From contig WGMW01000006.1 of NCBI GenBank assembly GCA_016124845.1, positions 1 through 64,000 on the forward strand: a stretch of 64,000 bases of DNA, given 5' to 3'. Below the pieces are notes generated by a model, which was not told the origin of the DNA, searched no databases, and saw only the letters and a program-made list of their open reading frames with translations. A program made the position numbers and the translations under genes. Origin of the DNA: Flavobacteriales bacterium. Its GTDB lineage: Bacteria > Bacteroidota > Bacteroidia > UBA10329. Shown here piece by piece: positions 1 through 64,000 of this stretch (position 1 is the first letter of the stretch; each line of letters begins with the position of its first letter).

Positions 1-65
1 ACAAAATGTTCCAGACAGCTCTGTTCGTCAGCGAACCGCTCGAAAAAATCCTTGAATGTCATCAT
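1..65 (-). CDS. Possible N-terminus of an IS1595-like transposase (partial)
   Basis: Reading leftward from an ATG at 65 gives 21 residues (MMTFKDFFERFADEQSCLEH then F) before the window ends. The mix of a TFKDFFERF start, acidic residues and a Cys followed by LEHF resembles the opening of IS1595-family (ISXO2-like) transposases, which normally run on into a zinc-binding CPxC motif. That motif would lie outside the window, so the call rests on a short stretch only. It could instead be the start of an unrelated cytoplasmic protein. If it is a transposase, an inverted repeat would be expected between here and the phosphoribosyltransferase gene; none was evident. Confidence 0.3.
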   Translation of the reverse strand, partial: MMTFKDFFERFADEQSCLEHF

Positions 66-168
66 GTTCTTAGTTTTGACACAAACCAAGAACCATGCAC
101 CGTAACCAATTTACGGGGTCGGATTGCGGATAATCATTTTGGCTAATTTGCACCCAAATTCCAATCCG

Positions 169-672
169 ATGAGCGCAGTACAGACCGTTGTCCTCAATGA
201 AACGCAGATCAACCAGAAGATAGACCGTTTGGCATTCGAGATCTATGAGAACCATTATGATGAGAAGGAGATCATTGTGGGCGGCATTGCCGGTATGGGC
301 TACACACTGGCCGAGTTGCTGTGCGAGCGGCTCAAGAACTTCTCCGACATCAAGGTAACGCTGGTTTCTGTGAAGATCGATAAGGAGAACCCGCTGGGCG
401 GTGACCCATCCGTAGAACTTGAAAAGGCCGATGTGGAGGACAAGGTGGTGATATTGGTGGATGATGTGCTGAACAGCGGCAAGACGCTGATCTATGGCAT
501 CAAATACTTTTTGGAGGTGCGATTAAAGGCGCTGCGCACCGTGGCACTCATTGACCGCGATCACAAGCGTTTTCCCGTAAAGGCCGATTATGTGGGGCTA
601 CACCTGAGCACCACGCTACAGGAACACGTGCGCGTGGAACTGAATGGCGAAATGGCGGTTTATTTGGAGTGA
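169..672 (+). CDS. Phosphoribosyltransferase family protein (PyrR-like)
   Basis: This 167-residue protein is a type I phosphoribosyltransferase. The PRPP-binding loop is clear at residues 93-106, with two acidic residues followed by NSGKT. Size and motif fit PyrR or adenine/hypoxanthine-type transferases; many Bacteroidota carry a PyrR-like copy of this size, but the exact base substrate cannot be read from the sequence. The reading frame stays open to 124, but the ATG at 169 is preferred because the upstream residues do not resemble the family and MSAVQ places the first helix as usual. A G/C-rich inverted repeat follows the stop codon. The gene stands alone, upstream of convergent shikimate kinase. 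Confidence 0.8.
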   Translation: MSAVQTVVLNETQINQKIDRLAFEIYENHYDEKEIIVGGIAGMGYTLAELLCERLKNFSDIKVTLVSVKIDKENPLGGDPSVELEKADVEDKVVILVDDVLNSGKTLIYGIKYFLEVRLKALRTVALIDRDHKRFPVKADYVGLHLSTTLQEHVRVELNGEMAVYLE

Positions 673-782
673 ACCTCCCCCAACCCCTCCCAAGGAGGGG
701 AGCAGTCTCTTTGAACCAACGTTGCAAATTCCCACCAACACTCCCCTTTCGAGAGGGGGAGTGGCCGAAGGCCGAGGGGGTC
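673..782. repeat. GC-rich dyad repeat element between convergent genes
   Basis: Two hairpin-forming halves are visible. The left half has CCCCTCC opposite GGAGGGG around 683-705. The right half has CTCCCC opposite GGGGAG around 741-761, followed by a small GGCC-GAA-GGCC hairpin and GAGGGGGT. A reduced relative lies after the acyl-CoA carboxylase gene at 38166-38195. The position between the convergent phosphoribosyltransferase and shikimate kinase genes would let it serve as a bidirectional terminator, but there is no clean T tract. It resembles dispersed intergenic repeats common in Bacteroidota. Confidence 0.6.
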
Positions 783-794
783 AAAACCTAATTC

Positions 795-1292
795 TTATTT
801 GAGTTGAGCCACCAACTCCTCCACATCCAGATTCACCCCATTTACCACCACATTGGCGCGGCTGTAAAAAGGCTCCCGTTTCTCCAACTGCTTCTCCACT
901 TTCTCCAGCATCTTTTCGGCAGATAGTCCTTTCAGAATGGGGCGTTCGTCCTTACTTGCCAGCACACGGTCTACAATGGCCTTGGGTGCCATCTGTAGGT
1001 AAACGGTGGTTCCCGCTCCGTTCATTTCATCCATCGATTCGAAGAAACAGGGCGTGCCACCGCCTGTGGCCATCACAAAACCGTCCTTCTCCAACCACTT
1101 GCGCAGTTCGGTCTGCTCCCGCTTGCGGAAAGCCATCTCCCCTTCTGTCTTGAAGATCTCTGGAATGGACATACCTGCCGTTTTCTCGATCTCGGCATCC
1201 AGATCCACCACGGTAAGGTCCAATGCCTTGGCCAATTTCTTTGCGGCCGTGGACTTGCCGCTGGCCATATATCCTATGAGGAAAACCTTCAT
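795..1292 (-). CDS. aroK: Shikimate kinase
   Basis: This 165-residue cytoplasmic enzyme phosphorylates shikimate at O3 using ATP, in the pathway to chorismate and aromatic amino acids. The Walker A motif GYMASGKST is at residues 7-15. The shikimate- and Mg-binding DLD is at 30-32, the substrate-contacting Arg near 56, and the GGGTP loop at 77-81. Length matches the AroK/AroL family (about 160-180). The start at 1292 puts the P-loop at the usual distance from the N-terminus. It appears monocistronic and is flanked by intergenic repeats on both sides. Confidence 0.93.
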   Translation of the reverse strand: MKVFLIGYMASGKSTAAKKLAKALDLTVVDLDAEIEKTAGMSIPEIFKTEGEMAFRKREQTELRKWLEKDGFVMATGGGTPCFFESMDEMNGAGTTVYLQMAPKAIVDRVLASKDERPILKGLSAEKMLEKVEKQLEKREPFYSRANVVVNGVNLDVEELVAQLK

Positions 1293-1440
1293 ATTGATTT
1301 ACGATTTACGATTGATGATTTGAGAAATGATTGAACCGCAAGTTTACGCTGAGAATACTGAGTCCTTCTCTGTGAATCTCCATCTCTTCTTTATTCTCTG
1401 TGCAATAATTCCTGATACCTGAAAGCTGATGACCTGAAAC
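1293..1440. repeat. Intergenic low-complexity repeat cluster
   Basis: This 148-bp spacer is built from short repeated words. Near 1298-1316 there is ATTTACG repeated twice. At 1335-1412 there is a stretch containing CTCTGTGAA and TTCTCTGTGCAATAA, and at 1419-1440 CCTGAAAGCTGATGACCTGA. The middle stretch has a relative at 4015-4107, with the same order of words (accgcaa, ctctgtgaa, ctctgtgcaataa). No gene was seen. Such word-based intergenic repeats are frequent in Bacteroidota, and their role is unknown. Confidence 0.6.
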
Positions 1441-2253
1441 CTATTTAGGTAGATCACCTTCTTTCTCAATGGTCTTAATCACCTGCCTGTCTACAAACCC
1501 CGGAAGCAGCTTGCTGAGGTAATACGACAGTTTTCCTTCGCGGGTAAGCACCACGCGCTGCTTGCGGTTCTTCACCCCGTTGTAAATGTGGTCGGCCACC
1601 TCCTCCGAGGTCATCATCCGACCCTCATCGCGTGGCGATTCTCCCTGACTGCTGCCATCTGCCACCAAGGCCGCCTTGCGGATGTTGCTCTCGGTGTAAC
1701 CCGGATTCACGATCATGACGTGCAGCCCCGTATTGTGGTTCTCCAAGCGCAACGCCTTCAGAAAGCCCTCCATCGCAAACTTGGATGCCGAATAACCCGT
1801 GCGTCCAGGAAGTCCCTGATATCCGGCCACCGAAGAGATGCCCACCACCGAACCGTTGTACTTCAGCAGTTGCTTCAGCGCGTACTTGGTGCAATACACC
1901 GTGCCGAAGAAGTTCACCTCCATCAACTGGCGGATCACAGTCAGGTCGAGATGCAGGAAGAACGCCCGCATGCTGATGCCCGCATTGTTGATGAGCACAT
2001 CGATGCGGCCGTATTTGTTCAGCGTCTCGTTGATTATGCGCACGCAATCCGTCTCGTTGGCCACATCGCCCTGCACGGTGATCACCTCGATGTTCTTGGC
2101 GCGGAGTTCCTCGGCCGCAACTTCCAGATTCTCGGCATTTCTGCCTGTGATGCAGATGCGTCCGCCCTCGCGACCGAACCGCTCAGCACACGCCTTGCCG
2201 ATTCCCGAGCTCCCGCCCGTTATCAGCACTACTTTATCCTTGATGAATGACAT
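1441..2253 (-). CDS. SDR family NAD(P)-dependent oxidoreductase
   Basis: This 270-residue short-chain dehydrogenase/reductase has all classical motifs. The nucleotide-binding TGGSSGIG is at residues 12-19 and NNAG at 89-92. The catalytic Ser is near 141 and the YxxxK pair is Tyr154 and Lys158. The Arg at about 38 (TGRN) after the second strand suggests NADP(H) preference. The substrate cannot be told from sequence; the C-terminal extension resembles dehydrogenases acting on lipid or keto substrates. A perfect -7 promoter element ends only four bases before the ATG, so the mRNA is probably almost leaderless. Confidence 0.88.
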   Translation of the reverse strand: MSFIKDKVVLITGGSSGIGKACAERFGREGGRICITGRNAENLEVAAEELRAKNIEVITVQGDVANETDCVRIINETLNKYGRIDVLINNAGISMRAFFLHLDLTVIRQLMEVNFFGTVYCTKYALKQLLKYNGSVVGISSVAGYQGLPGRTGYSASKFAMEGFLKALRLENHNTGLHVMIVNPGYTESNIRKAALVADGSSQGESPRDEGRMMTSEEVADHIYNGVKNRKQRVVLTREGKLSYYLSKLLPGFVDRQVIKTIEKEGDLPK

Positions 2254-2257
2254 GGGG

Positions 2258-2265
2258 CAAAAGTA
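2258..2265 (-). promoter_or_regulatory. -7 promoter element (TACTTTTG) of the SDR gene
   Basis: This is a perfect match to the Bacteroidota -7 consensus TAnnTTTG on the minus strand, with only CCCC between it and the ATG at 2253. Transcription would start at or next to the start codon. No good -33 TTTG was found at the standard spacing. Confidence 0.5.
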
Positions 2266-2367
2266 GGTTTATTGGGTGGTCGGTTAACAGGCGACTGTAT
2301 ACGGCTCAATTGACAAATGTCAATTCGTACGTTCATTCTTGCTATGTTCGCTGAAATTCAATTTTGC

Positions 2368-3540
2368 ATGGAAATCGTTGAGGTCAAGGACAAGCAGCAG
2401 GAGAACGAATGGGTGCTCTTCCCCACCCGATTGTACAAGGATGACCCGCTTTACATCCGCCCCATCGATCAGGAGACCAAAGATGTTTTCGACCCGAAGA
2501 CCAACCGCTTCTTCAATTATGAGAATAGCGCGGCCATCCGTTGGCTGCTGCAAAAGGACGGCAAGACCATCGGGCGCATTGCGGCCTTCGTGAACGGAAA
2601 GACCTACAACACGGAAGACCAGCCCACGGGCGGTGCAGGTTTTTTCGATTGCATTGATGACCAAGAGGCCGCCAACATCCTCTTTGACGCTGCGCGGGAT
2701 TGGCTCAAGCAGCGTGGCATGGAGGCCATGGACGGCCCCGTGAATTTTGGCGAACGCGACAAGAACTGGGGTGTGCTGATCGATGGCTTCGCGGAGCAGA
2801 ACTATGGCATGTTGTACAATGCGCCCTACTACCAGAAACTCTACGAGAGTTATGGTTTTCAGCTTTATTTCAAGCAGTACACCTATGGCCGCGATGTACA
2901 GAAAACGAAAGACTTCGAGCCACGGTTTTACGAGCGAGCCAAGCAAGCTTTGGACAATCCCGACATCAGTTTCCGATACATTAAGAAGAAGGATTTTGAC
3001 AAGGCGGCCGTGTATTTCCATGAGGTGTATACCAAGGCGTGGGGCGGCCATTCTGGCGTAAAACCCATGACGCTGGAACAGGCGCAGAAGATGTTCGGGA
3101 AACTGAAACCGATTGCTGACGAGCGTCTCATCTACTTCGGTTTTTACAAAGACCAGCCTATCTCGTTCTTTCTTTCCATCCCCGAACTGAACCAGCTGTT
3201 CAAATACGTGAACGGAAACATGAACTGGCTTGGGAAACTGAAGTTCGCCTACCACATGAAAATGGGGCATTGCAAGAAGATGCTCGGATTGGTTTTCGGA
3301 GTAATTCCCGAATGGCACGGCAAAGGTGTGGAAAGTGCCATGGTGGTCTCCTACTCTGACATTGCGTGGAATCAGGGCCTGCCATACAAGACCATTGAAA
3401 TGAACTGGATCGGGGATTTCAACCCCAAAATGATGAAGGTCTGCGAACAGCTCGGTGCTGAGATCTGGCGCACCCATGCCACATACCGCTATCTCTTCGA
3501 TCGGGAAAAACCGTTTGAGCGGTGCCCAATTTTGGAGTGA
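2368..3540 (+). CDS. GNAT-like acyltransferase family protein
   Basis: This 390-residue cytoplasmic protein matches the general look of large Bacteroidota proteins annotated as GNAT-fold acyltransferases. It carries a conserved GPVNFGERDKNWG region near residue 140 and a C-terminal acetyltransferase-like half containing GVIPEWHGKGVESAM, which resembles the acetyl-CoA-binding loop. The frame is open to 2317, but the ATG at 2368 is preferred because a -7-like element (TATGTTCG, 7 of 8) lies at about 2342, between the two candidates. The substrate is unknown. The next gene, 117 bp downstream, is separated by a repeat. Confidence 0.65.
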   Translation: MEIVEVKDKQQENEWVLFPTRLYKDDPLYIRPIDQETKDVFDPKTNRFFNYENSAAIRWLLQKDGKTIGRIAAFVNGKTYNTEDQPTGGAGFFDCIDDQEAANILFDAARDWLKQRGMEAMDGPVNFGERDKNWGVLIDGFAEQNYGMLYNAPYYQKLYESYGFQLYFKQYTYGRDVQKTKDFEPRFYERAKQALDNPDISFRYIKKKDFDKAAVYFHEVYTKAWGGHSGVKPMTLEQAQKMFGKLKPIADERLIYFGFYKDQPISFFLSIPELNQLFKYVNGNMNWLGKLKFAYHMKMGHCKKMLGLVFGVIPEWHGKGVESAMVVSYSDIAWNQGLPYKTIEMNWIGDFNPKMMKVCEQLGAEIWRTHATYRYLFDREKPFERCPILE

Positions 3541-3541
3541 G

Positions 3542-3616
3542 ATGATCCACAGACCACAGTCCACGGTAAGCAAGTCCGTTAAAATCGACCGTGGACCGTG
3601 GACCGTGGACCATGGA
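3542..3616. repeat. GTGGACC-type intergenic repeat
   Basis: This intergenic stretch has inverted and tandem forms of one word: CCACAGACCACAGTCCACGG on the left, and GACCGTG repeated three times followed by GACCATGGAC on the right. The arms can pair with each other. A related sequence lies at 38259-38292, where it overlaps the start of a coding sequence. Confidence 0.6.
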
Positions 3617-3657
3617 CTAATTTTTAATTCCTAATTTTTCAGTTCCATTCAACCACC

Positions 3658-3957
3658 ATGCGAGACTACATCTACATCATCAACCTTGTTCCGAAATTCC
3701 AAGACCCAAGCAGTTGGACAGACAAGGAGAACAAGATCATTGAAGACCATTTTGAGCGTTTGAAACGCCAGCACAAACGCGGAACCGTGAAGTACGTGGG
3801 TAAGACCGACCTGCCTGTGGATAATACCAGCAACTTCGGCATGGTCGTATTTGAGGCCGAGAACGATACCATGGCCGAACTCTTCGCGCAGGCCGACCCG
3901 GCCGTCATGGCGGGCATCATGACCGTGAAATGTTTGCCGTTTAAGCAGGTGCTTTAA
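3658..3957 (+). CDS. YCII-like domain protein
   Basis: This 99-residue cytoplasmic protein resembles the YCII fold (ferredoxin-like alpha+beta). A His after the first strand (DHFERLKRQHKRG) is followed by the DPAVMAG stretch near residue 80 and a closing strand LPFKQVL. YCII proteins are small and mostly uncharacterised; some are dehydrochlorinase- or muconolactone-isomerase-like. The function here is unknown. It is preceded by the GTGGACC repeat and followed by a repeat-rich spacer, and appears monocistronic. Confidence 0.6.
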   Translation: MRDYIYIINLVPKFQDPSSWTDKENKIIEDHFERLKRQHKRGTVKYVGKTDLPVDNTSNFGMVVFEAENDTMAELFAQADPAVMAGIMTVKCLPFKQVL

Positions 3958-3964
3958 CGATTTC

Positions 3965-4107
3965 TGTTGCACAGAGAAGTTATGAGATTTTGAGACCCAC
4001 AGAGACTTAAGGCTCTTACCGCAAAGGCGAAGAGTTCAATCAAAGAGCGCAAAGATTCCCCTCTGTGAACCTCAATCTCTCCAATAAATCTCTGTGCAAT
4101 AAATCAA
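3965..4107. repeat. CTCTGTG-type intergenic repeat
   Basis: This spacer between convergent genes contains repeated CACAGAG/CTCTGTG words, so the ends can pair, plus ACCGCAAAGGCG and AAAGAGCGCAAAG. The part at 4015-4107 aligns in word order with 1335-1412. No coding potential was seen and there is no clear terminator. Confidence 0.55.
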
Positions 4108-4111
4108 CCTG

Positions 4112-7100
4112 TCAATTCCCCTGCGGAGGATCATAATCCTTCTTCTTGCGTCTTCTGAAAAGATCACCGATGCGGTCGAATTCCTGCTGGTAACTGATAC
4201 CGACACCTTGCGTAAAGGGCGCGTTCTGCGTCAGCGTGTTGATGTCGTTACTCTTGTTGAAGGCACGAACTCGGAAACGGCCATCGGAAGTGATCTTGTA
4301 TTCGATGTTCACATCACCCACAATATTACTCGAACTCGACTGCGTGTTGGTCACACCCACATTTCCGTTCACGATGATGCGGCTGTTGAACAGCTGCGTA
4401 CTCAACGATGCCTGCAGCTCATCGCTGGTGATCTCGTTGCCAGGTCGGTAATTGACCCCGATATCGAAGTCGTTACTGATCTTGGACAGCCAGTTGCTCA
4501 ACTGGTTCGAGATCATCTCGGCTGAACTGGATGAGAAGAACCCTCCCGCCTGTTGTAGCGCCTGGTTCTGGCTCTCAATGGGGAAGAAGCGGTTCAGCAC
4601 CAGCAGACCGAACACCTGTCGGTTCATTTCCTGCACGTTCCCCACCCCGATGCGGTTCTTCACCTCGGTCAATGTCTGGTTGTCGGAGTTCGGCAGTCCC
4701 ACATCGAAATCGATGTTCGGATTCATAAGATTTCCCGTCATGTGCAGGATGCAGTCCACCTGAATACGCCTCTTGTAATTGGAATTGCTCGTATCGGGAT
4801 ACATGAGGTCGTAGAGCGATGTACGCACTCCGTAGGTTCCAGTAATGTCGATGATTGCATCGTACGGACTTCCGCTCCAGTTGATGGTTCCGCCCTGCTT
4901 GATCAAGAATTTCTTGTTGACGATATTCTGTAGTGTGAAGAGGTATTCGCCCTTGTTGATGTAATAATCTCCGAACATGCGGAAGTGACCCGAATTGTCC
5001 AACGTCATGCGGATGTTCCCATCGCCTTTGCCTTTGATGATGTCGCCCACTTTCGGGTCGAAGATCAGTTGCACCTCCGCGTCAGAGGTCACTTCCACGT
5101 CCAGTTCAAGCGTCAGGTTCTTAAAGTTGACCTGAAATTCATTCTCCAACTCGATCTTGTCGTTCTCCCCTTTGGGTTTTACGAAAGTGATGAACTCCGA
5201 TTCATCCACATTCTTGGCACCGAAAAGCGGAATATTGAAGCGGGTGCCACGCTCAGTTTTCATGGCCACCTCCAAGTGCATGTTCTTCGGGTCACCGAAA
5301 AAATGAACCTGCCCGGAACCGTACGCCTTTCCATAATACAGCGAGTTCATGGCCGAGTTGGTGTTCAGCGCAAAGAAATCCTCCACATCTAAATTGGCAT
5401 CGAAGCGGAAATTCTTGAACGCATCGTGCTTCACCCAACCATTCACCTTGCCTTTTTTGCCCAGCTCATCCATCACGGTCAGGTCGCGGAAAAAGAAACC
5501 GTCCTTGTGCACCTCCACCGTATCACTGATGGAGAAATGCGTATTCAGATACGTGAACAGCAGATTGGCCTCATTCAATATCACCGTTCCTTCCAGTTCA
5601 GGAGCTTTCGTGGTTCCTTTCAGCGTCAGGTTCGCCTTGGCGGTTCCTACCACATCGCTTAGCACCGTTTGAATGTACGGGTCGAAAACACTCAAAGGCA
5701 GCTCTTCCACCGTGGCGCGCAGGTTGAAATTCTGCTTGCGGTCGGCACCTGGCAGAAACTCGCCCACCACACTCAGCGAGGTCATATCTGCCCGTTTGAA
5801 CATGCCGAACACCTGTATGCTCCGCGTGGAAGGGATCCACGAATTGTTCAGTTCACCATCACCGATAAGCACATCGTTCAGCACCAGCGAATCCACTTTC
5901 AATTGGTTAGTGAGGAACAGTTTGTCGTAGAGACCAGAAAGTTGGGCCGAACCTGAGATGTTTCCATCCAGCGTAATGCCTCCGCCTTGCGTCAGAAGAT
6001 TGAAGTTCTTCAGGTCGAAATTGTCCAATTTCACGTTCAATTTCGATTGGGGATCCTTGGAGATGATACCATTGAGCCCGATGCTCTGTGCCCGATTGAA
6101 GAAGCGGAAATCCGAGAATTCGAAAGCCGTGGTATCGATACGCAGAAGGTTGTTCTCCGCCACCATCCAACGCATATCGGCAATATTCACCCGCGATTCC
6201 TCCAAGTGGAAACTGACCACCTCGTTCTTTGGGAACGATGCCACACCTTGAATGAAACCACGGTTCTCGATCTTGGTCTTGTTGTTCCAAGTAAGCACCA
6301 CGCCCAGACTGTCATCAAACGTGAACGAACGAATTTGAAAGGCCGCCAGAAACATGCTGTCTGTAAGGTTGACCTTACTTGCCGAAAGCCCCAGCTCGAA
6401 TTCCTTCCCAGGGTTTTCCGCCTGAATGTCCACATCATCCAACACCACATTCTTGAACCGCACTTCATGCAATTTCCCGCTCAGATAGACCTCATTCTTG
6501 CTCGAAGAATAATTGCCCACAAAACTGGAGCTGTCGCTCACCATCAGGTCTTTTGCGAAGAAATAACTGAGCAGTTCGGTATTCTTGAGTGCGATATCGA
6601 AATTGAACTCCAGTCCTTCATTCTCCTTCAATGTCTCAAAATCTGCCGCATAGCTCGGCAGGTGTTTCTTCAACATATTGTTCACCGCCTTCGGAATGTT
6701 CTTGAAGGTGAATTTGCCGTTGAAATCCGCATCGATCATCTCTGAACGTAGCCGCAATCGCTTTGAATTGCCTTCCTCTTCGGTCACTTCCAACGAAAAG
6801 GCATCGACCGTATAAAGTTCATCTCCTTCCTGCTGGTACTTGGCACTGTCAATGTCAATGCGACCGAGAATGTTGTCGATGTCATCGCCAGTAAAATTCA
6901 CATCCAGCACACCGCTAACGGTCGCTCCTTCGCGCTTGCGCAGAAAATTGAGCTCGTAAAGGTTGGCGTGGCGCACATCCGAATGGAAGTTGAACTGCGG
7001 CAATTTCTGACTGAGGTCGAAACTTCCCGTGAAATCGAGGTCGATATTCTGCTCGGTGATGGCCAGAAACCCATCGAACTTGCTCTTGGCAAACGTGCCG

Positions 7101-8563
7101 TTCACCTCAATGTTCCTGTAGTCATAACTCACCAGTTCGGCCGAGGCAATGTGGCCTTCCAAGTTTGCGTTGATGTCCTCTTTGTTCAGTCCTTTTCCAT
7201 TCACCTTGGCATTCAGCGTTACACGGCCCAATTTGTCGGTCTCAAAGAATTTCCCAAGGTCAAAATCGATGGAACGCAACTCACCTTCGTAAGCAAAGTC
7301 CTGAGGAGTTTCCCCTTGCTTCAGGCTGATATCTGTTTGCAATTGACCGATGTCTGTCTTCAGCTTTCCGTAAGCCACAAAATCGTTGACGAAACCCGTA
7401 AAGGATCCTTGGAACCGCAGTTTTCCGAGATTGGAAAGATTCTCAGGAACCGAAAGCCGCTTACCAGAATTGAACGGTGGCAGTGGAATGGCCACCAGAT
7501 CGGAATAGCGCGTGGTGAACTGCTTGAGATTGAGATGCAGGAAGGTCTCATTGATGTTCGGAAGCCCATCTATGTCAATGTCTCCTTCCAGAGAAGTGAC
7601 CTTTCCGTAGGCGATCTTCAGGTCGCGCGCGTTCATGGAAGAAACAGGTCCATCCACGTGACCCGAAATGCGCAATTTCTCTTTCAATCCGTTCAGCGCA
7701 GGCGCGAAAAAAGCGATGTCATCAAAATCGATCACCGATTCCTGAAAATCGTAACCCATGTTCACGCTATCGACAAACGAAATGTAATCCGACCACGAAT
7801 GGTACGTGTAATGCAGGTCGAGTTTCAGATTGCTGGTGGCCGTTTCAATGGCAAGGTCATCCACTTTCAGCTCCGCTGGACTCACCTTGGCCTTTCCTTG
7901 GAAATTCTTCAGGTAAAACCCACGGTTCTCGTAGCAGTTCAATTGATCCACATTGCCATAGATTGTATCCGCATCCATGCGAATTCCGTTTATCAACAGA
8001 TTGATCCTGCGCACATCCAGATCCTTGTAATCGATACCTATCGGTGTCTTTTCCGAATAATGGTTCCGAAGTTGGAACGAGGCATTTCTCAGTTCCAATG
8101 CATCTGAGCGGATGTCCCACGCCTTGGCCACTTTGGTGGTGTCTTTCGGTCCAGCGAAATAATCGATCAGGAACTGAAGATTGAGCTTCTCATCCCCTTC
8201 ATACTTGTGCAGATGAAACTTCAGATCATCAATCCGAACCTTAGTAAACTGCAATTGTGCCTTGTCCAAACTCAGGTATTTCAACCCAAGTTGAAGGTCT
8301 TTCAGATAAGCAAGCGTGTCGCCTTTCAGGTCTTCCACATACAGCCCTTCCAAGATCAATCTGTTAAAGAAACCGATATCAACACCTTCCACTTTCACGG
8401 TGGTTTTCAGCTCATCAGAAAGATAACCAGCAATGTACTGGGTGATGCGCGTCTGCACGCGCGGACTCCGAAGTGCCACATATCCGCCACCGATGAGCAG
8501 CACCAGAAGCAACGTCAGAAACGTCACCCAAGCGAATGCCTTTTTGATACTTTTGAAAATCAT
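4112..8563 (-). CDS. tamB: Translocation/assembly module TamB-like protein (DUF490, AsmA-like)
   Basis: This 1483-residue protein is predicted to span the periplasm from the inner membrane. Residues 12-31 form one N-terminal membrane anchor. A very long beta-rich region follows, of the repeating type seen in bridge-like lipid-transfer proteins of the AsmA/TamB/YhdP group. The C-terminal about 350 residues are the conserved TamB domain, ending in a basic tail with RRRKK. Family members move phospholipids between membranes and help outer-membrane protein assembly. The length is normal for Bacteroidota. It diverges from tsaD with 15 bp between start codons, and its -7 element lies inside tsaD. 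Confidence 0.88.
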   Translation of the reverse strand: MIFKSIKKAFAWVTFLTLLLVLLIGGGYVALRSPRVQTRITQYIAGYLSDELKTTVKVEGVDIGFFNRLILEGLYVEDLKGDTLAYLKDLQLGLKYLSLDKAQLQFTKVRIDDLKFHLHKYEGDEKLNLQFLIDYFAGPKDTTKVAKAWDIRSDALELRNASFQLRNHYSEKTPIGIDYKDLDVRRINLLINGIRMDADTIYGNVDQLNCYENRGFYLKNFQGKAKVSPAELKVDDLAIETATSNLKLDLHYTYHSWSDYISFVDSVNMGYDFQESVIDFDDIAFFAPALNGLKEKLRISGHVDGPVSSMNARDLKIAYGKVTSLEGDIDIDGLPNINETFLHLNLKQFTTRYSDLVAIPLPPFNSGKRLSVPENLSNLGKLRFQGSFTGFVNDFVAYGKLKTDIGQLQTDISLKQGETPQDFAYEGELRSIDFDLGKFFETDKLGRVTLNAKVNGKGLNKEDINANLEGHIASAELVSYDYRNIEVNGTFAKSKFDGFLAITEQNIDLDFTGSFDLSQKLPQFNFHSDVRHANLYELNFLRKREGATVSGVLDVNFTGDDIDNILGRIDIDSAKYQQEGDELYTVDAFSLEVTEEEGNSKRLRLRSEMIDADFNGKFTFKNIPKAVNNMLKKHLPSYAADFETLKENEGLEFNFDIALKNTELLSYFFAKDLMVSDSSSFVGNYSSSKNEVYLSGKLHEVRFKNVVLDDVDIQAENPGKEFELGLSASKVNLTDSMFLAAFQIRSFTFDDSLGVVLTWNNKTKIENRGFIQGVASFPKNEVVSFHLEESRVNIADMRWMVAENNLLRIDTTAFEFSDFRFFNRAQSIGLNGIISKDPQSKLNVKLDNFDLKNFNLLTQGGGITLDGNISGSAQLSGLYDKLFLTNQLKVDSLVLNDVLIGDGELNNSWIPSTRSIQVFGMFKRADMTSLSVVGEFLPGADRKQNFNLRATVEELPLSVFDPYIQTVLSDVVGTAKANLTLKGTTKAPELEGTVILNEANLLFTYLNTHFSISDTVEVHKDGFFFRDLTVMDELGKKGKVNGWVKHDAFKNFRFDANLDVEDFFALNTNSAMNSLYYGKAYGSGQVHFFGDPKNMHLEVAMKTERGTRFNIPLFGAKNVDESEFITFVKPKGENDKIELENEFQVNFKNLTLELDVEVTSDAEVQLIFDPKVGDIIKGKGDGNIRMTLDNSGHFRMFGDYYINKGEYLFTLQNIVNKKFLIKQGGTINWSGSPYDAIIDITGTYGVRTSLYDLMYPDTSNSNYKRRIQVDCILHMTGNLMNPNIDFDVGLPNSDNQTLTEVKNRIGVGNVQEMNRQVFGLLVLNRFFPIESQNQALQQAGGFFSSSSAEMISNQLSNWLSKISNDFDIGVNYRPGNEITSDELQASLSTQLFNSRIIVNGNVGVTNTQSSSSNIVGDVNIEYKITSDGRFRVRAFNKSNDINTLTQNAPFTQGVGISYQQEFDRIGDLFRRRKKKDYDPPQGN
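8548..8555 (+). promoter_or_regulatory. -7 promoter element (TACTTTTG) of tsaD
   Basis: This is a perfect TAnnTTTG match 23 bases before the tsaD start. It lies inside the first codons of the divergent tamB gene. No matching -33 TTTG was found at the standard spacing. Confidence 0.5.
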
Positions 8564-8578
8564 CGACCTGCGAAAACT

Positions 8579-9625
8579 GTGACCTCAAAGGTAACCAATA
8601 ACAATGCCGCGCTAAGTTCACCGCTCATTTTGGCCATTGAGTCTTCTTGCGATGACACTTCTGCGGCCATTCTGCAAGGCAATCGCGTGCTGGCAAATGT
8701 AGTGGCAAATCAGGCTGTGCATGAGCAATATGGTGGCGTGGTTCCTGAACTGGCATCACGCGAACATCAGAAGAATATTGTGCCCGTGGTGCAACATGCG
8801 CTGAAAACCGCAGGCGTTGGCAAGGAAGAATTGGATGCCATCGCTTTCACCGAAGGTCCCGGCCTGATGGGAAGTCTGCTCGTGGGCGGGTCGTTTGCAA
8901 AGACGCTTTCGTTGGCGTTGGGCATTCCGCTTATCGGTGTGGATCACATGAAAGCACACATTCTGGCGCACTTCATTGATGAAGGCAAGCCGATGCCCGA
9001 ATTCCCATTTCTGTGCCTGACGGTGAGTGGCGGCCACACACAGATCGTGCTGATAGAAGCTCCTCTGAAAATGACCGTTGTGGGCAAAACCATTGACGAT
9101 GCGGCTGGCGAAGCGTTTGACAAAGCTGCCAAGATCCTGAACCTCGGTTATCCTGGCGGCCCCGTTATTGATCGATTGGCCAAAACAGGCGATGCTTCCA
9201 AATTCAGCTATGCGATTCCGAAAACAGACGGTTTCGATTTCAGCTTCAGCGGTATCAAAACATCATTTCTGTATCAACTTCAAGCAGAAATGAGGCAGAA
9301 TGAAAAGTTCATTGATGAGAATCTGAACGACATCTGCGCCTCATATCAGCATCACATCATCTCCTATCTGCTCTCGAAAATGGAGGATGCGCTTATCCAT
9401 TATGATGTGAAAGATATTGCGCTTGCGGGAGGTGTTTCGGCCAATAGCGAACTGAGGTCACGGTTCGATGGGCTGGCGGAGAAATATGGCATTCGGTCGC
9501 ATGTTCCCAAGTTTGAATATTGCACCGACAACGCGGCCATGATCAGCATTGTCGGTTATTTCAAATTCTTGGAAAATGCCTTTGATGGGCTTTCCATCAC
9601 GCCCAAGGCACGCCTCCATTTCTGA
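8579..9625 (+). CDS. tsaD: tRNA N6-adenosine threonylcarbamoyltransferase TsaD
   Basis: This 348-residue enzyme transfers threonylcarbamoyl to A37 of ANN-decoding tRNAs, working with TsaB and TsaE. The ASKHA-fold opening strand LAIESSCDDTSAAI is at residues 18-31. The metal-binding histidines of HMKAH are His123 and His127, and SGGHTQ and the C-terminal GGVSAN are present. The frame is open far upstream inside tamB antisense, but no ATG lies near the family N-terminus. The GTG at 8579 gives the usual length and is the best start. An overlapping -7 element supports it. TsaD is essential in most bacteria. Confidence 0.93.
   Translation: MTSKVTNNNAALSSPLILAIESSCDDTSAAILQGNRVLANVVANQAVHEQYGGVVPELASREHQKNIVPVVQHALKTAGVGKEELDAIAFTEGPGLMGSLLVGGSFAKTLSLALGIPLIGVDHMKAHILAHFIDEGKPMPEFPFLCLTVSGGHTQIVLIEAPLKMTVVGKTIDDAAGEAFDKAAKILNLGYPGGPVIDRLAKTGDASKFSYAIPKTDGFDFSFSGIKTSFLYQLQAEMRQNEKFIDENLNDICASYQHHIISYLLSKMEDALIHYDVKDIALAGGVSANSELRSRFDGLAEKYGIRSHVPKFEYCTDNAAMISIVGYFKFLENAFDGLSITPKARLHF
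8586..8593 (-). promoter_or_regulatory. -7 promoter element (TACCTTTG) of tamB
   Basis: This is a perfect TAnnTTTG match on the minus strand, 22 bases before the tamB ATG at 8563. It lies inside the first codons of tsaD, so the two divergent promoters are interlocked. Confidence 0.5.
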
Positions 9626-9662
9626 CGGCTGTCGTCTTGGCTTGTAATCAACCACTCTTACC

Positions 9663-10919
9663 ATGAAAAAATCCTTAACGCTTTTGCTCGTTTTTGCTTC
9701 GCTGAACTCATTCGCGCAGCAGACATCCATTTTATTTCTCGGAAACAGCTACACGTACACGTCCGACCTGCCAGGAACGCTTTACAACTTGGCTCTGGCG
9801 GGAGGCGACACCATCTACCACGATCAGAACACGCCTGGAGGCTACACCTTTAACCAGCATTCGACCAACGCCACCTCGCTGAGTAAGATTGCCAGCCGCA
9901 ATTGGGATTACGTGGTGCTTCAGGAACAAAGTCAGATTCCATCGTTCCCGCCATCGCAGGTGGCCAGCGATTGTTTTCCGTTTGCACAGGTTCTGGTCGA
10001 TTCGATCAAATCGAATTACGCATGCACGGAACCTGTCTTTTTCATGACCTGGGGAAGACGCGATGGCGACCAGTCGAACTGTGCGAATTACCCACCGCTT
10101 TGCACGTTCGAAGGCATGAATGCGCGTCTTCGCCAAAGCTACCTTCAAATGGGTTCCGACAACGATGCCACTGTTGCTCCGTGCGGTGCCGCTTGGCAGC
10201 AGATGAAACTCACGAACAGTACATTCTGGAACGGACTTTATTCAAACGATGGCAGCCATCCGAGTGCGTGGGGCACTTACTTGAATGCGTGCATTTTCTA
10301 CGCTACCATTTTCCGCGAATCGCCTGTTGGCATTCCATACTATTCCAGTATTGGGCAAACCGATGCCGAAACCTTGCAACAGCTTGCGCAAGATGTGGTG
10401 CTGGACAGTTTGAGCAACTGGTATATCGGCCATCAGGATGTGGTTTCCAATGCCACCGATACGATGGTCGGTTCATTTACATTCGATTTTTATGGTCTGA
10501 ACGAAAATGCGACCGACCATTTCTGGGATTTCGGTGATGGAAGCACCTCAACCCAAGAAAATCCCACTCACGAATACCCGAATGATGATGTCACTTACGA
10601 GGTGATGCATGTTGCTTACTCTGACTGTGGTTCGGACACCTCGTATCTTCAAGTTTCCACCACGCATTTGGGAGTAGCGGAAACCAGCCGACTCCAAGAA
10701 ATTCAGATTCTTCAAACAGGAAATTGGATTGAGATAAGGAATGTGCTGAATGATGATCTACAACTCACCGTTGTAGACTATGCGGGAAGATCGATCTGTT
10801 CGAAATCGCTTGCTGGAAGCAGCACTACGGTCGTTGATCTGCCAGTTGCAACAAGCATTTACCTGGTGCGCATTTCGTCTGGAGAGGAACAGTTGACCCG
10901 AAAAATCATGACGCGATGA
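9663..10919 (+). CDS. Secreted SGNH-like hydrolase (DUF4886-like) with PKD and T9SS sorting domain
   Basis: This 418-residue protein has a signal peptide at residues 1-19 ending in SFAQ. The mature part opens with SILFLGNSYTY, which fits the nucleophile block of SGNH/DUF4886 hydrolases. The catalytic pair is suggested by DGSHPSAWGTY near residue 199. A PKD-type domain follows at about 270-335 (FWDFGDGSTSTQENPTHEY). The last 80 residues look like a T9SS type A sorting domain, although the usual YPNP is replaced. Esterase activity on surface polysaccharide or glycan is plausible but inferred. Its stop codon abuts the stop of the convergent coiled-coil gene with no spacer. Confidence 0.75.
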   Translation: MKKSLTLLLVFASLNSFAQQTSILFLGNSYTYTSDLPGTLYNLALAGGDTIYHDQNTPGGYTFNQHSTNATSLSKIASRNWDYVVLQEQSQIPSFPPSQVASDCFPFAQVLVDSIKSNYACTEPVFFMTWGRRDGDQSNCANYPPLCTFEGMNARLRQSYLQMGSDNDATVAPCGAAWQQMKLTNSTFWNGLYSNDGSHPSAWGTYLNACIFYATIFRESPVGIPYYSSIGQTDAETLQQLAQDVVLDSLSNWYIGHQDVVSNATDTMVGSFTFDFYGLNENATDHFWDFGDGSTSTQENPTHEYPNDDVTYEVMHVAYSDCGSDTSYLQVSTTHLGVAETSRLQEIQILQTGNWIEIRNVLNDDLQLTVVDYAGRSICSKSLAGSSTTVVDLPVATSIYLVRISSGEEQLTRKIMTR

Positions 10920-13900
10920 TCACCATTGTATGCCAAGGTCGTAGATGTCTTTGGACGTGCTCTTGTCGTTCTTGAAGTAGTACACACCGCCCCAATTCCA
11001 TTTCACACGCGTGTAACGGTCAGCAACGCCTTCTTTGCGTTTGACGATGACATGCTTGATCTCGCGGTTCTCCTTCACTTCAGATTCTTCGGTCACGCCC
11101 ATTGGATATGATGCTGCAAGATCCATCTGATACTGCGTTGGCTTCTCCTCCATCGAAGCTGACGCGGCTTTCTTCTGCTCCTCGATGGCTTCGAGTGCCT
11201 TTCGTTTCTCCTCGTATTCAGCCTTCAGCCTTGCGCGGACCTTCTCTTCGTATTCGGCACGGTTTGACTCAGCTGAACTCGCGGCAAGCTCCTTTGCCTT
11301 CTTCTCGAACTCCATCTTGTTGCGATAGTTCTCTTCTTTGAGAGCGATCTCTTCCTTTCGCTTCTGCTCTTGCTCTTCGCGCAGTTTACGTTCGAGTTCC
11401 TTCTTATCCTGCGCAATGCGACCTGCTTCCGCCATTTCTTCTGCGTTGCGGATGCGTTCCTGCTCCTCTGCCTTTTCCTGTTCCGCTTTCAACTTCTGCG
11501 CACGCTCGATCTTCTCTTGATCCAAGCGCTGCTGCTCCAGTTTCCGCTCTTCTTCTGCCTGCTCCCGAAGCTGTTTCCATTCTTCGGCAAGTGCCTTTTT
11601 ACGCTCATTCTCCTCTTCTTCGCGCAACCTTCTGGCCTCAAGTTCTGCGGCACGTTCGGCATTCTTTTCGGCAGCAATACGGGCCACTTCCTCTGCACGT
11701 GCCATTTCAGCCTCATGCTCCAATCGTTCCTGTTCAGATTTTTTCTTGCGCGCCTCTTCGGCCAGTTCCCGCGCTTCTTGCTGCTTTGAAAGTTCCTCTT
11801 CTCTGCGTTCCCAAGCCTCAAGTTCCTGCCGCTTGCGCGCTTCCATCATAGCCACTTTCTGTGCACGCTCCTGCTCCTTTCTGCGTTCTTTCAGTTCCTG
11901 CTCACGCTCAAATTGTGCCTCTGCCGCAGCTTCCTGTTGATCGGCCAACTGCTTTTCCTTCTGCTCTTTTTCAAATTCCGTTTGGAACTCTTTTTTCAAT
12001 TTCGCCTCAACCTCCGCTCTCATCCGCGTTTCGCGCTCGGTCATTTCTTTTTCCAAGATGGCTGATGCCTCGGCCTCCATTCGTTCCTCATCCGCTTGCG
12101 CTATGGAATCTTGCTCAGCCTGCAACTGCTTACATTTCCTTTCGGCAGCCTGCTGACGGGCGATCTCTTCCATCTCCTGCTGCTGACGCAACCGCTCGGC
12201 CTCGGCTTCGCGCTTGGCGGCAAGTTCCGCAGCTTCTTGCTGACGTTGACGCTCCAACTCGGCCAACCGAGCTTCCTCTGCCTTGCGTTGCTCTTCCGCT
12301 TTTTGGCGGGCTTCTTCCTCAGCCTTTCTCCTTGCCTCAGCAGCCAATGCCTCTTGCTCAGCTAAGAGTTCGCGTCTTTCCTGCTCCTGCTCACGAACCT
12401 CTGCCAGTCTTCTTTCTTCCGCTTCTTTCGCCAGTCGCTCAGCATCTTCCTGCTGCTTTCTTCTGGCCTCCTCCTGAAGACGCTTTTGCTCTTCCGCCAT
12501 ACGTTTTTCCTCCTCGGCTTTGGTCTTCGCCAATTCGGCCTGTTTCTGGGCCTCCTCCGCGGCCTTTCGTTCCTGCTCCTCCTTCAAACGCTGTTGCGCT
12601 TCCAGTTCGGCCATTTCTTCAGCGGCTTTGCGTGCTTCCTCCGCTTTGGCTGCAGCTTCTGCCTCTTCACGTAGTTTCTTCTCCTGTTCTTGACGCGCCT
12701 TTTCTTCGGCCGCGAGTTTCTCAGCTTCGACCTTAGCTGCGGCCTCTGCCTCCGCTTTCAATCGCTTCTCTTCTGCTTTTCGGGCCTTCTCCTCGGCCGC
12801 TAAACGTTCTGCTTCCTCCTTGGCCTTCTGTTCAGCCAACTTATTCTCTTGGGCCTTTTGTTCCACCTCTGCTTTGGCAGCAGCCTGCTGTTCTTCGCGA
12901 AGTCGTTTTTCCTCTTCTAACTTGGCCTTTTCTTCAGCTATCCGTTTTTCAGCTTCGGCTTTTGCGGCCAGTTCTGCTGCTTCTTGCTGACGTTTTTCTT
13001 CTTCCAGGCGTGCCTGTTCTTCTAACGCACGTTTTTCGGCCTCGGCCTTGGCTGCTGCTTCCGCTTCCGCTTTCTGTCGCTTCTCCTCTTCCTTACGGGC
13101 TTTTTCCTCGGCAGCCAGACGCTCTGCTTCTTCCTTGGCTTTCTGCTCCGCAACACGTTTCGCTTCCTTCTCAGCTTCTTCTTTCAGACGCTGCTCCTCG
13201 GCCAGCCGTTCTGCCTCCGCTTTGGCGGCTGCTTCCGCTTCGGCCTGAAGTCGTTTTTCTTCTTCCAGGCGTGCCTGTTCCTCTGCCGCACGTTTTTCAG
13301 CCTCGGCCTTGGCGGCTACCTCCGCTTCCGCTTTCTGTCGCTTCTCCTCTTCCTTGCGGGCCTTCTCCTCGGCTGCCTGACGCTCTGCTTCTTCCTTGGC
13401 CTTTAGATCCGCAACGCGTTTCGCTTCCTTCTCTGCCTCTTCTTTCAGACGCTGCTCCTCGGCCAGCCGTTCTGCCTCTGCTTTGGCGGCTGCTTCCGCT
13501 TCGGCCTGAAGTCGTTTTTCCTCTTCCAGGCGTGCCTGTTCTTCTACTGCACGTTTTTCAGCCTCGGCCTTCGCTGCTGCTTCCGCTTCCGCTTTCTGTC
13601 GCTTCTCCTCTTCCTTGCGGGCCTTCTCCTCGGCTGCCTGACGCTCTGCTTCTTCCTTGGCCTTTAGATCCGCAACGCGTTTCTCTTCCTTCTCAGCTTC
13701 TTCTTTCAGACGCTGCTCCTCGGCCAGCCGTTCTGCCTCTGCTTTGGCGGCTGCTTCCGCTTCGGCCTGAAGTCGTTTTTCCTCTTCCAAGCGTGCCTGT
13801 TCTTCTGCCGCGCGCTTTTCGGCCTCGGCCTTAGCTGCTGCCAGTTCCTGTTCCTTCTGATCGATCTTCGCAATCAATGCTTTCGCTTCGTCACCTTCTG

Positions 13901-16184
13901 GTTTCAACGAAACTGCTTCGTTCAGCTTTTCGCGGGCCTGATCGAATTTTCCTTTTTCAAAGAGATCTGAGCCCGATTGAACAAGGGTAGCTACCTGCTT
14001 GTCCAGTTTTTCCTGTGCGCGTTTTTCCTCTTCCGCCTTGGCGATCAAACCATCAACCTCTGCCATCTTGGCCTTGGCCGCAGCATCATCAACACCCGCT
14101 TTAGAGGCTGCCTCATATTTTGCTCTGGCCTCATCGAATTTTGAAGCTGATTGAAGCGTAGCTCCTTCGCTCATCAAAGCGTTGAACTGTTCCTGCTGTT
14201 TGGCAAGCTCCTCTGCCTTTCGTTTTTCTTCCTCCGCTTGCTTTGCAGCCTGTTCCTGCTCCAGTCGGTCTATCTGCTCTACAAGTCCTTTCGCCTCTTT
14301 GCTTTCTGGCATCAACGCCAAAGCATCATTTGCTTTCTGTCGTGCTTCGCTGAGCTTGCTTTTCTGGACGAGTTGAACGCCATCATTAACCAGATCGGCC
14401 ACTTCCTTGGCCAATTTCTCTTTTGCCCGCTGCTCCTGCTCTGCTTTCGCGATGAGGCTTTCAACCTCCGCCAAATGCGCTTTTGCACTGGCATCATCAA
14501 CCCCAAGTTTGGAAGCGGCTTCATATTTGACCTTGGCCTCGGTGAACTTGGAAGCCGATTGCAACGAACCGCCCTCTGCAATAAGTTTGGTGAATTCCTC
14601 TTGCTTGGCAGCTAACTGCTGCGCCTTTTTCTGCTCTTCCTCAATTCGTGCACGGACTGCTTGAATACGGTCTTTGGTCTCCTTGTATTCGGGATCCAAA
14701 GCCAGCGCATCTTGATACTTTCCTTGCGCTTGTTGGAGTTCTCCAGCCGTGAGCAACTTGTCTCCGTCCAGTAGCAAAGCCGCAATTCTGAGTTTACGCT
14801 CCTGTTCTTCCTTCTGCTTTTTGGCCATCTCTGCAAGAATTGCATCAATGGCTTTGATGCGTTCCTTGGGCAGATCGGCATCAGGAATCACATCACCTGC
14901 ATCTTGGTACAGCCCGCGTGCCTCTTCATATTTTTCGGCAGATTCAGCCTTTTGTGCATCTGCGATCAATTGATCGAACTGCTGCTTGAGTTTGAGTTTC
15001 TCCTGTTCCTGCTTGGCAATTGCTGCGATGGTCTCTTTCAGCTCCTTGAGTTTGGCAACAGGTTCATCCGAATTGGGATTCACATCCGCAGCGGTCTCAT
15101 AGATGTTGATGGCGGCCTCGTATTTTTCCTTTGCCGTCAGATCGGCTGCCTGCGCCATCAGATCATTGAACTGCTTTTCTTTCTTGGCACGTTCTTCCTG
15201 CTCGGCTTTCACCTTGGCCATTCCCTTTTCTGCCTGAGCCACCTTAGAAGCCGCATCCTTTCTATCGGGGAAAATTCTTGAGGCTTCTTCCAGTTTGGCC
15301 TTCGCTTGCTCGTACTCTTCCTTAGCAAGAAGTTGGTCTGCCTCTTTCAGAATGGAAGCATAGTTGTCCTCCTTGGTCTTGAGCTCCGCTGCCTCTTTGG
15401 CTTTCTGTTCTTCCGCCAGCCGTTTGGCCTCCGCTTCAGCCTCTTTGCGTTTGCGTTCCTCCTCGGCCAACCGTTCCGCTTCGGCTTTCGCAGCTGCTTC
15501 AACCTCTGCTTTCAGACGCTTTTCTTCTTCCTCCTTCGCTTTTTTCTCAGCCGCCAAACGCTCTGCTTCTTCCTTGGCCTGAGCTTTTGCCGCTGCTTCG
15601 GCCTGCTTGGCCTGTTCCTTGGCCAACTGCTCGGCCTCCTTGCGCAATCTTTCCTCTTCCTTGAACTTGTCCTCGTTCAATTTCTCCAATTCCTCGAAAA
15701 CCTTCTCTTCCTGCTTCTGGAATTCCATGGAATAATCGAGGTCGTAATCGAACTCATTGTGGCGCTCGTTGTAATGCACCTTGGCCACTGGATTGGAGAA
15801 TATGGCCTTGTTCAGCCCAGATTGATCCTGAAAAAGCTCTACGATAAAATCGAAATCCCACACCATGGAAGCATCTGCGGGCACAGCCGTGTTGAACTCG
15901 ATCTTCTTGGCAACATAACCTGGTTTGCTCACATCCAGCATGTATGTGGCATCAGGCTGGAAGAAAAAGTTGAACTTACCGTTGGATTCTGTGGTCAGTG
16001 TCTGATCTACCTTTCCGTTCTTATAAAGCGTGAGTTTTGCTCCATCCAATCCTTTCCAGCCTTCCTTTACGGAACCTGAAATATCCAGACCGCGGTCCTG
16101 CGCCATCGATACCGATGTCACCGAAACGAACACAACCAGAAGCAGAAACGTAAAAATCCGTGTCATCAATCTACTCAACGCCAT
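10920..16184 (-). CDS. Giant Ala/Glu/Lys-rich coiled-coil protein with carboxypeptidase-like N-domain
   Basis: This 1754-residue exported protein has a signal peptide in residues 1-28, ending SMAQ. A carboxypeptidase-regulatory-like beta domain follows at about 30-105 (DISGSVKEGWKGL; SNGKFNF), then a short conserved linker ending FDYDLDYS. Residues about 270-760 hold roughly eight TPR-like helical pairs spaced about 75 residues apart. From about 760 to 1650 the protein is nearly pure A/E/K/R/Q heptad sequence, predicted to be a long coiled coil or single alpha helix, including an 87-residue tandem repeat. The last about 65 residues are a distinct domain with KWNWGGVYYFKN. It is probably periplasmic or envelope-spanning. 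Function is unknown; related Bacteroidota proteins share the N- and C-terminal parts. Confidence 0.75.
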   Translation of the reverse strand: MALSRLMTRIFTFLLLVVFVSVTSVSMAQDRGLDISGSVKEGWKGLDGAKLTLYKNGKVDQTLTTESNGKFNFFFQPDATYMLDVSKPGYVAKKIEFNTAVPADASMVWDFDFIVELFQDQSGLNKAIFSNPVAKVHYNERHNEFDYDLDYSMEFQKQEEKVFEELEKLNEDKFKEEERLRKEAEQLAKEQAKQAEAAAKAQAKEEAERLAAEKKAKEEEEKRLKAEVEAAAKAEAERLAEEERKRKEAEAEAKRLAEEQKAKEAAELKTKEDNYASILKEADQLLAKEEYEQAKAKLEEASRIFPDRKDAASKVAQAEKGMAKVKAEQEERAKKEKQFNDLMAQAADLTAKEKYEAAINIYETAADVNPNSDEPVAKLKELKETIAAIAKQEQEKLKLKQQFDQLIADAQKAESAEKYEEARGLYQDAGDVIPDADLPKERIKAIDAILAEMAKKQKEEQERKLRIAALLLDGDKLLTAGELQQAQGKYQDALALDPEYKETKDRIQAVRARIEEEQKKAQQLAAKQEEFTKLIAEGGSLQSASKFTEAKVKYEAASKLGVDDASAKAHLAEVESLIAKAEQEQRAKEKLAKEVADLVNDGVQLVQKSKLSEARQKANDALALMPESKEAKGLVEQIDRLEQEQAAKQAEEEKRKAEELAKQQEQFNALMSEGATLQSASKFDEARAKYEAASKAGVDDAAAKAKMAEVDGLIAKAEEEKRAQEKLDKQVATLVQSGSDLFEKGKFDQAREKLNEAVSLKPEGDEAKALIAKIDQKEQELAAAKAEAEKRAAEEQARLEEEKRLQAEAEAAAKAEAERLAEEQRLKEEAEKEEKRVADLKAKEEAERQAAEEKARKEEEKRQKAEAEAAAKAEAEKRAVEEQARLEEEKRLQAEAEAAAKAEAERLAEEQRLKEEAEKEAKRVADLKAKEEAERQAAEEKARKEEEKRQKAEAEVAAKAEAEKRAAEEQARLEEEKRLQAEAEAAAKAEAERLAEEQRLKEEAEKEAKRVAEQKAKEEAERLAAEEKARKEEEKRQKAEAEAAAKAEAEKRALEEQARLEEEKRQQEAAELAAKAEAEKRIAEEKAKLEEEKRLREEQQAAAKAEVEQKAQENKLAEQKAKEEAERLAAEEKARKAEEKRLKAEAEAAAKVEAEKLAAEEKARQEQEKKLREEAEAAAKAEEARKAAEEMAELEAQQRLKEEQERKAAEEAQKQAELAKTKAEEEKRMAEEQKRLQEEARRKQQEDAERLAKEAEERRLAEVREQEQERRELLAEQEALAAEARRKAEEEARQKAEEQRKAEEARLAELERQRQQEAAELAAKREAEAERLRQQQEMEEIARQQAAERKCKQLQAEQDSIAQADEERMEAEASAILEKEMTERETRMRAEVEAKLKKEFQTEFEKEQKEKQLADQQEAAAEAQFEREQELKERRKEQERAQKVAMMEARKRQELEAWERREEELSKQQEARELAEEARKKKSEQERLEHEAEMARAEEVARIAAEKNAERAAELEARRLREEEENERKKALAEEWKQLREQAEEERKLEQQRLDQEKIERAQKLKAEQEKAEEQERIRNAEEMAEAGRIAQDKKELERKLREEQEQKRKEEIALKEENYRNKMEFEKKAKELAASSAESNRAEYEEKVRARLKAEYEEKRKALEAIEEQKKAASASMEEKPTQYQMDLAASYPMGVTEESEVKENREIKHVIVKRKEGVADRYTRVKWNWGGVYYFKNDKSTSKDIYDLGIQW
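13027..13826. repeat. 261-bp in-frame tandem repeat (three copies plus part of a fourth)
   Basis: The marker word GCACGTTTTT, or a close variant, recurs at 13027, 13288, 13549 and 13810, exactly 261 bp apart. A second word, GCCAGCCGTT, recurs at 13201, 13462 and 13723. Each unit encodes 87 residues of the coiled coil. Copies differ mostly at single bases, so they are recent or homogenised. The length is a multiple of three, and copy-number change would keep the frame. Confidence 0.9.
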
Positions 16185-16273
16185 CTTAGCACAAATTTGC
16201 GCATCGATTTGTTATTACACGCAAATTTGGTTTTTGTTTCACTTTCACGAACTTAAACCAAGCTATTTCGACA

Positions 16274-17422
16274 ATGAGCAAATATCACCATTCGCCTGCA
16301 TTAAGCTTCTGGGAGATCGATCAGTATCTGCGTGATGTTGACCTGTTGATCGTGGGAAGCGGCATTGTAGGTCTCACGACCGCCATTTATTACAGAAAAA
16401 AGCACCCGAAACATAAGGTGGTCATTGCCGAAAGAGGCATCCTTCCATCAGGCGCAAGCACGAAAAATGCGGGGTTTGCCTGTTTCGGTAGCCCGAGCGA
16501 ACTGCTCGCAGATCTGAAAACATCCACCGAAGAAGAGGTGTTTGCAACCGTTACCAAACGCGTAAATGGCCTGAATGCATTGCGGAATCTGTTGGGAGAT
16601 GAAGCCATAGGATTGGAAATGTGCGGTGGATATGAGCTCTTCTTGCAGTCGGATCTCGAGCTATTTGAAGAAAGCAATGAGAAGTTGAATTATCTCAACC
16701 AACGCATTTGGGAATCGACAGGGCTTCGAAACACGTATTCCGTTGAGAATAACAGCAAGCGATTCGGATTTCATAGTGTGGAACATCTTATTCTAAACCA
16801 GCACGAAGGTGCCATCGATACGGGAAAAATGATGCGTTCGCTTGTTGATCTGGCACAGGCTGCGGGCGTCATCATTCTCAACTCGCTGGAAGTAGAAGAA
16901 TTTCAGGATAATCGGCACTCCGTGGAGGTCAAATTCCAAAATGGGTGGATCATCAGTTGTAGACAACTTCATATCGCCACAAATGGGTTTGCCACAAAGT
17001 TGCTTCCCCAACTGGATGTGAAACCTGCCAGAGCACAGGTACTGATAACCGAGCCCATCGCAAACCTCAAGATCAAAGGAACCTTTCACATGAATGAAGG
17101 TTTCTACTATTTCAGAAACGTGGGCGACCGTTTGCTTTTTGGAGGTGGCCGCCAGTTGAGTTTTGACGAGGAAACCACTTCTGAAATCGGCCTGACCGAA
17201 CTGATTCAAACCGACCTTGAAAAGAAGTTGCGGGAGATCATTCTTCCCGAAACGGAATTTGAAGTAGACCACCGCTGGGCAGGTATCATGGGAGTTGGAA
17301 CCTCCAAAAAGACTATCGTCCGAAGCCTGTCTGATAATGTGAGTTGTTCCGTAAGGCTGGGTGGAATGGGTGTTGCCATTGGAACCAGCATCGGCCATGA
17401 GTCGGCACAGCTGATCGGATAA
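16274..17422 (+). CDS. FAD-dependent oxidoreductase (DAO family)
   Basis: This 382-residue flavoprotein of the D-amino-acid oxidase/glycine oxidase superfamily shows the FAD-binding GSGIVGLTTA in a beta-alpha-beta fold starting near residue 25. A second conserved segment STKNAGFACFGSP follows at about 62-75, and the C-terminal FAD/substrate segment is HRWAGIMGVG then GGMGVAIGT. The substrate is probably an amine or amino acid, but this is inferred. The start at 16274 gives about 20 residues before the dinucleotide-binding strand. It is divergent from the coiled-coil gene and convergent with the putative RNA whose terminator follows its stop. Confidence 0.85.
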   Translation: MSKYHHSPALSFWEIDQYLRDVDLLIVGSGIVGLTTAIYYRKKHPKHKVVIAERGILPSGASTKNAGFACFGSPSELLADLKTSTEEEVFATVTKRVNGLNALRNLLGDEAIGLEMCGGYELFLQSDLELFEESNEKLNYLNQRIWESTGLRNTYSVENNSKRFGFHSVEHLILNQHEGAIDTGKMMRSLVDLAQAAGVIILNSLEVEEFQDNRHSVEVKFQNGWIISCRQLHIATNGFATKLLPQLDVKPARAQVLITEPIANLKIKGTFHMNEGFYYFRNVGDRLLFGGGRQLSFDEETTSEIGLTELIQTDLEKKLREIILPETEFEVDHRWAGIMGVGTSKKTIVRSLSDNVSCSVRLGGMGVAIGTSIGHESAQLIG

Positions 17423-17456
17423 AACAAAAGCGGAGACCGATCTGTCGATCAATCTC
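17421..17456 (-). terminator. Rho-independent terminator of the candidate RNA
   Basis: On the minus strand GCGGAGATTGATC pairs with GATCGGTCTCCGC over 13 bp (two U-G pairs) around a GACA loop, followed by TTTTGTTTT. On the plus strand no T tract follows, so it works leftward. Confidence 0.85.
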
Positions 17457-17742
17457 CGCCTCGCTTCGAATTCAGACCGTGGTCTGAAACCAGCGCCAAG
17501 CTGCTGTTATTACGGCTTCCCCTTCCTTTTCGGCAGCAAGCTGCTTACTCCGTTGGCTTTCCCGACTTCTGCTTTACCGAAGTTCCGCTTCTTTCAGTTC
17601 TGCCTCACCTCTCTAACCCTAAGGCTTCAAGGTTTCCGAGTGTCTTTCTTCTGAATCTCCGTAGAGTTTCTCGGAAAGTGGTCTATCAACCAGCCCTTTA
17701 TCTCTCACTTGGTAGAACCAAAGGTATGTCAGCAATACCTTT
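17421..17742 (-). ncRNA. Candidate structured non-coding RNA, about 320 nt, family not recognised
   Basis: This gene-free segment looks like an independent leftward transcript. It ends in a 13-bp terminator hairpin (17424-17456) followed by TTTTGTTTT. Reading 5' to 3' on the minus strand, several more helices can be drawn. These are AAAGGTAT/ATACCTTT at the 5' end, a long-range TTTCCGAG/CTCGGAAA pair, GAAG/CTTC, GCAG-CUUG-CTGC with a stable CUUG tetraloop, and TTCAGAC-CACG-GTCTGAA. Upstream, TTTG lies 18 bases before AAATTTTG, a near match to the -33/-7 promoter. No open frame fits. It lacks the hallmarks of tmRNA, RNase P RNA, SRP RNA and 6S RNA. The 5' end is approximate. Confidence 0.6.
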
Positions 17743-17796
17743 GCAGCCAAAATTTTCAGCTCAGTTTTTTAAACAAAGAATGAACCGCTCTGTAAA

Positions 17797-17818
17797 CAGC
17801 TTATGAACAGCTTATGAA
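17797..17818. repeat. 11-bp direct repeat upstream of the candidate RNA
   Basis: CAGCTTATGAA occurs twice in tandem in the AT-rich region between the candidate RNA and the metalloprotease gene. It could be a protein-binding site for either divergent promoter. The remaining spacer to 17985 is AT-rich and shows no gene. Confidence 0.6.
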
Positions 17819-17985
17819 CTGAGTTTTAAACATTTGACCGATCGTCATGCTGTTGGCAAAGTACAGGTGTTCAATTATGTATCAAATGGTACCAAACTGA
17901 CAAAAAGTTTAAACGGTGACAGCCGAACGACCTCGTTCAAATAGTTTTTTTTGTTTGTTTGTCTCGATTTCAAACCACTCATCAA

Positions 17986-20700
17986 ATGACAAGAAAAATC
18001 TACTTATTCCTACTTGTAGTGTTGACCATTCCTGCCGTTTCGTTCGGACAGAATGGGATGAACAATCTGCGCAAGGTCAACATCAATGCGAGTTCAATTC
18101 CCGTTAGGCCGAGCACTTCTTCCGCTGCCGGTTCCAATCAACCTTTAGGCGAAAAATGCCAACAGAAAAGCAGAATGGAAGCGCTGATGGCAGCTGACCC
18201 GCTATACAGACAAGGTGTTGAGGATGCCAGAATGGAAACCAGAAGAATAATGGCTGAATTGGAATCAGGTGTGAGAACTGCGGCTACCGTTTACACCATT
18301 CCGGTCGTGTTTCACGTCATTCACAAAGGAGAGTCAGTAGGTTCTGGAACGAATATTTCCGATGCACAGATCCAAAGTGCTGTTGACGCCTTGAACCGTG
18401 ATTACCGAAGAACGAGTGCCGATGGCGGAATTGCTCAAGGTGCTGGTCCTGACCTTGAGATCCAGTTTTGTCTTGCAGGTGTAGACCCTAACGGAAACCC
18501 GCACTCAGGTATCAACCGCGTCAATGGAACATCGGTAAGCGGATATTCCTCAAATGGTATCACAAGTTCAAACGAGCAGTCTGTGAAGAATCTTAGCCGT
18601 TGGGACAACCGCTATTATTTGAATGTTTGGGTTGTTTCTGAGATTGATGGAAACGGTGCAGATATTTCCAATCCTAACAACTGGGGTGGAGGAACTGCCG
18701 GGTATGCGTATCTGCCAACAAATCCTGTCACGCAAAACTCATCACTTGACGGTGTGGTCATTCTTAATATCTGCACAGGAAATGACCCGAACCAAAGTCA
18801 TGGTTACCGACTTTGCAACTGGGCTGCTTTGACCGGGAGGACACTAACTCACGAAGTCGGTCACTTCCTTGGGCTTTACCATCCATTTGAGAACACTAAT
18901 ACTTGCAACTCTGAAACGAACTGCAACACTCAAGGTGATTACATATGTGACACCCCTCCTACAGTTCAGGGTTCATACTGCAACTCCCCCGCGTGCAACA
19001 ACTCACTTGTAGAAAACTACATGGATTACACCGAAGAATCCTGTCAGAACATGTTTACATATGATCAAACGGATGTTGTACGGGCAACCTGCGCAGGAGT
19101 TCGTAATGCGTTGACCACCACAAATAACTGCGGTGCAACAAGTTCCAACGATTACGATGCAGGAATCTCCGCTATTTCTACTCCTACTGGAACAATCTGT
19201 GAAACTACGTTCTCCCCGGTTGTAACGCTGAACAACTATGGAACCACCACGCTTACATCTGTTCAAATTCAGTATTACATTGACTCGAATGGACCATCTA
19301 CCTACAATTGGAGCGGAAGTCTGAGTTCGGGCAGTACTACTACAGTAACGTTGAACTCACTTACTACATCTTCCGGTGGTCATACGTTCACAGCGAAAAC
19401 TGTTTCTGGAACATTGAATGGAAGCAACACCGATCAGGACACGGGCAACGACCAAAGCTCTGGAAGCTTTACAGTTTCCACCGGAGGTAGTGGAGTTACA
19501 CTGACACTTACTTTGGACTGTTGGGGATCGGAGACCACATGGGAGATCAGAAACTCCTCAAATACTGTTGTAGAGTCTGGTGGGCCTTACACCGACAATC
19601 TACCTGGTGGATCTGGAACAATAACAGAAGCTTTCTGCCTTGCTCAGGGCTGTTATGACTTTACAATTTACGATGCCAACAGTGATGGCATCAACGGAAC
19701 ACTTTACCCGTCTTCATGTAACGTTGATGGTGATTACACCATTGTTGATGGAAGCAACGCCACACTTGTGCAAATGACGGCCAGCAATGGGAATTTCGGT
19801 GCCTCGGCCACGCATAATTTCTGTGTTGGAGGTGGGTCAAACCCAACCACCACGTGTGGCACTCTTGCCTCCTATGACGGTGAGAATTTCAGTGTAAACA
19901 GTACGGATCTTCCAAACTTCGATTTCCAAGCGATTGACAACGACCAACAGGCCGTTGCCACCAATCTTGCCAATGCCGGTTACACTTCAAATTGGATGGC
20001 AGGTTTCTACGAAGTTGTGGCTCCTGGCGACACCAACTGGTTCGTAGGTTCTACTTCTTGGCACGCCAATACTACAGTAGCTGCGGACAACTGGTTGACC
20101 TTTGGCCCTGTAACCATGCTTGATGGAGACGGCCAATTGAGCTGGAAACACATGATGGGCGATAACAGCTACAGAGACGGCTATGAGGTTCTTGTGGGAA
20201 CTTCAGGTACTGCAGTAGCTGATTTCAGCGGTGCAACTGCACTGTTCAGTGTTGCTGACAATGATGCTTCCACAGATGGCGATACCGTTTGGACGCAGCA
20301 ATCGGTTCAGTTACCTTCAGGAACATACGCCTACCAGAGTTTGTATTTCGCGTTCCACCACAATGCATTGGATCAATTCCTCCTTTTCTTGGATGATATT
20401 GATGTAGAAGGTTGCACATCGCTTACTGTGGGTGTAAAAGAAGATGAACAGTTCGATTTCAAAGTTTATCCGAACCCATCTAACGGAAACTTCACCTACA
20501 GATTCAAGGCTGCATCTTCACAGGACATCACGTTTACATTGGTGAATTCTGTAGGACAAACGGTTTGGGCCGAACAGAGCAAAGGGCAGATGGCAGGAAC
20601 CAACACCATCTCAACAGATAATCTTGCATCTGGCGTTTACACGCTAATGGTGCGAAGTGAAAAGTTGAATGTTTCGGAAAGACTGATTCTTACGAAATAG
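17986..20700 (+). CDS. Secreted M43 (pappalysin-type) zinc metalloprotease with T9SS sorting domain
   Basis: This 904-residue protein has a signal peptide in residues 1-21, ending VSFGQ, and a propeptide. The M43 catalytic domain has the zinc motif HEVGHFLGLYH at residues 289-299 and a Met-turn in NYMDYTEESC near 345. After it come a CARDB-like beta domain (about 385-510), a second beta domain with DCWGSETTWEI, a MAM/cleaved-adhesin-like domain (about 640-810) and a T9SS type A sorting domain starting at VYPNPSNGNF. It is predicted to be exported to the cell surface or medium to degrade protein. The ATG at 17986 is chosen over an upstream TTG because it starts the signal peptide directly. Confidence 0.9.
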   Translation: MTRKIYLFLLVVLTIPAVSFGQNGMNNLRKVNINASSIPVRPSTSSAAGSNQPLGEKCQQKSRMEALMAADPLYRQGVEDARMETRRIMAELESGVRTAATVYTIPVVFHVIHKGESVGSGTNISDAQIQSAVDALNRDYRRTSADGGIAQGAGPDLEIQFCLAGVDPNGNPHSGINRVNGTSVSGYSSNGITSSNEQSVKNLSRWDNRYYLNVWVVSEIDGNGADISNPNNWGGGTAGYAYLPTNPVTQNSSLDGVVILNICTGNDPNQSHGYRLCNWAALTGRTLTHEVGHFLGLYHPFENTNTCNSETNCNTQGDYICDTPPTVQGSYCNSPACNNSLVENYMDYTEESCQNMFTYDQTDVVRATCAGVRNALTTTNNCGATSSNDYDAGISAISTPTGTICETTFSPVVTLNNYGTTTLTSVQIQYYIDSNGPSTYNWSGSLSSGSTTTVTLNSLTTSSGGHTFTAKTVSGTLNGSNTDQDTGNDQSSGSFTVSTGGSGVTLTLTLDCWGSETTWEIRNSSNTVVESGGPYTDNLPGGSGTITEAFCLAQGCYDFTIYDANSDGINGTLYPSSCNVDGDYTIVDGSNATLVQMTASNGNFGASATHNFCVGGGSNPTTTCGTLASYDGENFSVNSTDLPNFDFQAIDNDQQAVATNLANAGYTSNWMAGFYEVVAPGDTNWFVGSTSWHANTTVAADNWLTFGPVTMLDGDGQLSWKHMMGDNSYRDGYEVLVGTSGTAVADFSGATALFSVADNDASTDGDTVWTQQSVQLPSGTYAYQSLYFAFHHNALDQFLLFLDDIDVEGCTSLTVGVKEDEQFDFKVYPNPSNGNFTYRFKAASSQDITFTLVNSVGQTVWAEQSKGQMAGTNTISTDNLASGVYTLMVRSEKLNVSERLILTK

Positions 20701-20720
20701 GAGGCTTTTCCAATTTTTTC

Positions 20721-20756
20721 AAGCCCCATCGGAATTGTCCGATGGGGCTTTTTTTG
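20721..20756 (+). terminator. Rho-independent terminator after the M43 protease
   Basis: AAGCCCCATCGG pairs with CCGATGGGGCTT over 12 bp around an AATTGT loop, followed by a run of T. Confidence 0.9.
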
Positions 20757-20796
20757 TCTCTGTCGCCATGTTCCAAACCCAAAAAATCTATTTTAC

Positions 20797-20804
20797 TAAG
20801 TTTG
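20797..20804 (+). promoter_or_regulatory. -7 promoter element (TAAGTTTG) of the bTHX gene
   Basis: This is a perfect TAnnTTTG match 30 bases before the ATG at 20835. It supports that start over in-frame upstream codons, which would read back through the preceding terminator. Confidence 0.5.
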
Positions 20805-20834
20805 TCCGAACTCGAACCAAAAATCAAACAGATC

Positions 20835-21107
20835 ATGGGAAAAGGAGATATCAAATCACGTAGGGGGAAAATTGCCAGAGGCTCGTACGGAGTCAGACGC
20901 AAGCGCAAAACTGCTGTTTCGGTGGTCATTCCTCCAAAGAAAAAAGCAGCAGCCAAACCAAAGGCGAAAGCAAACGTTGAAGAAGCCGCAGAAGAAAAGG
21001 TGACCAAGAAACCTGTAGCTAAAAAGACGGCAGCCAAAAAAACAACCGCAAAAAAGGCCACAACTACGAAGAAAGCGGCAAGTAAGAAAACTGCAGATTC
21101 CAAATAG
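20835..21107 (+). CDS. 30S ribosomal protein bTHX with histone-H1-like C-terminal tail
   Basis: The first 26 residues (MGKGDIKSRRGKIARGSYG, then VRRKRKT) match bTHX, a tiny basic protein that binds 16S rRNA at the top of the 30S head. Most bTHX proteins stop after about 27-40 residues. This one has 90 residues, with a tail rich in Lys, Ala and Thr in AAKK/TAKK steps like histone H1 or bacterial HU/Hc1 tails, interrupted by an acidic NVEEAAEEK patch. The tail probably binds RNA or DNA non-specifically. A -7 element before the ATG and a terminator after the stop mark a single-gene transcript. Confidence 0.85.
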   Translation: MGKGDIKSRRGKIARGSYGVRRKRKTAVSVVIPPKKKAAAKPKAKANVEEAAEEKVTKKPVAKKTAAKKTTAKKATTTKKAASKKTADSK

Positions 21108-21131
21108 GAGCATCTCTGTACGAATTCTAAG

Positions 21132-21160
21132 AGCCCGACCATACAGGTCGGGCTTTTCAT
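21132..21160 (+). terminator. Rho-independent terminator after bTHX
   Basis: AGCCCGAC pairs with GTCGGGCT around a CATACA loop, followed by TTTCATTTT. Confidence 0.85.
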
Positions 21161-21244
21161 TTTAAAAGACTGTGGATGAACTGTGTAAAAGACAATTTGA
21201 CATGCATCCAACAACTGGCAGAAAAATTGCGTTATTAGTGTATC

Positions 21245-21832
21245 ATGAACGTTACCGACATATTCAACGTGCCAGAACAAAGGTTGAAAGCAAGGAGCGG
21301 AAGATTGCTTATTGCTGAACCTTTTATGCAAGATCCATATTTCAAACGATCGGTGATACTGTTGACAGAGCATAGTGAGAACGGCTCTTTCGGATTGATC
21401 TTGAATAAGCCGATTCCGATGTATCTGAATGAGGCTATTGAGAATGCGCCTGTCTTCGATTCTAAGTTGGCGCTGGGCGGTCCTGTTCAGAAGGAAACAC
21501 TGCATTATTTGCATCGGTTCGGTGACCGTATTCCAAATTCTACCGAAGTGATGGATGGTGTTTTTTGGGGCGGAGATTTCGAAACCGTGAAACAGCTTAT
21601 GAAATCTGGCGAACTGAAACCCAAGGATATCCGATTGTTTGTGGGCTATGCTGGTTGGGCAGAGGGCCAGTTGAAGAGTGAAATGGAAAGTAAGAGTTGG
21701 ATAATAGGTCGTGCCACTCCCAAATTGCTCTTCACCACAAAGCCTGAAAGTCTGTGGTCCGATATTCTGAGCAAGATGGGGCAGCCTTATTCTTACATGG
21801 TCAATCTGCCCGAAGACCCGCGGCTGAATTGA
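21245..21832 (+). CDS. YqgE/AlgH family protein
   Basis: This 195-residue cytoplasmic protein matches the YqgE/AlgH family (UPF0301) across its length. It has GRLLIAEPFMQDPYF at residues 20-34, the GSFGLILNKP block near 49-58, LALGGPVQKE near 77, and FVGYAGWAEGQL near 137. The family's biochemical role is unsettled; AlgH was linked to alginate regulation in Pseudomonas. The length is typical. Its stop abuts the stop of the convergent aminotransferase gene, with a TGATCAGATCA sequence at the junction and no hairpin. Confidence 0.9.
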   Translation: MNVTDIFNVPEQRLKARSGRLLIAEPFMQDPYFKRSVILLTEHSENGSFGLILNKPIPMYLNEAIENAPVFDSKLALGGPVQKETLHYLHRFGDRIPNSTEVMDGVFWGGDFETVKQLMKSGELKPKDIRLFVGYAGWAEGQLKSEMESKSWIIGRATPKLLFTTKPESLWSDILSKMGQPYSYMVNLPEDPRLN

Positions 21833-22678
21833 TCAGATCAACCTGTAGGTCCTATTTATCTCATCCGTGAGTTTTGAGGCAAATCGTTTGAAGTAGCGTT
21901 TCTTGCCAACGGCAGCAACCCATTGCGGTCCTCGAGCTGCGTTTGTGAGAAAACACTCGTCCGCATCGTTCAATTCCTTTACTTCCACCAAACGCTCGGT
22001 CACTTTTAATCCCAATTGCTTTGCCTGCGAAATAACCACCGAACGCATAACGCCTGGAACGCCACCATTCCTCAGATCTGGCGTGATCAGCTCATTTCCT
22101 TTCAATAGGAAAATGTTGGAACCTGTGGCTTCGGCCAAATAACCGTTCGCATCGAGAAGGAAGCAATCATCCAAGCCATTCTTCTGAACAAAAACACCGC
22201 CCATGACATAAGGCAATGAGTTGCTCGATTTGAACGAACTCTGTGGCGCTGGATTGATGCTGTGCGTGGTGCATACCTCCACATGAAGCCCGTTCCTGTT
22301 CAATCTGTATTCAGGGAACTCCGCTGGTTCGCAGACCAATGACCAGCCTAAAAGGCTCTCTTCAGGTGCGTATCTGCCTTCACCCAAGCGAAAGCCGTGA
22401 AACCTCAATCGCGCATTCTCCAAGCTATTCTGTTTGCAAAGCTCCGAAGCATATTGCCCGAAGGTCTTCTCATTCAGATTTTGAGGAATTCTAATTTGAA
22501 GGAAATCCGTTGCCCGCAATAAGCGTTGCCAATGTCCTTTTATCAATGGGACGGAACCATTGGACATCCGCATCGACTCAAAGAATCCATCGCCATAGCG
22601 GAAGCCTCGGTTGGAAACGCTGAGAAGTTTCTCATCCGCAGGATAAAACTGGCCGTTGAAAAGTTGGTATCGGCTCAT
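21833..22678 (-). CDS. Aminotransferase class IV (PabC/IlvE-like)
   Basis: This 281-residue PLP enzyme of fold type IV has RGFRYGDGFFESM near residues 22-34. The likely PLP lysine lies in SFKSSNSLPYV, followed by LAEATGSNIFLLKG and GVPGVMRSVV, which bind cofactor phosphate. It may be 4-amino-4-deoxychorismate lyase or a branched-chain-type aminotransferase; the two cannot be separated here, though size favours the PabC-like group. It starts at the ATG of an ATGA overlap with the upstream HAD gene, so it is probably translationally coupled. It is the last gene of a six-gene leftward operon. Confidence 0.82.
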   Translation of the reverse strand: MSRYQLFNGQFYPADEKLLSVSNRGFRYGDGFFESMRMSNGSVPLIKGHWQRLLRATDFLQIRIPQNLNEKTFGQYASELCKQNSLENARLRFHGFRLGEGRYAPEESLLGWSLVCEPAEFPEYRLNRNGLHVEVCTTHSINPAPQSSFKSSNSLPYVMGGVFVQKNGLDDCFLLDANGYLAEATGSNIFLLKGNELITPDLRNGGVPGVMRSVVISQAKQLGLKVTERLVEVKELNDADECFLTNAARGPQWVAAVGKKRYFKRFASKLTDEINRTYRLI

Positions 22679-23157
22679 GGTAATTCGCGGCAAAGTTGAA
22701 GAATTCCGCTGTTCGCGTCAATGCGAATTCCTCGAACTCCCGCGGCCTCTGCCGCCAAGATGTCACGCTCGCCATCACCGATAAATACTGATTGGGAAAC
22801 ATCGATATTGAATCGGGCAATGGCCTTCTGCAACATCAATGGTTGTGGTTTACGGCACAGGCATTTTCCAACGTCATCATGATGCGGACAGTAATAGATC
22901 TCGTCCAGATCGATATTACTTTTCTGTAGCTCCGAACTCAGCTTTCCGTGCAACTCCTCTACCCTTTCCTTTGAGAAGATTCCTTTCGCGATTCCGCCTT
23001 GGTTGGAAATAACAATAAGCAGATAATTCTTCCTTTTCGCCTCTTTCAACGCTGCGGACACATCTGGCAGCACCTCAAAATCATCCAACTCAAACGTGTA
23101 CTCGCCACGTTCCCGGTTCAGCACGCCATCGCGGTCAAGAAACAGGGCTTTTTTCAT
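22675..23157 (-). CDS. HAD-IIIA phosphatase (GmhB/HisB-N type)
   Basis: This 160-residue cytoplasmic phosphatase carries the catalytic DRDG motif with nucleophile Asp8 and acid/base Asp10, motif II Ser in VISNQGG, and motif III GDGERDI. A Cys/His cluster CPHHDDVGKCLC matches the structural zinc site of D-glycero-manno-heptose-1,7-bisphosphate 7-phosphatase (GmhB) and the HisB phosphatase domain. The heptose role is likely but not certain. It overlaps both neighbours by four bases, so expression is coupled to the rhomboid gene before it and the aminotransferase after it. Confidence 0.85.
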   Translation of the reverse strand: MKKALFLDRDGVLNRERGEYTFELDDFEVLPDVSAALKEAKRKNYLLIVISNQGGIAKGIFSKERVEELHGKLSSELQKSNIDLDEIYYCPHHDDVGKCLCRKPQPLMLQKAIARFNIDVSQSVFIGDGERDILAAEAAGVRGIRIDANSGILQLCRELP

Positions 23158-23774
23158 CCGAAGAAACGGTCAACGATCATGGATATGAACACCTTGAACT
23201 GAGACGGAACCATCAATATGGAATAAGAGAAACCGAAAGCTGCGCCCCAGAAATGGGCATCGTGTGCAATATTGTCGTTCGAGTTCTTATCGAGGTACCA
23301 TTCCAACGCCAAATAACCGAGACCGAACAATACAGCAGGAATCGGAATAGGAATGAACATCAGAAATAGATCCATGGTAGGATTGAAGTAAATGGAAGAG
23401 AACAGAACAGCCGCCACCGCGCCACTCGCACCAACGGCATTGTAGTTGAAATTGTCCTGATGCTTTTGAAATGATGGAAGGGTTGAGAACAGAATTCCTC
23501 CAAGGTAGAGCGCAACATAACCAAATGCACCTACCGTTCCGCGATAGCCTGTAAAGTAGCTTTCGCTCATCTTCCCGAAGAGCCAAAGCACCCACATGTT
23601 CACGGCCAAGTGCATCCAACCAGAATGGATGAACGCGTGGGTAATGACGCGATACCATTCCCCACCATGTTTGACCAAATAGGCGTTGAACATCAGCTTC
23701 GACATCATTTCACGGTTCTGAAATGCCAGAACGGAAACCAAACCTGTAATGATGACAATTACGATGGTGATCAT
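23154..23774 (-). CDS. Rhomboid family intramembrane serine protease
   Basis: This 206-residue polytopic protein has about six membrane segments. The catalytic dyad is visible: Ser117 in GASGAV and His174 in HDAHFWGAAFG. The oxyanion-region His55 and Asn59 in HLAVNM of segment 2 are also present. Rhomboids cleave transmembrane substrates within the bilayer; the substrate here is unknown. It overlaps the patatin gene before it and the HAD gene after it by four bases each, within the same operon. Confidence 0.9.
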   Translation of the reverse strand: MITIVIVIITGLVSVLAFQNREMMSKLMFNAYLVKHGGEWYRVITHAFIHSGWMHLAVNMWVLWLFGKMSESYFTGYRGTVGAFGYVALYLGGILFSTLPSFQKHQDNFNYNAVGASGAVAAVLFSSIYFNPTMDLFLMFIPIPIPAVLFGLGYLALEWYLDKNSNDNIAHDAHFWGAAFGFSYSILMVPSQFKVFISMIVDRFFG

Positions 23775-24712
23775 ACAACTTCTGTTTTAGCACGCCATTG
23801 TTCCAGCGCTTTCTTGCAGGCGTTTCGGCCTTCTTCCACCAGTTCCTGCCCCCGATAGAATTCGAGTGTACTGCCTACGTGACGCGGAATGCTAACTACA
23901 ATGTCGGGTTTGTATATCTCGATGTTCTGCTCGCACATGCGGTCCTGCATGAAATCGTAGGTCTTATTGAGCATACCGAGATAGTTGAGCGTGGTCTCCT
24001 GATTCTTATCCACCGGCTGTTCCTGTTCCGATTTGGACATGTTCAACCAACTCTTCACCGTATTCACCATCCGCGAAGTGTAATCACGCGCCTCTTCGTC
24101 AGAATGATCCTCATGCTCATCTTCCAACTCTACCTCGCGATAACGGACGTGACCTTCGGCATGCGCGTTGATGTTTACTGCCACCACAAGCGGTGTGGTA
24201 CGCGGCATCAACGGTTCCAGCGGAAGCGGATTGAGCACACCGCCATCAATGAGAATACGGTCGCCCAATTTGGAAGGCATCATCAAGGTGGGAATGGACG
24301 AAGATGCTCGGATGACCGTGTAAAGGTCGCCTGTCCGCATCCATATTTCCTCCTTGGTCTTTACATCCGTAGCTACGGCCGTGTACGGAATATCAAAATC
24401 CTCAATGCGAATTTCTCCGAGCAATGACTTCAGATGTTCAAGCACTTTTTGGCCTTTCAGCACACCTTGCGTAGACATGGTGAAATCCATCAATCTGAGC
24501 GTGTCTCTTCGATTGAGCTGTAGTACCCAATCGGTGAACTTATCGAGTTTATTGGCGCAGTAAATTCCGCCAACGCAGGCACCCATTGATGTGCCGGCAA
24601 TGTTGCCAATCTCGAAACCCTCTTCCTGCAAAACCTGAATGACCCCGATGTGGGCCAAGCCACGTGCCCCGCCACTTCCCAACGCCAACGATACTGTTTT
24701 CGGATTGTCCAT
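23771..24712 (-). CDS. Patatin-like phospholipase family protein
   Basis: This 313-residue protein carries the patatin dyad. The oxyanion loop GSGGARG is at residues 12-18, the nucleophile Ser42 lies in GTSMG and the catalytic Asp156 in DGG. It likely hydrolyses lipid acyl esters at the inner leaflet, like RssA/NTE-type bacterial patatins. An acidic stretch around residues 185-205 (VELEDEHEDHSDEEARD) is unusual. The C-terminal part includes TYDFMQDRM and a VSIPRHVG segment typical of the RssA-like group. It overlaps the rhomboid gene by four bases and follows the small membrane gene by one base. Confidence 0.88.
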   Translation of the reverse strand: MDNPKTVSLALGSGGARGLAHIGVIQVLQEEGFEIGNIAGTSMGACVGGIYCANKLDKFTDWVLQLNRRDTLRLMDFTMSTQGVLKGQKVLEHLKSLLGEIRIEDFDIPYTAVATDVKTKEEIWMRTGDLYTVIRASSSIPTLMMPSKLGDRILIDGGVLNPLPLEPLMPRTTPLVVAVNINAHAEGHVRYREVELEDEHEDHSDEEARDYTSRMVNTVKSWLNMSKSEQEQPVDKNQETTLNYLGMLNKTYDFMQDRMCEQNIEIYKPDIVVSIPRHVGSTLEFYRGQELVEEGRNACKKALEQWRAKTEVV

Positions 24713-24713
24713 T

Positions 24714-25064
24714 CTATTTGCTTATTGCTGCTCTGATCCAGCCTCCGGTCATGGAAGCAACACCAGCCACCAAACCTCCAAGGAAACCAGTGATAATGAC
24801 CATCACAATGCCGAACGTGGGCAATTTAAACAACTCGAGAATCTGCATTGTAAGGATGGAATCACTTTTAACATCTATGAACAGCGAGAGCGCCATCCAC
24901 GGAATGGCAACGCCATAAAATCCCGAAAAGAATGCGGTGGAATCGCCTTTTCCGAGAGCAGTTTCAACCGCCAACGCCACCAACACGGCCGTCCACCAAG
25001 GGAAGTAGGTCTGCGTGAGTGCGCTGAGTCCAGCGATCAATATCACCCTGATCAACAGATTCAT
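24714..25064 (-). CDS. Small polytopic membrane protein
   Basis: This 116-residue protein has three or four hydrophobic segments (about 3-18, 22-36, 45-62 and 85-112) with a Gly-rich last segment (GFLGGLVAGVASMTGGW). It is not recognised as any named family. The conserved-looking FPWW and AIPWMALSLFIDVKSDS could be re-entrant or periplasmic. It overlaps the penicillin acylase gene by four bases and precedes the patatin gene by one base, so it is almost certainly co-expressed with them. The context hints at an inner-membrane role in lipid or acyl metabolism, but that is inference. Confidence 0.75.
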   Translation of the reverse strand: MNLLIRVILIAGLSALTQTYFPWWTAVLVALAVETALGKGDSTAFFSGFYGVAIPWMALSLFIDVKSDSILTMQILELFKLPTFGIVMVIITGFLGGLVAGVASMTGGWIRAAISK

Positions 25065-27553
25065 TCGGCAGTCGGTTTAAAGGTTAACGTATGCCATCCC
25101 TCTTCTACTTCATCTGCACTATGCAATAGGTGCAATTGATTGTACTCGCCATCTGCCCATTTCTGCAAGGATGATCTGTAAAGTGGACTTCCTGGATTTC
25201 CAGATTGTCCGCCAGGAATGACACCATAAGCGGTCGGGCCGTTCTCGCTGAGCTGAACGATCATTCGCCACGAAGGACCGTGTGTGCTTGTGGTCGCATT
25301 CGGAGCATTCTCATTTCCGCCAACGAAGAGTTTCTTGGAACTCAACGCATCCAAACGCGCCAAGTGTTGAATGCGCGTTCCCTGATAATGCCCCCAATGC
25401 GGTCGATTGAACTTGTATTTGATGATGTCTCCGAACTTCATTGCCGTCCAATAAAATGAATCATGGATCATCTGCTTGGCATCTTCGCGGCTGTTGTTGG
25501 ATGAATGATGGTCGAAGATGATGTTCTCAGGATCGTTCTTCAACAGATCGAGCGTCACTTTAGCCATCGGATACACATAACGCGGGTCTCTCATGTCCAC
25601 TTTCGCCTTGCCCGTTTCCGAAAGTTCCATCCAAGAATCTCGGTAGTATTTATCCTGATCCCAATCCTTGCTATTGAACTCATCCCAAACCAAATTATTG
25701 AACTCGTCCCACCATATCTCGAAAACGGTCGGTGCGATCAATCCTTTGTCATTGCGATAGTCCCAACCTTGCAGTTCGTTCCATGCCAAGGTTTCATATT
25801 CCTTGTATTGAAATTCGGATGTATCCAAAAGCGCCAGCATCAGCGGCAATGCTTCCTCTGCCAACAGGTTGTAATTGGAAAGCTGCAGATCCATCATATC
25901 CTGCACCGAAACGCTGCTATCGCTGCGCAAAAAGCGGTTGATGGTGCGGTTTCGGAACTCCTCATATACACCCGAATAGTAATACGGGTATTCCGAATCG
26001 GTGGCGGGTTGGTTGGCCGAACTCACAAATCCACGCTCAGGATTGTGCATGTGCGGGTTCTGTTCCTGCGGGATGAAACGCTCGTTGAGATGCCCCATCT
26101 CATTTCCATTAAGCACAAAACGACCGTAGTTCTTCGGTTTTATCTTGAATTTGCCCTGCTGCCAAATGGCGATGTCGTTATGCGCATCGGCAAACACAAA
26201 ATTCTGCCCAGGACAACTGTAGTGCGATAATGCCTTTTCGTAATCGTTGTAATTCTTGGCGCGATTGAGTTCGTAAAAACACATCAGCTCGTCCGAAGGG
26301 TCGTGGGCGAACCAACGAAGCGCAAGATTCTCGCCCGTTTCCTTGTTCGTGTAAGCAATCGGCCCATAGGCCGTGTAAAGCACCGTGTCAATCACATCCG
26401 CTTGTCCCCGCACCTTCAATGTTTCAATGCGCGGTTCGGCCGTGTACTCACGATCACCGATATGATAAGTGTGTGTTTTTTCATCATCAAATCGGATGGT
26501 GTAATAATCCTTCACATCGCGCCCTGCGTTGGTAACGCCCCATGCAATGCTGTCGTTGAAGCCGATGGTGATTCCAGGCGAGCCAGGAAGCGAAACTCCA
26601 TAGCAATTGATGTTTGGTGCATGCAACTGAATCTCATACCAAATGGACGGCAGCGAAAGTTTCAGGTGCGGGTCGTTGCACAGAATGGGCGAACCCGTTT
26701 CTGTCCTGTTTCCAGAAACCGCCCAGTTGTTGCTTCCCACAAAATGCGGCTGAATGCTGGTCATTTCCCAATCTGATTCCGTTGCCATTCCAACAGTCTC
26801 CGTTTCCGAAGCAAAACCTGAAGTATCTGGTTCGAAACCTGGCACGATCGGATCATCCAAATACTGTTGATCGGGGAAAAGTTTGAAGAACATTTCTGCA
26901 CCCAACAGTTTCAAAGCCTCTGTGTTCGGACGGTCGCGCTCCGTATCATTTAGCATTTTGGCCATGTACTTGAGCAGAAGGGCCGATTTCAGCACCGTCC
27001 ATTCTTCGGGTGCGTAATTCAGCAGTTTATATTCAAGCGGATAATCCTCTGGCTGAAGCGAACGGATGTACGTGTTGATACCGTCTGCATAAGCGGTCAA
27101 CTCCTCCATGCAGAGCGAATCCTCCTTCATCATCTCCATGGCGCGTTCCGCTGCCCAGACCATGCCAATTCTTCGTTGTTCCAGATCGAACGCCAGCGCC
27201 TTCTTGCCAACAATCTCTGAGATTCTACCTGCGGCAGCGTGCGTCTGAAACTCCATCTGCCAAAGTCGGTCCCTGGCGGTGAGGTAGCCTTGCAGGAAAT
27301 ACAGATCGTGATTGTTGGAGGCGAAAATATGTGGCACACCTCGGTCGTCCATCACCACGTGAGATTCGTTGGAGAGTTGACCGAAAGTGAAGTTATCAAC
27401 CGATTGGTGGTCTTTCAGGACCGCATTCTGCCAAAACCCGTGATACGGATCCACGAATTTCATGATCGGTGGCAACGAACCGAGGCGTGTGTTTCCGAGG
27501 TAAATAAGCGCTGTACAGAGCAGCAGACCAAGTAGTAGTTTCAACAACTTCAT
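25061..27553 (-). CDS. Penicillin acylase family protein (Ntn hydrolase)
   Basis: This 830-residue precursor has an N-terminal membrane anchor (MKLLKLLLGLLLCTALIYL). The small subunit spans about residues 60-260. The autocatalytic site is in GSNNWAVSG, where the Ser following Gly becomes the N-terminal nucleophile. The large subunit shows conserved NDPHLKLSLPSIWYE, then PGSPGITIGFND and WGVTNAGRD, typical of PvdQ/penicillin G acylase relatives. Real substrates may be N-acyl homoserine lactones or acyl amides. The frame extends upstream of 27553, but the anchor begins at this ATG. It leads a six-gene operon. Confidence 0.9.
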   Translation of the reverse strand: MKLLKLLLGLLLCTALIYLGNTRLGSLPPIMKFVDPYHGFWQNAVLKDHQSVDNFTFGQLSNESHVVMDDRGVPHIFASNNHDLYFLQGYLTARDRLWQMEFQTHAAAGRISEIVGKKALAFDLEQRRIGMVWAAERAMEMMKEDSLCMEELTAYADGINTYIRSLQPEDYPLEYKLLNYAPEEWTVLKSALLLKYMAKMLNDTERDRPNTEALKLLGAEMFFKLFPDQQYLDDPIVPGFEPDTSGFASETETVGMATESDWEMTSIQPHFVGSNNWAVSGNRTETGSPILCNDPHLKLSLPSIWYEIQLHAPNINCYGVSLPGSPGITIGFNDSIAWGVTNAGRDVKDYYTIRFDDEKTHTYHIGDREYTAEPRIETLKVRGQADVIDTVLYTAYGPIAYTNKETGENLALRWFAHDPSDELMCFYELNRAKNYNDYEKALSHYSCPGQNFVFADAHNDIAIWQQGKFKIKPKNYGRFVLNGNEMGHLNERFIPQEQNPHMHNPERGFVSSANQPATDSEYPYYYSGVYEEFRNRTINRFLRSDSSVSVQDMMDLQLSNYNLLAEEALPLMLALLDTSEFQYKEYETLAWNELQGWDYRNDKGLIAPTVFEIWWDEFNNLVWDEFNSKDWDQDKYYRDSWMELSETGKAKVDMRDPRYVYPMAKVTLDLLKNDPENIIFDHHSSNNSREDAKQMIHDSFYWTAMKFGDIIKYKFNRPHWGHYQGTRIQHLARLDALSSKKLFVGGNENAPNATTSTHGPSWRMIVQLSENGPTAYGVIPGGQSGNPGSPLYRSSLQKWADGEYNQLHLLHSADEVEEGWHTLTFKPTAE

Positions 27554-27696
27554 TCCGACCTCGAAATTAGGATTCTCTGCTTTTCCAAACTTCAAATCAT
27601 TGTTAAAACGGTACGGAAGTTGCAAACGGGCAAATCCCAGAATTTCTGTAACTAATAATTGACCGAATGCGTAATCGTGCCACGATCGAAATCTCA

Positions 27697-28740
27697 ATGA
27701 CCAGACTTTTACTCTACACACACAGACGTACCAGATTACCGCTTGTTTTTCTGTTGGCAGTGTTCTTCTGTTCCGATGGTTTTTCACAGCCTGTTCCCCC
27801 AGCCAATAGCAACATCAAGTTTCTTGTGACCTTTGGGAAACAGGCGAGTAAAAATTATGGTGATGATGATTTTTCACAGGTATTTTTCCTCTCTGTCCCG
27901 GCTTCGGAGACCGATCCGTTCTACATAAGAGTTTTCGATCCGGACATCGGTGGACAGTATGATGAAGTTTACAATGGTGTAGATACCAAGACAAAATTCA
28001 GTATTTACGGAGGCAAAGGCGCTTGGACCGAACCAGATGCGCAGCAGACCGAACCTACCGGAAAGTACAAGGCCGGAACACTGCTGGATTCGCGTTCGTT
28101 CGGAGAATCGGACAAATACGATAACAATTGGTACAGTTTCGGTCCACTCGACCCAAAGGAGGGCGAATACGTGGAGGAGTTCAAAGCCTACCTTTTCAAG
28201 ATCGTGGCAGAAGGCACAGAAGGGAACGATGGCAATCTTTACAACTACTTCTTCAGTCGCGGTCCCAATGTCAACAGCGCCATTGAAGGCGCCAATGCTT
28301 TTGCTTATGAGTGGACCTTCAGGATGCCGGACGAGAAGAACGCGGTCTGCCACCTCTACCCTTACATTATGGATGATGTGGTCTCCATACAGCAGTTCAA
28401 TTTCGATTGGGATGATGATGGCATCATCAAGATCGTTTCTTACGAGAAGAAAGGCGAATGGGTGGAAATGAGCAACGAGGCCAATTGGAAGAGCAGCACC
28501 CACAAGATCCTTCCCACCGAACGGAATTCGTCACTCGACATTCAGTTCGTTAGAACCAAAGAAAAGGCCAAGAACAACAATAACGTCTGCTTCAGTTTCA
28601 AGAATCAGTACGGACAGTACATGCGCTTCTACACCATCCCCATTGGTGGCGTGCAGCGGTTCAAGTATACCATCAACCAGTTGGAAAAATGGCGGGAGCA
28701 GGAACGTTTTGAGAACAATCCAGTATTTGAAGAACATTGA
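27697..28740 (+). CDS. Secreted protein of unknown function, coupled to the SpoIIE gene
   Basis: This 347-residue protein has a basic start (MTRLLLYTHRRTR) and a signal peptide ending near GFSQPV. The mature part is rich in Tyr, Asp, Gly and Phe and predicted to be mostly beta. Notable segments are FDPDIGGQYDEV, NYFFSRGPNVN, and FDWDDDGIIKIVSYEKKG, which could bind calcium. It has no T9SS tail and no recognised domain. The stop codon is part of the TTGA overlap with the next gene, which implies translational coupling and a shared role, perhaps as periplasmic partner of the propeller sensor. The ATG at 27697 is preferred over 27667 because it sits directly before the signal peptide. Confidence 0.7.
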   Translation: MTRLLLYTHRRTRLPLVFLLAVFFCSDGFSQPVPPANSNIKFLVTFGKQASKNYGDDDFSQVFFLSVPASETDPFYIRVFDPDIGGQYDEVYNGVDTKTKFSIYGGKGAWTEPDAQQTEPTGKYKAGTLLDSRSFGESDKYDNNWYSFGPLDPKEGEYVEEFKAYLFKIVAEGTEGNDGNLYNYFFSRGPNVNSAIEGANAFAYEWTFRMPDEKNAVCHLYPYIMDDVVSIQQFNFDWDDDGIIKIVSYEKKGEWVEMSNEANWKSSTHKILPTERNSSLDIQFVRTKEKAKNNNNVCFSFKNQYGQYMRFYTIPIGGVQRFKYTINQLEKWREQERFENNPVFEEH

Positions 28741-31700
28741 CGTTTACATCGAGATGCGGAGAATTTCGAAAGGCGGTTGTTCCCATACTGTCCTTCTTGC
28801 TGCTGGCAGCCCATTCCGTGCTGGCGCAGAAGAACTTCTCTACGCGCGATTTTGACGAATCCAACGGTCTATCAAGCAACTTCACCGAAGCCATTACGCA
28901 GGCTGCTTCCGGACATCTCATTATTGCCTCCAAGGGTGGCATCGACCGCTTTGACGGGAAGAACTTTCAGAACATACATGCCGTTGGAGACTCGGTCGGG
29001 TTGGATTACGTCACTTCCATGCATCGTTCCGAAGATGAGATCTGGTTCGGAAGATTTGACGGTACGATCGGTCGGTTCAACAACGAACTCGAAGTTTATG
29101 AGACCGGAATCACCGGGCAGATAAAGCACATTTTTAAGGATGCAAAAGATGGAATATGGGCGTTTTCGCGCTCAGGTTACGTTTTCTGGACCGATGGAGC
29201 AGACACTTGCCGATACGACATGTCGGAGCGCGACATGCTCATCAATGCGGTAATTCCTTACAAACTAAAGGAGTTCATTATTGGAAGTAATGATGGTCTT
29301 TGGCTGGTACGCTTCGAAAGCGGGAACGATTTTCAAGTTTTGCACCACATCGATGGCCTACCTGAGACCAAGATAACAGCACTCAAATACGAACCGGGCA
29401 AAGATGTGCTTTGGGTCGGTACGGAAGATGCCGGGCTTCATCGGGTTTTCTCTCCGTTTACAACGGAACAGCGGGTGGTTGAATTCAAACTGCACGATGA
29501 AGAGCATATTGATGATGTGCAGACCATCTTCACCGACCATGCAGGAAGGATATGGCTCGGCACTTTCGGAAAAGGATTGATGCGGATCGAATACTACGGA
29601 AAGGATGAAGATGATTTCATCGAAACCCGTTTTGAGGAACTGATCGATCAGGACCATCTGATCCGCGATATTTTTGAAGACAACGAGAACAACATTTGGA
29701 TCGCCACTTTCGGAGGCGGCATCGTTCAGATCTACGAAAAGGTCTTCCATCAACCTTTCGATGACAATTGGCTGCGCAAACAGTCTATCACCCAATTGTT
29801 CCGTGATTCCAAAGGCAACGTTTGGTTAGGCATCGATAAAGGCATCTTCCGTACATCGGAATACGCTAAGAATGGAAACAGTTATCAGTACTTCCACGTG
29901 GGAGGCAACCAAGTTTCTGCCATTGCCGAGGACAAGTATGGCAAGATCTGGGTCGGCACCAAAAGTTCGGGCATTTACACGCTGCAAGTTGGCAGTGAGA
30001 ATTTTGAAAAGGTAGCATACAATGAAGGTAATCTGGCCGATGCCATCAACAGCATCATGCCAACAGAAAATGCCATGTACATTTCTTCCAAGGCCGGATT
30101 ACTGGAGTTTTCGTTCGCAGAACAGCTTCAGAAGCATTACTCGACCTTGGATGGCCTTCCACACAATAACGTGAAGTTCAGTTTCGAAGATTCGGACAAT
30201 CGGCTTTGGATAGCATGCCAGGGAAACCGTGTGGCCTATCTATGGAAAAACACTATCAAATTTGTAGAGAGCGGTGACTCTCAACTCATAGTGGATGTGC
30301 AGTACATCTTGGAGGATGGGAGCAAACGTCTTTGGTTCGCTACAATGGGCAACGGAATCTCCGTATTGGACGGAAGCGTTGTCCGCAACATCAACCAGCA
30401 GAACGGCCTGCCCTCCAACTACTGCTATCAAATGGTGCTCGACAATGATGGCTACGTTTGGGTAAGCCACCAGAAATCGCTCACGCAGATATCTCCTGAT
30501 CTGAAGGTAAACCGCATCATCAACCGCGAGGAGCTGGCCCCCACAGAGAACAGCATGATATCGTTCCTTTTTAAGGACAGCGAAGGAAATATCTGGATAT
30601 CATCAACACACAATGTGGTGAAGTTCAACCCTGCCATCGATAAAATGATAAAGGCGGTACCACAACTTTCCATCAGCAGAATGTTCATAGATGGCGAACC
30701 TGTTGAAATGTCCAAAGGACTGCAACTGCCCTTCCGCAACAAGAAATATGAATTTGAATTTGAACTGGCTGGTATCTCCCTCAGAAATCCTGACAACATC
30801 AGGTACAAGTACCAATTGAAGGGAAGCTCTGAATCTTGGAAAGGGTATGGCTCCAATGAGAAACTCCAGTTGCCAGGGCTCGGTTACGGAAACTATACAT
30901 TGAACGTCATTGCATCAAAAAATGACGGTCCTTGGACGCCCGAACCTGTCTCCTACTCGTTCAGCATCGCTCGTCCGTTCTGGCTATCGTGGATCTTCTG
31001 GGTCATCTTTGCGTTTATCATCTCCTTTGCGGTCATCATGTTCGTACGTTACAGAACCTACCGACTGATGAAGGACAAGGCCGACCTGGAAAAAGTGGTT
31101 CAGGAACGGACCATTGAAATTCAGGAGCAGAAAAGCGAGATCGAGCGCAGCCGCGATGAGATAGCCAAATACGCCAAGGACATTACAGACAGTATCAAGT
31201 ATGCCAAACGTATACAGAAGGCCATTTTCCCAGCTTGGCGCGATGTGCAGGACATTCTCCCCGAATCCTTTGTTTTCTTCCAATCAAAAGACCTTGTAAG
31301 TGGCGATTTCTACTTTGCAGAGAACGTAGGTAGCAAGACCATTTTCTGCGCGGTTGACTGCACCGGCCATGGCGTACCGGGCGGTTTCATGTCCATAGTG
31401 GCAAACAACCTCTTGCAGCAGGCCATCAAACAGGTTGGTCTTACAAAACCTTCGGATATACTGGAGTATCTTAACCGAGGAGTGACACATACGCTGCATC
31501 AGACCTATGAAGAGTCTTCGGTGAAAGATGGTATGGATATTGCCCTGTGCTGCTGGGACCGAAAAACCAACCAATTGGAATACGCTGGCGCTTACAATCC
31601 TATTTACATTTTCAGAAATGAGGAGTTGATCGAGGTGAAAGGAGACCGCTTTCCTGTAGGTGCGTTCGTTGGAGAAGAGATCAGACAGTTCACCAACCAC

Positions 31701-31937
31701 CGAATTCAACTCCAGAAGAACGATATGATCTATGTCTTCTCAGACGGGTATTACGATCAGTTCGGTGGACCGAACGGAAAGAAGTTCATGATCCGAAGAT
31801 TCAAGGCCATGCTAACCGAGATCCATAAAGAGCCTGTGGACAGGCAATATGACCTGGTGGCCAAGAACCTTAGAAACTGGAAAGGAAACCTTGAACAGGT
31901 GGACGACATCGTGGTGATGGGCGTTCGGGTGACATAG
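28737..31937 (+). CDS. Two-component-type propeller sensor with SpoIIE (PP2C) phosphatase output
   Basis: This 1066-residue membrane protein has a signal peptide (about 1-30). Two seven-bladed Reg_prop beta-propellers (about 35-640) follow, with repeated blades of the IWIGTxGxGL kind. Next come a Y_Y_Y Ig-like domain (about 665-735), one membrane helix (746-770), a coiled-coil signalling helix and a cytoplasmic SpoIIE phosphatase (about 830-1065). The phosphatase keeps the metal-binding motifs VSGDF, DCTGHGVPGG, SDGYYDQFGG and VDDIVVMG. It probably removes phosphate from an anti-sigma-antagonist. The only start that keeps the signal peptide is TTG at 28737, overlapping the previous stop. It replaces the histidine kinase usual after such propellers. 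Confidence 0.88.
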   Translation: MTFTSRCGEFRKAVVPILSFLLLAAHSVLAQKNFSTRDFDESNGLSSNFTEAITQAASGHLIIASKGGIDRFDGKNFQNIHAVGDSVGLDYVTSMHRSEDEIWFGRFDGTIGRFNNELEVYETGITGQIKHIFKDAKDGIWAFSRSGYVFWTDGADTCRYDMSERDMLINAVIPYKLKEFIIGSNDGLWLVRFESGNDFQVLHHIDGLPETKITALKYEPGKDVLWVGTEDAGLHRVFSPFTTEQRVVEFKLHDEEHIDDVQTIFTDHAGRIWLGTFGKGLMRIEYYGKDEDDFIETRFEELIDQDHLIRDIFEDNENNIWIATFGGGIVQIYEKVFHQPFDDNWLRKQSITQLFRDSKGNVWLGIDKGIFRTSEYAKNGNSYQYFHVGGNQVSAIAEDKYGKIWVGTKSSGIYTLQVGSENFEKVAYNEGNLADAINSIMPTENAMYISSKAGLLEFSFAEQLQKHYSTLDGLPHNNVKFSFEDSDNRLWIACQGNRVAYLWKNTIKFVESGDSQLIVDVQYILEDGSKRLWFATMGNGISVLDGSVVRNINQQNGLPSNYCYQMVLDNDGYVWVSHQKSLTQISPDLKVNRIINREELAPTENSMISFLFKDSEGNIWISSTHNVVKFNPAIDKMIKAVPQLSISRMFIDGEPVEMSKGLQLPFRNKKYEFEFELAGISLRNPDNIRYKYQLKGSSESWKGYGSNEKLQLPGLGYGNYTLNVIASKNDGPWTPEPVSYSFSIARPFWLSWIFWVIFAFIISFAVIMFVRYRTYRLMKDKADLEKVVQERTIEIQEQKSEIERSRDEIAKYAKDITDSIKYAKRIQKAIFPAWRDVQDILPESFVFFQSKDLVSGDFYFAENVGSKTIFCAVDCTGHGVPGGFMSIVANNLLQQAIKQVGLTKPSDILEYLNRGVTHTLHQTYEESSVKDGMDIALCCWDRKTNQLEYAGAYNPIYIFRNEELIEVKGDRFPVGAFVGEEIRQFTNHRIQLQKNDMIYVFSDGYYDQFGGPNGKKFMIRRFKAMLTEIHKEPVDRQYDLVAKNLRNWKGNLEQVDDIVVMGVRVT

Positions 31938-31982
31938 CAACAAAAGAACAAGTCTTACGTAGAAACACGCAATATCCAATTT

Positions 31983-32897
31983 ATGAGAACATTCCTACTC
32001 CTTGCCTCTTTGCTGATAGCACAGCAATCGATTGCTCAGACTGCGGCCGAGTATTTCAATTCGGCCATTCAAAAAGCCCAGTCTGGACAAATGAATGAGG
32101 CCATTGCAGACTTTGACAAGTGCTTGGACAAAGACCCGACATTTGTTGATGCCTGGTACTGGCGTGGAGTAGCCAAGGCCGCTATCGGCCAAATTGATGA
32201 CGCACTCTCGGATTTTGAACGGACTACCGATTTGGACAAAAGTTACGCCCAAGCATATCTGACAGCAGGGAACCTATATAATCAAAGGGAAAATTCAACA
32301 GGAGCCCTCAAGAACTTGGATGCGGCCATTAAACTTCAACCTGACAATATTGAAGCCCACTTGAACAGAGGAAGAGCATATGCTAATCTAAAAGATCACG
32401 AAAAGGCCATTGCAGATTATGACATGGTCATTAAAGCTGACCGTACCAATTATGACGCCTATATCCACCGTGGCATTTCTTATCGTAAGATGAATCAATA
32501 TGACAAAGCCATTAGCGACTTTACTGAGGCAATTCGCTTTGCCAAAATGCGCCCAGAAGGATACGTAAACCGCGGTATTGTGTACGGAATAAAAGAAGAA
32601 TATGAAAATGCCATCGCAGATTACACGCAGGCCATTGTGGTGGACCCAAATTACTCCGATGCATTTTACAATCGTGGTATCGCCTACTCTAAACGCGATC
32701 AGCACCAAGATGCCATTCGTGACTTCTCTAAGGCCATTGCCATCAATCCCAACGACAAAGAATCTTATCTGAATCGAGCGGTGGAGAAATTAATTCTTGG
32801 AAACAAAGACGATGCTTGTGCTGATGTTATCAAGGCAGCCAGTTTCGGTGACTTTAAGCGAGCTATTCAGATGCGGAACGAAATCTGCAAGCAATAA
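31983..32897 (+). CDS. Secreted tetratricopeptide repeat protein
   Basis: This 304-residue protein has a signal peptide (residues 1-19, ending SIAQ) followed by seven or eight consecutive 34-residue TPR units of the regular form AIADFDKCLDKDPTFVDAWYWRG. The C-terminus (GNKDDACADVIKAASFGDF) has the DACxD pattern common in Bacteroidota TPR proteins. It probably acts as a periplasmic protein-binding scaffold. It follows the SpoIIE gene by 45 bp in the same direction and could be co-transcribed. Its stop lies three bases from the stop of the convergent deiminase gene. Confidence 0.88.
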   Translation: MRTFLLLASLLIAQQSIAQTAAEYFNSAIQKAQSGQMNEAIADFDKCLDKDPTFVDAWYWRGVAKAAIGQIDDALSDFERTTDLDKSYAQAYLTAGNLYNQRENSTGALKNLDAAIKLQPDNIEAHLNRGRAYANLKDHEKAIADYDMVIKADRTNYDAYIHRGISYRKMNQYDKAISDFTEAIRFAKMRPEGYVNRGIVYGIKEEYENAIADYTQAIVVDPNYSDAFYNRGIAYSKRDQHQDAIRDFSKAIAINPNDKESYLNRAVEKLILGNKDDACADVIKAASFGDFKRAIQMRNEICKQ

Positions 32898-32900
32898 CGC

Positions 32901-34625
32901 TTACTCAGACTTTACCACACGCATGGTGCGTTGTGCACCTTCCACGTTGATGTTCACAGAGTAAATTCCAGCGGGAAAACCTCGCAGATCAAGTGTACTG
33001 ACGGCTCCATTCAAGGCTTGCGTCAACACGTTCCGTCCCTGTGCATCGAACACCGAAACTTGGCAATTCCCTCGGTCAAGCCCAGCAACTTTAATCAGGC
33101 CGCTTGAAGGATTCGGATAGATGGCGACTCCATCCAATGTGTGTTCAGCAACCTCTGTCGGGTTTCCGAGAATTTTGAATTTCCAATAACCGGCCGGTGC
33201 CGGCATCGGTCGGTTCTGCTGCTTTCCTGTGGTGGCTTCCGCATGTATGTAATAGAACACTTTCTCCCCTGCCTGCTGATACGGAATGTAGCCTGTCCAA
33301 GTATCATTGATGGGATCGGTAAGCGACATGCTAACGGGAGCATAACCCGCAGCGGTATCGATTGTCCAATACACCGAGGCATTGGAAATTCCATCGGCAT
33401 GCTTTATCAGCGCATCGATCTGGTAATCGTTTGTTGAATAGACCTCATCCTCCAATGGTTGATGACGAATCAACAGCGGATCGCTTGAAGAAACGGCTTT
33501 GGTAATACAATGAATGGCACCCGAAGCGGTGATGATCTCATTGCAGTCAATTCCAACCACGTTGTAACCTGGCAACACTCCGCGATAGATGCGCAGCGCG
33601 GTTGTGTCCCATTGTTCCTCGTAGAGCGGAACCAGAACCGTATTGTTCACAAAAACGGAGTTGGTGTACGTACGATAATCTGCGTTCTGGTTCGGATACT
33701 GTCCGTTCTGGGGAGGCATAGGAATCCGAACGACCTTATAACTGGTTCCGTAAACGGAGTTGAAGTTGTTCAGCACATAATCCAAGTTCGATTCGATCTG
33801 CGGCCCATCGGCCACGCCTTGCGGATATTCACCCACCAGCAAGGTTTCCTCGTCCAGCAGCTTCATGTGCATATCGATGTGGTGGATGCCATCATACGGT
33901 AACGTTGGCATTTTTATGTAACGGTCGATGCCCATGAACTCCTGCATGATCTGATCCACCTCAGCTTCTGAATGGTTCGAAGTTCCATACGTATTGGTCG
34001 CATCATTCTCCTCCAAAACAAGTTCGGATGCGAAAGCCGTCCCGAAACCATCTACCATGAAATTACCGCCCGTATTCACCAGATCGTACGGCACTTGCGT
34101 GGTCTGGTAAAGCGGGATGTTCAGCAGGTTGGAAAGTGCTTCGGGCAGCACATCATCGTACGGCCGCGGACGGTTATAGATCCAATCCACCCAAAGCAGC
34201 GAATCCACGTCATCCGTGTACACGTTCCATTGGCCGTAATCGCGCATCCAGATGCTGTTGGATGGCTCGTTCACAAACACAATATTGTTGGTATTGATGC
34301 CATACTGATTGAGATTGGTGGAAACCGTGCTTTCATGTTCTGTCACAATATATACTGTGCATTCCTCCTTGGCGTTGCGTACAATTTCGCGCAGCACCGA
34401 TTGAGACCACGTTCCTTCCCAACGGACACACAGCCCATCGATCTCTTCCCACTCGGCAGGCGTGCGCACAACCGAAACGGGAGGCGTGGTATAACCTGCT
34501 GACGAAGGCGCATGATACACCATCTGCCGCTCGGCATCTGTCGGTCCGTTTGGAAGATACTGCGCCTGCGCAGAGACGAAAAGCATACTTAAAAGAACAG
34601 GTAGAATGGTGGTTTTCAACTTCAT
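32901..34625 (-). CDS. Secreted peptidylarginine-deiminase-like enzyme (PPAD type) with T9SS sorting domain
   Basis: This 574-residue protein has a signal peptide (1-22, ending AQAQ) and an agmatine/peptidylarginine deiminase catalytic domain (about 50-380). An Ig-like domain (about 385-485) and a T9SS type A sorting domain (from YPNPSSG at 503) follow, the same order as Porphyromonas gingivalis PPAD. Candidate catalytic residues are Asp129, His249, Asp251, Asn322 and Cys373. NRPRP puts arginines at 152 and 154, the PPAD residues that clamp the carboxylate of C-terminal arginine. It may therefore citrullinate C-terminal arginines of proteins or peptides outside the cell. A secreted agmatine deiminase is the alternative. 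Confidence 0.85.
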   Translation of the reverse strand: MKLKTTILPVLLSMLFVSAQAQYLPNGPTDAERQMVYHAPSSAGYTTPPVSVVRTPAEWEEIDGLCVRWEGTWSQSVLREIVRNAKEECTVYIVTEHESTVSTNLNQYGINTNNIVFVNEPSNSIWMRDYGQWNVYTDDVDSLLWVDWIYNRPRPYDDVLPEALSNLLNIPLYQTTQVPYDLVNTGGNFMVDGFGTAFASELVLEENDATNTYGTSNHSEAEVDQIMQEFMGIDRYIKMPTLPYDGIHHIDMHMKLLDEETLLVGEYPQGVADGPQIESNLDYVLNNFNSVYGTSYKVVRIPMPPQNGQYPNQNADYRTYTNSVFVNNTVLVPLYEEQWDTTALRIYRGVLPGYNVVGIDCNEIITASGAIHCITKAVSSSDPLLIRHQPLEDEVYSTNDYQIDALIKHADGISNASVYWTIDTAAGYAPVSMSLTDPINDTWTGYIPYQQAGEKVFYYIHAEATTGKQQNRPMPAPAGYWKFKILGNPTEVAEHTLDGVAIYPNPSSGLIKVAGLDRGNCQVSVFDAQGRNVLTQALNGAVSTLDLRGFPAGIYSVNINVEGAQRTMRVVKSE

Positions 34626-34699
34626 TTGGCGAACGGTTCTGTCTCAAAAGTAAGAACCCACCGTGGTCCAACTGTCACGCAACAGCTATTTTCGCGGCC

Positions 34700-35326
34700 A
34701 TGAAAGCGCTGCTGCCCATCGGCTACTTCCCTCCTATCAGTTACTTCGCGTATCTGCTGCGCGATGATGTGACCATCGAGAAACACGAGCATTTCGTGAA
34801 GCAATCGTTGCGTTCGCGCTGCGCGATAATGGGAGCCAACGGCCCATTGAATCTGTTGGTGCCCCGCGCGAAGGCCACCGAGCGGCAGCCCATTTCGCAA
34901 TCGGCCATCCATAATGCGGAAGACTGGCGCAAACTGCATTGGCGCAGTTTGGAAGCGGCCTACCGCAACTCGCCCTATTTCGAGTATTACGAAGATGAAC
35001 TGCTGCCGCTGTTCCAAGAGGAACACACCAACCATTTCGAGCTTGGATTGGAGTCGATACAGGCAGTTTGCGACATCTTGGGAATCGATTTCAAGCCTGC
35101 ATTCACCGAAAGCTACCAAACGGAATTCCACGGCATTGACCTCCGCAATGCGTGGAACAAGAAGCAATACGAGACCACTTCGCCTGTAGCGGAATTCCCA
35201 ACGTACATTCAGGTTTTTAGCGACCGCTTTGCGTTTGCGTCCGACCTCAGCATCCTCGATCTGATGTTCTGCCAAGGGCCGCGCTCCATCGATTACCTCC
35301 AGAACCTCGAACTCACCCACAAATGA
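34700..35326 (+). CDS. WbqC family protein
   Basis: This 208-residue cytoplasmic protein belongs to the WbqC/WbmP-like family. It starts with LLPIGYFPPISYFAYLL, the usual opening, and carries conserved ENPY-like positions and EKHEHFVKQSLRSRC, which follow the family pattern. Family members sit in surface-polysaccharide or aminotransferase contexts, and their activity is poorly defined. The ATG at 34700 is chosen because the family N-terminus begins there; a near -7 element (TATTTTCG) lies just upstream. Its stop overlaps the ATG of the alpha/beta hydrolase gene (ATGATG junction), so the two are coupled. Confidence 0.85.
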   Translation: MKALLPIGYFPPISYFAYLLRDDVTIEKHEHFVKQSLRSRCAIMGANGPLNLLVPRAKATERQPISQSAIHNAEDWRKLHWRSLEAAYRNSPYFEYYEDELLPLFQEEHTNHFELGLESIQAVCDILGIDFKPAFTESYQTEFHGIDLRNAWNKKQYETTSPVAEFPTYIQVFSDRFAFASDLSILDLMFCQGPRSIDYLQNLELTHK

Positions 35327-36153
35327 TGGAATCTGAGATCCCGTTCGTTGATCTTGGAGGCGATGGACCGATCATTCATCTGGCGCACGCCAACGGTTTT
35401 CCAGCCGAAACATATAACGTGCTTGTGAATGAACTGACCGCGGATTTCCACGTGATAGGCATGCAGGCGCGTCCACTTTGGCCGAATTCAGACTATTCTA
35501 AGTTCAGAACATGGCATGAGGCAGCGGATGATCTTATCCGTTTTTTGGACGGAAAGGGGCTGAAGAACATCATCGGCATGGGGCACTCGTTCGGGGCGGT
35601 ATGCACCATTATTGCGGCCAACAAACGTCCCGACCTGTTCAGCAAACTGGTGCTCATCGAGCCCGTCATCCTGCCGGGTTGGGTGTATTTGATGACCCGA
35701 CTTGCCCCGCAGAACATCATGAAACGCATCAGCCCCGTGGCAAAGAAAGCACTTCAACGCAAGGAGCGTTGGGAATCGCGCGAGGCAGCTTTCACCCAAT
35801 TCCGAGAGAAGAATGTGTTTGCACAAATGAGCGATGAGGCCCTTTGGGACTACGTGAACGCGGTGATGGTGGACGAAGGTTCGGGCATTAAACTCAAGTA
35901 CACCAAAGAATGGGAGGCGCAGATCTTCATCACGGTTTCGAACCCGTGGAAGGAACTCCAAGCTCTGAAACATCCGTTCATCGCCTTCCGAGGCGAAACC
36001 TCCGATACCATCCAACCGCAGGTTTGGAAAAAGTGGAAGCGCATTAACCGCACCGGGAAGCTGATGGAGATACCGAACAGCGGCCATCTGGTGCCGCTGG
36101 AGCGGCCGAAGGTGGTTGGTGGAGAGATTCGGAAGTTCATTCTCAGCACTTGA
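35323..36153 (+). CDS. Alpha/beta hydrolase
   Basis: This 276-residue cytoplasmic hydrolase has the nucleophile elbow GHSFGAV near residue 88-94. An oxyanion HANGFPAETY segment lies at about 24-33 and the catalytic His in NSGHLVPLERP near 252. A catalytic Asp is likely in FRGETSDT. The substrate is unknown; the fold resembles esterases and haloalkane-dehalogenase relatives. It overlaps WbqC by four bases, suggesting a two-gene operon. Repeats and an RNA element lie downstream. Confidence 0.87.
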   Translation: MMESEIPFVDLGGDGPIIHLAHANGFPAETYNVLVNELTADFHVIGMQARPLWPNSDYSKFRTWHEAADDLIRFLDGKGLKNIIGMGHSFGAVCTIIAANKRPDLFSKLVLIEPVILPGWVYLMTRLAPQNIMKRISPVAKKALQRKERWESREAAFTQFREKNVFAQMSDEALWDYVNAVMVDEGSGIKLKYTKEWEAQIFITVSNPWKELQALKHPFIAFRGETSDTIQPQVWKKWKRINRTGKLMEIPNSGHLVPLERPKVVGGEIRKFILST

Positions 36154-36242
36154 CCAATTGTTTCGCTGACGAGGGAGGCGCCTCTAAGGCCCCTCGTTCC
36201 TCGGGGAAGAAATAGGTGGTTCAGGCGTGGACAGGAGGGCAT

Positions 36243-36368
36243 TTCTGCACGTGGAAACGCCTCCCTGACGGGTTAGGAAGCACTTTTCTGTACAAGAATC
36301 GACATCCTGACTTGTCAGGGAGGCATTTCTTGACGCAGAAACGCCTCCCTGGCCGTGCGTTAGGGATG
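36243..36368. repeat. 42-bp unit present three times in tandem
   Basis: Units start at 36243, 36285 and 36327. Each holds TTCTGNACGNGGAAACGCC- or TTCTTGACGCAGAAACGCC-like words followed by a CTGAC/CTGGC stretch, with CCTCCCTG at the ends. The middle copy is the most diverged. Within copies, GGCATTTC and GAAACGCC can pair. The even spacing suggests a mobile or slipped repeat rather than a gene. The last copy runs into the adjacent Flavo-1-like RNA. Confidence 0.65.
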
Positions 36369-36474
36369 GCAGCGGCATCCTTTTTCCAGTACCCTTTGAG
36401 AACATCAGGGTACTGGAAAAAGATATAGCGGACAGCCCGGCCCCGCGATGCTGTGCGTGGGAAGCAATACCAAA
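36357..36474 (+). ncRNA. Flavo-1-like RNA motif
   Basis: This region contains a 15-bp perfect hairpin: CTTTTTCCAGTACCC (36380-36394) pairs with GGGTACTGGAAAAAG (36408-36422). It is flanked by GCGTTAGGGAT on the left and AGCCCGGCCCC on the right. AGCGG occurs on both sides (36371 and 36427), forming a symmetric internal loop, and a GC-rich hairpin follows at 36440-36470. The arrangement agrees with the Flavo-1 RNA described from Flavobacteria, as I recall it. The function of that RNA is unknown. A promoter-like element for the downstream gene lies after it, so it may be a separate transcript. Confidence 0.65.
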
Positions 36475-36513
36475 GCTGCTGCGGGGAACGCCCAAATGCT
36501 ATGCTCATACTGC

Positions 36514-36521
36514 TATATTTG
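36514..36521 (+). promoter_or_regulatory. -7 promoter element (TATATTTG) of the carboxylase gene
   Basis: This is a perfect TAnnTTTG match 21 bases before the ATG at 36543. It implies that the Flavo-1-like RNA is not part of this gene's leader, at least from this promoter. Confidence 0.5.
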
Positions 36522-36542
36522 GCATCCCGAAAAAAGAACGAT

Positions 36543-38168
36543 ATGGATCTGGAATTCAATAGGAACGAGGACGTGATGAAGCAGCTGATCTCTAAAATGG
36601 AGAGCAGATTGGAGCAGATCTACCTCGGTGGTGGTCAGAAACGGATTGATAAGGAGCACGCCAAAGGCAAGATGACGGCCCGCGAACGTGTGGAGGCGCT
36701 GATCGACAAGGGAACGGAAACCATCGAGATCGGGGCATTTGCCGGCTACGGTATGTATGAAGAACAGGGCGGTTGTCCTGGCGGTGGCGTGGTGGTGGTT
36801 ATCGGTTACGTGAGCGGAAAGCAGTGCATGATCGTGGCCAACGATGCCACGGTGAAGGCGGGCGCTTGGTTCCCCATTACTGGTAAAAAGAACCTGCGCG
36901 CGCAGGAAATTGCCATGGAAAACCGCTTGCCTATCATCTACTTGGTAGACAGCGCGGGTGTTTTCCTGCCCATGCAGAACGAGATATTTGCTGATAAGGA
37001 GCACTTCGGGCGCATTTTCCGCAACAACGCCAAGATGAGCAGCATGGGCATTCCGCAGATATCGGCCATTATGGGCAGCTGCGTGGCTGGCGGTGCTTAC
37101 CTGCCAATTATGAGCGATGAGGCGCTGATCGTGAACAAGACAGGCACCATTTTCCTTGCGGGATCGTACTTGGTGAAGGCCGCCATTGGCGAGAACATCG
37201 ATAACGAAACGCTGGGCGGTGCCACCACACATTGCGAGATCTCGGGCGTTACGGATTACAAGGCCGAGGACGATGCTGATGCATTGAAGACCATCCGCAG
37301 CCTGATGGACAAGATCGGCTCGTACGAGAAAGCGGGCTTCGACCGTAAGGAACCGAAGGCCCCAAAGGCCGATCCGAAAGAAATGTTGGGTGTGCTGCCT
37401 GAGTTGCGCACCAAAGAGTACGACACACGAGAGATCATCAAACGATTGGTAGACAACTCCGAGTTTGACGAATACAAGAAGGAATACGGCAAGACTATCA
37501 TCACGGCCTATGCGCGTATTGATGGATGGGCAGTGGGCATTGTGGCCAATCAGCGCAAAATTGTGAAGAGCGCCAAGGGCGAAATGCAGTTCGGAGGTGT
37601 GATCTATTCAGACAGTGCCGACAAGGCCGCACGCTTCATAATGAACTGCAACCAGAAAAAGATACCGTTGCTTTTTATGCATGATGTAACGGGATTCATG
37701 GTCGGGTCGCGCTCAGAGCATGGCGGCATTATTAAGGATGGTGCCAAGATGGTGAATGCGGTTTCGAACAGTACCGTGCCTAAGTTCACCGTGGTGGTGA
37801 GCAACAGCTACGGGGCCGGTAACTACGCCATGTGCGGAAAGGCTTATGACCCGCGCCTTATTGTGGCGTGGCCAACGGCAAACATTGCCGTAATGGGCGG
37901 TGCGCAGGCTGCAAAAGTGCTGCTACAGATACAGACCAGCACCCTGAAAGCACAAGGAAAAGAGCTTTCGCCAGAGGATGAAAAAGCGCTCTTGGACAAG
38001 ATCACGCAGGGTTATGACGAGCAGACCTCACCCTACTACGCAGCTTCGCGCCTTTGGGTAGATGCCATCATCAATCCATTGGATACACGTAAGTGGATAA
38101 GCATGGGAATTGAGGCTGCCGAACATGCGCCTGTAGAGAAATTCAACCCTGGAGTGATACAAACATAG
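36543..38168 (+). CDS. Acyl-CoA carboxylase subunit beta (carboxyltransferase)
   Basis: This 541-residue enzyme subunit transfers carboxyl from biotin to an acyl-CoA. Two crotonase-like halves are present. The N-terminal half carries GKMTARERVE and NDATVKAGAWFP, and the C-terminal half carries MHDVTGFMVGS and GNYAMCGKAYDPR. Alanine-rich oxyanion segments are VAGGAYLP and IAVMGGAQAAK. The length and NLRAQEIAMENRLPI segment fit methylcrotonyl- or propionyl-CoA carboxylase type. No biotin carboxylase gene lies next to it, so the partner must be encoded elsewhere. The frame is open to 36453, but the -7 element supports the ATG at 36543. Confidence 0.92.
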   Translation: MDLEFNRNEDVMKQLISKMESRLEQIYLGGGQKRIDKEHAKGKMTARERVEALIDKGTETIEIGAFAGYGMYEEQGGCPGGGVVVVIGYVSGKQCMIVANDATVKAGAWFPITGKKNLRAQEIAMENRLPIIYLVDSAGVFLPMQNEIFADKEHFGRIFRNNAKMSSMGIPQISAIMGSCVAGGAYLPIMSDEALIVNKTGTIFLAGSYLVKAAIGENIDNETLGGATTHCEISGVTDYKAEDDADALKTIRSLMDKIGSYEKAGFDRKEPKAPKADPKEMLGVLPELRTKEYDTREIIKRLVDNSEFDEYKKEYGKTIITAYARIDGWAVGIVANQRKIVKSAKGEMQFGGVIYSDSADKAARFIMNCNQKKIPLLFMHDVTGFMVGSRSEHGGIIKDGAKMVNAVSNSTVPKFTVVVSNSYGAGNYAMCGKAYDPRLIVAWPTANIAVMGGAQAAKVLLQIQTSTLKAQGKELSPEDEKALLDKITQGYDEQTSPYYAASRLWVDAIINPLDTRKWISMGIEAAEHAPVEKFNPGVIQT

Positions 38169-38195
38169 CCCCCTCCTAACTCCCAGAGAGGAAGG
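38163..38195. repeat. Reduced copy of the GC-rich dyad repeat
   Basis: The sequence starting AGCCCCCTCCTAACTCCCAG with a GAGAGGAAGG right arm resembles one half of the element at 673-782. It begins at the carboxylase stop codon and could act as a weak terminator. Confidence 0.4.
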
Positions 38196-38235
38196 AAAAC
38201 GAAAATAGAACGCCATCCTTAAAAGCACGAAATCC

Positions 38236-39183
38236 ATGAATCTTTCCTCCAACCGACCATGGTCCATGGACTATCGACTGTTGACCATACTCACGTTTTT
38301 CGTTTTTCATTTCTGGTTTTCCATTGCCGAAGCGCAAACCCTCAACTCCACTCCTTCAGAGCTAACGGCCAAGGAGACACAACCACTCAAGGTCCTCTCC
38401 TACAACATTCACATGCTGCCGCCTTTGGCCAAGTTCACGGGCAAGCAGCGCAGGGCCAAACGTCTCGGTGATCTGTTCAAGGATTCTGACTTCGACATCA
38501 TCGTTTTCCAAGAGGCTTTTCATGGCGCAGCCAGAAGAAAGATCAAGCGCAGGATGAAGGACACTTACCCTTACATCCTCGGCCCGGCCAACAGGAGGTG
38601 GTATTCGCTCAAGACGAACAGCGGCATTTGGATAGTAAGTAAGATTCCGCTGGAGCCATTGGCCGAAATTGATTTCGACTACTGCGAAGGCATCGATTGC
38701 TGGGCTCGCAAAGGTGCACTCTTGGCCGAAGGTGAATTCAACGGACAGAAATTCCAGATACTTGGAACGCACTTGGAGGCTGGTGGCGATAGAGATGCCA
38801 AGGTCAGCCAGTACCGAGAGTTGGGAGAACTCTTTAAGCAATACAGAAAAGAAGGCGTTCCGCAGATCGCGGCTGGCGATTTCAATACCAAGAAATTCCA
38901 AGACACGACCTACTACAACCAACTTGTCCGCATTTTGGGAATGACAGACGGCCCCATTCTAAGCGAACAGAAATACAGTAGCGATAGTTATGTGAACGAC
39001 ATCAAGATTAAACGTGGCGACAAGAAAAAGCAGGGCGTTATCGACTTCGTATTCTATGGGGCGAATGGGGTGAATGCCACAATCAACCGCTACGTGCGTA
39101 TGCCACGCTGGCAATGGAGCAAAGACCGCCAGGATCTGAGTGACCATTTTGCCGTGGAGGCGCAAATTGAGTTTGACAAATAA
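38236..39183 (+). CDS. Secreted endonuclease/exonuclease/phosphatase family protein (sphingomyelinase-like)
   Basis: This 315-residue (or 305) protein has a signal peptide ending SIAEAQ. A DNase I-like fold follows, with SYNIHMLP near residue 56, IIVFQEAFHG (catalytic Glu), GTHLEAGGD, AGDFNTKKF and the terminal SDHFAVEAQ. These match bacterial neutral sphingomyelinase/EEP motifs, so a phosphodiesterase acting on lipid head groups outside the inner membrane is likely. Start is uncertain between 38236 and the ATG at 38266. The N-terminal codons overlap an intergenic repeat word (38259-38292). It overlaps the next gene at TAATG. Confidence 0.82.
   Translation: MNLSSNRPWSMDYRLLTILTFFVFHFWFSIAEAQTLNSTPSELTAKETQPLKVLSYNIHMLPPLAKFTGKQRRAKRLGDLFKDSDFDIIVFQEAFHGAARRKIKRRMKDTYPYILGPANRRWYSLKTNSGIWIVSKIPLEPLAEIDFDYCEGIDCWARKGALLAEGEFNGQKFQILGTHLEAGGDRDAKVSQYRELGELFKQYRKEGVPQIAAGDFNTKKFQDTTYYNQLVRILGMTDGPILSEQKYSSDSYVNDIKIKRGDKKKQGVIDFVFYGANGVNATINRYVRMPRWQWSKDRQDLSDHFAVEAQIEFDK
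38259..38292. repeat. GTCCATGGAC-type repeat overlapping a gene start
   Basis: ACCATGGTCCATGGAC followed by TATCGACTGTTGACC resembles the intergenic repeat at 3542-3616. Here it lies over the first codons of the phosphatase gene and supplies a candidate ATG. Confidence 0.5.
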
Positions 39184-39794
39184 TGATGAGGTTACTTGTT
39201 TATTGTGCTCTCCTATTCTTCCCGCGTTCAAGCGGTCTTTGTCAAAACCATACGATTGGATTCTACACAACGGTTGAAGACTTTGGTAAGAATCGGCCTT
39301 TCCATACTACCAGTTTCTCGCTGAAACCTCGGAAAGACAAGTACATCCCTGAACTTTATAAATTGAACCCGTTGGGAAAGGACCTCTTGGCTACTGATTT
39401 TGAAAGAACCTGTCAACTTGCTTGGAACGGTGAGAATCTGTTTATCAATATTGGCCTTCAAAGGATGAAGCGCGGGTTTGTGAAGATTGAAAAATTGGGT
39501 TCGTATGTTTTCTTCATCGGTCGACCTCAGTATTACGTTGATTGGCCAGGTAGCAGAGGATGGGTAAGTCAGGAAAGCGAACCTCTTGACACTCGTAAAT
39601 CCAAACCCTACGTATTTGACATGACCTTGGGACGAATCCATCCTTTAACTCCATCAACCGTTGAACGGCTTTTAGAGCCATTCCCCGACCTCCTCAGTCT
39701 TTACTCAAAAGACCCGAATTGGAAAAGTCTTGAAACCATGGGGCTCTATATTGAATTGTTGAATGGACTGCTGGAAACCAACTCCATGAAGTGA
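39183..39794 (+). CDS. Secreted protein of unknown function
   Basis: This 203-residue protein has a signal peptide (1-21, ending SSGLCQ). The mature part is beta-rich with aromatic residues, including FINIGLQRMKRGFVKI, YVFFIGRPQYYV and DMTLGRIHPLTP. It shows no sorting domain and no recognised family. It overlaps the sphingomyelinase-like gene by one base (TAATG), so the two are coupled and perhaps share a substrate or location. The function is unknown. Confidence 0.7.
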   Translation: MMRLLVYCALLFFPRSSGLCQNHTIGFYTTVEDFGKNRPFHTTSFSLKPRKDKYIPELYKLNPLGKDLLATDFERTCQLAWNGENLFINIGLQRMKRGFVKIEKLGSYVFFIGRPQYYVDWPGSRGWVSQESEPLDTRKSKPYVFDMTLGRIHPLTPSTVERLLEPFPDLLSLYSKDPNWKSLETMGLYIELLNGLLETNSMK

Positions 39795-39902
39795 TCTAAT
39801 AAGGTTGAACCGATGGAATCATTACGTCCATTTCGACCAACACCGATAACCTAATTGGCCGGATTCGGTAAACAGAACGGAAACTATCCTGTTTATCAGA
39901 AC

Positions 39903-40679
39903 ATGAAAACCACCATCCTTTTCATTGTCTCACATTTTATTGTCATTTCCTCCGCCTTGGCGCAGAGCAATTATGAGGAGGCAATAACGTGGTACGCAAA
40001 ACGCACCGAAGGCGCGCAGGGCGTAAAGGCGGCCAACGAACCTATTTCCAATGCCATCCATTATTTCGAAAAGGCATTGGCGGCACACGAGAACGAATTG
40101 GACGCAGGCGTCTACCTCATGCGCAGCTACATCTATAAAGGGCGTTTCGTGCTTGAAGACAATACCGAAAAACGGGACATTTATGAGAAAGCGAAAAAGG
40201 TAGGCGAGCAGTTGGTTCCGAAATACCCGAACAGTGCAGAACTTCGGTTCGAGAACATGACGGCCATTGGACTTTGGGGCGAACGCTTGGGCATTTTCAA
40301 AGCAGCCAGCGAAGGCATTGCCGATAGGGTGAAGTCAGAGACGGAAACGCTGATCCGCCTCGACCCTGAATTCAGACATGCCATTGGACAGCGCGCCTTG
40401 GCGGTGCTGAACCTGATGGCTCCCAAAATTCCGTTCATTATGAGTTGGCCCAGCGATGAACTCGGCTTGGAAATGACCAAAGACGTGGTAACGCGCTATC
40501 CGAACGACATCGGTAACAACTACTTCTATGCCGAAGCACTTGTGGAGAACGGGAAGGAAAAAGAAGCCGTTCCGTATCTGAAAAAGGCACTGTCGATGGA
40601 ACCGGACCCAGAATACCTGTTGGAAGACCGACACTTCCACCTTCGGGCTAAAAAGATGCTGGAAAAACTGAAGAGCTGA
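39903..40679 (+). CDS. Secreted TPR-like protein
   Basis: This 258-residue protein has a signal peptide (1-21, ending SALAQ) and an all-helical mature part. TPR-like pairs include AIHYFEKALAAHENELDAGVY and ETLIRLDPEFRHAIGQRAL; the last is AVPYLKKALSMEPDPEY. The architecture resembles TatT-type periplasmic TPR proteins and eukaryotic RMD1-like proteins. The role is probably protein binding or scaffolding in the periplasm. The ATG at 39903 starts the signal peptide. It is followed after three bases by the DoxX-like gene, suggesting an operon. Confidence 0.75.
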   Translation: MKTTILFIVSHFIVISSALAQSNYEEAITWYAKRTEGAQGVKAANEPISNAIHYFEKALAAHENELDAGVYLMRSYIYKGRFVLEDNTEKRDIYEKAKKVGEQLVPKYPNSAELRFENMTAIGLWGERLGIFKAASEGIADRVKSETETLIRLDPEFRHAIGQRALAVLNLMAPKIPFIMSWPSDELGLEMTKDVVTRYPNDIGNNYFYAEALVENGKEKEAVPYLKKALSMEPDPEYLLEDRHFHLRAKKMLEKLKS

Positions 40680-40681
40680 GC

Positions 40682-41044
40682 ATGAAGAAAGTAGGAACAA
40701 TTGTTTTTGGATTGCTGATGATCGTTGCTGGCGCAATGCATTTCATCATGCCACACATGTACGACCCGTTCATGTCTGATTTTCTTCCCAAACTGGCGGT
40801 CAATTATGTGACAGGCGTTGTTGAAATGCTTGTCGGTCTGGCCATGTTCTTCCCAGCCTCAAGAAGCCGTGCTTCGCTTTTGATTCTGGTGATGATGATC
40901 GCGTTCCTGCCACTTCACATTACAGACATCTTTCGCGAAAACCCGGCCATTGGAAGTCACATGGCCGCGTACATCCGACTTCCGATCCAGTTTCTGCTGG
41001 TCTTCTTGGCTTACAAACTCTGGCAGAGCCTCTCCCGAACGTAG
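40682..41044 (+). CDS. DoxX-like small membrane protein
   Basis: This 120-residue inner-membrane protein has four predicted helices (about 4-18, 42-60, 66-82 and 98-115). GAMHFIMP, RSRASL and HITDIFRENP match the DoxX/DUF417-like group. The group includes subunits of thiosulfate:quinone oxidoreductase and many uncharacterised proteins. The role here is unknown. It follows the TPR gene by three bases and is followed by a small membrane protein gene 46 bp later. Confidence 0.75.
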   Translation: MKKVGTIVFGLLMIVAGAMHFIMPHMYDPFMSDFLPKLAVNYVTGVVEMLVGLAMFFPASRSRASLLILVMMIAFLPLHITDIFRENPAIGSHMAAYIRLPIQFLLVFLAYKLWQSLSRT

Positions 41045-41089
41045 TATTTCGAACTCAGAACATTTGTTTCATGATGATGTTTCCACATC

Positions 41090-41359
41090 ATGCAATGGAT
41101 AAAGGATAATATCTGGCTGATCCTGTTCATCATCTGGGGCTTGCCGTTGGGTACGTTCCGAAGTCGATTCCGAAAGATGGTGTATGAAACAGATGACTGG
41201 ACCATCAACATCAAACCTTATTTTGTGAAAGAGACCAAAGCGTTGCTTGGTTTTTTGCGAATTGAGAATCCGGAATTTGAAAAGACGCGGAATTACTACC
41301 GCTTCTATCTGACCATCTATTTGGCCCTGTTTCTTGCCTACAAATTCATGGGAAACTGA
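41090..41359 (+). CDS. Small membrane protein of unknown function
   Basis: This 89-residue protein has a hydrophobic N-terminal segment (IWLILFIIWGLPLG) and a C-terminal one (FYLTIYLALFLAY), with a charged middle (RSRFRKMVYETDDW). Both ends probably cross the inner membrane. No family is recognised. Its 3' end overlaps the 3' end of the convergent gene by 22 bp. It may be co-transcribed with the DoxX-like gene. Confidence 0.6.
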   Translation: MQWIKDNIWLILFIIWGLPLGTFRSRFRKMVYETDDWTINIKPYFVKETKALLGFLRIENPEFEKTRNYYRFYLTIYLALFLAYKFMGN

Positions 41360-42054
41360 GAATCTCCGTTCGAAACAGATAAGGTCAGTTCATTCACCTT
41401 CTGTCTCATTTTGTTCCGATTCTCAGCAAACTGTCTTTTTGCAGAATCATTCGAACCGAAAACATTCGCCATCATCTTATCGATCATCAATCGGCCTCCA
41501 CTCAGAAAGTCAGATTCAGTCTCATTGATGTTGAGTTCGATGGTACCATTGGAATGAATCACTCCTTTGTAATCCACTGGCAGTGTCTGAATAAATCCGA
41601 ACCCGGAAGAAACCGCTTTCAAGTTCAAATTTCCCCAATGATCAACGCTGCCCTGAATTCGTTTCGGGAACATGTATTCGGCAACGGGGTTGAGCGGAAA
41701 ATTGCCCTGATCCGTGTAGCAGTAAGCATATCCATTTTCAGATATGTTTCCCTTGTATCGGGTGCTATGCGAATGCAGCACCGCCATGGTGGTTGAGGTC
41801 ACTTTAAAGTAAACTCCAGCTGAAGCCATCAATTTCAAATTCTCATTGGCGATTGAAAGATACGCTGGGTCATTCTTCAGCAGATAATTGTCCGCCAAAC
41901 GGAAACATTGCTGGTTCAGATTTCGAATGCGCGCATCAAGCCCTTTTGCCCCGAACCAATACTGTATGGGACGTTGAAACCATTTCAATGATTTCATTTT
42001 TTCGAGAGTTTGTGCCTCTTCGCAAAGCTTTTTCAATCCACTCGGTTTTTCCAT
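41338..42054 (-). CDS. Cytoplasmic protein of unknown function
   Basis: This 238-residue protein starts at MEKPSGLKKLCEEAQ. The N-terminal third is helical and basic. The middle has VYFKVTSTTMAVLHSHSTRYKGN and GYAYCYTDQGNFPLNP, likely a beta domain. The C-terminal part ends with a helical DSAKRQFAENRNKMRQKV. No family is recognised. The frame is open to 42102, but a terminator of the upstream gene lies there, so the ATG at 42054 is preferred. Its 3' end overlaps a convergent gene by 22 bp. Confidence 0.6.
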   Translation of the reverse strand: MEKPSGLKKLCEEAQTLEKMKSLKWFQRPIQYWFGAKGLDARIRNLNQQCFRLADNYLLKNDPAYLSIANENLKLMASAGVYFKVTSTTMAVLHSHSTRYKGNISENGYAYCYTDQGNFPLNPVAEYMFPKRIQGSVDHWGNLNLKAVSSGFGFIQTLPVDYKGVIHSNGTIELNINETESDFLSGGRLMIDKMMANVFGSNDSAKRQFAENRNKMRQKVNELTLSVSNGDSQFPMNL

Positions 42055-42080
42055 GCCGAAAATTACGGCTGGCAAACTCC

Positions 42081-42116
42081 AAAACAAAAAACCCTCCCAC
42101 ATTCGTGGAAGGGTTT
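42081..42116 (-). terminator. Rho-independent terminator after the 162-residue envelope protein gene
   Basis: On the minus strand AAACCCTTCCAC pairs with GTGGGAGGGTTT (one U-G pair) around a GAAT loop, followed by TTTTGTTTT-like T-rich sequence. It separates the genes at 42151-42639 and 41338-42054. Confidence 0.85.
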
Positions 42117-42150
42117 CTACAGTTCCGAGGTTTCTCGATCAGCCTCGTTA

Positions 42151-42639
42151 TTATTCTTGGTATGCAACTGGCATCTGAGGCGACTTAGCGAAATCATTCA
42201 CCGATGGATCGAAGTAGATCCAAGCTGCCTCTTCCGGATTTTCCATGTCACCTTCTTGCACGTTCACATCAAACTCAAACTTCTGATTGTCAAACTTATA
42301 CCCCTTCATCACTTCGGTATTCACATTGAATCGCTTGTGAACGCCCGTGTTTGAGGCCACATCGATGATGTAATCCTTATCAAACTCAACATCAAAACTG
42401 AAACGTCCGTCACGGGGAACCATTTGCTGCTTCATCAATTCTACACTTTGCGACTGATGATAGTACCTGTAAATGGTAACCGAACTCATCACCTTCTTAT
42501 CCTTCTTATCACACAGGATGTTGCCTTTGACGGTTAAGGTTCCATAATTTTGAGCGCTCACCGAAACTCCGCACAATACCAACACCACCACAAACACCTG
42601 AGCGTAAATTCTTGAGATAATTTTAGTAAGAAGATCCAT
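42151..42639 (-). CDS. Secreted carboxypeptidase-regulatory-like domain protein
   Basis: This 162-residue protein has a signal peptide (about 1-30, ending SVSAQ) and one beta domain (GTLTVKGNILCDKKD; RDGRFSFDVEFDKDYIIDV). A short linker ends in AAWIYFDPSVNDFAKS. The whole layout matches the N-terminal part of the giant coiled-coil protein at 10920-16184, down to the F-x-P-V/S-x(n)-N-x-F linker, but it ends there without a coiled coil. It is probably a periplasmic or envelope protein of unknown role. The ATG at 42639 begins the signal peptide. Confidence 0.7.
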   Translation of the reverse strand: MDLLTKIISRIYAQVFVVVLVLCGVSVSAQNYGTLTVKGNILCDKKDKKVMSSVTIYRYYHQSQSVELMKQQMVPRDGRFSFDVEFDKDYIIDVASNTGVHKRFNVNTEVMKGYKFDNQKFEFDVNVQEGDMENPEEAAWIYFDPSVNDFAKSPQMPVAYQE

Positions 42640-42815
42640 CACGTTTTGATTTTTAAGGGTTATGGAATGCTTAACGGGAGATTTAATTTTCCGTTTCCGT
42701 TTATCGATGAACGACATATTCCTCGGATTAACGGTAACTATCAAAGGGCAAACGACCGTTTCCGATACCATCAAACTTTGAGGCCAGAAGGTTTAGCCCC
42801 GAACAGCGCGAATCC

Positions 42816-42823
42816 TATCTTTG
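42816..42823 (+). promoter_or_regulatory. -7 promoter element (TATCTTTG) of thrS
   Basis: This is a perfect TAnnTTTG match 22 bases before the thrS ATG at 42846. Confidence 0.55.
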
Positions 42824-42845
42824 CGCCCCAAATCTGAATATCGAA

Positions 42846-44789
42846 ATGATAACAATTACACTACCTGACGGTGCCCAGAAGAAGTTTGAAAGTGGCGTAA
42901 CTCCCATGGATGTGGCGATGAGCATAAGCGAAGGACTTGCGCGAAATGTGATCTCTGCAAGCGTGAACGGAACCAAGGTAGAAACGGTAACGCCCATTAC
43001 GGAAGATGCCAAATTGGTGCTTTACACATGGAATGACAAGGAAGGAAAGGAAACTTTCTGGCACTCTTCTGCGCACGTTTTGGCGCAGGCGCTGGAGCAT
43101 CTTTATCCAGGGGTAAAGTTGACCATTGGTCCTGCCATTGAGAATGGGTTCTATTATGATGTGGATCTTCCTGAAGGAAAAACCATCACCGATGCCGATT
43201 TCAAGAAGATCGAAGACACCTTTTTGGAGTTGGCGCGGCAAAAGGCCGAGTTCAAAATGAAGTCGGTTTCCAAGGCTGATGCACTTAAGTTTTATAAAGA
43301 CCGAGGCAACGAGTTCAAAGTGGAACTGATCGAGAACCTTACAGACGGTGACATCACGTTCTGCGACCATTCCGATTTTACCGATCTCTGCCGTGGCGGA
43401 CACATTCCTAACACAGGAATCATCAAAGCTGTGAAGATCATGAATGTGGCCGGTGCTTACTGGCGCGGTGATGAGAAGAACAAGCAGCTGACCCGTGTTT
43501 ACGGCATCTCCTTCCCGAAGGACAAAGAGTTGAAGGAATACTTGGTGATGTTGGAAGAGGCCAAGAAACGTGATCACAGAAAGCTGGGGAAAGAGTTGGA
43601 ACTGTTCACTTTCTCGCAAAAGGTCGGTCAAGGATTGCCACTTTGGCTTCCAAAAGGAGCCGACCTACGCAAGCGTTTGGAAGCATTCCTTCAAAAACAG
43701 CAAGTGGAGGCTGGTTACGAAATGGTGATCACACCACATATCGGTTCCAAGGAACTTTACGTGACCTCTGGCCACTACGCCAAGTATGGCAAGGACAGTT
43801 TCCAACCGATAAACACGCCACACGAAGGCGAGGAATTCCTGCTGAAACCGATGAACTGTCCGCACCATTGTGAGGTGTACAAGTTCAAACCTCGTTCTTA
43901 CAAAGACCTACCAGTTCGCTTGGCCGAGTTCGGAACAGTTTACCGTTACGAGCAAAGTGGAGAGTTGCATGGTCTGACACGTGTCCGCGGATTCACACAG
44001 GATGATGCGCATATTTTCTGCCGTCCAGATCAGGTAAAAGACGAATTCGTGAAGGTTGTCGATTTGGTTCTATATGTATTGAACGCCTTGAAATTCGAGG
44101 ATTTTACTGCACAGATCTCACTTCGCGACCCTGACAACAAGGAGAAATACATCGGTTCTGATGAGAACTGGGCGAAGGCTGAAGCTGCCATTGTGGAAGC
44201 TGTTGCCGAGCGCGACATCAAAACCGTGACCGAATACGGAGAAGCCGCTTTCTATGGTCCAAAACTGGACTTCATGGTGAAGGACGCTTTGGGTAGAAGC
44301 TGGCAGTTGGGAACCGTTCAGGTTGACTACAACTTACCTGAGCGCTTTGAGTTGGAATATGTCGGTTCTGACAACCAAAAACACACGCCTGTGATGATCC
44401 ATCGCGCGCCATTCGGCAGCATGGAGCGTTTTGTGGCGGTGCTTTTGGAGCACTGTGCGGGTAAATTTCCGCTTTGGCTGACACCGGATCAAGTTGCAAT
44501 TCTGCCCATTTCCGAGAAATTCAATGACGAAGCGAAAAAGCTTTCAGGTTTGCTTAAGAATTACGAAATTCGCGCCCTCGTTGACGAGCGTAACGAAAAG
44601 ATCGGGAAGAAGATCCGTGATACGGAGTTGATGAAGGTTCCTTACATGCTGATTCTGGGCGAGCAGGAAGTGAGTTCAGGAAAGCTATCAGTAAGGAAAC
44701 AGGGAGAAGGAGACCTTGGAACATTCAGCATTGAAGAATTTGCCAAACTCATTCACGAGGATATTGAAGCGGATCTGAAATTGAATTGA
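42846..44789 (+). CDS. thrS: Threonine-tRNA ligase
   Basis: This 647-residue class II synthetase attaches threonine to tRNA(Thr). Domains in order are the TGS domain (1-62) and the SAD editing domain with [13 protein letters not shown] (about 73-230). The catalytic core (about 260-540) holds motif 2 ([14 protein letters not shown]), the zinc ligand in MNCPHHC and motif 3 ([16 protein letters not shown]). The anticodon-binding domain (about 550-640) has [13 protein letters not shown]. The length is normal. It heads a thrS-infC-rpmI-rplT cluster conserved in many bacteria. Confidence 0.97.
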
Positions 44790-44815
44790 TAACGTTTAAC
44801 TAAACAGAATAAACC

Positions 44816-45367
44816 ATTAGAAGACCAAGAAATCCGAGGAGATTCGTAAGAACCGAAGATCCCCATAAGATCAACGAGAGGATAGACGCGCGCGAAGTGC
44901 GTTTGGTTGGTGAAGGAATTGAACCAGCCGTGTATCCGATACGAAAAGCCTTGGAAATGGCGGAAGAGCAAGGACTTGACCTTGTAGAGATCTCACCGAA
45001 TGCCGAACCACCGGTATGTAAGATACTCGACTACAAGAAGTTTTTGTTCGAGCAGAAGAAGAAGCAAAAAGAACTGAAGGCCAAAGCCACCAAAATCGTG
45101 GTCAAGGAAATTCGGTTCGGCCCAAACACTGACGACCACGATTTTGAGTTCAAACTCAAGCACGCGAAGCAGTTTTTGGAGCAGGGCGCCAAAGTAAGGG
45201 CGTTCGTATTCTTCCGAGGACGGTCGATAGTGTATAAGGATCAGGGAGAGATCCTACTTCTAAAGTTCGCCAACGAGTTGGAAGAACTGGCAAAAGTGGA
45301 AATGCTCCCAAAAATGGAAGGAAAGAAGATGTTCATCATCCTCTCTCCAAAGAAGACAAAAAAGTAA
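44816..45367 (+). CDS. infC: Translation initiation factor IF-3 (AUU start)
   Basis: This 183-residue factor binds the 30S subunit, prevents premature joining and proofreads the start codon. The N-domain contains KINERI and REVRLVGE; the C-domain has [12 protein letters not shown] and [11 protein letters not shown]. The only codon that gives a full N-terminus is ATT at 44816. An in-frame TAA lies two codons upstream, and no ATG, GTG or TTG occurs before a GTG at 44897, which would remove the conserved KINERI block. AUU is the classical start of Escherichia coli infC and the basis of its autoregulation. Confidence 0.9.
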
Positions 45368-45387
45368 GTTCAACAATAATAGACGTC

Positions 45388-45582
45388 ATGCCTAAGGTTA
45401 AAACAAATTCCAGCGCGAAGAAACGTTTCAAGTTCACCGGTTCTGGAAAAATTAAGCGTAAGCACGCGTTCAAGAGTCACATTCTTACCAAGAAGACTAC
45501 GAAGCAGAAGAGAAATCTGACGCACGCAACATTGGTAAGTGCTGCAGACACCGCGAACGTGAAGCACATGCTAAAGGTTTAA
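45388..45582 (+). CDS. rpmI: 50S ribosomal protein bL35
   Basis: This 64-residue basic protein matches bL35 over its length: [20 protein letters not shown] at the start, [10 protein letters not shown] in the middle and the [13 protein letters not shown]-type end. The spacing from infC is 20 bp. It belongs to the large subunit and is normally co-regulated with bL20. Confidence 0.95.
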
Positions 45583-45600
45583 TTGAAGTTCAACCCGGTT

Positions 45601-45637
45601 TTAAGCCAGAAAGTCCCGCATGAAAACGGGCGCTTAA
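45601..45637 (+). promoter_or_regulatory. Two-stem hairpin in the rpmI-rplT spacer
   Basis: TTAAGC (45601-45606) pairs with GCTTAA (45632-45637). Inside, CCCG (45614-45617) pairs with CGGG (45627-45630). The 74-nt spacer is long for this junction. It may be a binding site for bL20 autoregulation, but sequence alone does not prove it. Confidence 0.35.
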
Positions 45638-45656
45638 CGCCAAAAACAAAAAAGAA

Positions 45657-46001
45657 ATGCCAAGATCAGTAAATGCAGTTGCCTCAAGGGCACGAAGAAA
45701 AAAGGTCCTCAAGCAGGCCAAAGGTTACTTCGGAAGAAGAAAAAATGTTTGGACGGTAGCAAAGAATGCCGTTGAAAAAGGTCTTCAGTACCAATACCGC
45801 GATAGAAGAGCGCGTAAGCGTGAGTTCCGCGCATTGTGGATTCAGCGTATCAACGCTGGTGTTCGCCAGTACGGAATGTCTTACTCAACTTTCATGGGTA
45901 AACTGAACGAAAAAGGAATCGACATCAACCGTAAGGTTCTTGCAGATCTTGCGATGAACGAGCCAGAAGCGTTCAAAGCAATTGTCGATCAAGTAAAATA
46001 A
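45657..46001 (+). CDS. rplT: 50S ribosomal protein bL20
   Basis: This 114-residue protein matches bL20: [20 protein letters not shown] at the start, [25 protein letters not shown] and [13 protein letters not shown]. It binds 23S rRNA early in 50S assembly, and in several bacteria it represses its own operon. A terminator follows 20 bp after the stop, ending the thrS-infC-rpmI-rplT cluster. Confidence 0.96.
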
Positions 46002-46021
46002 ATTCAACTTTTGAACTTACT

Positions 46022-46055
46022 GAAGGGCTGTTCCGAATCGGGGCAGCCCTTTCTA
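46022..46055 (+). terminator. Rho-independent terminator after rplT
   Basis: AAGGGCTG pairs with CAGCCCTT around a 13-base loop that can form an inner CCGAATCGG hairpin, followed by TTCTATTTT. Confidence 0.8.
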
Positions 46056-46065
46056 TTTTAGCACG

Positions 46066-47463
46066 GTGACGGACAAGCAGGAACGAACGGTCTTTTGGTT
46101 GATGGCGGCAAATGCCGTTGCCTTCGTCATCATATTTATGCTGGTGGCAAGCAATGATCGTTTGGCCGCAGATGACTTTCACTATTTCGTAAAAACCAAA
46201 GAACTCGGCATTTGGGGTGCGATGCAGTTCTACTACCAGAACTGGAATCCGCGCTGGTCGGCCACATTGATGACCAACTCCGTTCTGAACAGCTACTCCT
46301 CGCCTACTTCGCTGCTACTTTTTCATTTCGCTTCGCTGATGTTTGCCTTCGCAGCTGTTTTCGCTTTTGTGAAAGCAGTCATCGCACAGATGAAATTATC
46401 ACTCAAGAATTGGCAATCCACTGTTCTTGCCATGTATCTGCTTGCAGTCATTTTCTATGGCTCATTTTCCAGAGACGATACTTGGTTTTGGCTCACGGTA
46501 AACCCCATGTATTTCTGGGGAAGTTTTTCGGCTGTCCTTGGAGGTTCGATCATCCTCATGAAAGGCTGGAAACTGATTCGAATACCGTTGACAGCATTGC
46601 TTTTTCTGTACGCAGGTGGCGCAAGCGAAACGGTTGCCATTTCCACCATTGTAGTACTCTTCTTCTTAGGATTTATCACCCATAGAAAGCAATTTTCCAT
46701 TCAGGTTGACCGAACTGCTTTGCATGCAGCAACCATAGCTTGTCTCATCGGATTCGGCATTGATGTGATCGGGTCAGGTGCGAAGGTCCGCTTCTCGCAC
46801 CTTCCGCAACTTTCCATTTCGGATAAGATACTTGTCGGACTTTGGAACTACATCAAGTTCACGTTGAAGGAAATTCCGCTGACCTTGCCAGCTTTTCTTG
46901 TTGGGGCTGCGCCATTTGCATTCTTGGGCAGAAAGCAGTTGCGTTTTCAACTCATTTCATGGAAAGAACTGCTTTGGGAAGACCGCAAACTTTGGATCGT
47001 TGCCGATCTGCTGGTCTTCGTCATGGCATTTTCCATGGCATTTTCCATGGGCGATATGGGACCGAAACGCGCCTGGTTTCCGCTCACTTTCGTTATCCTC
47101 ATATTCTCTGTCGTGTTTGCCTATCAACTGGGCACGTGGCTTTATATCGAAACCAAAGGCAAACTCTACCAACTGGTCGTTCTTTCGCTAATGCTTGCGC
47201 TTTTCTTTCAGGTCGGAATGGGATTCTATCAAGTTCGCACAACTTCGATCTATGCGAAAGCCGTTGACCAACGGATGGAATTCATTTCAGCATTATCGCC
47301 TACCGATTCCGTTATTGAACTGCAACCTCTCCCCGATTCGGGTTGGCTGTTTTCCGCAGAGATCACGGCAGACACTTCACATTTTACCAACAGGCACTTG
47401 GGATTATATTTCGGGAACCGCCATCGGTTTGTAATTCCAGACAGCGTAACTTCATCGCAATGA
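46066..47463 (+). CDS. Polytopic membrane protein (DUF6056-like, possible GT-C type)
   Basis: This 465-residue inner-membrane protein has about 11 predicted helices. It keeps DDFHYF near residue 37, a D/E-rich luminal loop of the kind used by GT-C glycosyltransferases, then PRWSATLM and FYGSFSRDDTWFW. These features fit DUF6056 proteins, for which glycosyl transfer is suspected but unproven. The gene starts with GTG at 46066 just after the rplT terminator. A 12-bp tandem repeat at 47025-47048 encodes MAFSMAFS. Its stop overlaps the ATG of the Kazal protein gene (ATGA). Confidence 0.65.
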   Translation: MTDKQERTVFWLMAANAVAFVIIFMLVASNDRLAADDFHYFVKTKELGIWGAMQFYYQNWNPRWSATLMTNSVLNSYSSPTSLLLFHFASLMFAFAAVFAFVKAVIAQMKLSLKNWQSTVLAMYLLAVIFYGSFSRDDTWFWLTVNPMYFWGSFSAVLGGSIILMKGWKLIRIPLTALLFLYAGGASETVAISTIVVLFFLGFITHRKQFSIQVDRTALHAATIACLIGFGIDVIGSGAKVRFSHLPQLSISDKILVGLWNYIKFTLKEIPLTLPAFLVGAAPFAFLGRKQLRFQLISWKELLWEDRKLWIVADLLVFVMAFSMAFSMGDMGPKRAWFPLTFVILIFSVVFAYQLGTWLYIETKGKLYQLVVLSLMLALFFQVGMGFYQVRTTSIYAKAVDQRMEFISALSPTDSVIELQPLPDSGWLFSAEITADTSHFTNRHLGLYFGNRHRFVIPDSVTSSQ

Positions 47464-47918
47464 AACGGCTGGCGGTGTTTTTTGTATTGGTGTTGATGAG
47501 TTCATTGGCGAATGCGCAATGCAAAGACACGCTCAACTTCCCGAATTATCAGCCGCCTTGCTACCCCGATTTTCTTCCTGTATGCGGCTGCGATGGCGTT
47601 ACCTACCGCAACAGTTGCTTCGCTGATTATGCCACGGTGCTTCAGTATCAGGAACGGCCGTGCGAGCAGGTGGCGATGTACATCTACCCCAATCCTGCCA
47701 CGGACATCCTTTACACCACGGTGGCCACCAAGTACGATGCGGATGTGAACATTTACATCTACGACCGCAACGGACTGATCCAGTTCTACCGCTATTTTCC
47801 ACAGGTGACCAACCAGCAGATCTACGTTCCGTTGGATGGTCTTCAGCAAGGGCTTTACATCATCATGGCCGAATCTAACGGTGTTACGAAATTGTTGAAA
47901 TTCCTAAAGTGGGATTGA
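47460..47918 (+). CDS. Secreted Kazal-type protease inhibitor with T9SS sorting domain
   Basis: This 152-residue protein has a signal peptide (1-20, ending ANAQ), a Kazal-type domain and a T9SS type A sorting domain. The Kazal part has CYPDFLPVCGCDGVTYRNSC, with the CGxDGxTYxNxC core altered to CGCDG, which adds a cysteine. The sorting domain starts at YIYPNPATDILYT and ends LLKFLKWD. It is predicted to be displayed on the surface or released, to inhibit serine proteases. The ATG lies in the ATGA overlap with the preceding membrane protein gene. Confidence 0.87.
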   Translation: MKRLAVFFVLVLMSSLANAQCKDTLNFPNYQPPCYPDFLPVCGCDGVTYRNSCFADYATVLQYQERPCEQVAMYIYPNPATDILYTTVATKYDADVNIYIYDRNGLIQFYRYFPQVTNQQIYVPLDGLQQGLYIIMAESNGVTKLLKFLKWD

Positions 47919-47940
47919 TCGCCCGAACCGTACGAATAAG

Positions 47941-47948
47941 TACCTTTG
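47941..47948 (+). promoter_or_regulatory. -7 promoter element (TACCTTTG) of the Fur-family gene
   Basis: This is a perfect TAnnTTTG match 16 bases before the ATG at 47965, so the Fur-STAS-purA genes have their own promoter. Confidence 0.55.
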
Positions 47949-47964
47949 AACCTTAATCGGAGCG

Positions 47965-48459
47965 ATGCTTTCTGAACCAGAAACAGAGATATTCGAGAAT
48001 GTGAAAGAGATCTTCTCCAATTATTTGGAGGAGCACGGTCACAGAAAAACCCCTGAACGATATGCGATTCTGAGCGAGGTGTACTCACTCGATGGTCATT
48101 TCGACATCGAATCGTTGTACGTGAAGATGAAGGAAGAGAACTATCGCGTCAGTCGGGCCACACTTTACAATACAATTGAACTTCTGCTTGATTGCAAGCT
48201 TGTGACCAAGCATCAGTTCGGAAAGAACATTGCTCATTTTGAGCGCTCATACAAGTATGCTCAGCACGACCATTTGATCTGTCAGGATTGCGGAAAGGTT
48301 TTCGAATTCTGCGATCCGCGCATTCAGCAGATCCAGAACATGGCAGGCGACATACTCGGTTTCAACATCACCAATCATTCATTGAACTTTTACGGTGCCT
48401 GCCGCAAACTGGCCGAAACAGGAAAGTGCAATAAAATGAACCAGCCAACAAACCCATGA
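47965..48459 (+). CDS. Fur family transcriptional regulator
   Basis: This 164-residue metal-dependent repressor has the winged helix with recognition segment [13 protein letters not shown] near residues 68-80. The metal-binding [11 protein letters not shown] at about 102-112 includes a CxxC pair. A second cysteine pair is spaced more widely ([12 protein letters not shown]) than in Escherichia coli Fur. It could be a Fur, PerR or Zur type; the wide pair favours none. It overlaps the STAS gene by four bases (ATGA), and purA follows. A Fur/PerR-type box was found upstream of nqrA. Confidence 0.88.
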
Positions 48460-48791
48460 ACTATAAAATCGAAGACCACGCAGGTGGTAAACTCATCACG
48501 CTTTCAGGTCGATTGATCGAGAAGTCTCAGGCCGATGGAGTCATCAAAGAATTTGAGGGACTTTTGTCGAATGGCACGGACAAATTCCTCATGGATCTGG
48601 CTGAACTTGAGTACGTGAACAGCACGGGTCTGAACCTGCTTATCGGCATGTTCACCTCTGCACGTAACGCAGGTGGCGAACTGGTTATCGGTGGCATCTC
48701 TGCCAAGGTTAAAAAGTTGATGGTGATGACAAAACTTGACTCCATCTTCAAGATCTATGGTTCGGTGGAGGAAGCCGCTGCAAATCTTTAA
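48456..48791 (+). CDS. STAS domain protein (anti-sigma factor antagonist)
   Basis: This 111-residue cytoplasmic protein matches the SpoIIAA/RsbV-type STAS fold. The phosphorylation loop reads [12 protein letters not shown], where the Ser after Asn is the usual phosphate acceptor. It is predicted to bind an anti-sigma kinase when unphosphorylated. No kinase gene lies next to it. A SpoIIE-type phosphatase is encoded at 28737-31937 and could act on it. It overlaps the Fur-family gene by four bases and precedes purA by 12 bp. Confidence 0.85.
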
Positions 48792-48803
48792 TTCAGAACA
48801 AAA

Positions 48804-50090
48804 TTGAAAAAAGTGGATGTGCTTTTAGGGCTCCAATGGGGCGATGAAGGCAAGGGAAAGATCGTTGACGTACTCACTCCCAAGTACGATGTAATTGCGC
48901 GTTTTCAGGGTGGGCCGAATGCTGGCCACACGTTGGAGTTTGAAGGCATCAAACACGTGTTGCACACCATTCCTTCGGGAATTTTCCGTGAGAATGCCAT
49001 CAACGTAGTAGGCAATGGTGTGGTCATCGACCCGATCATCTTCAAGAAGGAGATCGACAAATTGGAGGAACGCGGCATTGATGCCACCAAGCGTTTGAAA
49101 ATTTCGAAGAAGGCTCACTTGATCCTTCCTTCTCACCGACTTTTGGATGCAGCATCTGAGGCGGCCAAAGGAAAAAGCAAGATCGGTAGCACACTTAAAG
49201 GAATTGGGCCTACGTACATGGACAAGACGGGTCGCAACGGTCTTCGCGTAGGCGATACACTTCTGGTCAATTTCCAAGAGAAATATGGTTTCCTGAAGGA
49301 AAAGCATGAGCAGATGCTCGGTCATTACGGAGCCGAAGGTGTTGCTGCTGACATGGAAGCGGAATGGTTCGCCAGTTTGGAAACACTGAAGCGTTTTGAC
49401 CTGATCGATAGTGAGCAGTTTCTGAATGAACAATTGAGTTCAGGAAAATCCATTTTGGCAGAAGGTGCGCAAGGCTCGCTGCTTGATATTGACTTCGGCT
49501 CATATCCATTCGTTACTTCTTCCAACACGGTCTGTGCCGGTGCCTGTACAGGTTTGGGTGTGGCTCCAAACCGTATTGGAAATGTGATCGGCATTTTCAA
49601 AGCCTACTGTACTCGTGTTGGTTCTGGTCCATTCCCCACGGAGTTGTTTGATGAGGTTGGTGAAAAACTGTGCGAGATCGGTCACGAATATGGCTCGACA
49701 ACCGGACGAAAAAGACGTTGCGGTTGGTTGGATCTTCCTGCATTGAAATACGCCATCATGATCAACGGTGTAACCGAACTGAACATGATGAAAACCGATG
49801 TGATGGACACGTTCGATACGATCAACGTGTGCACCCAATACAAGATAAATGGCGAACTAACCGAACATCTTCCTTTCGACCTGAATGAAGAGGTAGAGCC
49901 GATTTACACAGAAATGAAAGGTTGGAAAACCGACCTGACCAAACTGACACAGGGAAATGAACTTCCACAGGAACTACAGGAATACATCGCTTTCATAGAA
50001 GCTGAGGTCGGTGTTCCCGTATCGGTCGTATCGGTCGGTCCGGATAGAGAACAAACCTTGTTTCAGAACGTTAGTTCAGTAACCGCTTAA
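48804..50090 (+). CDS. purA: Adenylosuccinate synthase
   Basis: This 428-residue enzyme makes adenylosuccinate from IMP, aspartate and GTP on the way to AMP. It starts with the P-loop region GLQWGDEGKGKIVD at residues 9-22 and keeps NAGHT, PSGI, GIGPTYMDK, ARGxLLD-like AEGAQGSLLDIDFG and TTGRKRRCGWLD. The start is a TTG at 48804; no ATG precedes the conserved block. It is probably the third gene of a Fur-STAS-purA unit. The length is normal. Confidence 0.95.
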   Translation: MKKVDVLLGLQWGDEGKGKIVDVLTPKYDVIARFQGGPNAGHTLEFEGIKHVLHTIPSGIFRENAINVVGNGVVIDPIIFKKEIDKLEERGIDATKRLKISKKAHLILPSHRLLDAASEAAKGKSKIGSTLKGIGPTYMDKTGRNGLRVGDTLLVNFQEKYGFLKEKHEQMLGHYGAEGVAADMEAEWFASLETLKRFDLIDSEQFLNEQLSSGKSILAEGAQGSLLDIDFGSYPFVTSSNTVCAGACTGLGVAPNRIGNVIGIFKAYCTRVGSGPFPTELFDEVGEKLCEIGHEYGSTTGRKRRCGWLDLPALKYAIMINGVTELNMMKTDVMDTFDTINVCTQYKINGELTEHLPFDLNEEVEPIYTEMKGWKTDLTKLTQGNELPQELQEYIAFIEAEVGVPVSVVSVGPDREQTLFQNVSSVTA

Positions 50091-50100
50091 AGCACAAAAA

Positions 50101-50301
50101 ATGGCAGCCGTTTTAGCAGCAATACTATTACTCGGACTTGGATTCGCAGGAATCGCCATCAAGCTCATCTTAAAGAAAGACGGAAAGTTTGCGGGTACTT
50201 GTGCCAGCAACAGTCCATTCTTGAATGAGGAAGGCAAGGCCTGTTCATTGTGCGGTGCGATGCCAGATGAGCAGTGCCAGAAACCTGACACGACCGCTTA
50301 G
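50101..50301 (+). CDS. Small membrane protein with C-terminal cysteines
   Basis: This 66-residue protein has one N-terminal membrane segment (VLAAILLLGLGFAGIAIKLIL). A short tail carries four cysteines (GTCAS, KACSLCGA, EQCQ), which could bind zinc or an iron-sulfur cluster. It resembles small conserved Bacteroidota membrane proteins of unknown function. It lies 10 bp after purA and may be co-transcribed. Its 3' end overlaps the convergent apbE gene by four bases. Confidence 0.7.
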   Translation: MAAVLAAILLLGLGFAGIAIKLILKKDGKFAGTCASNSPFLNEEGKACSLCGAMPDEQCQKPDTTA

Positions 50302-51263
50302 TCAGCCTCGGATTTCCAAGTACTCACGCTCCCATCTCCTTGGGAGTAAATGAGAATACCGTTCAGTTCTTTATTCTCTGAGACAAGTTTCTGAGCTTTC
50401 CCGAACCCCAAAACCATACAGGCCGTGGCATAGGCGTCTGCTGTCATACAATCGTTGGCAATGATGGTGGCACTCAAAACGTCTGTCATTGCCGGAAATC
50501 CTGTTCTTGGGTTCAGTGAATGACCATACTTCACACCATCGATCTCCACAAATTTCCGGTAGTTGCCAGAAGTTGCCATTGCCTTATCGTTCAGGTTAAT
50601 AGATATCGTAGCCTCATGACTGACGCTGCCTTCATTCGGCTCATCTATTCCAACCGACCACTCACCGTCTGGTTTCCTGCCTGAAGCTCGAAGTTCTCCA
50701 CCAATTTCCACCAAGTAATCATAGATTCCCAGACTTTCGAGATAACGAGAGACCACATCGACCGAATAGCCTTGCGCAATAGCATTCACATCCAACTGAA
50801 CATTGGAATCGATTTTCACATAGTCCGAACCGTCCAAACGGATCAAGTTCATTCCAACATGCGCAAGCACGCTATCCACATCTGCTGAATCGACATGCGA
50901 AGTACTCCAATCCCGCTCGAACCAATATTTCATCAATGGACTGACCGTGATATCCAATGCACCATCTGTTGCCGCGTTGATCTCCAATGCGCGGTTCACC
51001 ACTTCTTTGAACATCTGAGGCTGCTCCAGACCAGCGGTCTCATTTCGGTTCCACTTGCTGATGTAACTGCTTTTCTGATACGTGGAAAGCACACGGTCGA
51101 AAGCCAAAAGCAGGCTATCGATCTGGTACTGAACATCTGCACCGTTGGTGTAGTAAATTATCGAATATGTGGTTCCCTGTGTATAACCAGTTGCCTGTTT
51201 GCGAGTGGCACCAGCACAACCGAAGAGAACCAATGCGGCCAAGGCAAGTATTGAATTTCTCAT
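50298..51263 (-). CDS. apbE: FAD:protein FMN transferase
   Basis: This 321-residue lipoprotein attaches FMN by a phosphoester to Thr of target proteins in the periplasm. The signal peptide ends in a lipobox (LFGCAGA, Cys at about 15). Core motifs include DVNAIAQGYSVD, VEIGGELRASG, AMATSGNYRKF, HSLNPRTGFP and ADAYATACMVLG. Its targets are probably NqrB and NqrC, encoded at 54970-57077. The ATG at 51263 is preferred because it starts the signal peptide and a -7 element ends five bases upstream. Confidence 0.92.
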   Translation of the reverse strand: MRNSILALAALVLFGCAGATRKQATGYTQGTTYSIIYYTNGADVQYQIDSLLLAFDRVLSTYQKSSYISKWNRNETAGLEQPQMFKEVVNRALEINAATDGALDITVSPLMKYWFERDWSTSHVDSADVDSVLAHVGMNLIRLDGSDYVKIDSNVQLDVNAIAQGYSVDVVSRYLESLGIYDYLVEIGGELRASGRKPDGEWSVGIDEPNEGSVSHEATISINLNDKAMATSGNYRKFVEIDGVKYGHSLNPRTGFPAMTDVLSATIIANDCMTADAYATACMVLGFGKAQKLVSENKELNGILIYSQGDGSVSTWKSEAD

Positions 51264-51268
51264 TGCGG

Positions 51269-51276
51269 CAAATTTA
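51269..51276 (-). promoter_or_regulatory. -7 promoter element (TAAATTTG) of apbE
   Basis: This is a perfect TAnnTTTG match on the minus strand, five bases before the apbE ATG, implying a nearly leaderless mRNA. Confidence 0.5.
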
Positions 51277-51309
51277 ACCTTACGCAGCCAAGCACATATA
51301 CTGAAAATG

Positions 51310-51347
51310 AAAAGCCCCGCCACTTGCGTGACGGGGGCTTCTTTTTG
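51310..51347 (-). terminator. Rho-independent terminator after the small lipoprotein gene
   Basis: AAGCCCC-rich arms on both sides of a GCAA loop form a stem of about 12 bp, with T-rich sequence on both sides. Leftward it ends the lipoprotein gene. Confidence 0.75.
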
Positions 51348-51358
51348 GTCTTCATTTC

Positions 51359-51565
51359 TTAGTGAGCTGCCTCTGCTTCTGTTGCCGTTTCCGTAGCAGT
51401 TTCGGTCGTATCTGTTGATGCGCCATGCAACGGTTCAACTTCCACAGATTCTGGAGCTACTTCTGTAGTTTCTACCGATTGATTTTCCTCAGTAGTGGCA
51501 GTTGATGAGCAAGCTGCCAAGCTCAAAGTTGCTATTGCAACCAAGAACATTTTTGTTGTTTTCAT
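51359..51565 (-). CDS. Small Thr/Glu-rich lipoprotein
   Basis: This 68-residue protein has a signal peptide with lipobox LAAC (Cys near residue 19). The mature part is short and low in complexity, consisting mostly of Thr, Glu, Ala and Val (TTEENQSVETTEVAPES), and is probably unstructured. It would be anchored to a membrane facing the periplasm or surface. No family is recognised. It has its own -7 element and terminator. Confidence 0.75.
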   Translation of the reverse strand: MKTTKMFLVAIATLSLAACSSTATTEENQSVETTEVAPESVEVEPLHGASTDTTETATETATEAEAAH

Positions 51566-51593
51566 TTGTTAGAGAATGATTAATAATTCGCGT

Positions 51594-51601
51594 CAAAAGT
51601 A
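51594..51601 (-). promoter_or_regulatory. -7 promoter element (TACTTTTG) of the small lipoprotein gene
   Basis: This is a perfect TAnnTTTG match on the minus strand, 28 bases before the ATG at 51565. Confidence 0.5.
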
Positions 51602-51664
51602 GATAGCCGAATGATCTGTTTTACAATTCGGACCCGTTCCGAAATAATATTTCAACGCTGATTA

Positions 51665-52162
51665 TCAATCAGTTATACGAACAACCTTTACGAATCTCGA
51701 CAGATAATAGTCGTAAGAATCCAATGCGGTGACAATAATGCCACGTGCATTACTGGTGGCGCTATGGATGAACTGAAGGGGCTCGCCTGATTCGCTTACC
51801 ACAATTCCAGCATGTCCAACAGGACGCTTTTTCTTATCCCTTCCTGCAAAGAGAATGATATCGCCTTTTTGGCAACTGTCCAAGGGAATCTCTGAACCGA
51901 TGTTCGCCAATTCGGCTGTGGAACGCGGCAGCTCAACCCCGAATTTGGAATACACATAGCCCACAAATCCGCTGCAATCAAACCCTTCGGGCGAACAGCC
52001 ACCATATTTATATGGAACTCCTATAAGCGACTCGGCCAAATGGATCATGGAATCAACCTCGAAAACACTCGCGACCGAATCCATTGACAATGAATCAACC
52101 TCCTGTGCATTTGCAGCAGAAAGACCCGAAATCAGGAAACCGATAAGAATTACACTTCGCAT
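51665..52162 (-). CDS. Secreted NlpC/P60 (C40) peptidoglycan hydrolase
   Basis: This 165-residue protein has a signal peptide (1-20, ending AANAQ). The NlpC/P60 domain has nucleophile Cys63 in FDCSGFVGYVY, His117 in GHAGIVV and polar third residue His133 in FIHSA. Such enzymes cleave peptide stems in peptidoglycan. The ATG at 52162 is preferred over the adjacent GTG at 52165. Its -7 element ends four bases before, after the terminator of nqrF, so it is a separate transcript from the nqr genes. Confidence 0.9.
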   Translation of the reverse strand: MRSVILIGFLISGLSAANAQEVDSLSMDSVASVFEVDSMIHLAESLIGVPYKYGGCSPEGFDCSGFVGYVYSKFGVELPRSTAELANIGSEIPLDSCQKGDIILFAGRDKKKRPVGHAGIVVSESGEPLQFIHSATSNARGIIVTALDSYDYYLSRFVKVVRITD

Positions 52163-52166
52163 CACT

Positions 52167-52174
52167 CAAAACTA
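52167..52174 (-). promoter_or_regulatory. -7 promoter element (TAGTTTTG) of the NlpC/P60 gene
   Basis: This is a perfect TAnnTTTG match on the minus strand, four bases before the ATG at 52162, placed between the nqrF terminator and the gene. Confidence 0.5.
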
Positions 52175-52185
52175 TCGGCTTCTAA

Positions 52186-52217
52186 ACAAAAAAAGCGGCC
52201 CAAAATTGGGCCGCTTT
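52186..52217 (-). terminator. Rho-independent terminator of the nqr operon
   Basis: On the minus strand AAAGCGGCCCAA pairs with TTGGGCCGCTTT around a two-base loop, followed by a T tract. It ends the nqrABCDEF transcript. Confidence 0.9.
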
Positions 52218-52237
52218 GAACATTCAATTGTTTATCG

Positions 52238-53554
52238 TTATCCACCGAAGTCATCGAACGATACGTTCTCTGGTGGAACTCCCCAGTCATCGCACATCTT
52301 GATGACCGCTTGGTTCATCATCGGTGGTCCACAGAAGTAGAACTCGATCTCCTCTGGTGCATCGTGATGTTTCAGATACTGATCGATCACTGCATTGTGA
52401 ACGAACCCAACGAAGCCATCACCTTCCGGATCATTGATGTCTTTCTTCACCTTCCAGTTATCCTCAGGTTTGGCATCCGAAAGCACCATGTAGAAATTGA
52501 AGTTCGGGAAGTTCTGCTCGATCTCACGGAAATAGTGGATATAGAACAGTTCAGCCCGTGAACGACCACCGTACCAATAAGAAACTTTTCTTCCTGTCTT
52601 CAGGGTTTTAAAGAGGTGATAAATGTGCGAACGCATTGGCGCCATACCTGCTCCACCACCGATATAAAGCATTTCCGCTTCTGTCTCCTTGATGAAGAAT
52701 TCACCATAAGGTCCTGAAATGGTACACTTATCACCAGGCTTCAAGTTGAAAATGTAAGACGAAGCGATACCTGGGTTGATGTCAGCCCACGTGTTCTTGG
52801 CTCTGTCAAAAGGTGGAGCCGCAACACGCACGTTCAGCATGATGTTTCTTCCTTCCGCTGGGTAAGATGCCATCGAATAGGCACGTACCACTTCTTCGTC
52901 ATTCTTCATCACCAGATGACGCATGGCAAACGGACCTTCAGCCCAATCAGACTCAAATTTATCAGGCTCTCCTGGGTGATCTTTTGGATGCGCCTTGATG
53001 TCCATATCAGAGAACTTCACCTCGCATGGTGGAATCTTGATCTGAATGTAACCTCCCGCTTCGTAGTGCATCTCTTCTGGGATTTCCACCACGAATTCCT
53101 TGATATAGGTCGCCACATTGTAGTTGGAAACTACCGTTGCCTCCCACTCCTTGATACCGAAGATCTCTTCTGGGATGCCGATCTTCATATCCTGCTTGAT
53201 CTTTACTTGGCAACCCAATCTCCAATGGTCTTGTATCTGCTTACGCGAGAAATAAGGCGTTTCGGTAGGAAGGATCTCTCCTCCACCTTCGAATACTTGG
53301 CACTTACATTGTGCGCAGGTACCACCACCGCCACAGGCTGATGGCAAAAAGATCTTATTGTTTCCCAAGGTGGCGAGAATACTGCCCCCTGACTCGACCT
53401 CTACTTCCTTCTCGCCATTGATAAGCACCTTTACAGGACCTGAGGGTGCCAATTTGGCCTTTGCGAAAAGCAGTGTAGAGACCAGTAGAATAATGACCAG
53501 CAGGAACACAATGACGCTGGTAGCAATTACTGTAGATGTTGATAGAAGAACCAT
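52238..53554 (-). CDS. nqrF: Na+-translocating NADH:quinone reductase subunit F
   Basis: This 438-residue subunit takes electrons from NADH. An N-terminal membrane helix (about 7-30) is followed by a plant-type 2Fe-2S domain with ligands Cys74, Cys80, Cys83 and Cys115. An FAD domain (RAYSMASYP) and an NADH domain (GGGAGMAPMRSH; FYFCGPPMMNQAV) follow. It is the last gene of the nqr operon; a terminator follows. The start at 53554 gives the membrane helix at the usual place. Confidence 0.96.
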   Translation of the reverse strand: MVLLSTSTVIATSVIVFLLVIILLVSTLLFAKAKLAPSGPVKVLINGEKEVEVESGGSILATLGNNKIFLPSACGGGGTCAQCKCQVFEGGGEILPTETPYFSRKQIQDHWRLGCQVKIKQDMKIGIPEEIFGIKEWEATVVSNYNVATYIKEFVVEIPEEMHYEAGGYIQIKIPPCEVKFSDMDIKAHPKDHPGEPDKFESDWAEGPFAMRHLVMKNDEEVVRAYSMASYPAEGRNIMLNVRVAAPPFDRAKNTWADINPGIASSYIFNLKPGDKCTISGPYGEFFIKETEAEMLYIGGGAGMAPMRSHIYHLFKTLKTGRKVSYWYGGRSRAELFYIHYFREIEQNFPNFNFYMVLSDAKPEDNWKVKKDINDPEGDGFVGFVHNAVIDQYLKHHDAPEEIEFYFCGPPMMNQAVIKMCDDWGVPPENVSFDDFGG

Positions 53555-53572
53555 GCTTTGCTTAGATCTCTG

Positions 53573-54187
53573 TTAAAGTTTGATACCCATAAAACTCATG
53601 AAGGCAATGCCCATCAATCCCGTAAGGATGAAGGTGATACCCAAACCACGGAGTGGACCAGGAACACTTGAGTAACGGATTTTTTCGCGAATAGCAGCGA
53701 TGGCCACAATGGCCATGAACCAACCAATACCTGAACCCACACCGAAAGCCGTGGCTTCACCGATGTTGGCATATTGACGTTCTTGCATGAAAAGCGCACC
53801 TCCAAGAATGGAGCAGTTTACCGCAATAAGCGGAAGGAAAATACCGAGTGATGAATACAACGCTGGCGCGAATTTCTCAACGGCCATTTCCACCAACTGC
53901 ACCATGGCGGCAATGATGGCGATGAACATGATGAAGCTGAGGAAGCTCAGATCCATGGTGGCCAAACTTGGACTCAACCATGCCAAAGCGCCTTCCTTCA
54001 ACATGTAGTTCTCCATCAGGTAGTTCACCGGAACCGTGATGCCGAGTACGAAGATCACCGCAGCACCGAGACCGACACCTGTCTTCACCGTTTTACTTAC
54101 GGCCAAGTACGAACACATGCCCAAGAAGTAGGCAAAGATCATGTTCTCAATGAAGATGGCCTTTACGATTATATTGATGTATTCCAT
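53573..54187 (-). CDS. nqrE: Na+-translocating NADH:quinone reductase subunit E
   Basis: This 204-residue subunit has six membrane helices of the NqrD/NqrE/RnfA/RnfE fold. It keeps [16 protein letters not shown] near the start and [14 protein letters not shown] in the middle. Family members share an intramembrane iron site formed by cysteines of NqrD and NqrE. The ATG at 54187 gives the usual N-terminus. It lies 38 bp after nqrD. Confidence 0.96.
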
Positions 54188-54225
54188 TTTCTGTAGCTTC
54201 TAATTAGTTTCAAGCCGTATGCTTT

Positions 54226-54945
54226 TTAAGCCTCGATCAATTTCGTGTTTCGTGAACGCTGAACCCAGATGATCACACCGACCGTGATCAACGCCATCGG
54301 TGGCAGGATCATCAGACCGTTGTCCACATAACCCAATGCGTAAAGTCCCGATGCTTCGGTTGCCAATGAGCCATCCGAAAGCAATGCTCCCACTTTGTGA
54401 CCGAAAATGGGGTAGCCCCACAACTTTCCAGAGCCAAGGAGCTCACGGAAAACAGATACGATAATGAGGATAAGTCCGTAACCAAGGCCGTTTCCGATAC
54501 CGTCCAAGAACGCTGGCCAAGGCTTGTTCCCAAGCGCAAATGCCTCCAAACGCCCCATGATGATACAGTTGGTGATGATAAGACCAACGAATACGGAAAG
54601 CGCCTTGCTGATGTCGTAAACAAACGCCTTCAACACCTGATCCACAAGAATTACCAAAGCCGCAACGATCACCAACTGAACAATGATTCGGATACGGTTC
54701 GGAATGTAATTCCGCATCAGCGAAACGATAACGTTACCCATGGCCGTCACAAACGTTACCGACAGCGCCATTACAAACGCCTGTTTCACCTGCACGGTAA
54801 TGGCCAAGGCCGAACAGATACCGAGTACCTGTACCGTGATCGGGTTATCATCATCCAACGGATTACTGATAAGCGCCTTGTTCTTCTTAGAGAACAATGG
54901 CTCGCTCGGCTGCTTTACTTTTTCTTCAACTGCTACTTCGCTCAT
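54226..54945 (-). CDS. nqrD: Na+-translocating NADH:quinone reductase subunit D
   Basis: This 239-residue membrane subunit is homologous to NqrE. It has [10 protein letters not shown] with the conserved Cys, [13 protein letters not shown] and six helices. The N-terminal extension (about 30 residues with [18 protein letters not shown]) is typical of Bacteroidota NqrD. It lies 24 bp after nqrC. Confidence 0.96.
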
Positions 54946-54969
54946 TGTGAAGTTTTTTAGTTCTGTTCT

Positions 54970-55899
54970 TTAATCAACAACTACGGTTGTATCTACTTTT
55001 TCCACATCCAAGGAATCCATGAATGCCACGGCCGCAGAATCTGGCGAAATCTCCTCTCCCAATCCTGAATTTTCTCCAACTCCCATACTTCCACTCGCAG
55101 AAGCATCACTCGCCTGCAGCCCCAGAAAATAAGGTTCGTACAACTTAAGCGTACGCATGATCATTTCGGTTACGCCATTACTTGTAATGGTTCCACCAGA
55201 GATGGCATCAACTCCGTGAGGACTTCCTTTCGCTCCACCTTTCACAGCTTTGATTCCGGTAAAATCTCCCTTCTCATCAAAAATGGTCTTGCCTTTAAAT
55301 GGAATCTGGAAGGCAGGCTGTGCGATCTCCGCTCCCAAACCAGGTGTTTCCGACTTGTGATCGAATACGGCACCGACAACCGTCTTGCCGTCAGCGGCAA
55401 TGGCCAAGTACCCCCAGATAGGTCCCCAAAGTCCTGTTCCTACCAACGGGACAACGTAAAGTTTCTCTCCATCCTTATCGATAACGTACAATGGAAAGTT
55501 GACGCCCTTGCCACCGTTAAATGCAGCCAATTCGCTACGGATCTCATCGATATTGCTGAACTCCTGCACGTCCAATTTGGTATAGATGTTCGAAAGACCC
55601 GATTTATAATCTTTCAACACATCAATATCAAAAGCGTTCAGTTCGGTTTGCTTCACCTTGCCATCTGCACCGATCACCAATGCCTCTTTCACATACTCAT
55701 CATAGGCTGTCTCTGCTTCATTTGCAGGAACTTCAATGCCTACTCCCTTGAGGATGTTCTGACGCTTCTCATTGTTCACATTCGCAGTTTGCATCGGCTT
55801 CAGGCTTTCGGATGCCAATGCCAAAAGCGTGGCAACGATAACCACCATCACCGTGGCGAAGAGGAATGTGTACTTATTACTGTTTACATCAACCGCCAT
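54970..55899 (-). CDS. nqrC: Na+-translocating NADH:quinone reductase subunit C
   Basis: This 309-residue subunit has one N-terminal membrane helix (about 10-30) and a periplasmic FMN-binding domain. The FMN attachment motif reads DAISGGTITS, with probable acceptor Thr237; the second Gly replaces the usual Ala of SGAT. FMN is attached by ApbE, encoded at 50298-51263. An acidic C-terminal tail (about 280-309) extends beyond typical NqrC. nqrB ends two bases upstream. Confidence 0.95.
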   Translation of the reverse strand: MAVDVNSNKYTFLFATVMVVIVATLLALASESLKPMQTANVNNEKRQNILKGVGIEVPANEAETAYDEYVKEALVIGADGKVKQTELNAFDIDVLKDYKSGLSNIYTKLDVQEFSNIDEIRSELAAFNGGKGVNFPLYVIDKDGEKLYVVPLVGTGLWGPIWGYLAIAADGKTVVGAVFDHKSETPGLGAEIAQPAFQIPFKGKTIFDEKGDFTGIKAVKGGAKGSPHGVDAISGGTITSNGVTEMIMRTLKLYEPYFLGLQASDASASGSMGVGENSGLGEEISPDSAAVAFMDSLDVEKVDTTVVVD

Positions 55900-55901
55900 G
55901 A

Positions 55902-57077
55902 TTACGCAGCTTTAACGTTTAGTCTTTTCAATCTTCTCTTAATGTTCGCCTCCACCACGTAGTGATCGATAAGCGGTGCCATCACGTTCATGAACAGAAT
56001 GGCCAACATGATTCCTTCCGGATAGGCCGGGTTGAACACGCGGATCATAATGGCCATGAATCCGATCAAAAATCCGTAGATCAGTTTTCCCGTGTTGGTC
56101 TGTGCGGCCGTTACAGGATCTGTTGCCATGAACACAACTCCGAAGGCGAAACCACCTACCAGCAGATGCTCATACCATGGGAACTGCATCAGGCCATTGG
56201 CTCCGAACGCGTTGAAGATCAATCCCATTGCCGAAGCACCAACAACAGCCGAAAGCATGATTCTCCAGCTTGCAATTCCTGTGAAAAGAAGGATGGCCGC
56301 TCCAATGAGAACCGCCAAGGTCGAGGTCTCTCCTACCGAACCTGGAATGAATCCAAGGAACATGTCCTGAACCGTGAAACGCAGATGCTCCAGACCGCCT
56401 TTCATGGCGGCAAGATCACCCAGCAGCGTTGCTCCCGAAATCGCATCGTTCTCCATGGCTCCGTGAATCCAAACCTTGTCTCCCGACATGAATGTTGGAT
56501 AGGCGAAGAACAGGAACGCTCTTGCCGTAAGTGCCACGTTCAGAACGTTCATTCCCGTACCACCGAACACCTCTTTTCCGAAAACAACCGCAAATGCCAC
56601 CGCTACGGCCAACATCCAAAGAGGAATATCAACCGGAACGATCAACGGAATAAGCATCCCTGTCACCAAGTATCCTTCTTCTACGGAGTGTCCTTTGTAC
56701 ATCGCAAAACCGAACTCGATGCCCAGACCGACCGCGTAAGACACCACCACCAACGGAAGCACCTTTACAAGTCCAATGCTGAACATGTCCATGAAGGAGG
56801 CCGTGGCCAATTCGCCCAACTCGCGGTAATGCTGATAACCAGCGTTGTACATACCGAAAAGCAGACATGGCAACATGGCCGTGATCACCACGCTCATGGT
56901 TCTTTTCAGGTCAATGCCATCGCGGATGTGCGAACCTGAATGCGTCACCTCTTCCGGTGTGAACGCAAAGGTCTCCAACGCATCAATGGCGGTAAGAACC
57001 TTATTGTACTTCTCGAACTTGCCCCCTTTCTCAAACGGGGCTTTCATGTTCTGGAAGGCTGTATGCAAAAACTTCAT
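55902..57077 (-). CDS. nqrB: Na+-translocating NADH:quinone reductase subunit B
   Basis: This 391-residue membrane subunit is the Na+-channel-bearing core. The FMN attachment motif DAISGATLLG gives Thr217 as acceptor, and about ten helices are present. The riboflavin site is also expected in this subunit. ATATDP-like FMATDPVTAAQTN near the C-terminus matches the family. It lies 13 bp after nqrA and two bases before nqrC. Confidence 0.96.
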   Translation of the reverse strand: MKFLHTAFQNMKAPFEKGGKFEKYNKVLTAIDALETFAFTPEEVTHSGSHIRDGIDLKRTMSVVITAMLPCLLFGMYNAGYQHYRELGELATASFMDMFSIGLVKVLPLVVVSYAVGLGIEFGFAMYKGHSVEEGYLVTGMLIPLIVPVDIPLWMLAVAVAFAVVFGKEVFGGTGMNVLNVALTARAFLFFAYPTFMSGDKVWIHGAMENDAISGATLLGDLAAMKGGLEHLRFTVQDMFLGFIPGSVGETSTLAVLIGAAILLFTGIASWRIMLSAVVGASAMGLIFNAFGANGLMQFPWYEHLLVGGFAFGVVFMATDPVTAAQTNTGKLIYGFLIGFMAIMIRVFNPAYPEGIMLAILFMNVMAPLIDHYVVEANIKRRLKRLNVKAA

Positions 57078-57090
57078 CGTGCCTTATCGT

Positions 57091-58449
57091 TTATCCACAT
57101 TCTTGTTCAATGAGCTTCAATCCATCGCGAACGATCTGCTGTGCTGGCGTCTTTGACGTGCACACATATTCGCAAAGCGCAAAGTCCTCATCATCCACCT
57201 CGTAAATACCGAGGTTTTCCATCAATTCAATATCGCTGATCATGATCGCCTTCAGCAGGTGCTGCGGGTAGATGTCCATTGGGAATACACTCTCGTACTC
57301 GCCTGTGACTACCAGCGCGCGCTTCTCACCATTGGTATTGGTGTCCAACGCATACTTCTTGCCTGACATCAGCCAAGAGAAATAGCTGTGCGACATGGAG
57401 AATTTGCCAAAACCGGGGCTTGCCCACCCTTCCGTAATGAAGAACTTGGCGTGGTCGCCTTCTGGGATCACCGTCACTTCCTTATCGTAGAAGCCGAGGT
57501 AGCCGTCAGCGCTCACATTCGTACCTGTAAGCACATTTCCGCTGATGTAACGGTTGTTGCCACCGTTCACATCCTTGGCAATGGAAGCAACACTGCTACC
57601 TTGAAGGGTGCGCGAATACTTCGGATTGGAAACCGAAGAACCTGCCACCGCCACCACGCGCGTAGCATCATATTTACCTGTTAGGAATGCGTTTCCGATC
57701 AACGCCACATCCTGTGCCGTTACCGTAAACACCACTTCACCTTTGTTCAATGGGTCGAGGTGATGGATCTGCACACCCACATTACCAGATGGGTGCGGAC
57801 CGCTGAACCAGTTTACCTGAACACCTTTCGCGCTTTTCACCACGTTCGAAGTGCTCAACGTGCGGTGCAGATTCAAATGAACCGTACCGTCTGTCAGTTG
57901 CTTCAACACTTCCAAACCTGCTTGAAACTCCTTCTCCTTTCCGTTCAGTACAAAATCAACATCAGCAGCCAAAGGCGCGCTGTCGAAACCTGTAATGAAA
58001 ATGGCTTTCGGGTTGTCACTTGGGCGGGCAACGGTCGCATACGGACGTCTTCTGATGAACGCCCACAGACCACTTTCCAACAATTTCGTCTTCACATCCT
58101 CACGGCTCATGGTGGCAGCATCGGCTGTACCAAGCGCTGCGTAGCGTGTCTCCTTGTCACCAAGGATCTTAATACCCAAAATCTTACGCTTGGCACCTCG
58201 CACAACTTCCACCACTTCGCCACTTACCGGAGAGGAAACCTTTACCTCAGGATAATCCTTGCTGTAGAACAACGGTGTTCCGGCAAGTACCTCTGCGCCT
58301 TCCTTTACCAGCAGTTTTGGGGTGAAATTCTTGAAATCGATCGGTTTGACCATGAATGTGTCGGACCTCTCTGAGTTGCCGATCACTTTGTCGGCCTCAC
58401 CCTTTAGCGGGATGTTCAGGCCCTTTTTGATCCTGATGTCTTTTGACAT
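57091..58449 (-). CDS. nqrA: Na+-translocating NADH:quinone reductase subunit A
   Basis: This 452-residue peripheral subunit carries the ubiquinone-binding site in Vibrio. It starts IRIKKGLNIPLKGEAD and keeps KVEEGDxVxxGxPLF-like KEGAEVLAGTPLFYSKD, then VNWFSGPHPSGNVGVQIHH. It is the first gene of the operon. A -7 element and a Fur/PerR-like palindrome lie upstream. The Na+ pump would supply a sodium gradient for transport. Confidence 0.96.
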   Translation of the reverse strand: MSKDIRIKKGLNIPLKGEADKVIGNSERSDTFMVKPIDFKNFTPKLLVKEGAEVLAGTPLFYSKDYPEVKVSSPVSGEVVEVVRGAKRKILGIKILGDKETRYAALGTADAATMSREDVKTKLLESGLWAFIRRRPYATVARPSDNPKAIFITGFDSAPLAADVDFVLNGKEKEFQAGLEVLKQLTDGTVHLNLHRTLSTSNVVKSAKGVQVNWFSGPHPSGNVGVQIHHLDPLNKGEVVFTVTAQDVALIGNAFLTGKYDATRVVAVAGSSVSNPKYSRTLQGSSVASIAKDVNGGNNRYISGNVLTGTNVSADGYLGFYDKEVTVIPEGDHAKFFITEGWASPGFGKFSMSHSYFSWLMSGKKYALDTNTNGEKRALVVTGEYESVFPMDIYPQHLLKAIMISDIELMENLGIYEVDDEDFALCEYVCTSKTPAQQIVRDGLKLIEQECG

Positions 58450-58483
58450 GTTTATGCGGATTTCTCGTCCTTAAAATCGCGGG

Positions 58484-58491
58484 CAAAATTA
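58484..58491 (-). promoter_or_regulatory. -7 promoter element (TAATTTTG) of the nqr operon
   Basis: This is a perfect TAnnTTTG match on the minus strand, 34 bases before the nqrA ATG. The rest of the 224-bp spacer to 58673 shows no gene. Confidence 0.5.
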
Positions 58492-58535
58492 AGAGAAACC
58501 GAATAGGCACTATGACGAATATTGACCACTTATTA

Positions 58536-58554
58536 ATTTAGAACCATTCTAAAT
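58536..58554. promoter_or_regulatory. Fur/PerR-like palindromic box upstream of nqrA
   Basis: The palindrome ATTTAGAACCATTCTAAAT matches 11 of the 12 defined bases of the PerR-type consensus TTAnAATnATTnTAA. Its centre lies about 96 bases upstream of the nqrA start. A Fur-family regulator gene is present at 47965-48459. Whether the box controls nqr is inferred. Confidence 0.45.
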
Positions 58555-58673
58555 AAAACGATTCCTTAACATCAGAATTACCTATGCACATCCTTCAACT
58601 TGGTCATTTTAAACAAGGGGAAAAATCTCACGGCTGCGGAGCGCTCAAACGCGCTACAGGAAATAAACGCTGG

Positions 58674-59846
58674 CTACTTCATCATAAACCGCCCACCCCG
58701 TATAACGTACGGAACGCCATCAATGGTAATCTCATCTCCTTCACGCTTCAGCGCGAGATCCAGAATGTCATCTTCCATCGTATGCACAGACCCTTTGGTT
58801 CTTCTGGCAAGGTCTAAATACTGTGTATTGATAGGCTTTTTCACTCCGAAAAGATCCATTCCGCAAACGATCACCTTCACAGGTTTATCGATCTTGCTCA
58901 TAAAGGAATAATCGCGCATATCCGCCCAATTGTCTGCCAGCATCACCACCTGTTTGGTCTTCGGATACTTCTCCAATCCTTTTATGACCGATTCAACGTT
59001 ATTCTCTGGCGTATCGCCACCGAAACCATTGCTTATACACTTGAAAGCGTAGTTGGTGATCGTATCAATGGAATTCGTTTTGCACAGGTAAACCCCGCCT
59101 ACCCTTCCAGCGCGCTTCAGGTAGTCAGGCGTCATATCTCCATCGTTGAAAAACGAGAAGTTCAGCATCTGTTTATTGTGCTTCAGATGCAGCCAAGTAA
59201 AAACCTGGATGTAATAGGGAGACATGCTTCCGGTAAGATCCACACAGATCAACTCCTCGTCAAATTTGATGTGTTTCTCCAGAATCGGGAACAGCGAGGT
59301 ATCACCGATGCTCTCAACCGAAAGGTCTCCGAACATCGACTCAGGAGATTCAGGCTTGTAAAAGGGCACCTTCAGATACTTGATCACAATGCCGTGGAAC
59401 AGTTTCTTGGCACCATCCTCTGTGGCATAACCCAGTTGCTCCACGAAATTCCAATCGACCATCTTTTGGTTGAACACATCCGGGCACAGGAAATACAGCT
59501 CCGCCACCCGTTTCTTGTTCAGTATATCCTGAACGTCCTCGTTCTTGAAATCGGTGTACACCACATCCACACTCAGAATGTTGCAGCCACCTTCATTCAG
59601 TTCGGCCGCATCTTCAGGGTTCAGTATCTGTGCGCTGCCGTAGTTCATTCGCAGGGTCACGGTCTTCACCTTATCGCTCTCATCCTTTCGCATCTCATAG
59701 AGCCTTACCTTGGTGGTATCCACCTTCAGGTTAATGTTCATATCAACCCGCATGCTCGCGTCCTGAGCGTAGGTTAATTGAAAAGAAGAAATACAGAAAA
59801 TGAAAGCGATGGCTGCAACCGCAGCGCGAAAAGTAGAGGTATCCAT
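58674..59846 (-). CDS. Secreted protein with von Willebrand factor A-like domain
   Basis: This 390-residue protein has a signal peptide (about 1-27, ending TYAQ). A beta-rich domain (about 40-190) with LYEMRKDESDKVKTVT is followed by a VWA-like domain from residue 200. The metal-site loop reads DLTGSMSPY, a variant of DxSxS with Thr in place of the first Ser. Later segments are GGDTPENNVE (MIDAS-completing Asp and Thr) and VKVIVCGMDL. The C-terminus is hydrophilic. The role is unknown. It is divergent from the T9SS plug gene. Confidence 0.75.
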   Translation of the reverse strand: MDTSTFRAAVAAIAFIFCISSFQLTYAQDASMRVDMNINLKVDTTKVRLYEMRKDESDKVKTVTLRMNYGSAQILNPEDAAELNEGGCNILSVDVVYTDFKNEDVQDILNKKRVAELYFLCPDVFNQKMVDWNFVEQLGYATEDGAKKLFHGIVIKYLKVPFYKPESPESMFGDLSVESIGDTSLFPILEKHIKFDEELICVDLTGSMSPYYIQVFTWLHLKHNKQMLNFSFFNDGDMTPDYLKRAGRVGGVYLCKTNSIDTITNYAFKCISNGFGGDTPENNVESVIKGLEKYPKTKQVVMLADNWADMRDYSFMSKIDKPVKVIVCGMDLFGVKKPINTQYLDLARRTKGSVHTMEDDILDLALKREGDEITIDGVPYVIRGGRFMMK

Positions 59847-59993
59847 GGCAGGTAGTTTGTGGAATTACTCCATCACAAACGCCAACAGAACAGCAAATAT
59901 TATTTTAAAGCGTGACTCTTACCGTTTATTACAGGCTACCGGGTGGAGCTTCACTCATAATTGCCAATATCTCCTCCCACACTCCGTTACTCC

Positions 59994-60001
59994 TATCTTT
60001 G
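59994..60001 (+). promoter_or_regulatory. -7 promoter element (TATCTTTG) of the plug protein gene
   Basis: This is a perfect TAnnTTTG match nine bases before the ATG at 60011, which supports that start over in-frame codons back to 59912. Confidence 0.55.
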
Positions 60002-60010
60002 CCGCCCGAT

Positions 60011-61306
60011 ATGCGCAACGCCTTTACCTTTTTCCTTTTCACCGTTTCCCTTTTTCCCCTTCTGACGCTTGCGCAGGATGATGAATACTTCAACGACAGC
60101 TATCTGCGCTATGAGGACCGCACCTACCTGCCCAACATCAAAACCGTGCAGATCGGGGTTAAGAATGTGGATCTGAGCATGCCTGTCATTGCCTTGGGCG
60201 GGGGCGAGATACTCGAAGTTTCCTTCGATGACCTCAATGGTGCCTATCAGGATTACACCTACACCGTGGTGCATTGCGACCGCAACTGGGTGCCTACCGA
60301 TATTCCGCAGAGCGAGTACATCAACGGCTTTTTGGAGCGCAATATCATGCAGTACAACTTCTCCATGAATACCGTGCAGCGGTACATCCATTACAGCTTT
60401 TCCTTTCCAGATAGCAACTTCAACCTCAAGGTCTCCGGCAATTACGTCCTTATCGTCTATCGCGACTTCAACCGCGAGAAACCCATCTTCACCCGCAGGT
60501 TCCGTGTGTATGAGGATCTGGTACAGATCAACGCGCAGGTGCGTCTGCCTATGATCATCAACCAACGGCTCACCCATCATCAGATAGATGTGGAGATCAA
60601 TCATGCCGATTACGAGATCCGAAACCCCATGCGCGACATTGCGCTGCACATTCAACAGAATTACCGCTGGGACAACATCAAGACCGACCTCAAACCCATC
60701 TTCATCAAAGAAGGACTGCTTACGTATGATAATATGGGAGGTGTTTCCTTCGAAGGCAGCAACGAGTTCCGTTGGGTGGACACGCGGAGCCTTCGTTACC
60801 AGCAGTCCAATGTCAGCGGCATCTGGTACGACCCCGACTCCATGAAGAACCACGTCTTCCTTATCCCCGACAAGGTTTTCAGCAAAGAGCGTTACATCAC
60901 CGAACCCGACATCAACGGGGCCTTTTACATTGATGTCCGCGAAGGTTTCGACCCAACTACCGATGCAGATTATGCTCAGGTCCACTTCCAGCTCAAATAC
61001 CCCGAGCCCGTGCTTGATGGCGGTCTCTACCTCTTCGGTGGCCTTACCGAGTGGCAGATAAAACCCGAATACCGGCTCGAATACAGCTATCGCGATGGTG
61101 TGTACGAAACCTCGGCCTATCTCAAGCAGGGGTATTACAATTACCAGTACATCTACCTAAAGGATGGCGAGACCGAAGGCTCCACCGAACTCACCGAAGC
61201 CTCCTTCTACAACGCCCGCCAGCTCTACACCTTCTACCTCTACCATAAGCAGATGGGCTCGCGCTACGACCGTCTTATCGGACACACCATTATCGCCTCG
61301 CCTTAG
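60011..61306 (+). CDS. Type IX secretion system plug protein (DUF5103)
   Basis: This 431-residue protein has a signal peptide (1-22, ending LTLAQ). The conserved DUF5103 region starts YEDRTYLPNIKTVQ and contains HCDRNW and PQSEYINGF. YEIRNPMRDI, GSNEFRWVDTRSL and the C-terminal GGLTEWQ and GYYNYQYIYL follow. In Flavobacterium johnsoniae the plug protein closes the SprA translocon channel on the periplasmic side. Four candidate T9SS cargo proteins are encoded in this window. The gene is followed by apaG in the same direction. Confidence 0.9.
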   Translation: MRNAFTFFLFTVSLFPLLTLAQDDEYFNDSYLRYEDRTYLPNIKTVQIGVKNVDLSMPVIALGGGEILEVSFDDLNGAYQDYTYTVVHCDRNWVPTDIPQSEYINGFLERNIMQYNFSMNTVQRYIHYSFSFPDSNFNLKVSGNYVLIVYRDFNREKPIFTRRFRVYEDLVQINAQVRLPMIINQRLTHHQIDVEINHADYEIRNPMRDIALHIQQNYRWDNIKTDLKPIFIKEGLLTYDNMGGVSFEGSNEFRWVDTRSLRYQQSNVSGIWYDPDSMKNHVFLIPDKVFSKERYITEPDINGAFYIDVREGFDPTTDADYAQVHFQLKYPEPVLDGGLYLFGGLTEWQIKPEYRLEYSYRDGVYETSAYLKQGYYNYQYIYLKDGETEGSTELTEASFYNARQLYTFYLYHKQMGSRYDRLIGHTIIASP

Positions 61307-61408
61307 GTCAGAAAATCGTTCTTGGCGACTGTACGTCAGCTTTTCAGTTGACATTTTTCGGCAACGGTTAATAAAAATGATCGTTTATTTGTCACAGCGC
61401 ACTTCGCT

Positions 61409-61792
61409 ATGACCAAGGTTTCAAACGGCATAAAGGTGACCACAAGGGTTCGGTTCAAGGAGGAATACTCGGAACCGGACAAGAACTACTTTGTGTTCTT
61501 CTACCGCATCACGGTCGAAAACCAGAACGTCTTTGAAGTACAGCTTCTCCGCAGACATTGGGACATCTTCGACAGCAACGGCATCAAGACCGTTGTAGAG
61601 GGTGAAGGTGTGGTGGGTGAGAAACCCGTGCTTGCCCCTGGCGAAACATACTCTTACGAAAGCGCCTGCAATCTCGAATCGGGCATTGGCCGAATGGGCG
61701 GCTTCTATCAAATGATGCGTACGGAGAACGGGGTTCTCTTTCAGACAGACATTCCCGAATTCGTGCTGGAAGTGCCGTACATGCTCAACTGA
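61409..61792 (+). CDS. apaG: ApaG domain protein
   Basis: This 127-residue protein matches ApaG (DUF525) in full: VTTRVRFKEEYSEP, FFYRITVENQN, VQLLRRHWDIFDSNG, GVVGEKPVLAPGE and SGIGRMGGFYQM. ApaG has an Ig/FN3-like fold; it was linked to Co2+ and Mg2+ efflux in Salmonella, and its biochemical role is unclear. It follows the plug gene by 102 bp. The 205-bp stretch after the stop shows no gene. Confidence 0.93.
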   Translation: MTKVSNGIKVTTRVRFKEEYSEPDKNYFVFFYRITVENQNVFEVQLLRRHWDIFDSNGIKTVVEGEGVVGEKPVLAPGETYSYESACNLESGIGRMGGFYQMMRTENGVLFQTDIPEFVLEVPYMLN

Positions 61793-61997
61793 GTTTTAAG
61801 CTGTAATTCCAATTAGGTCATTCTTCTCTGCGCCATCATTCCAAACCTTGGAGGTCTCTACATGTCTGGCAGCCGACCTCACAGCATCCGAAACATTACC
61901 TTCGTCAGCATGAAGCAATGGCTAACGGACACTTTCGTTTCAGGCACCTTCTACACAAATAAGTGAAGTGGAATTCACAATCATCGCAGCGTAACGC

Positions 61998-63743
61998 ATG
62001 AACAGAATTGTAACGCTTTTCGGCAATGTGTTTTTTGAAGTGGTCATCATGCTGGCATTCATCATCAGCATCAATAACTACTTCGGAAATCAAGAGAATT
62101 ACATCCTTTCCGATGGCATCGGCTACTACGATCATCTCCCCTCCGCGTTCATTCATCACGATCTGGTTAGGAATGACGCACCCATAGAGGTTGACCCTCA
62201 TAAATACGAACGGATCAAAGCTTTGGGAGCTCCCGGAGGATACGTACCCTACAAGGAGTTCATGGTAAACAAATATGCGGTGGGCACAGCACTCCTTGAA
62301 TCCCCGTTTTTTCTCGCCACATGCGTGAAGAAGAGTATGGAAGGGGATGTTGGAGATGGCTACGGAACTGACTACCAGAAAGCCATCTTTTGGTCAACGC
62401 TTTTTTACCTCTTCCTCACACTGCTGTTCCTGTCAAAACTGCTGCAACTCTACGAAGTTTCGCCTTGGGCCATCCGATTCATTCAGATACTGCTGGTATT
62501 TGCAACTCCCATCACGCATTATGCGAATGCAGAGGCAAGTTTCAGCCATGTTTACTCCCTCTTTGCCATCACGGCATTCATGTATTTCGCCAAAGATGCG
62601 CTGAACCGTTTCCGCGTCAGTTCACTCATATTGGCGGGGCTCATATTCGGACTCGTAATAAGCATCCGACAGCTCAATCTGCTGGTCATACTCATGCTTC
62701 CGTTCCTCGCGGGGTCGATGAGCAACCTCTTGAGTGCACTTACACACTGGTTCCAACATTTCCGGTATGTTGTACTCAGCGCAGCCGCTGCCTTGGCTGT
62801 TATTTCTGTTCAATTGTTTGTTTGGTACCTGCAAACGGGCCATTGGTTCGTGTACAGCTATCAAGGTGAGTCGTTCAATTTTGTCGATCCGCATTTCATC
62901 GACATCCTCTTCAGTTACCGGAAAGGACTGTTCGTTTACACACCGGTTCTCATGGTCTCGTTGCTTGCAATGGTCTGGTGGTTCGTCCAGAAAAAGGTCT
63001 TTCTCGCCACTTCATGGATCTTCTACTTCGTCACCATAACATACGTGCTGTCATCTTGGTGGTCGTGGTACTACGGTTGCAGTTACGGGTTGCGGGCATA
63101 CATAGATTACTTCGCGTTCTTCTTCATCCCAATAGGAATTCTGCTCACGCGGTCGGCCTGGTATTTTTCGTTGCCAGTTGCCGTTCTCATGTTGGCGTGC
63201 ATACCAGTTAATGCGATTCAAACCAAACAGTACAAGGCGTACATCCTGAATTGGATGGACATGGACAAGGAAAAATATTGGAAAGTATTTCTACGAACCG
63301 AACCCCAATTTGAAGGTCTGACCTGGAAAGAAGCGGTCGATCTGTCACAGTTCAATATCACCCACACGGCCAAACTCGGCAAAACGGTGGTGCCAGAAAA
63401 GCCGGAAACCGCAGGCATGCACTACAACCTTTCTGAGGTTCCCGATTTTCAGAATGTGGATGCCATACAGGTTCTGCTTTACAATGACTTCAACCGTGGA
63501 AATGACCTTGACGTGGTCTTCGAGATAAACGAGGTGGAACCTAAGGTCAATCGTGTTTGGGACCATCGGTATCTTATTCAGTTTGCAGACGAGGAGTTCG
63601 GCAAGCCGCAGATGGGACAATACCTGTTCAGGTTCGGGAGGATGAATGACACCAACGAGAAAAAGGTGGTACTCTACTTCCACGATGGATCCATGACCAC
63701 AGAACTGGACAGTGTCCAACTCCGGTTTCTGTCAAGAAAATAG
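61998..63743 (+). CDS. Polytopic membrane protein, GT-C-like
   Basis: This 581-residue inner-membrane protein has about 11 helices and a C-terminal periplasmic beta-type domain (about 420-581). An acidic YYDHLPSAF segment near residue 43 lies in the first periplasmic loop, as in GT-C glycosyltransferases and Dol-P-Man transferases. SSWWSWYYGCSYGLRAY near 350 is typical of Bacteroidota proteins of this kind. Transfer of a sugar or lipid-linked glycan is suspected, not shown. The frame opens with ATG at 61998. Confidence 0.7.
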   Translation: MNRIVTLFGNVFFEVVIMLAFIISINNYFGNQENYILSDGIGYYDHLPSAFIHHDLVRNDAPIEVDPHKYERIKALGAPGGYVPYKEFMVNKYAVGTALLESPFFLATCVKKSMEGDVGDGYGTDYQKAIFWSTLFYLFLTLLFLSKLLQLYEVSPWAIRFIQILLVFATPITHYANAEASFSHVYSLFAITAFMYFAKDALNRFRVSSLILAGLIFGLVISIRQLNLLVILMLPFLAGSMSNLLSALTHWFQHFRYVVLSAAAALAVISVQLFVWYLQTGHWFVYSYQGESFNFVDPHFIDILFSYRKGLFVYTPVLMVSLLAMVWWFVQKKVFLATSWIFYFVTITYVLSSWWSWYYGCSYGLRAYIDYFAFFFIPIGILLTRSAWYFSLPVAVLMLACIPVNAIQTKQYKAYILNWMDMDKEKYWKVFLRTEPQFEGLTWKEAVDLSQFNITHTAKLGKTVVPEKPETAGMHYNLSEVPDFQNVDAIQVLLYNDFNRGNDLDVVFEINEVEPKVNRVWDHRYLIQFADEEFGKPQMGQYLFRFGRMNDTNEKKVVLYFHDGSMTTELDSVQLRFLSRK

Positions 63744-63782
63744 ACTGCGGGACGTGTCACGATCAGTTTAATACATCATCTG

Positions 63783-63790
63783 TACTTTCG
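63783..63790 (+). promoter_or_regulatory. -7-like promoter element (TACTTTCG) of pruA
   Basis: This matches seven of eight bases of TAnnTTTG, 25 bases before the ATG at 63816. Confidence 0.4.
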
Positions 63791-63815
63791 CAGCTCAAAA
63801 CAGAAAATCTGAGCC

Positions 63816-64000
63816 ATGTCGAAAGGATTCTATAACGTACCCAAAGCCACCAACGAACCTGTTCTGAGCTATGCTCCCGGAAGCAAGGAGAAAGCTGAAG
63901 TTAAAAAGGCCCTTGAAGTGCTTCGCAGCAAGGAGATCGATGCCCCAATGATCATTGGCGGCAAGGAAGTTCGCACAGATGCCACGGTGCGCATGGCTCC
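63816..64000 (+). CDS. pruA: L-glutamate gamma-semialdehyde dehydrogenase (partial)
   Basis: The first 61 residues are present before the window ends. The opening SKGFYNVPKATNEPVLSYAP followed by GSKEKAEVKKAL and APMIIGGKEV matches the N-terminus of Bacteroidota 1-pyrroline-5-carboxylate dehydrogenase (PruA type). The enzyme oxidises glutamate semialdehyde to glutamate in proline breakdown, using NAD+. Most of the enzyme, including the active-site Cys, lies outside. Confidence 0.88.
   Translation, partial: MSKGFYNVPKATNEPVLSYAPGSKEKAEVKKALEVLRSKEIDAPMIIGGKEVRTDATVRMA

Follow-up and report, generated by a model that had tools for sequence, protein, structure and literature searches.

Within the 64,000-nucleotide stretch of Flavobacteriales DNA that we analysed (the window), one interval very probably encodes a stand-alone, highly structured non-coding RNA that would act in trans, possibly with the RNA helicase/RNase PhoH2, and that is one of a family of RNAs of 290-670 nt, among which the window member is compact. 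We regard the existence of this family as nearly certain; it is apparently undescribed and missing from Rfam 15. A large, strongly conserved class of non-coding RNA spread over many families of Bacteroidia would be an addition to the few large structured RNAs known from bacteria. Moreover, its repeated location next to phoH2, the gene of a conserved enzyme, makes a specific function open to test, and the models built here (R1-R3) can be taken up by annotators.

The RNA gene and its fold

Read directly, the minus strand of positions 17760-17421 consists of a promoter of the Bacteroidota type, a folded region (about 294 nt) and, at the end, an intrinsic terminator (Table 1). Known promoters of Bacteroidota have the form TTTG and TAnnTTTG, and the pair formed by TTTTG (17752-17748) and TACCTTTG (17726-17719), with a spacer of 21 nt, fits this form. 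The preliminary description had proposed a minus-strand RNA of about 320 nt with its own promoter and terminator. Both signals are present where it had them, as is the folded region between them, but the predicted length of the RNA is about 294 nt instead, because the predicted start falls near 17714. The U-tract of the terminator runs into the stop codon of a convergent open reading frame (16274-17422) that resembles FAD-dependent oxidoreductases; the terminator (17420-17460) may serve both directions, ending the RNA as well as the oxidoreductase gene.

Table 1. Elements of the RNA gene in window coordinates, from promoter to terminator
Feature	Positions	Strand	Basis
-33-like promoter element TTTTG	17748..17752	-	Sequence; TTTGG-like element at same site upstream of most homologues
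-7-like promoter element TACCTTTG (TAnnTTTG)	17719..17726	-	TANNTTTG at same site in nearly all homologues
Structured non-coding RNA of about 294 nt, from the predicted start through the terminator U-tract	17421..17714	-	Genus homologues; fold z -3.7; covariation
P1 5' strand CCAAGU, pairs with GCUUGG 17501-17496	17707..17712	-	Paired in all 21 members (at least 7 families); two-sided changes in 3/6 pairs
J1/2, purine segment with conserved sequence GAGRGAUAAAA (GAGAGAUAAAG here)	17696..17706	-	Near-invariant across families
P2 5' strand GGCU, pairs with AGCC 17517-17514	17692..17695	-	Two-sided changes in 4/4 pairs; pairing in 88% of cells
P3 hairpin, loop GNRA-like in most relatives	17680..17691	-	8-sequence covariation analysis
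P4 hairpin, inner stem 17666-17657, YNMG-type loop	17644..17678	-	5/8 pairs changed on both sides
PX 5' strand CUC, partner 17522-17520	17638..17640	-	3/3 pairs covary
P5 hairpin, variable sequence	17608..17632	-	Outer pairs in 8/8; inner stem re-formed by different sequences
P6 hairpin, purine-rich internal loops	17555..17604	-	8-sequence covariation analysis
P7 hairpin, CUUG loop	about 17533..17544	-	8-sequence covariation analysis
P2 3' strand AGCC	17514..17517	-	P1/P2 alignment of 21 members
J2/1 and P1 3' strand, GUAAUAACAGCA + GCUUGG	17496..17513	-	AAUAACNGYARYUUGG conserved across families
P8 hairpin, CACG (YNCG-type) loop	17472..17487	-	4/4 modelled pairs covary, 18 sequences
Intrinsic terminator, hairpin 17460-17430 and UUUUGUUUU 17429-17421	17421..17460	-	Fold; 4/7 modelled pairs covary, 18 sequences

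The fold is more than chance: the minimum free energy of the window's minus strand (-98.6 kcal/mol) lies at z -3.7 against shuffles, and the helices are kept by compensatory change. The opposite strand folds at z -2.5. We drew the structure by hand from an alignment of eight sequences from the genus, giving 37 pairs in 10 helices, with 97.6% of cells paired. Two-sided changes occur in 16 of the 37 pairs, above every shuffle (mean 7.4, sd 1.8). The covariation score of 0.463 exceeds that of shuffled alignments (0.291) and of slid ones (at most 0.169). Since the structure was drawn from these eight sequences it leans towards them, and the shuffle control and the families found later are the better test. 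The covariation among homologues for which the preliminary description had asked is strong under both shuffle and slide controls, and the pairings that it had drawn exist: the long-range helix is P1, the CUUG hairpin P7 and the CACG hairpin P8. The structure belongs on the minus strand because the modelled cells contain 36 G-U but only 3 A-C combinations, which agrees with the strand first proposed. Its reported purine-richness extends across the genus members (58-63% purine).

In overall architecture, P1 and P2, with a conserved purine-rich internal loop between them, close a multibranched body; downstream of it come a hairpin with a YNCG cap and then the terminator. Within this body PX is found among relatives as CUC/GAG, CCC/GGG, CCU/AGG and GUC/GAC. 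There is no shared or conserved open reading frame across the homologues, as expected from the earlier remark that no peptide frame was visible.

Distribution across Bacteroidia

A homologue occurs in all six near-complete genomes of the window's genus, and two incomplete ones (70% and 83%) gave no match. Four homologues, at 70-76% identity in a DNA search, are syntenic. Model R1 revealed a second subclade, with two copies in G003 and one in G008, where the RNA lies between two genes, one AMP-ligase-like and one TonB-receptor-like, or next to one of them, and not by the window's neighbours. The two subclades therefore keep the RNA at different loci. The G003 copies (L011 and L013) have diverged, and each has as its neighbour one of the two genes found on either side of the lone G008 copy, as if a tandem pair had been split by rearrangement. 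Further R1-class matches at L015 and L017 were rejected, since they fall within coding-like sequence, and L014 was discarded on the same ground. Public records list the genus as MAGs of freshwater Bacteroidota under the label Flavobacteriales or, in some cases wrongly, Chryseobacterium. Two lake MAG contigs (L018 and L023) are titled Chryseobacterium gleum; their RNA sequence and GTDB placement are those of the window's genus, and the names look wrong.

Beyond the genus, the full-length model R2 matched a genome of a different family (G053, E 8.8e-15), in which the RNA is flanked by a dnaK-like and an msrB-like gene and has both its promoter and its terminator. In family f23 the RNAs are 550-620 nt long, with 5' and 3' ends identical in type to those of the window RNA; in short R2 matches there, the partner initially assigned to the 5' end was a mimic close by, AGUAGCUUGCUGC, and not the true 3' end. 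A search of 395 genomes for the 5' motif matched 19 genomes, most with a matching 3' end and terminator downstream, compared with a handful of scattered matches for the reversed pattern. Matches in G273 and G365, for which the 3' end was not found, were set aside. A model of the 3' end built from 18 sequences (R3) and run over 395 genomes added genomes of families f2, f14, f5 and f4, where the 5' end was found too. E-values are rough and many of the genomes are MAGs; many R3 matches above E ~0.001 resemble unrelated terminators and were not counted, and matches in f62, f47 and f3 were not assigned to the family.

Taken together, six or more additional Bacteroidia families have P1 followed by GAGRGAUAAAAG, a 3' end of the form AAUAACNGUARCUUGG, a tetraloop hairpin and a terminator. 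The window RNA itself has P1 with GAGRGAUAAAAG and AAUAACNGUAR, P8 and the terminator. P1 is paired in 21 of 21 members despite sequences as different as GCAGUU/AACUGC, UCAAGU/ACUUGA, ACAAGC/GCUUGU and CCAAAC/GUUUGG, and 88% of P2 cells are paired in the same set, the linker of this alignment being artificial and not counted. Between the long and short forms, the comparison covered P1, P2 and the 3' domain, and the homology applies to these parts. One long f14 RNA contains three copies of a 32-nt module (L091 3996-4346). On viral contigs the pattern matched 55 times, and we take these matches as chance because in no case does a paired 3' end lie within 1.3 kb.

A related form is found in 11 genomes of family f40, where an RNA of 340-620 nt follows a TTGACA-type promoter. 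It begins with UCAAG-ACGAMGUACUUUGACAG or a relative of it and ends with ACUUGAUGC, a YNCG hairpin and a terminator. Because P1 and the 3' domain are held in common but J1/2 differs, we consider the f40 RNA to be probable kin of the family.

Comparison with known RNA classes

The preliminary description could fit no known bacterial RNA class to the interval, and this holds: the Rfam scan gave no match, ARAGORN no tmRNA, and RNase P RNA lies elsewhere in the genome. Specifically, Rfam 15, searched with gathering and with permissive E-value thresholds, identified no family at the window locus, at four loci of the genus or at many distant homologues. The true RNase P RNA (RF00010) is at G000:C20:24879-25207, and one was found in eight of nine genomes. 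ARAGORN was negative for tmRNA, and for tRNA, at the window locus and ten homologous loci. A resemblance to a CRISPR direct repeat (RF01323) amounts to 15.2 bits against a cut-off of 39 (E 2.9), on the plus strand and with no array. Models of GOLLD, ROOL and OLE gave no match. We found no matching description in the open-licence literature; an earlier one may exist outside it.

6S RNA forms a long rod interrupted by a central bubble. Like 6S and 6S-Flavo (RF00013, RF01685), the RNA is a stand-alone gene in Bacteroidota, but neither model matches it, and a rod with one central bubble is at odds with the covarying, multibranched structure. The 6S models gave no match at the locus or anywhere in the order, with weak controls: the 6S-Flavo search matched no control genome and RF00013 missed a Bacteroides control. 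This null result does not show that 6S is absent, because control genomes also went without a match.

Possible roles and the PhoH2 neighbourhood

The location of the RNA is not tied to one gene, and its own terminator and changing flanks suggest that it would act in trans, as a stable folded molecule that is presumably transcribed constitutively. Its conserved single-stranded purine segments may be engaged in tertiary contacts or in binding a protein. PhoH2 would be the best candidate for such a partner, and the RNA could be its substrate, its scaffold or its inhibitor.

The RNA adjoins a gene for a PIN-PhoH RNA helicase/RNase (PhoH2) in four families (f23, f12, f40 and one f2 genome), in three relative orientations. 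The gene is divergent from the RNA at all seven f23 loci and in the f12 genome G019, downstream on the same strand at six of six examined f40 loci, with the RNA 35-530 nt upstream of it, and upstream on the same strand in the f2 genome G009. Near the G009 locus there is also a SAM riboswitch (RF00162; L093 6480-6584, minus strand). The neighbouring proteins carry PIN_4 and PhoH domains (Pfam), and the NCBIfam PhoH2 model matched them below its cut-off. PhoH2 is nearly universal in the class Bacteroidia; among 40 phoH2 loci in other genomes, G019 alone had a supported neighbouring RNA, and the adjacency is absent from the window's own genus and several other families. It may reflect an inherited neighbourhood with local inversions rather than function, since a single inversion of either the RNA or phoH2 from a divergent ancestor explains the three layouts.

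We hypothesize a functional link between PhoH2 and the RNA, and put its chances clearly below even. The mycobacterial PhoH2 combines an RNase with a helicase domain, and its antitoxin, PhoAT, is a protein (PMC4826407). There too the gene of a partner adjoins phoH2 (PMC4826407), but the phoH2 operon itself encodes the PhoAT protein, whereas the RNA gene has its own promoter and terminator and is adjacent in some families only. More tentatively still, the RNA could be a dedicated partner of PhoH2 in Bacteroidota, restraining or guiding the enzyme in the role that PhoAT has in mycobacteria. If true, a conserved enzyme of RNA degradation would be coupled to a large structured RNA of a new class.

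Two other roles are each unlikely, though worth weighing. The RNA could be a regulator that base-pairs with mRNAs, a common role among bacterial sRNAs and one compatible with its stand-alone gene and the purine-richness of the genus members. By description it is similar to Rfp18, an intergenic structured sRNA of flavobacteria that regulates proteases in Flavobacterium (PMC9723704). Counter to this, the size of 290-670 nt, the closed, complex architecture and the junction sequences kept across families suggest a structural rather than a seed-type RNA. Alternatively, and with similarly modest probability, the RNA could form an ornate assembly of RNA only, with no protein partner. GOLLD, ROOL and OLE are likewise stand-alone RNAs of several hundred nucleotides with elaborate conserved secondary structure, and their function is poorly understood (PMC12286853). 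The large, elaborate and modular body, the repeated module of the f14 member and the hairpins with YNCG, CUUG and GNRA-like loops would suit such an assembly. Arguing against it, the RNA matches none of the ornate RNAs in Rfam by sequence or covariance, the family is found on chromosomes of Bacteroidia and viral contigs gave no paired copy, and quaternary structure is here a supposition.

That the RNA functionally replaces 6S RNA by binding RNA polymerase is very improbable. The order-wide lack of matches to RF00013 and RF01685, the RNA's own promoter and terminator, and an open loop of 11/12 nt held within helices by P1, J and P2 are compatible with this role, but the multibranched RNA with its large variable body differs from the long 6S rod, and the weak controls leave the absence of 6S itself unestablished. 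Least credible is a cis-acting leader, riboswitch or 3' element of a neighbouring gene: the same-strand f40 layout upstream of phoH2 would suit it, but the RNA has its own terminator, holds no fixed position upstream of a gene family, and has flanking genes that differ among subclades and families and three orientations near phoH2. We favour a stand-alone RNA that would act in trans.

Two other features of the window can be recorded. A protein of 1754 aa (10920-16184, minus strand) consists mostly of a very long Glu/Lys/Ala-rich, coiled-coil-like region and has homologues at the equivalent place in the genus. A Flavo-1 RNA (RF01705) lies at 36347-36446 on the plus strand, scoring 57.5 bits, above the gathering cut-off.
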